From: Chromatiaceae bacterium
GTDB lineage: Bacteria > Pseudomonadota > Gammaproteobacteria > Chromatiales > Chromatiaceae
Length of the DNA stretch: 37,766 nucleotides
Direction: 5' to 3'
Assembly (NCBI GenBank): GCA_028277465.1
Contig: JANQGF010000318.1
Span: 1-37,766 of the forward strand
The position numbers and the translations under genes are program-made. Every line of letters starts with the position of its first letter. Position 1 is the first letter of the stretch. Below are positions 1 through 37,766 of this stretch, in pieces. A model generated the notes under the pieces. It was not told the origin of the DNA. It saw only the letters and a list, made by a program, of their open reading frames with translations, and did not search any database.

Positions 1-25
1 AGTCAGTGGATAAGTCTTGCATGAG

Positions 26-97
26 GAGCCGTGTACGGACCCGTACGCACGGTTCTGTGGGCAGACGGGAGGGCTACCGCCCTCCCTCTGACCCGAT
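26..97 (+). mobile_element. 3' end of a group II intron (domains V and VI)
   Basis: Bases 26-55 fold as domain V: 26-33 pairs with 48-55 (one G-U), there is a two-base CG bulge at 46-47, and 34-37 pairs with 42-45; the catalytic AGC triad sits at 27-29. Bases 59-94 fold as domain VI: 59-61 with 92-94, 63-65 with 87-89, and 67-74 with 79-86, leaving an unpaired A at 91. That A is about seven bases before a CCGAT-type 3' end at 97, the usual branch-point arrangement. The intron reverse transcriptase and domains I-IV would lie left of the window. The apical loop of domain V is not the usual GNRA loop. The fold is read from the sequence; its identity follows from the known domain V/VI architecture. 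Confidence 0.82.
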
Positions 98-153
98 ACT
101 TTGGGCGGTCGGCTGAGGCTTACGTTATTCGCCAGAGGTTTTGTGTGGCTCAA

Positions 154-161
154 CCTGCGCC
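154..161. repeat. Target-site duplication, left copy
   Basis: The octamer CCTGCGCC directly abuts the left terminal repeat of the IS256 element and is repeated exactly at 1609-1616 on the other side. Eight- or nine-base duplications are characteristic of IS256-family insertion. Confidence 0.92.
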
Positions 162-187
162 GAGCTATGTGCAAATCTGGTGTATGA
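162..187 (+). repeat. IS256-family left terminal inverted repeat
   Basis: Begins GAGCTATG and contains AATCTGGTGTAT. It matches the reverse complement of 1583-1608 at 22 of 26 positions, with mismatches at positions 9, 10, 12 and 25. Confidence 0.9.
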
Positions 188-205
188 GCCCGATTCGTAG
201 CCGGC

Positions 206-1495
206 TCAGGCGGCCTTCCGCTGCTCTTCCGGTGGGCTGTCAGTCACCGGGATTCCGTTTGCGTACCGAGTGCCTTGCAGCAGCTCAGCGACCTTCTTCG
301 GGGCGCGGATGCGCCGCCAGGTCTTGGCGGCCTCCTCGGCCAGCTTGAAGGCCAGACCGAGGAAGGAGCTGCGCGAGACGCAGTTCTTCGTGCGGGTGGT
401 GCGATGCCGCACGGTGGCGAACGTCGACTCGATCGGGTTGGTCGTGCGCAGGTGCACCCAATGCTCGGCCGGGAAGTCGTAGAAGGCCAGCAGTGCCTCG
501 CGGTCCTGCATCAGCTTCTCGGTCGCCTTCGGATACTTCGCCTGGTAGCGGGCCACACAGCGCTCGAAGGCGCGCACGGCCGCCTCGCGGGTGTCGGCCA
601 TCCAGATCGCCTGCAGATCCGCCTTGGCCTTGCCCTGCAAGGACTTCGGCAGCGCGGCCAGGACGTTGCCCATCTTGTGGAACCAGCACCGCTGAGGCAT
701 GGTCTCGGGATAGACGTGCTCGAGGGCTGACCAGAAGCCCAGCGCCCCGTCGCCGACCGCCAAGCGCGGACCGAGCTTCAGACCCCGGGCTTTGAGGTCG
801 CGCAGCACATCGAGCCACGACTCGGTGGATTCGCGCAGACCGTCGCTGATGGCGACCCAGTCCTTGCGGCCGTCGGCCTTGACGCCGATGATCACCAGCA
901 GACAGAGCCGTGGGTCGTCGCTTGAGCGCAGGGTCGTGTAGATGCCATCGGCCCACCAGTAGGCGTAGCGCTCATCGGCGAGCGAGCGGCGGTTCCAGGC
1001 CTGGTACTCCTCGCCCCACTGGGCCTTCAGGCGGCTCAGCGCGGCCGGGGAGAGTCCCTTCGCACCCTCGCCGACCAGCATCTCCAAGGCCCCCCCGAGA
1101 TCGCCGCTGGAGATGCCCTTCAGGTACAGCCAGGGCAGCGCCGCGCCCACCCGCGCGCTGCGTCGCACGGACGGCGGGGCCAGCTGCGAGTTGAACTTCA
1201 CGCCGCCACCGGAGCGGTCGCGCACCTTCGGCACCTGCACCTCCACCGGGCCGATCCCGGTCAGGATTTCGCGCGCCGGCAGGTAGCCGTTGCGCACCAC
1301 CGCCTGGCGCCCATCCGACAACTGAACCCCGGCCAGGTCATCGAGCAGCACCTGCACCTCCGCCTCGATCGCCCGTTGCAGAATCTCACGCGCCCCGCGG
1401 CGCACCAGCTCTTCCAGCGGCAGGCCGATCTCGCTCAGCTCGCCGGCCTGGCCCGGCCTTGCGCTCCCCGTTCGCTTACTCGTATCGTCGTGCAT
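206..1495 (-). CDS. IS256-family (Mutator-type) transposase
   Basis: A 429-residue DDE transposase, the usual length for IS256 transposases, that cuts and rejoins the ends of its own element. Visible family signatures are YWWADGIYT near residue 180 (first Asp), LAVGDGALGFW near 245 (second Asp), the CWFHKMGNVL segment near 270, and NPIESTFATVRHRT near 355 (catalytic Glu). ATG at 1495 is preceded by GGAGG seven bases upstream, so the start is well supported. The gene fills almost the whole element and looks intact. Its C-terminus ends 19 bp inside the left terminal repeat. The catalytic roles come from the known family; intactness is what I see. Confidence 0.97.
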   Translation of the reverse strand: MHDDTSKRTGSARPGQAGELSEIGLPLEELVRRGAREILQRAIEAEVQVLLDDLAGVQLSDGRQAVVRNGYLPAREILTGIGPVEVQVPKVRDRSGGGVKFNSQLAPPSVRRSARVGAALPWLYLKGISSGDLGGALEMLVGEGAKGLSPAALSRLKAQWGEEYQAWNRRSLADERYAYWWADGIYTTLRSSDDPRLCLLVIIGVKADGRKDWVAISDGLRESTESWLDVLRDLKARGLKLGPRLAVGDGALGFWSALEHVYPETMPQRCWFHKMGNVLAALPKSLQGKAKADLQAIWMADTREAAVRAFERCVARYQAKYPKATEKLMQDREALLAFYDFPAEHWVHLRTTNPIESTFATVRHRTTRTKNCVSRSSFLGLAFKLAEEAAKTWRRIRAPKKVAELLQGTRYANGIPVTDSPPEEQRKAA

Positions 1496-1582
1496 GGCGC
1501 ACCTCCAACGTTGCTGCTTTGGGTCTCGACAACCGCATTGTCAGCAACGGTGCGCCGCCTTCCAACCTCAATCAGGCCCCAC

Positions 1583-1608
1583 TGATACACCAGATTCGAG
1601 CATAGCTC
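1583..1608 (-). repeat. IS256-family right terminal inverted repeat
   Basis: Reverse complement begins GAGCTATG and contains AATCTGGTGTAT, pairing with 162-187. The outer edge at 1608 is immediately followed by the second target duplication. Confidence 0.9.
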
Positions 1609-1616
1609 CCTGCGCC
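1609..1616. repeat. Target-site duplication, right copy
   Basis: Exact CCTGCGCC copy of 154-161. Together the two copies fix the insertion point of the IS256 element to the base. Confidence 0.92.
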
Positions 1617-1635
1617 CAGTCGTGACGCTTGTGAA

Positions 1636-3132
1636 TTAGGCAAAGATCGTAGCACGGCTCAAGCATTGCGCAGGCTGAGCCACGCTGCAGAGTTCCAACG
1701 GAGCACGTTCAAGGTTTGTCGCTTTTAAAATGAAAGGCTGTCGTATAACGTAAAGGACAAGTCGTGTGAGCGCAGCGAACCACGACTTGTCCTTGTAGTT
1801 GGACGAGCCCGGCGAACTGCTGCCGGACCTATAGAGAAGCAAATATGTTTTTCGGGGCCGCCCCCGTGCATCGGCTGCGGATAGAGCCGATGGAGTCAGC
1901 GCACGTTTGGCCGGCGGAGAGCCCTTGGATCGGGTGCGTTTTGCCGGAGTTTTCGGAGAAATAACCGTTTTTCGGCCGCACAGACCCCTCGGGGCTCGCT
2001 TCCCCGATCGGTAAGGTGGGTGTTGGCGAGGGCGGTTACATCGGCATCTCCAAGAGCGTTGCGCAGGCCGATCCGGTGGTTTCCGATTCCTCGGGTACGG
2101 GATCACCGTCAGGGTGATGAGCACGCTGCCGCATTGCTTGCAGCACCAAGGGGGCTTCTCCTGCGGCTGAGGAAGGCATACCCGCAACAGCAGGTGCAGC
2201 CGTTGGATCAGCCGCTTGCAGTTGCCGTGGAGGAAGCCGTAGTCGCGACTCCGGCGAAAGCCCTTGGGCAAAACGTGTTGGAGCACTCGCCAGAGAAAGT
2301 CAGCGCCCGGAAGCGTTCGCGTCTGGGTTGCGCCGCTGTTCTCCGTGTAGCGGAAGGTCACTTCGCCGTCTTCGCAGGCCAGGATGTTCTTCTCCGCGAG
2401 GACGCCACGATAGAGATAGCGCCCGAGGTAGAGCAAGGCCTTTTCGCCGTTGCCGACCCACTCGCAATCGACGACCCATTCGCGCGGCAGGTCGACCTTC
2501 ACCGTCCAGGCTTGCTCCTTCATCGCCTGGAACCACTTGCCTCGAAAGACCTTCGCCAGTGCCTTCTCGGGGAAGAGGAACTTCCCCTGCTTGGTGCGCC
2601 AGCGATTGGAGACGGGATCGATGGCCCCGGCGGGGACGACAATATGCACGTGGGGGTGAAAATCCAGCGCCCGGCTGTGCGTATGCAACACGGCCGTTGC
2701 GCCCAGCCTTCCCTGCAACGTCTTGTCATTCAGTCCGAATTCGGACAGGGTCTGCCAGGCGAGCTTGATGAGAAGATCATCGGCTTGGCGCTGGTTCGAG
2801 TAGACCAGGGCACGCAGCTGGAACGGCAGGGTGAAGGGAATCAGGTAGTAATCCACCGGCAACAGCTTGGCCCGTTGGCGCGCGAGCCACTGCTCCACCG
2901 CCTCGTTCTGGCATTGGGGGCAAGCGCGATGCCCGCACGAGAGCGGGAATGAAGCCTCGCTGCGGCAGTCGTGACAATGGATTGCCGCCGTGCCGCATGC
3001 CTCAGTGCGACAGTGCAGGATCGCCGACAAAGCGTTGCGCTGCTCCGGGAGCAGTCGGTCGGCGTAGTGCGCCTCCAGATCCGCCGCAAAGGCCGCCGCA
3101 AAGGCCGCCGCCACCTCGGCCAAGCGGATCAT
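1636..3132 (-). CDS. IS91-family Y2-type transposase with read-through tail
   Basis: A 498-residue protein. The first ~370 residues match IS91-type rolling-circle transposases. An N-terminal Cys/His zinc-binding region (CHDCRSEASFPLSCGHRACPQC, residues ~50-71) is followed by an HPHVHIVVPAG histidine motif near residue 170 and a C-terminal segment with the LGRYLYRG and GFLHGN signatures. ATG at 3132 (MIRLAEV) is chosen because the longer upstream reading frame overlaps the integrase gene. IS91 transposases are usually about 400 residues; here the frame continues through the 1753-1794 hairpin and ends at 1636, so the last ~45 codons probably lie outside the mobile unit. It lies 79 bp downstream of the tyrosine recombinase, with which it probably forms one element. 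Confidence 0.88.
   Translation of the reverse strand: MIRLAEVAAAFAAAFAADLEAHYADRLLPEQRNALSAILHCRTEACGTAAIHCHDCRSEASFPLSCGHRACPQCQNEAVEQWLARQRAKLLPVDYYLIPFTLPFQLRALVYSNQRQADDLLIKLAWQTLSEFGLNDKTLQGRLGATAVLHTHSRALDFHPHVHIVVPAGAIDPVSNRWRTKQGKFLFPEKALAKVFRGKWFQAMKEQAWTVKVDLPREWVVDCEWVGNGEKALLYLGRYLYRGVLAEKNILACEDGEVTFRYTENSGATQTRTLPGADFLWRVLQHVLPKGFRRSRDYGFLHGNCKRLIQRLHLLLRVCLPQPQEKPPWCCKQCGSVLITLTVIPYPRNRKPPDRPAQRSWRCRCNRPRQHPPYRSGKRAPRGLCGRKTVISPKTPAKRTRSKGSPPAKRALTPSALSAADARGRPRKTYLLLYRSGSSSPGSSNYKDKSWFAALTRLVLYVIRQPFILKATNLERAPLELCSVAQPAQCLSRATIFA
1753..1794. other. Terminal hairpin of the IS91-like unit
   Basis: Bases 1753-1766 (AAGGACAAGTCGTG) are perfectly complementary to 1781-1794, giving a 14-bp stem with a 14-base loop. 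It lies beyond the conserved part of the Y2 transposase, where rolling-circle-type IS91 elements carry a hairpin near one end. It could also act as a transcription terminator for the minus-strand transposase, although no clear T-run follows. Confidence 0.65.
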
Positions 3133-3211
3133 GACTTGTCGTTCCACCGCAGCACGAACGACTCTAGCAATTGCCCCTGGCGCTCGCGCGCCTGGGCGCT
3201 GGTCACATCGG

Positions 3212-4039
3212 TCAGTGGGCATAGCGGGCGGTGGTGGCAGGGCTGACATGGCCGAGGATGCCCTGAAGCTCGCGCAAATCCACGCCCAGTTCCAGCATAT
3301 GGGTCGAGAACAGGTGGCGCAGCGAATGCACGGTAATGCGCAGCCCGATCCCGCAGTTGGACACGGCGGCACGCATCGCCGCCTGAACCCCACCGGCGTG
3401 CATCGGCGTGCGCGCGGCGCACATAAGCGGCGCCCCGCCGCGCGGATTCGGGAACAGCAAGCGCGGGTTCTCATGGGTCTTCCGGCACTTTCGAAACGTG
3501 TGCAACAGCGGCTTGGTGATGGGCACATAGCGATCTTTGTTGCCCTTGCCGCCGCGGACGTGGATGCGCATGCGCTGCCCATCGATATCCCCGACCTGCA
3601 ACGCCAATCCCTCGCCGAGGCGCAATCCGGTGCTGTAAAGGGTCACGAAGAATACCCGGTAGCGCAGCTTGTAGACCGAGCCGAGCAGGCGGTGGGTCTG
3701 CTCGCGGGTGAGCACATCGGGCAACCGCTCTGGCCGCGGCGGCGGCTTGACGATATCGACCCACTTCCAGGGTCGCTCGAGGACATGCCGATAGAAGAAC
3801 TGCAGCCCGCAGCGGTCGAGCTTGATCGTGCTCCAGGAGTGGGTCTTGAGCAGATCGGCGAAGTAGGTTCGTCGATCCTCCGCGCTCAGTGCGTCGGGGC
3901 AGCGGTCGAAGTAGTCCGCCACGCGGCGCACTGCACGGCTGTAGGCATCCTTGGTGGCCTTCGCCTTGCCCTGAAGCGTCAGGGCGCGCTGCATGCTCTC
4001 GTACAGGGGGTGAAAGCGTGCTTGTTCCGCATCATTCAT
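3212..4039 (-). CDS. Tyrosine recombinase (integrase) of the IS91-like unit
   Basis: A 275-residue phage-integrase-family protein. The N-terminal SAM-like DNA-binding domain (residues ~10-90) is followed by the catalytic domain. Catalytic residues are visible as STGLRLGE (Arg), GGKGNKDR (Lys), HSLRHLFSTHML (His-x-x-Arg), LGH, and the nucleophile Tyr in TARYAH at the very C-terminus. ATG at 4039 is preferred over the longer frame start at 4087 because GGAG lies eight bases upstream and the protein then begins MNDAEQARF. Many IS91-like elements pair such a recombinase with the Y2 transposase. The last catalytic residue lies only three codons from the stop, but nothing appears missing. Confidence 0.93.
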   Translation of the reverse strand: MNDAEQARFHPLYESMQRALTLQGKAKATKDAYSRAVRRVADYFDRCPDALSAEDRRTYFADLLKTHSWSTIKLDRCGLQFFYRHVLERPWKWVDIVKPPPRPERLPDVLTREQTHRLLGSVYKLRYRVFFVTLYSTGLRLGEGLALQVGDIDGQRMRIHVRGGKGNKDRYVPITKPLLHTFRKCRKTHENPRLLFPNPRGGAPLMCAARTPMHAGGVQAAMRAAVSNCGIGLRITVHSLRHLFSTHMLELGVDLRELQGILGHVSPATTARYAH

Positions 4040-4060
4040 GAGGCTAATCTCCAAGCAGTT

Positions 4061-4091
4061 GTCGCGAGATTCGCGACTCCCCGACATCGGG
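4061..4091. other. Two tandem hairpins upstream of the recombinase gene
   Basis: GTCGCGA-GAT-TCGCGAC (4061-4077, 7-bp stem) is followed directly by CCCGA-CA-TCGGG (4080-4091, 5-bp stem). They lie 22 to 52 bp upstream of the recombinase ATG. They could be part of the second (origin-type) end of the IS91-like unit or a regulatory leader; the sequence does not decide between these. Confidence 0.5.
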
Positions 4092-4197
4092 AAGCGTGGA
4101 GATTATCGGTGGCTTACCTCATCTGCCGCGCAGCGGCTCCGTCCAACAGACGCGTCAACCGATCCTTGTCGGACGTTCATGATTCGAACACTGCACG

Positions 4198-4356
4198 TCA
4201 CGGCTGCGATAATAGACGATCGAAATACTCGATCGTGCTCCGCAACCCCTCGTCGATTTCCACTCGCGGCACCCATCCAAGGAAGGAAGGGTGCGAACCG
4301 AGGAAGCCGGCTCCGTCAGTGACCAAGATGCATCTTCGGGAATCCCAGCTGCGCAT
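4198..4356 (-). pseudogene. Internally deleted SDR nucleotide-sugar epimerase/decarboxylase relic
   Basis: This minus-strand frame of 52 codons reads ILVTDGAGFLGSH directly followed by LGWVPRVEIDEGL, then STIEYFDRLLSQP and a stop. The first segment is the N-terminal Rossmann motif of extended SDR enzymes (normally TGGAGFLG). The second is the extreme C-terminal tail typical of UDP-glucuronate decarboxylase or dTDP-glucose dehydratase relatives. Roughly 250 residues between them, including the YxxxK catalytic centre, are gone. Near-identical TTCCTCGG and TTCCTTGG flank the join, so a recombinational deletion is plausible. It cannot be enzymatically active. It is at the downstream end of the polysaccharide cluster, next to the IS91-like unit. 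Confidence 0.8.
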
Positions 4357-4646
4357 CTGGCTTCAATCCCTCTCCACACGCCTGGCGATCGACACAGGCC
4401 ACTGCGAACCCGCCGGCCATGAAACCTAATCCCCATTTCGCCGGCAAACCACATAGGCCCCAAGACCGACCAGAAGGCGATTCGCGGCGAGAGACACCGC
4501 GAATGGCTTTCTGCATAGGAACAAACGCCCGATGGCTTTCCCTTAGACACGATCAGGTGGCTCGGTTGATCCAGGCAGCCAAAATCAAGCGTCATCCGAC
4601 ACCTGCGGCGCCTTCCGAGTGGCAGCGGATTGGCACGTGCCCAGAT
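4357..4646. other. Gene-free stretch, probably decayed coding DNA
   Basis: No intact gene is recognised here. Minus-strand frames are open over short distances (for example 4316-4516), but their translations match nothing I can name with confidence. Its place between the secreted-protein gene and the SDR relic suggests eroded cluster genes. Confidence 0.45.
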
Positions 4647-5696
4647 CTATTCTGAAGGCGCGACCTCAAGATCGCGTGGGGGAGTTAGCGGGACAGGCCC
4701 TCCCGACCCCGGAGGCGCAATCGGCTGTTTCGAGACAATAAGCTCATCATACCAAATATAGGCCGGCGTCGGAGCCCCGCGCGAGATCTCTGTCATGTAG
4801 GTTTCCAGTCTTACACGATTAAAGAAATCGTCCCGGTTGTTATTCCAGGTCACGCCGTTCACTCGGTGAAACTGCAGCAACGGCGAACCATCGTGGGATT
4901 CCCAGGCCTCCACTGTCGTATCACTCCCGCCCCACCTCCCGAGCTGAATCTTCTGGTAGATGGTGTACCACTTGTCAGCGACAGGTTCGAAGCATCCGTC
5001 ACCATCGCCGATTCCGGCAAACTGATTCTGATAGTGGCAGTTGTACCCGGACCCATTCGGGCTGGGAACAAGATTAGCGCCCTGCTGAATCAGACAATCA
5101 GCGGTGCAACGACTCAGCCTCTCATTCGTGTTGACATCCGTAAACCAACCGTCGCCGCAATTGGTGTACATGCTAAGCCGACCGCCACTAAGAATTGTGG
5201 TAAATTCCGAGCCCTGGCAGGTGGAACTTGAGCCATGCATGTTGACGTGTTTGATCGAACTGCGCCAATAATTGTTATTATTCGAGAAATAGGAGGGAGT
5301 TGCTTTCCAACGATACTGAATGTAGATCGTGTCGCCCGAAGAGAAAGGGCTTGAAGTATTCCCCGACCAAGCTCCACCGATGTTCGCGTAACCGATCCCA
5401 GACCGGAATGTGAAGCGCAAGCTGCCTGCCCCAGAGGTCTTCTCATCTGTCGAGAACATCCCCTGCGTTGAGCCGTCACCTGCAGTCTGAATTCCAGCAG
5501 ACACAGCGGACGCCGAATCGAAACCGTTGCAGAGGACCACCCCGCTCGCGCTGCAGCGTGCTTGAAAGTCTTCTTCCGCAGTGAGTGCGTCCGCAGACTG
5601 GTACCAAAAAGCTAGTACACCCGCCATCAAGATAGCGGACAGGTTGCTCCCAAAATAACCGTTCAAAGTACGGTTCAACTCATGAGGGACGGACAT
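4647..5696 (-). CDS. Secreted beta-sandwich protein, possible polysaccharide lyase or glycan-binding protein
   Basis: A 349-residue protein from ATG at 5696 (a longer frame reaches 5822). Residues ~10-37 include a hydrophobic stretch (AILMAGVLAFW) followed by ADALTAEEDF, consistent with a signal peptide. The remainder is rich in Asn, Gly, Ser and aromatic residues, with beta-strand segments such as IYIQYRWKA, KWYTIYQKIQL and AYIWYDELIVSKQPI. This pattern is common in concanavalin-A-like jelly-roll lyases and binding modules. At least seven Cys suggest disulfides in an exported protein. The C-terminus is Pro-rich. It is the last intact gene of the polysaccharide cluster, so cleaving or binding the polymer is a reasonable inference. 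No catalytic residues could be assigned. Confidence 0.7.
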   Translation of the reverse strand: MSVPHELNRTLNGYFGSNLSAILMAGVLAFWYQSADALTAEEDFQARCSASGVVLCNGFDSASAVSAGIQTAGDGSTQGMFSTDEKTSGAGSLRFTFRSGIGYANIGGAWSGNTSSPFSSGDTIYIQYRWKATPSYFSNNNNYWRSSIKHVNMHGSSSTCQGSEFTTILSGGRLSMYTNCGDGWFTDVNTNERLSRCTADCLIQQGANLVPSPNGSGYNCHYQNQFAGIGDGDGCFEPVADKWYTIYQKIQLGRWGGSDTTVEAWESHDGSPLLQFHRVNGVTWNNNRDDFFNRVRLETYMTEISRGAPTPAYIWYDELIVSKQPIAPPGSGGPVPLTPPRDLEVAPSE

Positions 5697-6102
5697 GGAG
5701 GTTGCTCTCCAGAAGTCAAGATTTCGACGGGCAGCGGTTTGAAACGCAAATTCCGGATATGCTGCCTTCGTGATTACACTTTCGAATAGCCCGATCTGCG
5801 TGACCAGGCTGGGCGCGCACAATCAGCGCCTCGTCCACGGGTGAGGATCCGAGTTTCACCAACGTTTCAAGGCTTGCCGCAACGAGCGGCTTAGGAACTT
5901 TCCTAATGCTCGGCTACCGTTATAGACCAAAGTGGTTAGACGGCAGTCGGGCAAGGCTCAGCCACTATAATGCTGGACCGAAAACGAAGCTGCGACGCCG
6001 ATCGCAATGTTGGCCCAGCGTCCTCAAGGTTGCCAGGCTCACTTCCGTCGCGTCAACCGGCCTCGGCGGAGCTCGGCCTTTTTGACCTTCCGACCATGGC
6101 TT
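5697..6102. promoter_or_regulatory. 406-bp intergenic region with a 16-bp palindrome
   Basis: No gene is recognised between the amidotransferase stop and the secreted-protein ATG. A perfect palindrome TTAGGAA-CT-TTCCTAA lies at 5891-5906. On the minus strand a TATAAC sequence lies about ten bases upstream of it (5917-5922), the arrangement expected for an operator near a transcription start. No convincing -35 hexamer accompanies it. The region could give the secreted protein its own control. Confidence 0.45.
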
Positions 6103-7980
6103 TCAGCTCAATCCATATGCCTGGAACCAAAGTTGGAAAACGATCAGTGATAATAGCTGATCCGTGTAATCTGCCCGGCGCAGGTAGTGGTCTTCGACCA
6201 GTCTTGTTACACGTTCTAGATTAAAAATCCCTTGGCGCTGCAAATAAGGTCCTTGAAGAAGCTCGTCCACGAGTGGACGAAGCTCCCGACGGAGCCACAC
6301 GCCGACAGGTGCCCCGAAACCTTTCTTGCGCTGCTCATAGACATAGTCCGGCAGGCGACCGCGGAAAGCTCGCTTCTGAAGGTGACGCAGCTTCATCCCC
6401 CTGATCTTGATGCGCGCTGGAGTTCGGGCGGCGAACTCGACAACCCGGTGGTCGAGAAAAGGCACCCGTGTCTCAACGGAAGCGGCCATCGTCATCTTAT
6501 CCGTAAGCATGAGGAGTTGCTCGGGCAGTGACATCTTCAGGTCGAAGTACATCATGCGGTCCAGCAGTTCACTGCCATCACATTCTTCAAAAAGGATCGA
6601 ATAATGATCGGGCACCGACCCTGCTTGACGCGCGAGTTCATCGGCTAGATTCTCGTCAAAGAGGAGCGTGTACCGTCCGTATTGCTCTTCGAGCGGCAGA
6701 TGCGCCGTCTCGAGATACGCCCGCGCAAGCCGCGACAGGTTGAGCAGACGGCTATTACGATCGACGGGCATACGGTTCAATGCCCGCAATAAGAGCCCCT
6801 GACGGACCCCCGAGGGTACCAACTTCATATAACCGGCGAGCGGTACGTTCAGGTAACGTCGATAGCCCCCGAAGAGCTCGTCCCCACCGACGCCCGAGAG
6901 CACGACCGAGACCGTATCATGGGCGAGTTCTGCCACCAGGTAAGTGACGAGGAAGGAGGAGTCAGCCACAGGTTCGTCCATTGCTGCGACCAATCTTGGC
7001 AACAGATCTTCGACGTCCGGGCGCACGAGGATCTCATGATGAGACGTTTCATAATCTCGCGAGAAGCGTCCCGCAGCTTCAAGCTCGTTATACGCCTCAA
7101 AGCCTTTGCCGAAACCGATGCTGTAGGTATTTATGGGTTTGGAATCGATCGAGTTCATTAGGTGAACGATGCCGCTCGAGTCGAATCCGCCCGAGAGAAA
7201 GGCTCCGAGTGGAACATCGGCGATCATCTGAAGACGCACACTGTCGCTAAGCAAGGCATATAAGCGTTCGGCCAGCTCGGACTCGTCTAGCGCGAATTTG
7301 TCCCGATAGCTAAGCCGCCAGTATTCCCTTTCCCGGATCTCGCCCGCCCGCGCCATGAGCCAATGCGCAGGCCGCAATTTCTTGATGCCCTTGAATAACG
7401 TGGATGGAGATGGCGTAAAGCCGTAACGCAAGAAGCCGCCTAACCCCTCGAGATCGAGCTCCGGCCGGATCTCTGGATAGGCAAGAATCGCCTTGATCTC
7501 TGACGCGAATATGAGTTTCTCGTCGTCCAAATAGTAGTAGAGCGGCTTTATACCGATGCGGTCACGAACGATCAGGAGGCTCCGCTCAACGCGATCCCAA
7601 ACCGCTAAGCCAAACATCCCGTTCAAGGTCTCGAGAAACTCAATCCCGTGCTCGGCGTAAAGATGTAAGACCACCTCGGTATCTGTGTGGGTTCGAAATC
7701 GGTGGCCAGCTCGCTCGAGCTTGGCACGCTCTTCCTTGAAGTTGTAAACCTCGCCGTTGAAGACAATGACGTAACGTCCGTCCGGAGTGAAGATTGGCTG
7801 ATGACCACCAGAAACGTCGATAATACTGAGCCGGCGCATGCCCATGCCCAAGTTTCCATCCACATGGAAACCTGCATCATCGGGACCCCGATGCACGATC
7901 CGCTCGGCCATGGCCTGAAGATCCTCCTTGACGACCTTCCGATCAGAAGCGAAGTAATAGATACCCACAATGCCACACAT
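6103..7980 (-). CDS. asnB: Asparagine-synthase-like amidotransferase, first copy
   Basis: A 625-residue glutamine-hydrolysing synthetase. Met1 is followed by Cys2 of the class II glutaminase domain (MCGIVGIYYF), with RGPDDAGFHV (31-40), NGEVYN (75-80) and RDRIGIKPLYY (139-149). The ATP-binding synthetase domain carries the SGGFDSS loop at 263-269 and SGVGGDELFGGY further on. Family members transfer glutamine nitrogen to a carboxylate. In XrtA-type polysaccharide clusters this subfamily is a standard companion and probably amidates an uronic acid or acts in protein sorting, rather than making free asparagine. ATG at 7980 is certain because Cys2 must be N-terminal. It is 42 bp downstream of the membrane GT2. 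A second, divergent copy lies at 20675-22549. Confidence 0.95.
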   Translation of the reverse strand: MCGIVGIYYFASDRKVVKEDLQAMAERIVHRGPDDAGFHVDGNLGMGMRRLSIIDVSGGHQPIFTPDGRYVIVFNGEVYNFKEERAKLERAGHRFRTHTDTEVVLHLYAEHGIEFLETLNGMFGLAVWDRVERSLLIVRDRIGIKPLYYYLDDEKLIFASEIKAILAYPEIRPELDLEGLGGFLRYGFTPSPSTLFKGIKKLRPAHWLMARAGEIREREYWRLSYRDKFALDESELAERLYALLSDSVRLQMIADVPLGAFLSGGFDSSGIVHLMNSIDSKPINTYSIGFGKGFEAYNELEAAGRFSRDYETSHHEILVRPDVEDLLPRLVAAMDEPVADSSFLVTYLVAELAHDTVSVVLSGVGGDELFGGYRRYLNVPLAGYMKLVPSGVRQGLLLRALNRMPVDRNSRLLNLSRLARAYLETAHLPLEEQYGRYTLLFDENLADELARQAGSVPDHYSILFEECDGSELLDRMMYFDLKMSLPEQLLMLTDKMTMAASVETRVPFLDHRVVEFAARTPARIKIRGMKLRHLQKRAFRGRLPDYVYEQRKKGFGAPVGVWLRRELRPLVDELLQGPYLQRQGIFNLERVTRLVEDHYLRRADYTDQLLSLIVFQLWFQAYGLS

Positions 7981-8022
7981 GAGGACTGGTCTCCGGAGAC
8001 TATTTCCGAGCTGTCACGACGG

Positions 8023-9201
8023 CTAGCGGCCAGCCGTTCGGATGTGGTCCCAGGTCACATGGCGAACGCCTCGCCACTCGTCCCACAGCCCGAGAAAACC
8101 CGCCAGGTTGATCCCATAAAAGTAGTAAAGAATCGACACCACTCGGGGCTGAGGGCGTCCCAAGCGGTCGAGCAGAGCCCCAAGCGCAGCAACCGCTACC
8201 GAGCCGTTAATCAGGAACCAGGTCCAGGGATACAGGCCTCCTTGGCCAACTAGACCCCAATTGGTCAGCCAGGCCAAGAAAATCAAAGGAAGCGCGTACC
8301 AACGGATGACCTTATGCGATACCAGCATGAAGATGAAGCGACCATGCGCACCGGGCTTCAATAAGTGACCGTACCGGCGGACTGCGCGCCAAGCCCGGTT
8401 CACTATCCGGCGCTTGCGCCGGAACTCTCGCTGCAGGGTCTCGCCAGACGCCTCGTAGCAGCGGGCCTTGGGGTTGAAGACTCCCCGGTAACCGGCCGCC
8501 ACCACCTGCAACGGATTGACGAAGTCACTGATATCGTCGTCCTCCAGCGTACGAAACAACTCACGCCGCAAGGCATAAATAGCGCCATCCCCACCAACTA
8601 CGCTGTGCACGTCCGACTCCATTCGTTTGAGAGCCAATTCAAACTGCCAGTAGAGGCCTTCCCCTTCTCCCGAGCGCCCCTTTTCTACGTCCGAGTAGAG
8701 TGCAGCACCCACGGCATAACCGACCACCGGATCGGAAAAGCAACCGACGAGCTCTTTGAGCGCGTTGCGCTCGTACATCGAATTGGCGTCCGAGAAGACA
8801 ATGATCTGACCAGCAGCCGAAGCGACTGCTTGATTCAGCGCCGCCGATTTCCCGCGCCGCTCTGGCTGGCGAACGAGCTTCACACGCCCGGTCCTATCCC
8901 CGATGGAACGAACAATATCATCCGTGTCATCGGAACTCGCATCGGAGGCAACGATTATCTCCAATAGATCCTCCGGATAATCCGACTCGAGTGCGTTAGC
9001 CAGCTTAGGCCCGATGATCGTTTCTTCATTGAAGGCCGAGATAACTATAGTCAAACGTGGAAGCTCCCGACTCGAATACTCCATGTTTCGTTTCATTGGG
9101 CTCCACTTAGCAAGCACGCGCAGGAGGATCGGATAAATCAGATACGGATATATGACGAGGAAGGATGTCACAGCGAAAATCATCGTGAGCACTAGAACCA
9201 T
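8023..9201 (-). CDS. Membrane glycosyltransferase, family GT2
   Basis: A 392-residue protein. An N-terminal membrane segment (residues ~3-25) precedes a GT-A domain with VISAFNEE, ASDASSDDTDD, FSDANSMYE (DxD-like) and the KRRIVNRAWRA segment that stands where processive GT2 enzymes have QxxRW. Two or three C-terminal membrane helices follow (residues ~295-360). It probably adds sugars to the growing polysaccharide at the cytoplasmic face of the inner membrane. It starts at ATG 9201 and follows the ligase gene by only 7 bp, so the two are probably cotranscribed. Donor and acceptor are unknown. Confidence 0.92.
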   Translation of the reverse strand: MVLVLTMIFAVTSFLVIYPYLIYPILLRVLAKWSPMKRNMEYSSRELPRLTIVISAFNEETIIGPKLANALESDYPEDLLEIIVASDASSDDTDDIVRSIGDRTGRVKLVRQPERRGKSAALNQAVASAAGQIIVFSDANSMYERNALKELVGCFSDPVVGYAVGAALYSDVEKGRSGEGEGLYWQFELALKRMESDVHSVVGGDGAIYALRRELFRTLEDDDISDFVNPLQVVAAGYRGVFNPKARCYEASGETLQREFRRKRRIVNRAWRAVRRYGHLLKPGAHGRFIFMLVSHKVIRWYALPLIFLAWLTNWGLVGQGGLYPWTWFLINGSVAVAALGALLDRLGRPQPRVVSILYYFYGINLAGFLGLWDEWRGVRHVTWDHIRTAGR

Positions 9202-9208
9202 GATTGCA

Positions 9209-10627
9209 TCACCTTTTACTCGAAGTGCGCCCGCTCGCGACCGGCGCTAAAAGACCCGATGAATCGTTCACAGTCTGCTCCAACCGTTCGCTGAACGATC
9301 CCCGAGACGATAATCCTGCGTTTGTTCTCCGGACACGCGATTGGCCCGACGTCTTTCTCTCGATGCCACTCTGATTCGCCTCCATGACTGCCACGATCGC
9401 CGCGATCCAGATCACGATCTCTGCTTTTGCCATGTTAGCAAACTGCCCGTTAATCCAATAAACCACCAAAGCCGTACCGAGCGCCGCAACAAGTGCCAAT
9501 GCTTGCACCGAGACGTCGTCAATATGCCGCCTCCTCAAACGAAGAATCGCGCGTGTGATCTGAATGTGAAACATCGCAATGAGCACTATACCGATCACTC
9601 CATGATCCACCAAGATCGCCATCACGGTGTTGTGTGCTGACCGAACCGCCTTACCATCCTTTGCGGTCAAGAGATACGAAGGCATATATTGCGGGCTGAG
9701 CAGATCATTTCCTCGGTGCCCCACTCCCAAAGGATGATCAAGAAACATCCGAAGATTCGCCTCGGCGATATCCAACCGCGAAGCGGCACTTGCTTCCATC
9801 ATACCGGTGTCATCCGCCGGTTTGATCGTCGACATCCGCTCCCAGAACTCATCGTCCGCAACAATGAAGACCAAGACAACGCCAAGCCCCAGATATGGAA
9901 AAATGCGCTTTCTAAATGATGGCGGCACCAAGAGCATTGCCATCGGAGCTGCTCCAACGAGACCGACGAAAGCCCCCCTTGTTTGCATCAAGATAATCGA
10001 ATTCACAATAAAGGGTATCGCAAGAAAAGAGATCCACCTCTCCCATTTCGCGAAGAACAGGAAGAAGAAACCGGCAAAGGCGAGAGCGGTCGACACATGC
10101 ATCGACGCAAACGCCGAGCCGGCCACGTCTCCGGTCCCAATGGTCTCTAGTCGCCCACCCGAGTGAGTCTGCCACGCCAAATAACCCCAGTAGAAACAAC
10201 CCAGAATGTGTGCCACGAGGAACTGTCGGATTCTCTTGGAGTCATCGAGCGCCGCATAAACCAGTGCGAACATAACCACGTACTTGGTGAAAAGGGTGGC
10301 AAAGAACAGATGATATCCTGGACCCAAGGCGACTGGGGTCTGCAACCAAAGCCAAAGCGTGAAGACGATCAGGACTCGCGAGCTAGCATGTCGGTGCCAC
10401 GGCACCCGATCCTTCGAACCTGGATAGACGACGACTGCCGCCATGGTCACGATAGCCGACAAGAGCGACCAGCGCAGGTTCGGTAGGCTCTCACCCCACC
10501 ACGCGGTATCTGGCCCCATATAGAAAGCCAGCATGTAAGCGAAGAGCCCGAAGATCGGATGTCTTACAAATGCCAACCCTGCAAAAGCAAAGAACGCCCC
10601 TACAAAGAACAGAGCTGTCAGGCTCAC
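9209..10627 (-). CDS. O-antigen-ligase-like membrane protein, XrtA-associated type
   Basis: A 472-residue polytopic membrane protein with roughly ten hydrophobic segments. The N-terminal FGLFAYMLAFYMGPDTAWW and LPNLRWSLLSA stretch resembles the putative O-glycosylation ligases of exosortase A systems (DUF5935/TIGR03097-like). The periplasmic Wzy_C signature is visible as SAHNTVMAILVDHGVIG near residues 335-350. Such proteins join or polymerise glycan units on the periplasmic side. The start is GTG at 10627; no ATG near the beginning would keep the first helix. The C-terminal ~60 residues are polar and cytoplasmic-looking. Whether it polymerises or ligates cannot be read from the sequence. Confidence 0.88.
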   Translation of the reverse strand: MSLTALFFVGAFFAFAGLAFVRHPIFGLFAYMLAFYMGPDTAWWGESLPNLRWSLLSAIVTMAAVVVYPGSKDRVPWHRHASSRVLIVFTLWLWLQTPVALGPGYHLFFATLFTKYVVMFALVYAALDDSKRIRQFLVAHILGCFYWGYLAWQTHSGGRLETIGTGDVAGSAFASMHVSTALAFAGFFFLFFAKWERWISFLAIPFIVNSIILMQTRGAFVGLVGAAPMAMLLVPPSFRKRIFPYLGLGVVLVFIVADDEFWERMSTIKPADDTGMMEASAASRLDIAEANLRMFLDHPLGVGHRGNDLLSPQYMPSYLLTAKDGKAVRSAHNTVMAILVDHGVIGIVLIAMFHIQITRAILRLRRRHIDDVSVQALALVAALGTALVVYWINGQFANMAKAEIVIWIAAIVAVMEANQSGIERKTSGQSRVRRTNAGLSSRGSFSERLEQTVNDSSGLLAPVASGRTSSKR

Positions 10628-10738
10628 GTCGCGATTTAGCCCTCTCGTTTAGCGGTCGGCATTTCCAGTTCGCCCTTGACCCTCAGGCTGGCGAGACCTC
10701 GTGATGGCAGTCACCGACTGGAATCAGAGACCAAGAGA

Positions 10739-11656
10739 TCACGACTCCATACGCTGGATGATGCGTGCCACTTGTTGCCCGGAGACGAAGAAGGAGACGA
10801 TAAGAAATGAGGCGTACTTTAGCGAGAAGCGATACTTGAGTGACTGCCAAATAGATACACGCCCTGCAGCGAACTCGTTGATCGCCATCTGGTGCAGACC
10901 CAAGTAAGCTAAGCGTGATCCATAGAGCGTCGGACAGCTTGTCTGCAACCCCACCCCGAACTCCTCAATGAAGCGGCGGAGCGCAAGCGTCGTATAAGTC
11001 AATTGTTTAATTCGAACGCTCAGATCGCAGAGCCGATCGCCTCCGTGTTCGCGATACTTGAGGCAGAGAGTCGTTGGGGAATAATAGGCTCTGTGAGTCC
11101 GGTGAATTCGCAGCCAAAGCAGACTTTCATGGGCTCTAAGCTCTTCATCAAAGCGGTTATTCTCCAGAGCAATGCGACGAAAGACTAACCAGAAATCACC
11201 TCGAACGCGGCCGCACAAGTAATCTTCAAACTCGATCAACCCATCCGACACTGGCATAGATCCGCTCTTGTGTCCGGCCTCCACATCCCGACAATCAAAC
11301 CAAAGGATGTCCACCCCGGCGGCTGCCGAATCTTCGAATTTGGCGATTACGCATGACAGAGCGCCTGGTACGAGTTCATCATCGTCGTCAAGAATCGCCA
11401 CATAGTCCCCGTTCGCCAGATCGAAACCACGATTCCGAGCCCTTAGCACGCCTCCATTCTCCGACATTCTCACATACTGAATCCTCGCATCCTCCAGTTT
11501 CTCCACGAGCTTCTGGGTGCCATCTTGAGAGGCGTCGTCCACGATGATAAGCTCGAAATTCTGATATCCACCATCAAACACACTTTGAACCGCACGGGGA
11601 AGCAATTCACACCGATTGTAGGTGGTCAGTATGATGCTGATCATGGGCCTATTCAT
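10739..11656 (-). CDS. Glycosyltransferase, family GT2
   Basis: A 305-residue soluble GT-A enzyme. It has the N-terminal MISIILTTYNR, ELIIVDDASQDGT near residue 40, and AILDDDDELVP near residue 90 carrying the DxD metal site. A His-rich segment (RIHRTHRAYY) and a C-terminal hydrophobic stretch follow. The frame opens at a GTG (11662), but the ATG at 11656 two codons on, or the ATG at 11644, is a more likely start. It transfers a sugar to the growing lipid-linked glycan; which sugar is unknown. The stop is about 110 bp before the ligase gene. Confidence 0.9.
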   Translation of the reverse strand: MNRPMISIILTTYNRCELLPRAVQSVFDGGYQNFELIIVDDASQDGTQKLVEKLEDARIQYVRMSENGGVLRARNRGFDLANGDYVAILDDDDELVPGALSCVIAKFEDSAAAGVDILWFDCRDVEAGHKSGSMPVSDGLIEFEDYLCGRVRGDFWLVFRRIALENNRFDEELRAHESLLWLRIHRTHRAYYSPTTLCLKYREHGGDRLCDLSVRIKQLTYTTLALRRFIEEFGVGLQTSCPTLYGSRLAYLGLHQMAINEFAAGRVSIWQSLKYRFSLKYASFLIVSFFVSGQQVARIIQRMES

Positions 11657-11695
11657 AAGCACTTGCTCTCGAATTCATAGGTCCTGCATTCCGAC

Positions 11696-13045
11696 TCAAC
11701 CCTTGAGCATGATCTCCCTAACTCGGTTCGACAAATAGCTATTCTCGTATTGGTGCAATCTTCCGGGATTGACACATCGGCTTCTGCCCGATTTCCAGTC
11801 CTCGTAGAGGACGAGGATCGCAGCCTTGATGGATTGCACACTGTCTTCGGCGACATACCCGAGATCAAGCTCTTTCACCATATTCGCGGTTGCGCTCCCT
11901 GTCTCGGCGATTGCGAGCACAGGAAGCGAGAGTGACATATACTCGTAGAGTTTACGCGGCACCTGAAGCGGGAAACCAATCTGGATGAGCAGGAGGGCAC
12001 TCGCTTCCGCCTGAATACTTAATACGTGGTCATGTGACACGCGTGGCGTGATTGCGACGACGTTTTTCAATAGCTCTGATCGCAGCTCCGACTGGATCTC
12101 CTGGTTGGCGATCGACAGACCACCAACAAGTTGGACCCGAAATCGGTCGGGAGGGATGGCCCCGCTCTTCACGAGCGCAACAATCGCTCTGAGAAGGTTT
12201 AACGGATTTCTGGAGGTATACAGAGTCCCGGCGTGTACCAGGGTAAAACAACCGTCGGAACGGCTCCGAGAGGACAAGAGATGCTCGAAACCGTTGGTGA
12301 CCGTGGTGAATCGACTTGCATCGAGCTTGGGATAGCGGGCCAAGAAATCCTGCCTGAGACGCTCCGTGTTAGCAATGACGGTGCTCGACATCCTCACGCA
12401 GACTGCTTCCATCTTTCGCTGCAACCACCGGGAAAAAGGGGACTTGCCAGCGAGATTCGGGTTACTGACCCAGGGATCACGGAAATCCAGGAGGAGGCGA
12501 ACGCCGCACAGCTTGTGCAGTATCGCCGCCGCAATCAACCCACTCCATGGACCACCCGTCGCGTAGATGACGTCCACGGAACGACTCTTGGCGATACGAT
12601 AACCGCGTCTGACGGCATCCGGCACCCAACCAACATGCTCGTCTGGGCAGGACAGCAAGTCTGTTATCGCATCCGTGAAGCGCCGCAGCCCCCCCCTCCC
12701 AGGTCTTGCGCCTGCCTTCGTCGGTGATAACCCCTCATTGTCGCGAGACATCGCGCGAACAGGGCCCCCGGTCTTGCGTCGCCAGCCCTCCCTGAGATCC
12801 AAGAGCAGCTGCAGTGGCCTCATCGCCGAAGCCCTGACAAGGCGAATGCGGGGATGAATCTCACTGCATAATTCTCTATCAATCGAAGCGGAGGCGACAA
12901 AACATGCCTCTGATACGGTGACAATCGTGACCTCGTCACCCTGTTTGGCCCAATTGTTGGCAAAGTACAGGGTACGATACGTCCCACTGCCAGCATCCGG
13001 TGGAAAAACGTAGGCGAAGACCAGAATGCTCAAGCTCTGTTGCAT
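11696..13045 (-). CDS. Glycosyltransferase, family GT4
   Basis: A 449-residue GT-B enzyme beginning MQQSLSILVFAYVFPPDAGSG, the typical N-terminal strand of WcaI-like GT4 proteins, followed by TYRTLYFANNWA. The donor-binding half includes ATGGPWSGL, LVHAGTLYTSRNP and RKLYEYMSLSLPVLA, where the family's E-x7-E region lies. ATG at 13045 is chosen over the frame opening at 13297 because the upstream 84 codons overlap the preceding gene and show no family similarity. It lies 88 bp after the preceding GT4 stop (13134). The sugar transferred is unknown. Confidence 0.9.
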   Translation of the reverse strand: MQQSLSILVFAYVFPPDAGSGTYRTLYFANNWAKQGDEVTIVTVSEACFVASASIDRELCSEIHPRIRLVRASAMRPLQLLLDLREGWRRKTGGPVRAMSRDNEGLSPTKAGARPGRGGLRRFTDAITDLLSCPDEHVGWVPDAVRRGYRIAKSRSVDVIYATGGPWSGLIAAAILHKLCGVRLLLDFRDPWVSNPNLAGKSPFSRWLQRKMEAVCVRMSSTVIANTERLRQDFLARYPKLDASRFTTVTNGFEHLLSSRSRSDGCFTLVHAGTLYTSRNPLNLLRAIVALVKSGAIPPDRFRVQLVGGLSIANQEIQSELRSELLKNVVAITPRVSHDHVLSIQAEASALLLIQIGFPLQVPRKLYEYMSLSLPVLAIAETGSATANMVKELDLGYVAEDSVQSIKAAILVLYEDWKSGRSRCVNPGRLHQYENSYLSNRVREIMLKG

Positions 13046-13133
13046 AGGCGTCGCCCAATCCCCATTTCTCTCTCCCCGGGAGAGACCAAGTCGGAGCGCC
13101 GACGGCGGACGCTCGGCCAACCAGGGCTCCTCG

Positions 13134-14354
13134 TCATACCTCAGGCCAACCACGGGATCTCGCAACAGCCAAAAGACGGGCGTTACACTCCTGGGCAACC
13201 GTTCCCCAGGTACGTCGTCGTCCATGTTCCGAAATGGAACCTCGATCCCAAGATCGCACAAGCGCGGCTGCAATCCCGTTCGCGATCCCCTCGACATCTC
13301 GACTGGATAGGATGCCTATGTCTCGACTATCAATGACATCGGGATTGCCTCCAACGGGTGTGGTTACACAAGGGAGACCGCAGGCGATTGCCTCCAGCAG
13401 GACATTCGCCGAGCCCTCTCGTGCGGTTGGCAGGCAGAAGACATCGGCCGCCCCGTACCAATACTTGAGCATCGATGGCTCCTGAGCACCAACGAGATGC
13501 ACGCGTCCAAGTATGTCGTACCGCACAGCTGCGTCTCGAATCGCGGGACCTGCATCCGCCTCGTGGTCGGGCGATCCTACGATATAGACAGAAAGGTCTC
13601 GAAAACGCGAAGCCAGTCGACCGACAGCCTCTACCAATAGTGAATGACCCTTCGATTCATGAAGCCTGCCTACCGACAAGATGATACGCCCTTCTCCCGC
13701 CAACCCGAGTCGGGCGCGAGCGACCTCGCGATCGACCAGAGTGAAAGCATCAGCGTTGATCCCGTTGCCAATGACGGCAACCTTCGAATCGTGTATACCT
13801 GAGGAGACGACGATCTCCTTCAACTCGCTGGACAAGGCGATCACGAGATCCGCCTCTTGGAGGGCCCAGCGAATCCAAGGCCGACGCCAATACTGGTGCA
13901 GAAAGACGTTAATGTCGTCGCCGCGCACCGTCACAGCGAATGGCACGTTTAAGAGTTTGGCCAAGATCGCCGCTGCGACACCATCCGGGTAGGCCCAGTG
14001 AGCGTCAATCAGGTCGAAGCGAAACCCACGACGGAGCTTGCGCAACCACAAGGAACACCCAGCCGCCAACAGAACTCCATCAGCTGCCTTGAACACCCTT
14101 GGTATGACGGGAAACCGTGGATGATCGACGACAATTCCGTTTTGGTGCTCCAAGCGTGGAACCCGAGAGAAGCGATAATAACGTTCGCCAAGGACCCGGA
14201 TCCGAGGGAACCAAGGCACAGGAGCAACCACCTGCAGATCGACCAACTTCGCCAGTTCAACGATTCGCTCCCTGACGAAGAGACCATGCGACGGCTGTTC
14301 CCGATTCGGAAAGAGGGTTGTGAACGTAAGGACCTTCGGTCGTTGCGTCGTCAC
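13134..14354 (-). CDS. Glycosyltransferase, family GT4
   Basis: A 406-residue GT-B enzyme with LTFTTLFPNREQPSHG at the N-terminus, IDAHWAYPDG near 115, TVRGDDINVF near 140, GNGINADAF, ILSVGRLHESKGH near 225 and REGSANVLLEAIACGLP near 310, which contains the E-x7-E donor-binding motif. It should act on the lipid-linked glycan in the cytoplasm. ATG at 14354 follows the NodB deacetylase stop by 6 bp, indicating cotranscription. It is well conserved and complete; specificity is unassigned. Confidence 0.93.
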   Translation of the reverse strand: MTTQRPKVLTFTTLFPNREQPSHGLFVRERIVELAKLVDLQVVAPVPWFPRIRVLGERYYRFSRVPRLEHQNGIVVDHPRFPVIPRVFKAADGVLLAAGCSLWLRKLRRGFRFDLIDAHWAYPDGVAAAILAKLLNVPFAVTVRGDDINVFLHQYWRRPWIRWALQEADLVIALSSELKEIVVSSGIHDSKVAVIGNGINADAFTLVDREVARARLGLAGEGRIILSVGRLHESKGHSLLVEAVGRLASRFRDLSVYIVGSPDHEADAGPAIRDAAVRYDILGRVHLVGAQEPSMLKYWYGAADVFCLPTAREGSANVLLEAIACGLPCVTTPVGGNPDVIDSRDIGILSSRDVEGIANGIAAALVRSWDRGSISEHGRRRTWGTVAQECNARLLAVARSRGWPEV

Positions 14355-14360
14355 GTGATG

Positions 14361-15371
14361 TCAGCGTCGGTGCAACAGATGTCGAAGAGTGCGCTGCAAC
14401 CCAGAAACATGAAACCGGAAAACCGCCATGTCACCGCGATCCGGGATTGGAACCCGCGGGAGCTCGTACATCGAACGACTCGCGTCCAGTGCTCCCGAGA
14501 CTTGCGTAAAGGCGCATTCATATCCCGCCTTCTCTAGCGCAAGCGCATCGGATTCCCGGAAATCGCCTCGTGCCCCATTCGGATACGCGAAGCACCAGCA
14601 GCTTTCGCCCGTCTCTGCTTCGATGCGCTCTTTACTCCGGCCGAGCTCGCCCTCCACCTCCCGCGGTGACACAGCTGCCAAAATCTGATGGCTGGTCGTA
14701 TGCGAACCGATCGTATTGCCCGCCAACACCAATTCCCGGACCTGATCCCAACTCATCGAGCCGTAGATACACTGATCCTCCTTCGATTCCTTAGTGCACC
14801 CAAACGCCTGCTCCAGCTCATCCAGGATCTCCGACTGGCGCCCACTCGGAAGCGATTTGAAGTATCGACGGATCGAACTCGGAGATGAGATCGACGCTGA
14901 GCCCATCCATCGATCAATGTACTTGCCTATCTCCGCCCAGGAAACGGAAGACGTCAACCGGTCGAGTCGGTCGAACCAAAACGATGGCGCCGTCCTTCCC
15001 ACGAACCCGGTCGTCACGAAAAACACCGCCTTCAACCCATAGCGTTCGAGTATCGGCCAAGCATATAGATAGTTGTTCTCATAGCCGTCGTCAAAAGTGA
15101 TCGCCAAAGGATATCTCGGTGCGCGAATCGATCCCTCAATCACCCCCCGCAATTGGGCGCCCGCTAGAACCCTGAAGCGACTTGCGAGGAAAGCGATCTG
15201 CCGCTCGAACTCATCTGTGAACAAGGTATTCGGTGGGCGCTTTTCGTTTCCGGCGCAGCTTCGCGGAATGACTCTATGATAGGTAACGACCACAAGTCTT
15301 CTTCGCTGCAAGTATTCACTTATCCAGAACGCCCCAGTGACCCAAAGCAAGAAGAGAGTCAATCTCTTCAT
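14361..15371 (-). CDS. Polysaccharide deacetylase (NodB domain)
   Basis: A 336-residue protein from ATG at 15371; the longer frame to 15668 overlaps the methyltransferase gene and is rejected. A hydrophobic N-terminus (KRLTLFLLWVTGAFWIS) probably anchors or exports it. NodB motifs are visible: VVVTYHRV, ITFDDGYENN (catalytic Asp and metal Asp), GSHTTSHQI (metal-binding H-x3-H) and FAYPNGARGDF. Family enzymes remove N- or O-acetyl groups from amino sugars. In this cluster it may trim acetylated residues of the polymer or of its lipid-linked precursor. It lies 43 bp after the methyltransferase stop. Confidence 0.92.
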   Translation of the reverse strand: MKRLTLFLLWVTGAFWISEYLQRRRLVVVTYHRVIPRSCAGNEKRPPNTLFTDEFERQIAFLASRFRVLAGAQLRGVIEGSIRAPRYPLAITFDDGYENNYLYAWPILERYGLKAVFFVTTGFVGRTAPSFWFDRLDRLTSSVSWAEIGKYIDRWMGSASISSPSSIRRYFKSLPSGRQSEILDELEQAFGCTKESKEDQCIYGSMSWDQVRELVLAGNTIGSHTTSHQILAAVSPREVEGELGRSKERIEAETGESCWCFAYPNGARGDFRESDALALEKAGYECAFTQVSGALDASRSMYELPRVPIPDRGDMAVFRFHVSGLQRTLRHLLHRR

Positions 15372-15414
15372 CGCACCAGACACATTCGAGAGAAGCCCAG
15401 GTTCACCCGAAGAC

Positions 15415-16152
15415 TCACCCGCTGCATAGACTGTCTTCATCGTCGACTTCAAACCGACTATCTGAACCGACCTCGTAGATTCCACATGAATAGTTCGGGT
15501 AGTAATGCGCCTGATGTATCCGCCTAATCCCGACATATTCCGGTCGATCGATGATACGCTCGAAGTGCACTTTATTAAAATAAACGATGTAGATCGTGCG
15601 TGGCCACCGCTTATGAGAAACCAAGATGTTCTTGACCACCTGCTCCAAGGTGTCACCAAGAAACGCATTGAAACAATAGATCAGGTTAATCTCTTCCCCA
15701 ACCTCATACTCCCTCGCATTGCATTGCAGCACTTCCACGGCGCCCGCCTTCTTGTGTCGCATGCGCTCGATATTCGCCCTGGCCACACGATTCAAATTCT
15801 CTGACATATCCACACCCACTACCCTTCTGAACGGAAAGGTGGCGGCCACGACGATCGCCCTACCTTTCCCAGAGCCATAGTCCAAAAATGAGACATCTGA
15901 CACCGCCAAGGGTATCCGTCGAAGCACCGAAAAAAGGGCGTGATAGCCCATTGGCGTATACTCGATTGAGTCTTCGTTATGGATCCCAAGACTCGACAAT
16001 TCCACCATGCCACTCGTCCGGACACCCAGACGGCGCTCCCAATATTGGTTGACCAGGCGATAATGCACCTCCTGGACGAAGCGTCTAAAACCGTATTCAC
16101 GGATAAAGGCGACACCATTCTCTAGCGTTGCGCCAAGCGACTTCTCTGTCAC
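15415..16152 (-). CDS. SAM-dependent methyltransferase, class I
   Basis: A 245-residue protein with SAM motif I FLDYGSGKGRA near residue 90, an acidic motif II region VVGVDMSENLN and a motif IV-like INLIYCFNAFLGD. The start is GTG at 16152, overlapping the TGA of the upstream GT4 as GTGA, a translational-coupling arrangement. Similar proteins in polysaccharide clusters O-methylate sugars, though the substrate here is unknown. The C-terminal HAQYYPNYSCGIYEV-like segment (HQAHYYPNYSCGIYEVG) is typical of this small family. Confidence 0.88.
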   Translation of the reverse strand: MTEKSLGATLENGVAFIREYGFRRFVQEVHYRLVNQYWERRLGVRTSGMVELSSLGIHNEDSIEYTPMGYHALFSVLRRIPLAVSDVSFLDYGSGKGRAIVVAATFPFRRVVGVDMSENLNRVARANIERMRHKKAGAVEVLQCNAREYEVGEEINLIYCFNAFLGDTLEQVVKNILVSHKRWPRTIYIVYFNKVHFERIIDRPEYVGIRRIHQAHYYPNYSCGIYEVGSDSRFEVDDEDSLCSG

Positions 16153-17357
16153 GATGCATCACTTCCTTCTTCACGCTCGTGAGACGTTCGAGCAACCCGC
16201 CCGATCGTGCCACTTCCAATCGATTCATTCAAACCGGAATCGAGCTTCCGCGCTCCTGCCAAACCTCGAGACCTGCTATAGATCGACTGATACACACGAC
16301 CATAATCCTTGCTCATCCTTTCCACAGAATAGTGATCGGCCGCAAACCTTCTGCCCCGCTCGCCCCGCATCGCGAGATCCGGAGCCCGAATCGCTTCCTC
16401 GATCACTCTCGCCAGCGCATGAGAATCCTCGGCAGCACAAAGCCATCCACAACCCGCTCCACGAACAATCTCTGGAACGCCACCCACTGCCGTTGAAACC
16501 ACCGGCAGACCTGCCCCCATTGCTTCGAGCAAAGTCAACGGCAAACCCTCGCTGCGCGATGAAATGACGTAGATGCCAATCCCTGCAAGGAAACGCGCCG
16601 TGTCGAGACTGAATCCATCAAAATGAACCGCGTCGGTTATCGACAGAGACTCGGCCAATCTTTCGAGCTCCGGTCGTATTGCACCGTCGCCCAAGAGCCG
16701 TAACTCGGCATTCGGACACTTTCTTGTGACCATCGCGAAAGCCTTGAGCAAGGTCTCGTGATCCTTGACAGGGTCCAGCCGCCCAATCGTCCCACAGACC
16801 GCAATGCCAGCAGCATCGTCGCGCCTGATTGCTGTGAACCGGGAAAGGTCAATACCATTGTCGACCACCAACACCGCCCCATCAGGCAGAACAAAGCCTT
16901 TCCGAAAGACGTCGTAGACCTGCTGGCACACACACACGACAGCGTTACCCATGAGACACGAGAACCAATAGAGTGCCTTGGACCAAAGCGGCATTCGCAG
17001 CGATGAAGTTCCATGTAGCGTGTTGAGTATTACTGGAGTACCAGCCACACGCCCGGCAATCGCTCCGTAATGATGAACCATGTGATTGTGCGTATGAATT
17101 ACTTCGATTCGCTCCCGCTTCAAATAGGCGATTAGCCGGCGGAGCGTCTCTAGGTGGAAACCCGGTGGTTTATCAAGGGTTATGATTTCGACCCCAGCAT
17201 CGATCAACGGACGGACGTTAACCGGCTGTGGGCCAAGCGTGCGTAAGCAGACCAGCCGGACGGAATCGCCATCGAGACTCTGGCGGGTTGACAGGTTGGC
17301 TACAACCTGCTCCGCTCCGCCATAATCGAGGCTATCAATCAATTGAACAATTCGCAT
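16149..17357 (-). CDS. Glycosyltransferase, family GT4, XrtA-cluster type
   Basis: A 402-residue GT-B enzyme starting MRIVQLIDSLDYGGAEQV, with THNHMVHHYGAIAG, LNTLHGTSS, DNGIDLSRF, GTIGRLDPVKDHETL and SEGLPLTLLEAMGAGLP (E-x7-E). The opening resembles the sugar transferases described in EpsH1/XrtA systems. ATG at 17357 has GGA seven bases upstream; the longer frame to 17525 overlaps the previous gene. Its TGA overlaps the methyltransferase GTG. Specificity is unknown. Confidence 0.92.
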   Translation of the reverse strand: MRIVQLIDSLDYGGAEQVVANLSTRQSLDGDSVRLVCLRTLGPQPVNVRPLIDAGVEIITLDKPPGFHLETLRRLIAYLKRERIEVIHTHNHMVHHYGAIAGRVAGTPVILNTLHGTSSLRMPLWSKALYWFSCLMGNAVVCVCQQVYDVFRKGFVLPDGAVLVVDNGIDLSRFTAIRRDDAAGIAVCGTIGRLDPVKDHETLLKAFAMVTRKCPNAELRLLGDGAIRPELERLAESLSITDAVHFDGFSLDTARFLAGIGIYVISSRSEGLPLTLLEAMGAGLPVVSTAVGGVPEIVRGAGCGWLCAAEDSHALARVIEEAIRAPDLAMRGERGRRFAADHYSVERMSKDYGRVYQSIYSRSRGLAGARKLDSGLNESIGSGTIGRVARTSHEREEGSDAS

Positions 17358-17463
17358 TGGATTCCGAACACGGCGATGAAACCGAGATACCAGTTGAGGA
17401 TTGCATCTGCGGCCGCTAGCGAAATAGACCGACGAGCTCTGGTCGTACCAGATACCATACGAC

Positions 17464-19173
17464 TCAAGCGAAATCGCGGGACTGCCAGTGAATCCGACCC
17501 AAGGTACCTGTTCCAACCCAAGCAAGAACAGGCTCGATGCCCACGGCCCGCAGCTCGCTCTCCGACTCGAGCAGCGACTTGGGGCAAACGGCCCAGGTTG
17601 GTAATCCCTCTACATCCATTAAGACCGCAAGTTGGCGGAGTATCTTCCAGAGTTGCAGCTCCTCGCCGTCGGAGGCCAACGACCAGACATGCTCGACCAG
17701 CATCGACTCCGCCGGCAGCGGAAAGGGTTTGATTGGGTTGGAAACAGCTCGCTTGACAGACGTCCACATAATCGCGCACGCGGACCCGTCCATCCAAACG
17801 ATCCAAGCGCGTTTCTCCGTCCGCAAGTATTCTCGCGCCTTTCGAAAAAGCACTGGGTTAAGCTGGTTTGGCGTCCGGGTGACCAAGTCGGCTAGACCAC
17901 CGAGAGAGGTCGGCTCAACCGAAATAGCCTCCGCACCCGGCTTTGCTCGGACTGACGTATCGACGAAAACCAACCAGGATTCCTGCCGATCCCAGATGGC
18001 CGAGCGCCAGAGTTCCCCTAACACCCCGCTTAACCCCACCTGCCGACAGGAATCCAAGGTCTCCTGCAACATGCGACGGGCGCTATTCGCGGCTCGTTCT
18101 ACGACGACCGACCGTCCTGTCCACGTCTTCAGCTCATCGCGCATTCGAACATAGGTCCTGCGTGCCAAGAATCGGCCCCTTGACCGACTTATGGCAATGG
18201 CTAGATTTTGATTAACTCGATTGGCGAAACGATGCTTGAAAGACTCACTCCCCCGCGCGAAGTCGAACTCGGCCACATCCGCTGAGCGCAGATACTCGAA
18301 CAGATGCCAGAGCAGCGCCTGTCCGGGCGCCAACTCCCATAGATCCACATCGAACGACGGCTTGTACCAAAGGTACTTGCCACCGTATAAAGACCCGAAA
18401 TGATAGGCTATTGGCCTTTCATCAAGTTCCAGGACCGAAAAGCGAATCTCTCCGCTAAGACTAAGACGTGCCACGAGATAGTGGAAAAAGGCAACATAGT
18501 CCGGATCGACGAAACGGCTGTGCCGACCCGCGATCGCGCTTCGGCGGATGTGCTGCGTGAAAAAGCGTGGAAGGTGAGCAGCCGCTTCAGCTGAGTCTTC
18601 GAGATGGCGAAACCTGAGACTACCTCGGCGCTTGAGGCGATTGACTGCGCGCCTGAGTTTGCCCATTGCGACCTCTAGCACAGGTTCCTCACGATTGGCC
18701 ATGACCATGGTCGGGCAGGGATCCCCGCGCATGATGGCGATCGAGCCCTTCCAACTCGTTCGGAGGTCTTGAACGCATTCGGCAAGGAACGACGAATCCG
18801 GGACGTTCTCGAGCAGGATCTCATCCCAATCTTCTCGGTGCTCGCACAAGGAAGCAAGGCACACATCCAGCACCGCCGTTCCTTCGTCGGGTCTTGCCAA
18901 CAGATGGTTGTAATCTGACACTGAGTGCCCCAGAAACCGCAGACGTCGATCTGAAACCACGAGTGGCAAGATCGCCACGATTTGGCCTCCACGTCGGACG
19001 ACCGAGGTCATGAGGCGGTTATCATGACGCAGCGCCTTCCACCAAGCCTCCACCCATCTGAAGTGCTGAAAGATCTCAACCCTTCCACTGTCCTCGTGCA
19101 AACGCTCCCAATCGGCGGAGATCGCTTCGAGCTCAGCGAATTCCGTCAAGACAACGCACTCTAGTCCGTCCAT
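17464..19173 (-). CDS. CelD/GNAT-type acyltransferase with an extra C-terminal domain
   Basis: A 569-residue protein from ATG at 19173, with GGAG just upstream; a TTG at 19254 opens a longer frame. Residues ~10-340 match the CelD/BioF2-like acetyltransferase family, with FQHFRWVEAWW (35-45), LKRRGSLRFRHLE (180-192), RPIAYHFGSLYGGKYLWY (253-270) and EFDFARGSESFKHRF (302-316). Residues ~390-569 form a second unit with ISVEPTSLGGLADL, a WIVWMDGSACAIMW strand pair and a GNAT-like tail LLESESELRAVGIEP. This C-terminal unit looks like a second GNAT-type domain and makes the protein about 200 residues longer than usual CelD proteins. It probably acylates sugars or peptidyl groups of the exopolysaccharide; the substrate is unknown. 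Confidence 0.83.
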   Translation of the reverse strand: MDGLECVVLTEFAELEAISADWERLHEDSGRVEIFQHFRWVEAWWKALRHDNRLMTSVVRRGGQIVAILPLVVSDRRLRFLGHSVSDYNHLLARPDEGTAVLDVCLASLCEHREDWDEILLENVPDSSFLAECVQDLRTSWKGSIAIMRGDPCPTMVMANREEPVLEVAMGKLRRAVNRLKRRGSLRFRHLEDSAEAAAHLPRFFTQHIRRSAIAGRHSRFVDPDYVAFFHYLVARLSLSGEIRFSVLELDERPIAYHFGSLYGGKYLWYKPSFDVDLWELAPGQALLWHLFEYLRSADVAEFDFARGSESFKHRFANRVNQNLAIAISRSRGRFLARRTYVRMRDELKTWTGRSVVVERAANSARRMLQETLDSCRQVGLSGVLGELWRSAIWDRQESWLVFVDTSVRAKPGAEAISVEPTSLGGLADLVTRTPNQLNPVLFRKAREYLRTEKRAWIVWMDGSACAIMWTSVKRAVSNPIKPFPLPAESMLVEHVWSLASDGEELQLWKILRQLAVLMDVEGLPTWAVCPKSLLESESELRAVGIEPVLAWVGTGTLGRIHWQSRDFA

Positions 19174-19335
19174 GACGCTCCACAAGCCGAGAGGATCGTT
19201 TGTAAAGACATTCCAGCGCTCCGGACAATACAGAAGAATGACTGCCAGATCCAAGTTGGTGAATGAGCGTCGTCTATTCCTTTCGTCGAGCTCTCTACTA
19301 TCCTGCCGAGGTCACCGGATTCGGCGTCGCGCTTC

Positions 19336-20517
19336 TCACAGAATCCCGGGAGATCGACTCTCGAACTGCGTGGCGAATTGGCGGCACACCTCCTCCGCGT
19401 TCCAACGCCAATTGAGTCGGCGTTCGACCTTTTCTCTCGCGCGAACTCCAAGCTCGCGGCGGGTTGCCGGCGCCTCACAAAGCCTGGTCAGAGCCCGCTC
19501 GAGGTCCCTTGAACTGCCATTCTCGAAGGTCAAACCATTCAGCCCATCATCGACAAAATCGAGAAAGTTCAGTGTATTCGGGACCACAACTGGCTTACCC
19601 AGCGCCATGTACTCGATGACCTTCATTGGGGATGCGTAGAATGTCGCTCGCGGACTGACGGCGATGTCGAAAAGGGAGACATAGTCCGCCACCTCCTCGT
19701 ACGGCACCCGTCCTGTGACAGCGACCGATCCCTTGATCCCAAGTTCGTCCACCGACACCTCCACCCGTTCGCGATAGGGTCCATCCCCGACGATCAGCAA
19801 GAACACATTGAGCCCCTTTCGTATCATCTGCGCCACCGACTCGACCAAAAGGTCGAGCCCATGCCAACCGCGAAGAATACCCGCAAAACCGATAACCACC
19901 TGACTCTCTTGAATGCCGAGCACCTCTAGGAGGCCCAGATTCTTCGACCTTGGCGAGAAACGATGAGGATCCACGCCATTCGGGAGAAGGATACACTGGT
20001 CCCGGGGCACCCCTTTCGACTCGAGATGCTGCTTCAAAGGGGTCGAAACAACGAAGGTTCTCGTCGCCTTGCTGCAGATCCAGCGCTCCATTCGAGAAGC
20101 GATCTTGTGATAGCTGAGTTGCTCGTCTGGCTCGATCCTTCGTTCCTCTGCAAGAGGCGCATTGACCTCCAAATAGACTGGCACTCGGGAAAGCATCCCG
20201 GCCAGTATCGCCCCTGCATTAAATATCATGTAGCGATCGTAAACGAAGTCTGGTCTAAAGGAGCGTATTGCCCACGCGGTTGCTACAAAACAGTAACCCG
20301 TATAGGCTATCTCAAGTAACTCGAACAGATAATGAGGAAACCGCTGTTTGATACGCCCCAACACGGTCGGCTTCCGAGAAGGCTCGGGCAATGCTTCGCC
20401 GACCGGACCAATTACCTTGACTTCATGACCGAGCTCGCGAAAGGCCTTCACCATCTCGCGAATATGAATTCCCTCTGCCCCGTCGCCAAGCGTTCTGTGA
20501 TGATATAGTATTCTCAT
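19336..20517 (-). CDS. Glycosyltransferase, family GT4
   Basis: A 393-residue GT-B enzyme: MRILYHHRTLGDGAEGIHI, YDRYMIFNAGAI, LEVNAPLAEERR near 130, PNGVDPHRFSP near 180, GFAGILRGWHGLDLL near 210 and ASPMKVIEYMALGKPVV near 295. The first Glu of the usual E-x7-E motif is replaced in the SPMKVIEYM segment, as in some GT4 subfamilies. ATG at 20517 is clear. A 157-bp gap without a gene separates it from the upstream amidotransferase and may carry control signals, none of which I could define. It is 162 bp upstream of the CelD-like gene. Confidence 0.92.
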   Translation of the reverse strand: MRILYHHRTLGDGAEGIHIREMVKAFRELGHEVKVIGPVGEALPEPSRKPTVLGRIKQRFPHYLFELLEIAYTGYCFVATAWAIRSFRPDFVYDRYMIFNAGAILAGMLSRVPVYLEVNAPLAEERRIEPDEQLSYHKIASRMERWICSKATRTFVVSTPLKQHLESKGVPRDQCILLPNGVDPHRFSPRSKNLGLLEVLGIQESQVVIGFAGILRGWHGLDLLVESVAQMIRKGLNVFLLIVGDGPYRERVEVSVDELGIKGSVAVTGRVPYEEVADYVSLFDIAVSPRATFYASPMKVIEYMALGKPVVVPNTLNFLDFVDDGLNGLTFENGSSRDLERALTRLCEAPATRRELGVRAREKVERRLNWRWNAEEVCRQFATQFESRSPGIL

Positions 20518-20674
20518 CGTGCTCCAGCCAGACGCCCCTCCTCAAATCTCACCTCTTGAATCGGCTGGGTAATCAGCGACCCGAGAATCGTTAGGTTTAG
20601 AGACGAGTACCGTAGAATCAAACGTCAAGCGGGCCGCCACTCTCCAAGGATACACCCCAAGGCAACCTATCCCT

Positions 20675-22549
20675 CTACCGGAATCGTCGGTGCCACTCCT
20701 CGAGAACCAACAGTTGCCAGATCTCCCGGTGATTGGACGCCCTTAAATGACGATGATCCATCAACATTCGCTCGACCGCACGTCGGTGGAAATAACCCCT
20801 CTCAACAGACTGCCGCGAAAGCAGTGTCTCAACAGCGTAATCAAATAACTCTCCGCGGAACATGATCTCCAATGGCGTGGGAAATCCCATCTTCCGGCGC
20901 CGAACGATCCGGCTGGGTAACCGCATCCTCATGATGTGTTTCAGGACTCGTTTCGTTTCCTTGCCCCGAAGCTTATAGACTGACGGCATAGCAGCCGCAT
21001 ACTCGACCAGCCGGTGGTCGAGAAAGGGAACCCGGAGCTCGATTGAATTCGCCATACTCATCCGGTCCGCCTTGATCAGAAGGTCGTCCACTAGCCAAGT
21101 CTTCGTATCGAAATAGAGCATCCGACTCAAGGGATCCCAATCCTTCGAATGATCGAAGAGCCCTGCAACAAACGCCTTGCAGTTAAGGTTACCGGCCGCC
21201 GCACATACTGCGAACTCCTTGGTGTATAAAGCATCCTTCTTGCCACGCTCGTAGCTCGAGATCCCTCGATAACGGTCCTCCATCCTTCTCCCAGCGAGTT
21301 CCAGGTACTTGCGAAGCTTCGCTAAACGACCTTTGGCCTTCGAGGCCATCCGGGCCAGGCCGCGGAACATTTTCCCACCCACGAGCCCCCGAATTTGCTC
21401 GATCGCTAGGTTGTATCGGTAGAAGTCGTAACCGGCGAAAAGCTCATCCGAGCCCTCACCACTCAAACAGACGACAACCTCCTCCCGCGCCAACCTTGCC
21501 AGATAATGCAGCGAGATCGCAGCCGCTTCCGTCACCGGCTCGTCCATATGCCAAATGTAACTCGGTACGAACTCGAGAAACTGGTTCGGCGTCACCCGGA
21601 TTTCACGATGGTCCGTCGAAAAAGCGGCTGCAACCTCTCGCGCGTAGGGCGTTTCATCGAACTCTGGACCGAAATCATAGGCAACCGAAAAGGTCTTCAG
21701 CCCAATGCTCACACCGGTCGACAAGAGACCGACGACCGTACTCGAGTCCAGCCCGCCGCTGAGGAAGACACCTAGCGGAACATCGCTACGCAAATGAAGA
21801 TCAATCGATCTCTCCAGAAGTCCTTCGACCCGATCTGCGGATGCCGTGATGCTCGTGTCACCCTGCCCCCCGAACCTCAACTCCCAATAACTCACCACTC
21901 GGGTTCGATTGCTTCGCCAGTACAAGGCATGACCCGGCAAGAGCCGCTTTACTCCCTTGTGGAGAGTCTCTTCGCCCGGCACATAACCAAACTCCATATA
22001 GGCATCGACCAAGGAGACATCAACCTCGTGGGGCCCCTCTTGCACACTCAATATCGACTTGATCTCGGACGCGAATAAGATGCCATGGGACGTTTCCTTA
22101 TAATAGAAGGGCTTTATACCGAGCCGGTCGCGTGCCGCAAAGAGCTCTCGACGATCGCGATCCCAGATCGCAAAGGCGTACATTCCTACGAATCGTTCGA
22201 GACATGCCGGGCCCCAACGCTCGTAGGAATAGAGTAAAACCTCCGTGTCTGTTCCAGAGCGAAATAGACAGCCCAACGCGCGCAGATCTTGGCGGAGCTC
22301 CAAGTAATTGTAGATCTCACCGTTAAACACGATCCAGAAACGCCCGCTACTGCTCGCCATGGGTTGACTACCAGCTTCGGATACGTCAAGGATACTCAGA
22401 CGCCGATGCCCGAGTCCGACACCGTCTGCCTCGAGGCAGATCTGCCCTGAGCCGTCCGGCCCTCGGTGCTCTATATCCTGAATCATGGCAGCGACTTGTG
22501 AAACGCCCGGTGAGACAGCTGAATTGATGATCCCCGCAATACCGCACAT
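20675..22549 (-). CDS. asnB: Asparagine-synthase-like amidotransferase, second copy
   Basis: A 624-residue class II glutamine amidotransferase. ATG at 22549 is set by the need for Cys2 at the mature N-terminus (MCGIAGIINS); the frame opens six codons earlier. Motifs are HRGPDGSGQ (28-36), FNGEIYNY (75-82), RDRLGIKPFYY (140-150), SGGLDSSTVVG beginning at 264 and SGEGSDELFAGYDFY. It shares architecture, not close identity, with the copy at 6103-7980, and is the more canonical in the ATP loop (GGLDSS against GGFDSS). Both probably amidate a carboxylated sugar or peptide group of the polymer. It lies 193 bp downstream of the FemAB-like gene. Confidence 0.95.
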   Translation of the reverse strand: MCGIAGIINSAVSPGVSQVAAMIQDIEHRGPDGSGQICLEADGVGLGHRRLSILDVSEAGSQPMASSSGRFWIVFNGEIYNYLELRQDLRALGCLFRSGTDTEVLLYSYERWGPACLERFVGMYAFAIWDRDRRELFAARDRLGIKPFYYKETSHGILFASEIKSILSVQEGPHEVDVSLVDAYMEFGYVPGEETLHKGVKRLLPGHALYWRSNRTRVVSYWELRFGGQGDTSITASADRVEGLLERSIDLHLRSDVPLGVFLSGGLDSSTVVGLLSTGVSIGLKTFSVAYDFGPEFDETPYAREVAAAFSTDHREIRVTPNQFLEFVPSYIWHMDEPVTEAAAISLHYLARLAREEVVVCLSGEGSDELFAGYDFYRYNLAIEQIRGLVGGKMFRGLARMASKAKGRLAKLRKYLELAGRRMEDRYRGISSYERGKKDALYTKEFAVCAAAGNLNCKAFVAGLFDHSKDWDPLSRMLYFDTKTWLVDDLLIKADRMSMANSIELRVPFLDHRLVEYAAAMPSVYKLRGKETKRVLKHIMRMRLPSRIVRRRKMGFPTPLEIMFRGELFDYAVETLLSRQSVERGYFHRRAVERMLMDHRHLRASNHREIWQLLVLEEWHRRFR

Positions 22550-22742
22550 AGCTCTCGCTGCCTTCAATGAACGCTGACCGATCCCCAGTTCTTCACCCCG
22601 TCATTACTTCCTTTCTACATCGCGCCCGTCACCTCGACCCCGCAAAGCCCTATCTCCAGGGGCTCTCAGTGATCTGTGCCCCTCGTCAAGGTTGGAACTG
22701 GAGACTTGCTCGTCCCGACACCCTGGACACGGAAGCGGCTTA

Positions 22743-23855
22743 TCACGGGATATTACGTACGATTCCGGGCCCGATGATCTTCGTGAGTGCGACTGGCAAC
22801 CGCTGCCAGGTACGAATAGCCAGCTTGTACTTCGGATTACTGGGGCTCAGCTCGGGCAACTCGGTACGCTCCTCCGTCAAATACTGCCAAAACAGTGGTA
22901 TCGCCACCGCGCCCCATTGCTTCTTGAAATTGTAGGTACCCTCATACGGAGTTGAACGGCCGAAATCGAACTTACTCAATCCCCGCTCAATCGCGAATAC
23001 GATCAAGCGCCAGTAAAGGAGATTATTCGGACAGAACGCGTTAAACTCCTTCATCGAAGACGCCCAGGGCACTTCCATCCGATCTCTATACCACAAACCA
23101 ATTGCCGCTGCGATCACTTGTCTGTCCTGCTTCACCACAAACACCCGCGTCGTGTCGGTAAAAGTCTCCAACACATTTCGGAAAAAGCGCTTCGCGTAGA
23201 CGGGTGTCCCGAGATCACGCATATTCCGAGCGAATACCGCATAGAAAGAGTCGAGCAGATCTAAACCACCTATGCTGAAATCGAGGCCGCTTTTCTTGGC
23301 TTTGCGGATCTGATTACGCACCTTGCCGTTCAACAGTTTCCATTGGTCTTCTACATCGTCCGCCAAATCCAGGACCATAGCAACTTTATGTTGTCTCGTT
23401 GGCAGATCCTCGATACGACAAGAGGCATGTCGCAGCTCCACATATGCTGCACCATGAACTCGACGAAGCTCCTCAGCGTAGTCGAGCAAGAGTGCCTCCG
23501 CGGCCTTGTTGCAGTGAAGCAGCCCACCATAATTTACGAATGGAAGTGAAACAAAGAAGTTACCGAAGACTCGGCTTCGCATGTGCGCCAGTGGTAGCAC
23601 GCCCTGCCATTCCCCATGGGCACCGACAGCAGCGAGATAGTGGACCCGATGACCAAAGGACTTCGAAATTACTTCGTTCCATTCAAACTGGTGATATGCA
23701 GTTGTATCGTCCATTCTTGACACAAAAGAATTCCAAGATGCCTTTTCTCTTTCCGCAGACAATACCTTGAACGAATCTCCTCGTTTGACAACATCCGAGC
23801 ATCGCTGAGTCATCATTCGAGGCTCGCTATACGGAAACGATACTATGGTAGTCAT
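22743..23855 (-). CDS. FemAB-like acyltransferase, XrtA-associated type
   Basis: A 370-residue GNAT-superfamily protein resembling the FemAB-related proteins of PEP-CTERM/XrtA loci (TIGR03019-like). Visible segments are AYHQFEWNEVISKSFGH (~53-69), GVLPLAHMRSRVFG, LPFVNYGGLL, LNGKVRNQIRKAKKSGL (~175-191), FCPNNLLYWRLI and KFDFGRSTPYEGTYNFK (~315-331). Family members transfer aminoacyl or acyl groups. ATG at 23855 overlaps the preceding GT4 stop by 29 bp; ATG at 23816 or 23813 would avoid the overlap, so the start is open. It is followed by the amidotransferase, a common pairing in exosortase loci. Confidence 0.9.
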   Translation of the reverse strand: MTTIVSFPYSEPRMMTQRCSDVVKRGDSFKVLSAEREKASWNSFVSRMDDTTAYHQFEWNEVISKSFGHRVHYLAAVGAHGEWQGVLPLAHMRSRVFGNFFVSLPFVNYGGLLHCNKAAEALLLDYAEELRRVHGAAYVELRHASCRIEDLPTRQHKVAMVLDLADDVEDQWKLLNGKVRNQIRKAKKSGLDFSIGGLDLLDSFYAVFARNMRDLGTPVYAKRFFRNVLETFTDTTRVFVVKQDRQVIAAAIGLWYRDRMEVPWASSMKEFNAFCPNNLLYWRLIVFAIERGLSKFDFGRSTPYEGTYNFKKQWGAVAIPLFWQYLTEERTELPELSPSNPKYKLAIRTWQRLPVALTKIIGPGIVRNIP

Positions 23856-25014
23856 TGCACGCCCGCTTCCAGGTGAAATCGCGAAGCGCTCTTTGCTTCA
23901 GGTTCGTCGCCATCCGGCGTGCCCGTTCCGGATTTTCCAACATATCGATAATTGCTGCCGCTAGTGCATCCGCATTCTCAAGCGGTACGACTCTTCCGCT
24001 CACTCCGTCCTCAACGATCTCTGCCGCACCGCAAGTCGAGGTCGTCACTACCGGCCGTTCTGCCGCTGCGGCCTCAAGGAGTGCCACCGGAAACCCCTCA
24101 CCGATCCTTCCCGGGATCCAGCGCGAGGACAGTACGAACAAATCCGCCGAGCGAAGTACGTCCGGAATCGCCGCGTGCGGCAGGTCGTGATGCAGAGTGA
24201 CATAGGGCGAGAGATCCATTCTGCGGACGAGTGCCCTCGTCCTCTCAAACTCCGGACCTTTCGTACCAACAATCACGAGGTGCACATGGCGACGTCTCTC
24301 CACCACGCTGCGGAATGCCTGCAGCAACAGATCGTGCCCCTTTCGAAACTCGTATCGCCCGATATTGAGAATAATCTGTTCCTCCATCCGGAAGGGCATC
24401 GCTTCTAGTGAACACGCTGCTCGCCCAAGAAAACGAACCTCGTCGATGCCATTGCGAATCACGTATCCCCTTGCCCGCCCCTCAATCGCTAGGACTTCTC
24501 TCTGTAACCCCTCTGAACAGGAGACTACTGCATCAGCTTGCCGCATCAGAAGTCGGAAGACCGTACGCGACCAACCTCGCGTTTCATACGCCGCACGGAT
24601 ATCACTACCGTGGAAGGAAAGAATCACCTTGAACTCACCTAGCCGCAGAGCCCGCAATAGCGTCCAGGTTAAAGCGTCAAGGCCCGGAAAATGAACGTTC
24701 ACCACGCAAATCTTATGCGCACCGAGCAGCCGCTTCAGTCGCCACAACGCGCGGGGAAGTGTTAACAGGTACATCAAGGGAACTCGCAGCCTCGTGTTAT
24801 CCAAAGGCCGCATACGTATTCGGATACGAGCGAAATCCGGGTGACTCTCGAGCACGTAAGGATCAAGCGACGGCCAATGGTTCTCAATCAGTATCGGGCG
24901 GTATTCGCCCGATTCACGAAACTCTGCAATCAGGTTCTTGACCACATGATTTACACCACCTGGTATGTCGATCGACCAGGGTAAGAAAAACGCGTAGGCT
25001 TTTCGGACTTCCAT
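23827..25014 (-). CDS. Glycosyltransferase, family GT4
   Basis: A 395-residue GT-B enzyme: FLPWSIDIPGGVNHVVKNL at the N-terminus, VNVHFPGLDA near 105, LSFHGSDIRAAYETRG near 132, VIRNGIDEVRFLG near 185, LNIGRYEFRKGHDLLL near 212 and GEGFPVALLEAAAAERP near 305 (E-x7-E). ATG at 25014 lies 6 bp after the flippase stop (25021), so the pair is cotranscribed. Specificity is unknown. Confidence 0.93.
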   Translation of the reverse strand: MEVRKAYAFFLPWSIDIPGGVNHVVKNLIAEFRESGEYRPILIENHWPSLDPYVLESHPDFARIRIRMRPLDNTRLRVPLMYLLTLPRALWRLKRLLGAHKICVVNVHFPGLDALTWTLLRALRLGEFKVILSFHGSDIRAAYETRGWSRTVFRLLMRQADAVVSCSEGLQREVLAIEGRARGYVIRNGIDEVRFLGRAACSLEAMPFRMEEQIILNIGRYEFRKGHDLLLQAFRSVVERRRHVHLVIVGTKGPEFERTRALVRRMDLSPYVTLHHDLPHAAIPDVLRSADLFVLSSRWIPGRIGEGFPVALLEAAAAERPVVTTSTCGAAEIVEDGVSGRVVPLENADALAAAIIDMLENPERARRMATNLKQRALRDFTWKRACNDYHSIVSV

Positions 25015-25020
25015 AAAGTC

Positions 25021-26598
25021 TTAATCGCGTACCAGGGTGGGTTGAGGCGCACGACTCCCTATGAGACGCCCTAAAGGGTTTACGACAAAGCGCCGTCGCT
25101 CATCCGATGTAATGCCAAACAATACCGTTAGTGCGAGCGACGCTAGGCCAGCCAAGACGCCGTGCAGAATAAGATCAAACCAGTCGCCAACGGGCTCCAT
25201 CCAGCCCCTAATACCTCCAAGCAACAGCGCAAGCAACAGACCAACTACGATGGGTCGGACACAGGCGGAGACGAAGCTGTATATCGGGATGTCAAGCACC
25301 CTCCGGAGCCCTAACAATACTCCTATCCATTCCACAAAAATGGCTACGATAGCTGCCGCGACGGCCACGCCCACAAGGCCATATACCCTGATCAGAAGCA
25401 AACTGATGATGAGGCTAAGTGCAGCACCACAGATATGTAGGATGGCTAACATTCGCACGTGCCCCACGGCAATTAGAATTTGCCCGGCGATGTTGGAACC
25501 GTAGGCAGCGGCTATGCTAATCAAGAGAATCTGCAGCAAGAGCGCTACAGAATGGAAAGATTCGCCGCTCAGGTATTTGTCGCCGATCCAAAGTCTATAG
25601 AAATCCTCCGCCCAGAAGGCTGCGACAATGACCATGCAGACGGTGCCCAGCATCATAAAACGTGTGCCGATACGATAGAGAGCTATCAGCTCCGCGCGTT
25701 CTTTGCGAATGTGCATTTCCACGGCCGCCGGGTACATAACCTGCCCTACCGGCTTCAAGACTTCCCCGATCTGCCGTGTTAGGCCTGTCGCGAGAGCATA
25801 ATGACCCACTGCGGCGATCGGCATGAACGAACCAATAATGATTGTTGGGCCATGCAAATAGATGTATGAGCTCAGCGCGATCAGAAAGTTCCAAGCACCA
25901 AAGGACATCATTTCGCGCAACCGGGCTAATTTCACTCCTCGTAACGAAACTCGGATGTTCGGCACCAACTTATGAGCCACGTGCCATCGGATCGCATAAT
26001 CAATTAGATTCGCTCCGCAAGTCGCAACGCTAACCCCAATCAGCCCATACTCGAGCTGTAGAGCCGCGTAGATACCTCCCGCCATCAGCAAACGTGTGCC
26101 TACGCCGATCAAGTTGGCGAGATCGAATCGTTGCGTCGCCGTGAAAACCGCGCCAAAGGGAGACAGGGTACATTGCGCCGCACTCGCAAAGCCGACTATC
26201 AGAATGCACCAAAACGCTTCGTGTTGAATGGCGTCCGGCAACTCGAAGATGTAGGGCGCGAGGTAGGCAACGCCGAGACTCAAGACCGCTATCACGCCGC
26301 CCAATGCTGACAGCGCAGCGACTGCACTGCTAATGCATTCGTTGAAACTCTCGTAATCGTGCGCGGAGAAATATCGCGTCAAGTATTGGGTAACGCCGCT
26401 CCGAAAACCAAGATCGAGTAAACCATAATAGCCGACAATGCTAGCGGTCAGTACCCAGATGCCGTAACGAGCCTCCCCCAAGTGGTGGAGCACGAAAGGC
26501 GTTAGGATTAGAGTTACCGCCGCGCTAACGACGAACCCCCCCCAATTGCTCACTACATTACGCAGTATTTTGGCGGACCTGGTCACTCGCTTTCTCAA
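25021..26598 (-). CDS. Wzx-like polysaccharide flippase
   Basis: A 525-residue polytopic membrane protein with about 12-14 hydrophobic segments and the MATE/MOP-type N-terminus (VVSNWGGFVVSAAVTLILTP, then ILTASIVGYYGLLDLGF). The usual role is to flip the lipid-linked glycan unit across the inner membrane for periplasmic ligation or polymerisation. The frame opens at TTG 26598, which overlaps the preceding TGA as TTGA; GTG at 26586 is an alternative. It sits between a GT2 and a GT4, consistent with a glycan-export role. No charged-residue analysis was possible by eye. Confidence 0.92.
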   Translation of the reverse strand: MRKRVTRSAKILRNVVSNWGGFVVSAAVTLILTPFVLHHLGEARYGIWVLTASIVGYYGLLDLGFRSGVTQYLTRYFSAHDYESFNECISSAVAALSALGGVIAVLSLGVAYLAPYIFELPDAIQHEAFWCILIVGFASAAQCTLSPFGAVFTATQRFDLANLIGVGTRLLMAGGIYAALQLEYGLIGVSVATCGANLIDYAIRWHVAHKLVPNIRVSLRGVKLARLREMMSFGAWNFLIALSSYIYLHGPTIIIGSFMPIAAVGHYALATGLTRQIGEVLKPVGQVMYPAAVEMHIRKERAELIALYRIGTRFMMLGTVCMVIVAAFWAEDFYRLWIGDKYLSGESFHSVALLLQILLISIAAAYGSNIAGQILIAVGHVRMLAILHICGAALSLIISLLLIRVYGLVGVAVAAAIVAIFVEWIGVLLGLRRVLDIPIYSFVSACVRPIVVGLLLALLLGGIRGWMEPVGDWFDLILHGVLAGLASLALTVLFGITSDERRRFVVNPLGRLIGSRAPQPTLVRD

Positions 26599-27713
26599 GA
26601 AAACTTGTCGCGGACCAAAATCCTACGGCGAAACCGCCCAACTATGCTGCGCAAGAGCACACCTAAAGCGCCCATTTTAGATAAGGTCAGTTTCGCAGTG
26701 CACGCAATCCAACCAGGATTCAAGCGCCACGCCTCTTTGTAGAAGAAAGCCGCATTCGACCGGTCGCCGACACTCATTAGTTGATCGCCGACCGCAACAT
26801 AGATCAGGGCTCGCATTTCCTCCCGTTCGCTCGATCGCGCGTGCTCCCCAAGCAGTCTGTCGATGGATTCGAGAACCACGCCCAAGACCAGAGGAGGAGC
26901 GGCATTAGCAATATCCATTGCGTATCGTGCTGCAAGTCGCTCGGCCAAGATATTCGACACTTCCCGATAACCTGCCTGGTCCGACATTCCTTTCGCACGC
27001 CAGCGTACCTCGTTCTGATCCTCCCACACCACCCGCTGCTTGCTCCCCCGAAGTTGGCCAGACATATTCGCGCTGTGAATACGATAGTTCGCAATTGGAT
27101 CGACCAGGTACGCTACATCGCCATGAAAGGCAAATGCGCACCATAAGTACCAGTCGCCCGCATGCGGAAGATCCAAGGGGAACATCCCCGCAGCGTCGTA
27201 ACACCGACGTCGCACCATGCATGACGGTGCGGACACACAGTTACCTCTTGCCAACGTCCTGAGAAAACGGCGGCCTTCAATCATCATGTCCTGCAAGAAC
27301 GGCTGGGTCCATTCAACGATGCCTGCCTCCTGACCACTATCGCTGAGTGCCACTGCGGGACTGAACACGTACGCCAAACTTCGGTTCCCCTCCATCAGGC
27401 TCACGCATCGCTCAACTGCATCCGGTGTTCGCAGACGGTCATCCGCCGATATAAGCCAAATGTAGTCACCGGATGCCAGGCTAATGCCCTTATTGTAGTT
27501 ACGTAGGTGGCCAAGGTTTCGCTCATTGCGAATATGACGAACGCGCTCATCACTATATGTCGCCGCCACCGGTGTATCATCCGGCGAGAAGTCATCGAGG
27601 ATCAAGATCTCTAGATTGCGATATGTCTGATTCAATATGGAATCGACACACGCCCGAAGAAAGTGCGCCAACTTGTAGCAAGGAACCACGAAACTCACCA
27701 GAGGCCTACTCAT
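26595..27713 (-). CDS. Glycosyltransferase, family GT2
   Basis: A 372-residue GT-A enzyme with VSFVVPCYKLAHFLRACVDS, LEILILDDFSPDDTP near residue 33, YIWLISADDRLRTPD near 88 (metal-binding Asp residues) and HAGDWYLWCAFAFHG near 185. ATG at 27713 has AGGAG about six bases upstream, one of the best ribosome-binding sites in the window. It is the first gene after the 132-bp gap following the UDP-GlcNAc 2-epimerase, and may begin a new translational block. The donor sugar is unknown. Confidence 0.92.
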   Translation of the reverse strand: MSRPLVSFVVPCYKLAHFLRACVDSILNQTYRNLEILILDDFSPDDTPVAATYSDERVRHIRNERNLGHLRNYNKGISLASGDYIWLISADDRLRTPDAVERCVSLMEGNRSLAYVFSPAVALSDSGQEAGIVEWTQPFLQDMMIEGRRFLRTLARGNCVSAPSCMVRRRCYDAAGMFPLDLPHAGDWYLWCAFAFHGDVAYLVDPIANYRIHSANMSGQLRGSKQRVVWEDQNEVRWRAKGMSDQAGYREVSNILAERLAARYAMDIANAAPPLVLGVVLESIDRLLGEHARSSEREEMRALIYVAVGDQLMSVGDRSNAAFFYKEAWRLNPGWIACTAKLTLSKMGALGVLLRSIVGRFRRRILVRDKFS

Positions 27714-27845
27714 CGTATCTCCTGGCCCCGTGCCTGTGTGCCAACTATGACATGAAGCATCAAGCGTTCCCCACTCGTCCTTTAACCCTAGAACAAACCG
27801 CTCAGAATTCTAATAACCTGTGATTCGCCTTCGTTTCGCGCGTGG

Positions 27846-28946
27846 TCAACAGCGCCTCAACAAGGCGACGATACGCTCCGCTGACTTTCCATCCCACTTT
27901 TCTGGTATGCCACCCGGGGGAAATTCTCCACTCAGGATCATCGAGGTGTGGTGAATAATCGCGTCTGGATCATTACCCACAACGTAATTTGTACCGACTT
28001 CGCAGGTAATGGGTCGCTCGGTGTTGTAGCGAAGGGTAATACAGGGGACACCAAGAACAGTCGCCTCCTCCTGCAGGCCACCACTGTCCGTGATGACCAT
28101 CTTTGCGTGCATGTTCAGATGCAGAAACTCGAGATAGCCGAGGGGTTCTGTCGGCCACAGGCCTGAAGGGTTTCCTGTGGTCGCGAAGTAATGACCGAGA
28201 CCGAATCGATCGACCATCTTTCTCGTTCTCGGATGGACCGGAAACACGATCGGTATCTCACGGCCGAATTCGCTCAGCGTTCGCAGAATGCCCTCGAGTG
28301 TGCCTTCGTCGTCCACATTCGACGGACGATGTAGGGTGAGCGTCGCGAAACCACCCGCCTTCAGACCCCACCGGTCCAGGAGACCGAGATCCTGAGCCAA
28401 CGCCTTGTGCTTCAGGAGGGTGTCGATCATGACATTGCCGACGAAATGAATCTTCTCGGCGCTGATGCCCTCCGCCAGCAGGTTCTCGTTGGCGAAGTGG
28501 TCCGTGGTAAACAAGTAATCGCAGAGGACATCGGTGCAGAGCCGATTGATCTCTTCAGGCATCGTCATGTCGCGCGAACGCAATCCAGCCTCGACATGGG
28601 CCACCTGGATGCCGAGCTTCTTCGCCGTAATAGCGCAGGCCATCGTCGAGTTCACATCCCCGACGACGATCACGAGATCCGGTGCCTCTCGCAGGCAAAC
28701 CGTTTCGAATTCCACCATGACCCGCGCGGTTTGCTCCGCATGGGATCCCGATCCCACTCCGAGGTCCAGATCCGGCCGGGGCATACCGAGATCGGTAAAG
28801 AAGGACTTGCTCATTCGCTCGTCGTAATGCTGACCTGTGTGGACGAGCAAGGGGCGGATCTGCTCGGGGTATCGCCTCATCGCCTCACTGATGGGCGCCA
28901 TCTTCATGAAGTTAGGACGCGCACCCACGACGTTAATCACTTTCAC
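27846..28946 (-). CDS. wecB: UDP-N-acetylglucosamine 2-epimerase (non-hydrolysing family)
   Basis: A 366-residue GT-B-fold epimerase with KVINVVGARPNFMKMAP at the N-terminus, VGDVNSTMACA near 95, HVEAGLRSRDMTMPEEINR near 120, LTLHRPSNVDDEG near 205 and ITDSGGLQEEATVLGVPC near 285. It interconverts UDP-GlcNAc and UDP-ManNAc. Because WbpB/E/D-like genes lie in the same operon, it could instead be the WbpI-type enzyme acting on a 2,3-diacetamido uronic acid; the sequence alone does not separate the two. The start is GTG at 28946, overlapping the deacetylase stop by 14 bp. It is the last gene of the sugar-nucleotide operon. Confidence 0.95.
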   Translation of the reverse strand: MKVINVVGARPNFMKMAPISEAMRRYPEQIRPLLVHTGQHYDERMSKSFFTDLGMPRPDLDLGVGSGSHAEQTARVMVEFETVCLREAPDLVIVVGDVNSTMACAITAKKLGIQVAHVEAGLRSRDMTMPEEINRLCTDVLCDYLFTTDHFANENLLAEGISAEKIHFVGNVMIDTLLKHKALAQDLGLLDRWGLKAGGFATLTLHRPSNVDDEGTLEGILRTLSEFGREIPIVFPVHPRTRKMVDRFGLGHYFATTGNPSGLWPTEPLGYLEFLHLNMHAKMVITDSGGLQEEATVLGVPCITLRYNTERPITCEVGTNYVVGNDPDAIIHHTSMILSGEFPPGGIPEKWDGKSAERIVALLRRC

Positions 28947-29841
28947 AACAGAGATACTCCAGTGAGTGTCGACCGGCTCCGATGACCGTCGTTATGGCTG
29001 ACGCCTCCAAGACATCGCAGACCCTCGCAAAACCGAAGTCACGCAGCAATCGCCTTAGACGTGACTCGCACTTATCTAAGTTGAGGTAGTGCCGAAAGCG
29101 TGACAACCAGCCTGCGGGGATACGCGGTTGCTCAGGGTCGATTTCCCATGGATGCAGATAGAAGATGAAGGGTCGATCCGCCGAGCGGTTGAGACGCGCG
29201 AGCGCAAAGCGGCTAAACCAATAGGGGTAGAGCCGGAAATAGCCACCCCCGGCCACAGGTAGAAGATAACCTAGAATGGACAAGGTCGAAGGCGGGAACT
29301 CGACGAGAGAACCGCCTTGAAGGGTCTCCAACCGATAAGGCCACCTTGGACTTCCGGGGATCCCATAACGATCATGACGGACTGGGAAGATGCTGGAATC
29401 ATAATCAAATCCCAGCTCGGCGAGAACATCGAGCGCCCAAAGAGAACCTTTAGTAATCGAATAGCTCGCCGCTCGATAGCCCAGCACACGCGCTTGCGCC
29501 TGATCTTCGAGGCAGGCCTTGGAGCGAATCGTTTCTTCCCGAAAGACTGCAGCCGTCTGACTATAGACCAACTGATGAGAGTAGCCGTGACAGGCCACTT
29601 CATGTCCGCGACCCGCAATGGAACGCACCAGGCCTGGACAGCGTTCGGCGACCCAGCCCAGCACGAAGAAGGTCGCCTTCAGGTCTTGCTCGTCGAACAG
29701 ATCCAATAGCTGATGCGTGTTCTGCTCCACGCGCAACTTGAAGCCACCCCAGTCCCTTGGGTCGACCTGACCTGCAAAGGCAGCGACCTGGAAATAATCC
29801 TCGACGTCGATCGTCAGCGCATTGCGAAACGAGGTGTCCAT
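28933..29841 (-). CDS. XrtA-system polysaccharide deacetylase (DUF3473 type)
   Basis: A 302-residue NodB-fold protein from ATG at 29841; the TTG at 29856 is less likely. It has NALTIDVEDYFQVAAF (7-22) with the catalytic Asp, KATFFVLGWVAERCP, GHEVACHGYSHQLVY with the H-x3-H metal site, and FIFYLHPWEIDPEQPRIP. The DVEDYFQ opening and LHPWEID segment are hallmarks of the exosortase A-associated deacetylases. It probably deacetylates amino sugars of the polymer or its precursor. No signal peptide is visible, so action on a cytoplasmic intermediate is possible. It lies 16 bp after the DegT aminotransferase and overlaps the epimerase. Confidence 0.94.
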   Translation of the reverse strand: MDTSFRNALTIDVEDYFQVAAFAGQVDPRDWGGFKLRVEQNTHQLLDLFDEQDLKATFFVLGWVAERCPGLVRSIAGRGHEVACHGYSHQLVYSQTAAVFREETIRSKACLEDQAQARVLGYRAASYSITKGSLWALDVLAELGFDYDSSIFPVRHDRYGIPGSPRWPYRLETLQGGSLVEFPPSTLSILGYLLPVAGGGYFRLYPYWFSRFALARLNRSADRPFIFYLHPWEIDPEQPRIPAGWLSRFRHYLNLDKCESRLRRLLRDFGFARVCDVLEASAITTVIGAGRHSLEYLCCESD

Positions 29842-29857
29842 CCTATTGCTCCCCAAC

Positions 29858-31042
29858 TCACCCAGACAAGGCTGCCCGCAATGAGGTCGCGACCTGCTCT
29901 TGTTGCTCGCGCCTCATGTGGGGAAAGAGCGGCAAGAGAATGGTTTCATCCTGTGCCTGTTCACTCCGTGGCAGTCGGCGACAAGTCTCAGGACCGCAGT
30001 CGCAACCATCGGCTCCGGTCTGACACGACCAGCTACCGCGCGGATAAGCGGCCTCGCGGTGGGCGCACATGATCCCGCGCCGGGTGCTGACCCCGTTGGT
30101 CAACAAGGACTGCATCACGACCCGTTGCTCGCTGCCCCTTGGTAATCGCACGGCATAGCTTTGCCAGTTCGTCCGCGCCCAACTGGGCTCCATAGGCAAG
30201 CCGAGTCCGGGCAGCTCCGCCAGCAAGGCACGATAACGGGCGCCCAATGAGCGCCTCTGATCAAGGATATCGGGCAACCGCATCAATTGCTCCCGACCCA
30301 CCGCCGCTTGAATGTCCGTCATGCGATAGTTGTACCCCAGCAGCGGATAGGACTCGAAGATGACCTGGTCGGAACCATGACGAACCCTGTCGGGTACACT
30401 CATGGCATGTTGCCGCAAGAGGCGAAAACGCGCGTCCCAATCGGCGTTCGCGGTCGTCAACATGCCGCCATCCCCGGTGCTGATGACCTTGCGGGGATGA
30501 AAAGAGAAGCACGCGACGTCACCATGGGGTTTGCCGATTCTCTCCCAGTTGCCATCCCAGAGGATCTCGCTGCCGATCGCACAGGCCGCATCCTCGATCA
30601 CAGGCAGAGAGTGACGTGCGGCCACCTCGAGGATCGCTCGCAAGTCGCAGGGCATCCCCATCTGATGGACACAGAGGATCGCGCGCGTGCGGTCCCCGAT
30701 GGCGGGCTCGAGCAGCGATGGGTCCAGATTGAAGGTATGCGGGTCGATATCCACGAAGACGGGTGTCGCCCCACAGTAGCGAACACTGTTGGCCGTGGCG
30801 ATGTAGGAATGGCTGACCGTGACGACCTCGTCGCCTGGTTGCACGCCAACGGCGAGCAGCGCCAAATGCAAGGCCGTGGTGCAACTGGAGACGGCGCAGG
30901 CATGGGGAGCCCCGACGAAGGCGGCGAACTCCCGCTCGAACGCGGCCACCTCGGGCCCCTGGGTCACCCAGCCGCTGAGAATGGCCCGGCGCGCTGCCTC
31001 GGCCTCCGGCTCGCCCATGAGTGGCTTGGCAATGGGGATCAT
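29858..31042 (-). CDS. DegT/DnrJ/EryC1/StrS sugar aminotransferase, second copy
   Basis: A 394-residue PLP enzyme that transfers an amino group to a keto-sugar nucleotide. It opens MIPIAKPLMGEPEA, with SSCTTALHLALLAVG (52-66), HSYIATANSVRYCGA, ATPVFVDID (92-100), VIEDAACAIG (148-157) and the PLP lysine K185 in CFSFHPRKVISTGDGGM. ATG at 31042 overlaps the epimerase TGA as ATGA; the frame opens upstream to 31708 only by reading through the epimerase gene. Near residues 330-355 it has a Cys-rich loop (C-x6-C-x-C-x4-C) just before the conserved LPLF segment. With the SDR and formyltransferase it could make an N-formylamino sugar. Confidence 0.95.
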   Translation of the reverse strand: MIPIAKPLMGEPEAEAARRAILSGWVTQGPEVAAFEREFAAFVGAPHACAVSSCTTALHLALLAVGVQPGDEVVTVSHSYIATANSVRYCGATPVFVDIDPHTFNLDPSLLEPAIGDRTRAILCVHQMGMPCDLRAILEVAARHSLPVIEDAACAIGSEILWDGNWERIGKPHGDVACFSFHPRKVISTGDGGMLTTANADWDARFRLLRQHAMSVPDRVRHGSDQVIFESYPLLGYNYRMTDIQAAVGREQLMRLPDILDQRRSLGARYRALLAELPGLGLPMEPSWARTNWQSYAVRLPRGSEQRVVMQSLLTNGVSTRRGIMCAHREAAYPRGSWSCQTGADGCDCGPETCRRLPRSEQAQDETILLPLFPHMRREQQEQVATSLRAALSG

Positions 31043-32013
31043 GATGCGGCAACCGATCGCTGGGCCCGCCACCACTCGACCAGACGGGTAAGACCTTCTT
31101 TCAGACCCACGGTGGCTCGGAAACCCAGCAGACGCTCCGCCTTGGCGGTATCCGCGAGCCGTCGCGACACAGGGTTGACCTTGCGCTCCGGCCCATACTC
31201 GGGCTGAAGAGCCGAGTCCATGACCTCGAGCAGCGCAGCCGCGAGCTCGTTGAGGCTGGTCTCGGTGCCGCTCGCCACGTTGAAGACGTCGTCGGTGACC
31301 TCCGACTCCAGGGCCAGGATGTTCGAGCGTGCGACATCCTCGATATAGACGAAATCCATCGTCTGGCTTCCATCGCCGAGGATGAGCGGCGGCGTCCCCG
31401 ATGCGATGCGCTCCATCCAGCGGATCAAGACCTCTGTATACTTTCCGTGAATATCCATGCGCGGACCATAGACGTTGAAGTAACGCAAGGCCACGTAGGG
31501 GAGGCCATACATGTCGTTGAAGGCCCGGAGCAGGCCTTCCAGCATCACCTTGCTCGCTCCGTACCAGGTTCGGTTGTTGTAGGGGTGATGGTCTTCGCGC
31601 GTGGGAAAGCTGTCCGCCAGCCCATAGACCGAGGCCGAAGAGGCGGCCACCAGCTTCTTTACACCGGCCTGGTGCGCGGCCTCGACGACCTCGTAGGTGC
31701 CGTCGCACATCACCTCCATCGCCTCGCGAGGCTCCGCGGCACAGGCGGTGATCCTCAGCGTCGCCATGTGGATGACTGCGTCCATGCCTTCGGTCGCGCG
31801 CTGCAACGCCGGTCGGTTGCGAATGTCGTCACGAATGAGTGTGACCCTGGGGTCCTCGAGTGCCTGCTCGACATTGGCGAGCGTGCCCCGTTGAAGATTG
31901 TCGAGGATGACGATCCTTGCCGGCGCATGGTCGCGTAGCAGAATGTCGATAGTGGTCGAACCGATCAGGCCGCAGCCCCCCGTGACCAGGATATTGGTAC
32001 CTTCGATATCCAC
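31039..32013 (-). CDS. NAD-dependent epimerase/dehydratase (extended SDR)
   Basis: A 324-residue nucleotide-sugar enzyme. The Rossmann motif TGGCGLIG is at 11-18, the catalytic Ser region ASSASVYG at 124-131, and YGASK with the Tyr-x3-Lys pair at 151-155; NVYGPRMDIHG, GDGSQTMDFVYIEDVA and VGLKEGL follow. Such enzymes oxidise or epimerise NDP-sugars, commonly at C4. The start is GTG at 32013 with AGGGGG about ten bases upstream, 3 bp after the formyltransferase stop. The following aminotransferase starts inside its stop codon, so their products probably act in sequence. UDP-GlcNAc or UDP-glucuronate as substrate is inference. Confidence 0.94.
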   Translation of the reverse strand: MDIEGTNILVTGGCGLIGSTTIDILLRDHAPARIVILDNLQRGTLANVEQALEDPRVTLIRDDIRNRPALQRATEGMDAVIHMATLRITACAAEPREAMEVMCDGTYEVVEAAHQAGVKKLVAASSASVYGLADSFPTREDHHPYNNRTWYGASKVMLEGLLRAFNDMYGLPYVALRYFNVYGPRMDIHGKYTEVLIRWMERIASGTPPLILGDGSQTMDFVYIEDVARSNILALESEVTDDVFNVASGTETSLNELAAALLEVMDSALQPEYGPERKVNPVSRRLADTAKAERLLGFRATVGLKEGLTRLVEWWRAQRSVAAS

Positions 32014-32016
32014 CCT

Positions 32017-33018
32017 TTAGGAACCCCCTTGTCTTTCCTGTTGCGACACCAGACTCGCGAGCCGAGCCTCGAGATCTCGTATCTGTGCGATCAAATCGAC
32101 CGGGCTCAGGCCGAGGCTGGACTTGACCGAGCGAACCACCTCGGCAGCCGCCGTCTTGGGGCCACCTTCGAGCTGAACCTCCAGCAACCTCAAGACCCCG
32201 TCGCCCGTCAAGACATCACAATAGCCTTCGCGACGGGACACGCGAACGACGCGACCCGGGATCCGGCCCGCGTACCTGGGTGGGTCCTGCGGTAACACCG
32301 CCTTCCAGATGATCAAACGCCGTCCGTCCAGATAACCAAAGGCGCCGGGAAAGGGTTCTCCGAGGGCGCGGATCAGACGGTCGATGGCGCCAGAGCTCGC
32401 CGTCCAATCGATCAGGCCGTCGTCCGGCGTCCGCGTACAGCCGTAGGTGGCCTCCTCTTCCTGCTGCGGCACCCCTTCGAAACCACTCAGGTAACGGGCA
32501 ACCGTTGGCCCCAGATGGACCCGTTGGAGATCGTTGAGCCGCCGGTAGAGCGCGCCGACGCTGTCCCGAGGCCCGATCGGAACCACCTGTTGAAACAGGA
32601 TGTTCCCTGCGTCGAGACCCGGGGACATGACATGGATGGTGATGGCAGTGGTGTCCTCGCCGTTGATGAGGGCCCAGTTGACGTTGGCCCGACCGCGATA
32701 GCGCGGCAGTCGCGAGTAATGCACATTCACGAATCGCGTCTTGGCCAACAAATCCTGATCGAGAATCCGATGGTAGGACGAGACCACCACCGCATCCGGC
32801 CTCAGATCCGCCACCAGCTCCGCGACCCCGGCCGGTGACGCCTCACGAAACAGGGGGATCGCGAGGGCGCGCGCCTCGGCCTCGACCGGATCGGGACCAG
32901 CCTCCTCGCGAGACGCTGGGCGAACGACACCCAGGACGCGAAAGCCTTCACACAGCGACTGGAGCGCGCTGAGGGCCGTCTCGCCCAGACCGATCAGAAG
33001 GATGCGCCGAGTCTCCAT
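32017..33018 (-). CDS. N10-formyl-THF-dependent sugar formyltransferase
   Basis: A 333-residue protein of the methionyl-tRNA formyltransferase/ArnA fold. It begins METRRILLIGLGETAL and has the catalytic triad as N98 and H100 in FVNVHYSRLPRYRGR and D136 in MSPGLDAGN. A C-terminal OB-like region follows (RIPGRVVRVSRREGYCDVL). Such enzymes formylate an amino sugar nucleotide. Two aminotransferases in the same operon supply candidate amines. ATG at 33018 has GAGG upstream and starts 7 bp after the unknown gene; the frame open to 33183 overlaps that gene. It is unlikely to be the housekeeping fmt given this context and the SRLP/YRG variant. Confidence 0.92.
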   Translation of the reverse strand: METRRILLIGLGETALSALQSLCEGFRVLGVVRPASREEAGPDPVEAEARALAIPLFREASPAGVAELVADLRPDAVVVSSYHRILDQDLLAKTRFVNVHYSRLPRYRGRANVNWALINGEDTTAITIHVMSPGLDAGNILFQQVVPIGPRDSVGALYRRLNDLQRVHLGPTVARYLSGFEGVPQQEEEATYGCTRTPDDGLIDWTASSGAIDRLIRALGEPFPGAFGYLDGRRLIIWKAVLPQDPPRYAGRIPGRVVRVSRREGYCDVLTGDGVLRLLEVQLEGGPKTAAAEVVRSVKSSLGLSPVDLIAQIRDLEARLASLVSQQERQGGS

Positions 33019-33025
33019 CCGCGCC

Positions 33026-34048
33026 TCAGAGCGCCTGACCAAAGGCATGGTCCGGGTGATCCGAGTCGGCGCCGTGGCGCAGCCGTGCCTCGGCCGCCTT
33101 GAGACTCCCGGACTGAAGACGCACGATCGGATCGGGCCCAACCGCCGATGGGAGAACACCCATATGGCCCGGGGCCGGCGCATGCAGCGGCCAGAAGTGA
33201 AGGCCGGCCGCCCTCATGGCCGTCCGATCCAGGTCACCCCAATAGACGACGACCACCGTCCCGGGCCATTGACGCGCAATCCTGTCCAGGTCCTCCTCCG
33301 ATAACGCCGGCTCGGAGGTCGGCGTGCGGGCGACCAAGACCGCATCATAGCCGCCATTCGAAGGCGCCCCCTGGAGCCGCTCGACCGAATCCAACCGCGC
33401 CCCCGCCGAGCGCAGGCCACGCTCGATGAAGGATGCGAAGGGATTATCGCAAACCAGTAGAATCCGGCTCGCGACAACGGAGATTCCCGCATCGAGCAGG
33501 AGTTTCACCGCCATCACACCGAGAAAAGAAAAGACATCCACCGCCGGATGCCGCTCATTGGTCCCGACCACAGGGATACCCTTCGCACGGCAGGCCGCGA
33601 GATCGAGATCGCCCCCGCGGTACTCCCAGGCCTCGTACATCAGCGGCACCACCGCGGAGGCCTTCATCCAGGACACCATCTCCCGATCGATCGGTCGGAC
33701 ATGCCCACTGTTCGTGACGATATCGGCCTGTGCAATGATTTCGCTCGACTTCTCGGCGACGAGCTCGATCCGATCGGCCACCCGGGCCAGCTCCGCAAGC
33801 TGGAATGTCCGCTCGGCAATCTCTTCGCGCGAGCCGTACCGGCTCGAACGGGCGAGCGCAAAGACCCGGGAGGCACCCGCCATGGCGGCAAGGACCGGGG
33901 TCACCAGATAGGCACCCGACGCGGCCTCGGTGAAGACCCCATAGCCGGAGAGATCGAGCCGGCAACGCTCGATCGCCGCAGCCATCAAGCGGACCAGCCG
34001 CCTGGGGTTAAGACCCGGGATCCCCTCTGCCGCCACCTCCGCGCTCAA
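33026..34048 (-). CDS. Uncharacterised protein, predicted nucleotide-binding, between aminotransferase and formyltransferase
   Basis: A 340-residue protein I do not recognise. The start is set at TTG 34048, which overlaps the preceding TGA as TTGA and has GGAG nine bases upstream; there is no ATG before residue 22. Residues ~45-66 (LVTPVLAAMAGASRVFALAR) look like an alpha/beta nucleotide-binding turn. Residues ~107-190 read like the middle of a 2-hydroxyacid-dehydrogenase or alanine-dehydrogenase-like fold (ADIVTNSGHVRPIDREM, then VDVFSFLGVMAVKLLLDAG). Residues ~195-225 begin a second Rossmann-like unit (SRILLVCDNPFASFIERG). There are no membrane segments. It could reduce, isomerise or sense the sugar intermediate of the operon. 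None of this is established. Confidence 0.8.
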   Translation of the reverse strand: MSAEVAAEGIPGLNPRRLVRLMAAAIERCRLDLSGYGVFTEAASGAYLVTPVLAAMAGASRVFALARSSRYGSREEIAERTFQLAELARVADRIELVAEKSSEIIAQADIVTNSGHVRPIDREMVSWMKASAVVPLMYEAWEYRGGDLDLAACRAKGIPVVGTNERHPAVDVFSFLGVMAVKLLLDAGISVVASRILLVCDNPFASFIERGLRSAGARLDSVERLQGAPSNGGYDAVLVARTPTSEPALSEEDLDRIARQWPGTVVVVYWGDLDRTAMRAAGLHFWPLHAPAPGHMGVLPSAVGPDPIVRLQSGSLKAAEARLRHGADSDHPDHAFGQAL

Positions 34049-35142
34049 GCGTCCAGTCTCCGGACCGCTTCGACCACCTCTTCTTGCATCTCGGCCGTGA
34101 TCTCCGGATAGAGTGGCAGAGACAGGACCTCGGCGGCAGCACGCTCGGCAACGGGGAAGTCGCCAGCCCGATAACCGAGATCGGCATAGGCCGGAAGCTG
34201 GTGCACGGCATAGGGGTAGTGAATCCCGGTCTGGATCCCCTGAGCGGAGAGCGCGTCCCGCCACGCCTGGCGATTCGGCGTACGCAGGGCGTAGACATGA
34301 TAGACGTGCCTGTTCTGGGGCATCGCCCGAGGGGTGGGCACCCCGCTGCCCTCCAGGAGACTGTCGTAGCGGTGACCCGCGGCGCGGCGTGCCTCGGTCC
34401 AGGTCTCGAGATGACGCAGCTTGACCCGAAGAACCGCACCCTGGATACCCTCGAGCCGATAGTTGTAGCCCTTCAGCAGATGCTCGTATTTCCTCTCCGC
34501 ACCCCAGTCGCGCAACATGCGGATCTTGCGAGCGAAGTCAGGATTGTCGGTCACGACCATTCCCCCTTCGCCATAGGCGCCGAGGTTCTTGCCCGGATAG
34601 AAGCTGAAACAACCCATGTCGCCGAGACTCCCTGCACGTCGCCCCTTGTATTCCGCGCCGTGCGCCTGTGCGGCGTCCTCGATCACCAGGAGCCCGTGCC
34701 TTCTCGCAATCGCCAGGATGGAATCCATCTCGGCCATCTGGCCATAGAGATGGACCGGCATGATGGCACGCGTCCTGGGTGTGATCACCTGCTCGATCAA
34801 GGCCGGATCCATGCAGAAGGAATCGGGGTCGATATCGACGAAGACCGTCTTCGCGCCCGTGTAATGGATTGCGGCGACCGTCGCCACGAAGGTGAAGGGG
34901 GCCGTGATCACCTCGTCCCCGGGTCCGATGTCCGCGGCGAGCAAGGCCAAGTGAAGCGCACTGGTGCCGGAGTTGACCCCGATCCCTTGGCTGGCACCCG
35001 CGTAGGCCGCGAACTCCTCCTCGAAGGCGGCGACCTCGCTGCCCAGCGTGAACTGGCAAGTCTCCAGGACTCCCTGAATCGCCCGATCGACCTCGTCCTT
35101 GATGCCTGCGTATTGGGCCCTGAGATCCACGAATGGAATCAC
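34045..35142 (-). CDS. DegT-family sugar aminotransferase, first copy (WbpE-like)
   Basis: A 365-residue PLP enzyme opening (M)IPFVDLRAQY, with NSGTSALHLALLAADIG (57-73), PFTFVATVAAIHYTGA, FVDIDPDSF, VIEDAAQAHGAEYKG (153-167) and the PLP lysine K185 in CFSFYPGKNLGAYGEGGM. It resembles WbpE, which aminates the 3-keto intermediate of the 2,3-diacetamido uronic acid pathway, and follows a WbpB-like dehydrogenase. GTG at 35142 overlaps the dehydrogenase TGA as GTGA; the unknown gene starts in its own stop as TTGA. Other 3- or 4-aminosugar aminotransferases are also possible. Confidence 0.94.
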   Translation of the reverse strand: MIPFVDLRAQYAGIKDEVDRAIQGVLETCQFTLGSEVAAFEEEFAAYAGASQGIGVNSGTSALHLALLAADIGPGDEVITAPFTFVATVAAIHYTGAKTVFVDIDPDSFCMDPALIEQVITPRTRAIMPVHLYGQMAEMDSILAIARRHGLLVIEDAAQAHGAEYKGRRAGSLGDMGCFSFYPGKNLGAYGEGGMVVTDNPDFARKIRMLRDWGAERKYEHLLKGYNYRLEGIQGAVLRVKLRHLETWTEARRAAGHRYDSLLEGSGVPTPRAMPQNRHVYHVYALRTPNRQAWRDALSAQGIQTGIHYPYAVHQLPAYADLGYRAGDFPVAERAAAEVLSLPLYPEITAEMQEEVVEAVRRLDA

Positions 35143-36167
35143 GCCGCCTTCTCCCTCTGCTGGAGGTAAAGGGTTTCTCCGCGCCCGCGCATCGAGCTGG
35201 TGGCCGCTTCGATCAGCTCGACCACCCGCAGCCCCAGATGACCGTCCGTCTCAGGGGCCTTCTGATGCTGGACACAATCCACGAAGTGCTCTGCCTCCAG
35301 ACTCAGGGCCTCGGTGGTCGGCAGCCTCGGCGCCCACATGTCACCCGTGCGATACCCGATCCGCATCTCTCGAATCTGCTTGGGATCGTCCGTGAAGCTG
35401 ACCCCCTTGTCGTAGATCTTCACCTTCTCGCTCGGCTCGAGGTCATTGTAGGTAATCATCTTCTTGCTGCCGCCGACGAGGATCTGGCGCACCTTGACGG
35501 GTGCGAGCCAACTGACATTGGCATGAGCGATGGTGCCCGACTCGTAGAAGAGCGTGATGAAGGCGAGGTTCTCGGGGGTCCCCGGGAAATGGTTGGTGCC
35601 GCTTGCCGACACCGCGACGGGATGCTCACCCAGGAGGTAATCCAGAATGGAGAAATCATGGACCGCAAGGTCCGAAATGACGTTCACATCCCGCTGGAAG
35701 AGGCCAAGATTCACCCGTAGCGAGTCGTAATAATAGACACGGCCCAGATCGCCCCTTTGAATGATCTCGGCCATCCTGCGAATCGCGCCCGTGTAGATGA
35801 AGGTGTGATCCACCAGCAGCACGAGCTTGCGCTTCTCCGCCTCCTCGACCAGCTTGCGGGCCTGTAGCGAGGTCTCCGCCATGGGCTTCTCGAGCCACAG
35901 ATGCTTGCCCGCGCGAAGCACCGCCATCCCGAGCTCGAAATGGCTGTTGACCGGGGTCGCGACCGCGATCGCGTCGATCCCTGTGTCCTCGAGGAGATCC
36001 TGAAACCGGGTCGTCACCTGCACGGCCGGGTAGCGCCGTTGCACGATCTCCAGCTTCCGGGGATCCAAGTCCGCCACGCTGACCACCTTCGCGTCCCGGG
36101 TCTCGGCAAAATTGCGGACCAGGTTCGGACCCCAGTAACCGTAGCCAATCACACCAATCTTTATCAA
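35139..36167 (-). CDS. Gfo/Idh/MocA-family NAD-dependent dehydrogenase (WbpB-like)
   Basis: A 342-residue oxidoreductase. The NAD-binding motif GYGYWGPN is at 8-15, EKP at 93-95, and NVISDLAVHDFSILDY near 165-180 carries the family histidine. In the WbpB/E/D series this enzyme oxidises C3 of UDP-GlcNAcA. The start is TTG at 36167, preceded by AGGGG six bases upstream; the frame open to 36251 has no similarity before IKIGVIG. It precedes the aminotransferase with a 4-bp overlap and follows the N-acetyltransferase by 46 bp. Confidence 0.93.
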   Translation of the reverse strand: MIKIGVIGYGYWGPNLVRNFAETRDAKVVSVADLDPRKLEIVQRRYPAVQVTTRFQDLLEDTGIDAIAVATPVNSHFELGMAVLRAGKHLWLEKPMAETSLQARKLVEEAEKRKLVLLVDHTFIYTGAIRRMAEIIQRGDLGRVYYYDSLRVNLGLFQRDVNVISDLAVHDFSILDYLLGEHPVAVSASGTNHFPGTPENLAFITLFYESGTIAHANVSWLAPVKVRQILVGGSKKMITYNDLEPSEKVKIYDKGVSFTDDPKQIREMRIGYRTGDMWAPRLPTTEALSLEAEHFVDCVQHQKAPETDGHLGLRVVELIEAATSSMRGRGETLYLQQREKAA

Positions 36168-36213
36168 AGCGCTCCCCTCTCTAGAATCCACGCAAGTGAT
36201 GACAAGTGCCCCA

Positions 36214-36741
36214 TCAAGTATTCGAGCACGGGCCCATCCAGGCTCGGGCATCAGCGCCCTTCAACTTGGCGGAACGGGTATCGCCAATACGGCGTGCCGG
36301 AACACCCGCCACGATCGCATGATCCGGGACGTCCTTCGTCACAACGGCCCCCGCCCCGACCAGTGCATACTCGCCGACGGTGACACCCGCGACGATGGTT
36401 GCGTTCGAACCGATGGACGCACACCGCCGGACGCGTGTCTCCTCGACTATCCAGTCCGTCTCCCCCTGCAAACCCCCGTCCTCATTGGTGGCGCGAGGAA
36501 AACGATCGTTCGTGAACATGACGCCGTGCCCGACGAAGACCTCGTCCTCCAGCGTCACGCCCTCACAGATAAAGGTGTGCGAGGAGATCTTGCATCGCGC
36601 CCCAATGGTCGCGTTCTTCTGGATCTCGACGAAGGTCCCTATCCGCGTCTCCTTTCCGATCGTGCAGCCATAGAGGTTCACGAGCGCTGGATGAAAGATA
36701 CAGACGTTCTCACCGAGTCGAACCGAATCGGCCACAGGCAT
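36214..36741 (-). CDS. Left-handed beta-helix N-acetyltransferase (WbpD-like)
   Basis: A 175-residue hexapeptide-repeat acyltransferase. Repeats are visible from GTFVEIQKNATIGARCKIS through GNATIVAGVTVGEYALVGAGAVV, with SSHTFICEGV and the acceptor-site segment VFVGHGVMFTNDRFPRA. It ends in IVAGVPARRIG, the usual close of these proteins. It matches the WbpD/WlbB pattern: acetylation of the 3-amine of a UDP-2-acetamido-3-amino uronic acid after the aminotransferase. ATG at 36741 is clear. It is the first gene of the sugar-nucleotide operon in transcription order, 86 bp downstream of the surface-protein gene. Confidence 0.94.
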   Translation of the reverse strand: MPVADSVRLGENVCIFHPALVNLYGCTIGKETRIGTFVEIQKNATIGARCKISSHTFICEGVTLEDEVFVGHGVMFTNDRFPRATNEDGGLQGETDWIVEETRVRRCASIGSNATIVAGVTVGEYALVGAGAVVTKDVPDHAIVAGVPARRIGDTRSAKLKGADARAWMGPCSNT

Positions 36742-36827
36742 GGGCGCAACCTTCTCGCGTTGTGTTCAGAGACCTTTTCAACTGACATGCTGAAGACCAG
36801 CCCGAAAGGTCGTTCATCAGCATCCCC

Positions 36828-37766
36828 CTAGGGACTGGGACGGAAGACCAGGTCCACCCAGTAATTCGAGGCCCGATAGGACTGGGTCGGGAAACCACCC
36901 CCGGCACCATAGAGATAAACGCCATTACCCCCGCTCTCGCCGTCGCTCAGCGCGTACAAGGAACCGTTGGCGAAACCCGAGCTGAAGAAGTAATCCTCGT
37001 CGACTGAATAGCGCCCATTCGGTGCGTAGTAGGACGCCACATAGACCGTGCCCGCCGTCACCGCCACCGGGCTGGCAAAGTCAACCTGCTGCCAGCCGCT
37101 CGCCGTCTCGTTGCCGAAGCTCGCCGAGGCCAACAGGGTGCCGCTCTCACTCCAGAGGTTGCCCAGGTGCGGACCCGTGTTGCCCGGCCCCTTGTAGAAA
37201 CGCAGACCACAGATCTCGCCGTCCTCCGAAGGACGGAACTTCACACCCAGCTCGACCGCCGAGGAGTCCGGGTCCATGATGATCGACGGCGTCGTGCTCT
37301 CGGCCCACAGACTGCTCCCCGCCGCACAACCCACCGAGGCCGCCCCCGTGGTGAAGGACCAGCTCACATCGCTCGCCAGGGCATTGCCCGCCAGGTCCGT
37401 CAACCCGCTCGACCCGCCCTTGAGCGTCGCCGTGTAGCTGGTGTCGGCGTCCAACGCCGCGCTCGGCGTCAGGGTCGCCGTGGCTCCCACCGCCTCATAG
37501 CTCACGCTGGCCGCCACCAACGCCCCACCCGCATCCCGCAGCTCGAAGGTCGTCCCATCCACCGTCGACCCGTCCAGCGCCTCGCTGAAGCTCGCCACGA
37601 CCGCCGTGCCCAACGCCACCCCCGTGGCCCCATCCAATGGCGTCTGACCCGTGACCGTCGGTGGTGCCGTGTCCGGTCCCGCACTGCCGGTGAACACCAC
37701 GTCCACCCAGTAGTTGCTCGACTGGAAGCTGTTGGTCGGAAATCCACCCGAACCATAGAGGTACAA
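36828..37766 (-). CDS. Surface protein with DUF4082-like and Ig-like repeats, C-terminal part only
   Basis: The reading frame runs off the right edge, so 312 residues of the C-terminus are seen; no start is present. It contains the end of one DUF4082-like module (FQSSNYWVDVVF), then an SbsA-type Ig-like domain of about 100 residues (PPTVTGQTPLDGATGV to WSFTT), then a complete DUF4082-like module (LWAESTTPSIIMDPDSSAVE to SNYWVDLVFRPSP). The two NYWVDxVF module ends show that it is a tandem array. Such proteins are large, secreted and often glycan- or surface-associated. Its location just upstream of the sugar operon may mean it is a cargo or adhesin of this system. No C-terminal sorting signal is visible. 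Confidence 0.9.
   Translation of the reverse strand: MYLYGSGGFPTNSFQSSNYWVDVVFTGSAGPDTAPPTVTGQTPLDGATGVALGTAVVASFSEALDGSTVDGTTFELRDAGGALVAASVSYEAVGATATLTPSAALDADTSYTATLKGGSSGLTDLAGNALASDVSWSFTTGAASVGCAAGSSLWAESTTPSIIMDPDSSAVELGVKFRPSEDGEICGLRFYKGPGNTGPHLGNLWSESGTLLASASFGNETASGWQQVDFASPVAVTAGTVYVASYYAPNGRYSVDEDYFFSSGFANGSLYALSDGESGGNGVYLYGAGGGFPTQSYRASNYWVDLVFRPSP

Follow-up and report, generated by a model that had tools for sequence, protein, structure and literature searches.

The window, that is, the whole stretch of 37,766 nucleotides of a Chromatiaceae contig that was analysed, carries on its minus strand a 52-codon open reading frame at exactly 4198-4356, here called the stub, with the translation MRSWDSRRCILVTDGAGFLGSHPSFLGWVPRVEIDEGLRSTIEYFDRLLSQP followed by a stop codon. 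The list of open reading frames, the alignment to an intact relative and position-specific scores show that it is very probably what remains, still in frame, of a gene for UDP-glucuronate decarboxylase (UXS). UXS converts UDP-glucuronate to UDP-xylose. The polysaccharide cluster of the window is of the XrtA/PEP-CTERM type, as its deacetylase scores 398.5 against a cut-off of 276.2 for TIGR03006, while the amidotransferase (TIGR03108) and the ligase (TIGR03097) score below their cut-offs. The stub is located downstream of this deacetylase, at a distance of about 25 kb. Its upstream neighbour in transcription is an orphan gene of 391 amino acids (4647-5822, minus strand) with no Pfam or PDB match, a best NCBIfam match at E 0.25 that is not credible and, at E 1e-5, only itself as a match among the 190 genomes searched. 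On the other side (1636-4087, minus strand), Pfam and NCBIfam models recognized a transposase of the IS91 family, with a XerC/D-like tyrosine recombinase ahead of it.

Several further features of mobile elements are present in this part of the window. The IS91 element has a hairpin with 26-base arms at 1741-1806, and in relatives pieces of the element are 65-77% alike, with one match of 86% at 1746-1812. The 98 bases at 1652-1749 are identical to the end of another contig of the assembly (C302) and diverge at 1749/1750, marking the boundary of a repeat or element. An IS256/Mutator-type insertion sequence occupies 162-1608; its 27-base inverted ends are 85% complementary and the same 8 bases, CCTGCGCC, flank it on both sides, indicating a simple insertion.

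Two ends of a UDP-glucuronate decarboxylase

The reference for the stub alignments was P0002, an intact protein of 322 residues from the relative G106. This protein is a UXS, as it matches human UXS1 at 9e-126 and the nearest epimerase at 1.6e-39. The N-terminal 22 codons of the stub (4291-4356, minus strand), which hold the start codon and the NAD-binding loop, are 68% identical to residues 1-22 of P0002, and the two start codons align. The C-terminal codons FLGWVPRVEIDEGLRSTIEYFDRLL (stub residues 25-49; 4210-4284, minus strand) are 64% identical to residues 298-322, and the stop codon stands three codons past the last aligned residue. Between these parts, the junction codons CCT TCC (Pro-Ser, codons 23-24; 4285-4290, minus strand) fit neither side clearly. 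Residues 23-297 of P0002, including the catalytic core, have no match near the stub. Relative to P0002, the net loss at the junction is about 273 codons (about 820 bp), an estimate since the lengths of UXS proteins vary by several residues. The initial annotation had read this locus as an SDR gene of which only the two ends are left and had proposed an alignment to UDP-glucuronate decarboxylases; the alignment bears this out, as both ends match one and the same UXS in order. Elsewhere in the window, P0002 has matches of 28-29% to the window's own complete SDR gene near 31069-31995; the remaining ones are at chance level (E 0.8 and worse).

Position-specific scores were built on intact UXS sequences, 43 rows with one duplicate (P0002 and L030) and thus 42 distinct ones, which are not a random sample since they were collected by their similarity to P0002 or the stub. 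The N part of the stub scores 40.3 bits and the C part 63.4 bits, or 40.2 and 63.3 bits with the duplicate row removed. In the six frames of the window both ends are the top-scoring places; the next best scores, 17.8 bits (N) and 0.0 bits (C), fall in the window's own SDR gene. In 20,000 shuffles of the stub peptide, the maxima were 7.7 bits (N) and 0.9 bits (C), which are far below the scores of the stub and exclude chance.

Sequence libraries alone would not have named the stub a UXS. Pfam gave no match, and NCBIfam gave weak matches with no UXS model among them, the best being dTDP-glucose 4,6-dehydratase (TIGR01181; 17 bits, E 0.0024, residues 26-45), with the stub too short for the cut-off of 365 bits. 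Among solved structures, epimerases, UDP-glucuronate decarboxylase 1 and dehydratases were matched, with a UDP-glucose 4-epimerase (4zrm) as the best at E 5.7e-7 and UXS1 at 2.2e-5; in the four alignments that were printed, the stub is matched to both ends of the chain. The choice of UXS over dehydratase comes from the comparison with relatives, for which SDR genes were chosen by motif pattern from the collected loci (38 UXS and 17 other SDRs). The C end of the stub (63.3 bits) lies within the range of the 38 UXS (60.0-85.2 bits), whereas the 17 other SDRs reach at most 0.4 bits, in a comparison in which tails were clipped 330 residues past the motif, so that some long genes may be shortened. 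The stub also has the UXS-type C-terminal pattern LGW.P...EGL..TI.YF, and is 50-68% identical to the C ends of 14 loci from other genomes (L014-L027). In its N part, the stub contains FLGSH, which is present in 24 of the 38 UXS and in none of the 17 other SDRs. The earlier guess of a uronate decarboxylase or dehydratase is thereby narrowed to the decarboxylase. Compared with human UXS1 (structure 2b69), a member of the extended SDR family, the stub shares the first 22 and the last roughly 25 residues of UXS, in order and with a homologous start codon, but is without about 273 residues that include the catalytic core, and has Asp in place of the first Gly of the NAD-binding loop.

A different origin has to be considered for the short N part: it could have come from a separate SDR gene standing next to the UXS that supplied the C end. 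The stub would then be a fusion scar, left after a larger deletion had removed the rest of both tandem genes. Such an arrangement exists: at L029 a UXS (6370-7299) lies in tandem with SDR genes at 7323-8309 and 8338-9306. In addition, genome G117, in which the search with P0002 gave no UXS match, holds a non-UXS match to residues 2-23 of the stub with 68% identity, about as good as those of UXS. On the other hand, the N end scores 40.3 bits despite its Asp, within the range of the 38 UXS (36.4-57.2 bits) and above the 17 other SDRs (at most 39.5 bits), a small margin and thus a narrow separation. The distribution of FLGSH and the alignment of the start codon and first 22 residues with P0002 also speak against a fusion, which is therefore considered improbable.

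Decay of the stub and the origin of the join

The stub differs from intact UXS in more than its length. At position 14, the first Gly of the glycine-rich loop TGxxGxxG, it has Asp, where all 42 distinct intact UXS have Gly, so this loop is no longer intact. Among the 16 columns that are at least 95% conserved in intact UXS, 14 are kept and two are violated, the second by an Ile where 41 of the 42 have Leu. The catalytic core, marked by Tyr-x-x-x-Lys, is absent, making the stub a relic rather than a working member of the UXS family. As most of the cofactor domain is missing too, any product would be inactive.

Judged from sequence comparison, the stub is very likely an internal-deletion pseudogene of a UDP-glucuronate decarboxylase, of the ordinary kind, with its two ends left joined in frame. 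A stretch of about 820 bp in the middle of a UXS gene would have been lost, probably in a single event and possibly through illegitimate or microhomology deletion, and by chance the reading frame would have been kept where the first 22 and last roughly 25 codons met. The NAD-binding loop would have suffered at least one point change (Gly14 to Asp), before or after the deletion. For a random deletion, the chance of an open frame across the junction is one in three, and such a frame would equally fit a retained peptide.

Two candidate causes of the deletion were rejected. The initial annotation had taken similar repeats flanking the join as the mark of a deletion. These are TTCCTCGG (4298-4305, minus strand; GFLG codons) and TTCCTTGG (4277-4284, minus strand; FLGW codons), the two copies of an imperfect repeat, 13 bases apart. 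Repeat-mediated deletion leaves one copy. Since both copies remain, they are not a deletion footprint and are simply the FLG codons of each end of the stub. In the 42 intact relatives, the two FLG places share 3-7 of 8 bases, with 7 of 8 in only one. The second candidate, insertion of the IS91 element, with its unmapped end towards the stub, is not supported as a cause, because the deletion lies within the gene and both ends are kept.

The open frame, together with the UXS-homologous start codon and a GAGGG that ends 11 bases ahead of the ATG, would also suit a genuine small protein that arose from UXS and is conserved. The stub has matches at E 0.01 or better in 54 of the 190 genomes (its own included; 53 of the 189 others). 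A match at this threshold that spans both ends was found in none of the 190 genomes besides the window itself, the relatives listed holding no other genome of its genus (g1). Both ends are present at each of the 14 other-genome loci from this search, their starts separated by about 0.84-0.89 kb; the UXS at L019, one of the 14, is broken by a stop and a frameshift. Among 31 loci of a species-level genome collection there is no 52-aa form: at 30 of them a UXS can be aligned up to residue 322, starting no later than residue 11, and at L070 the alignment begins at residue 81. None of the 211 matching plasmid records covers 80% of the stub, no plasmid matches the DNA of 4090-4650, and the viral contigs have no 52-aa form. 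Conservation of the short frame in other genomes, which would have spoken against a deletion fossil, was thus not observed in the 189 other genomes, the 31 loci, the plasmids or the viral contigs. Together with the loss of an invariant Gly, this makes a conserved small protein extremely unlikely.

A further alternative is that an intact gene was present and its middle was dropped by the assembler. The assembly is indeed a draft of 418 contigs. In contrast, the genome is rated 99.94% complete and the UXS middle is absent elsewhere in it: no other UXS was found in the own genome, where the best P0002 match has 30% identity over residues 6-318. The stub also has a weak match in the own genome (E 0.94, residues 5-47) on contig C157, which falls on the first part of a long SDR gene (open frame 499) and not on a second stub. 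No repeat of at least 14 bases is listed at the junction in window positions 1-6200, a result that covers the deleted form only, and the replacement of an invariant Gly by Asp suggests that the decay is genuine. An assembly artefact is accordingly very unlikely. The internal-deletion pseudogene is known from one copy, and no intact ancestor was seen at its locus.

The letters GFAVACVD had suggested by eye that the fossil of a UDP-glucose dehydrogenase might lie upstream as well, in 4316-4552, but this candidate was rejected. This region has no Pfam or NCBIfam match and a best PDB match at E 1.1. At E 1 it matches 85 of the 190 genomes, the best besides the window at E 0.0017 with 35% identity and internal stops, and the own dehydrogenase loci (L058 and L059) are absent from the 40 best rows, which extend to E 0.007.

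Pathway context and UXS relics in the family

The initial annotation had also suggested that the lost enzyme once belonged to the neighbouring polysaccharide pathway. P0002 has matches at E 1e-40 in 59 of the 190 genomes (own included), or 56 without G147, G166 and G180 (35-38% identity), and the XrtA-system deacetylase is present in 62 of the 190, own included. In 17 genomes, picked out by eye from these two sets of matches, both UXS and deacetylase are present. In four of these they are on the same contig, with the nearest pair about 70 kb apart (G104); in 13 they are on different contigs and cannot be judged, so this is weak negative evidence on linkage. Membership of UXS in the neighbouring pathway is thus unsupported, though not refuted. 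A literature search on UXS with pseudogene and exopolysaccharide found nothing related. The own genome has two genes of the UDP-glucose/GDP-mannose dehydrogenase family, and therefore UDP-glucuronate may still be made.

Within the family, at least seven further genomes contain broken UXS remnants (G025, G037, G058, G070, G080, G104 and G107), a count that is not systematic. Six are located at L031 (G104), L052 (G058), L053 (G107), L054 (G037), L055 (G025) and L057 (G080) and show truncation, frameshift or stops, and in G070 two UXS pieces lie in one region. The remnants at L055 and L057 may be genes that were cut short at rearrangements. At L031 (7161-9547), two damaged UXS are adjacent; one match ends at residue 97, and the other has a stop and a frameshift at about residues 25-50. 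A full-length UXS match (E 1e-40) is present as well in G037, G058, G070, G080 and G104, whereas G025 and G107 have a relic without one at this threshold. Unlike the stub, these relics keep one end or carry a frameshift or stop, and a collapse to two ends was not seen in them as far as they were examined.

It is conceivable, though doubtful, that UXS is lost again and again in this family and that surface sugars could be switched as the supply of UDP-xylose is repeatedly gained and lost, an idea for which UXS alone was counted. The stub has little wider importance, given how common deletion pseudogenes are, but it is an example of a two-ended gene relic that is recognizable from raw sequence. 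For the organism itself, the stub suggests that the lineage once had, and then lost, the gene for a UDP-xylose-making enzyme, which would be a small piece of the history of its polysaccharides.
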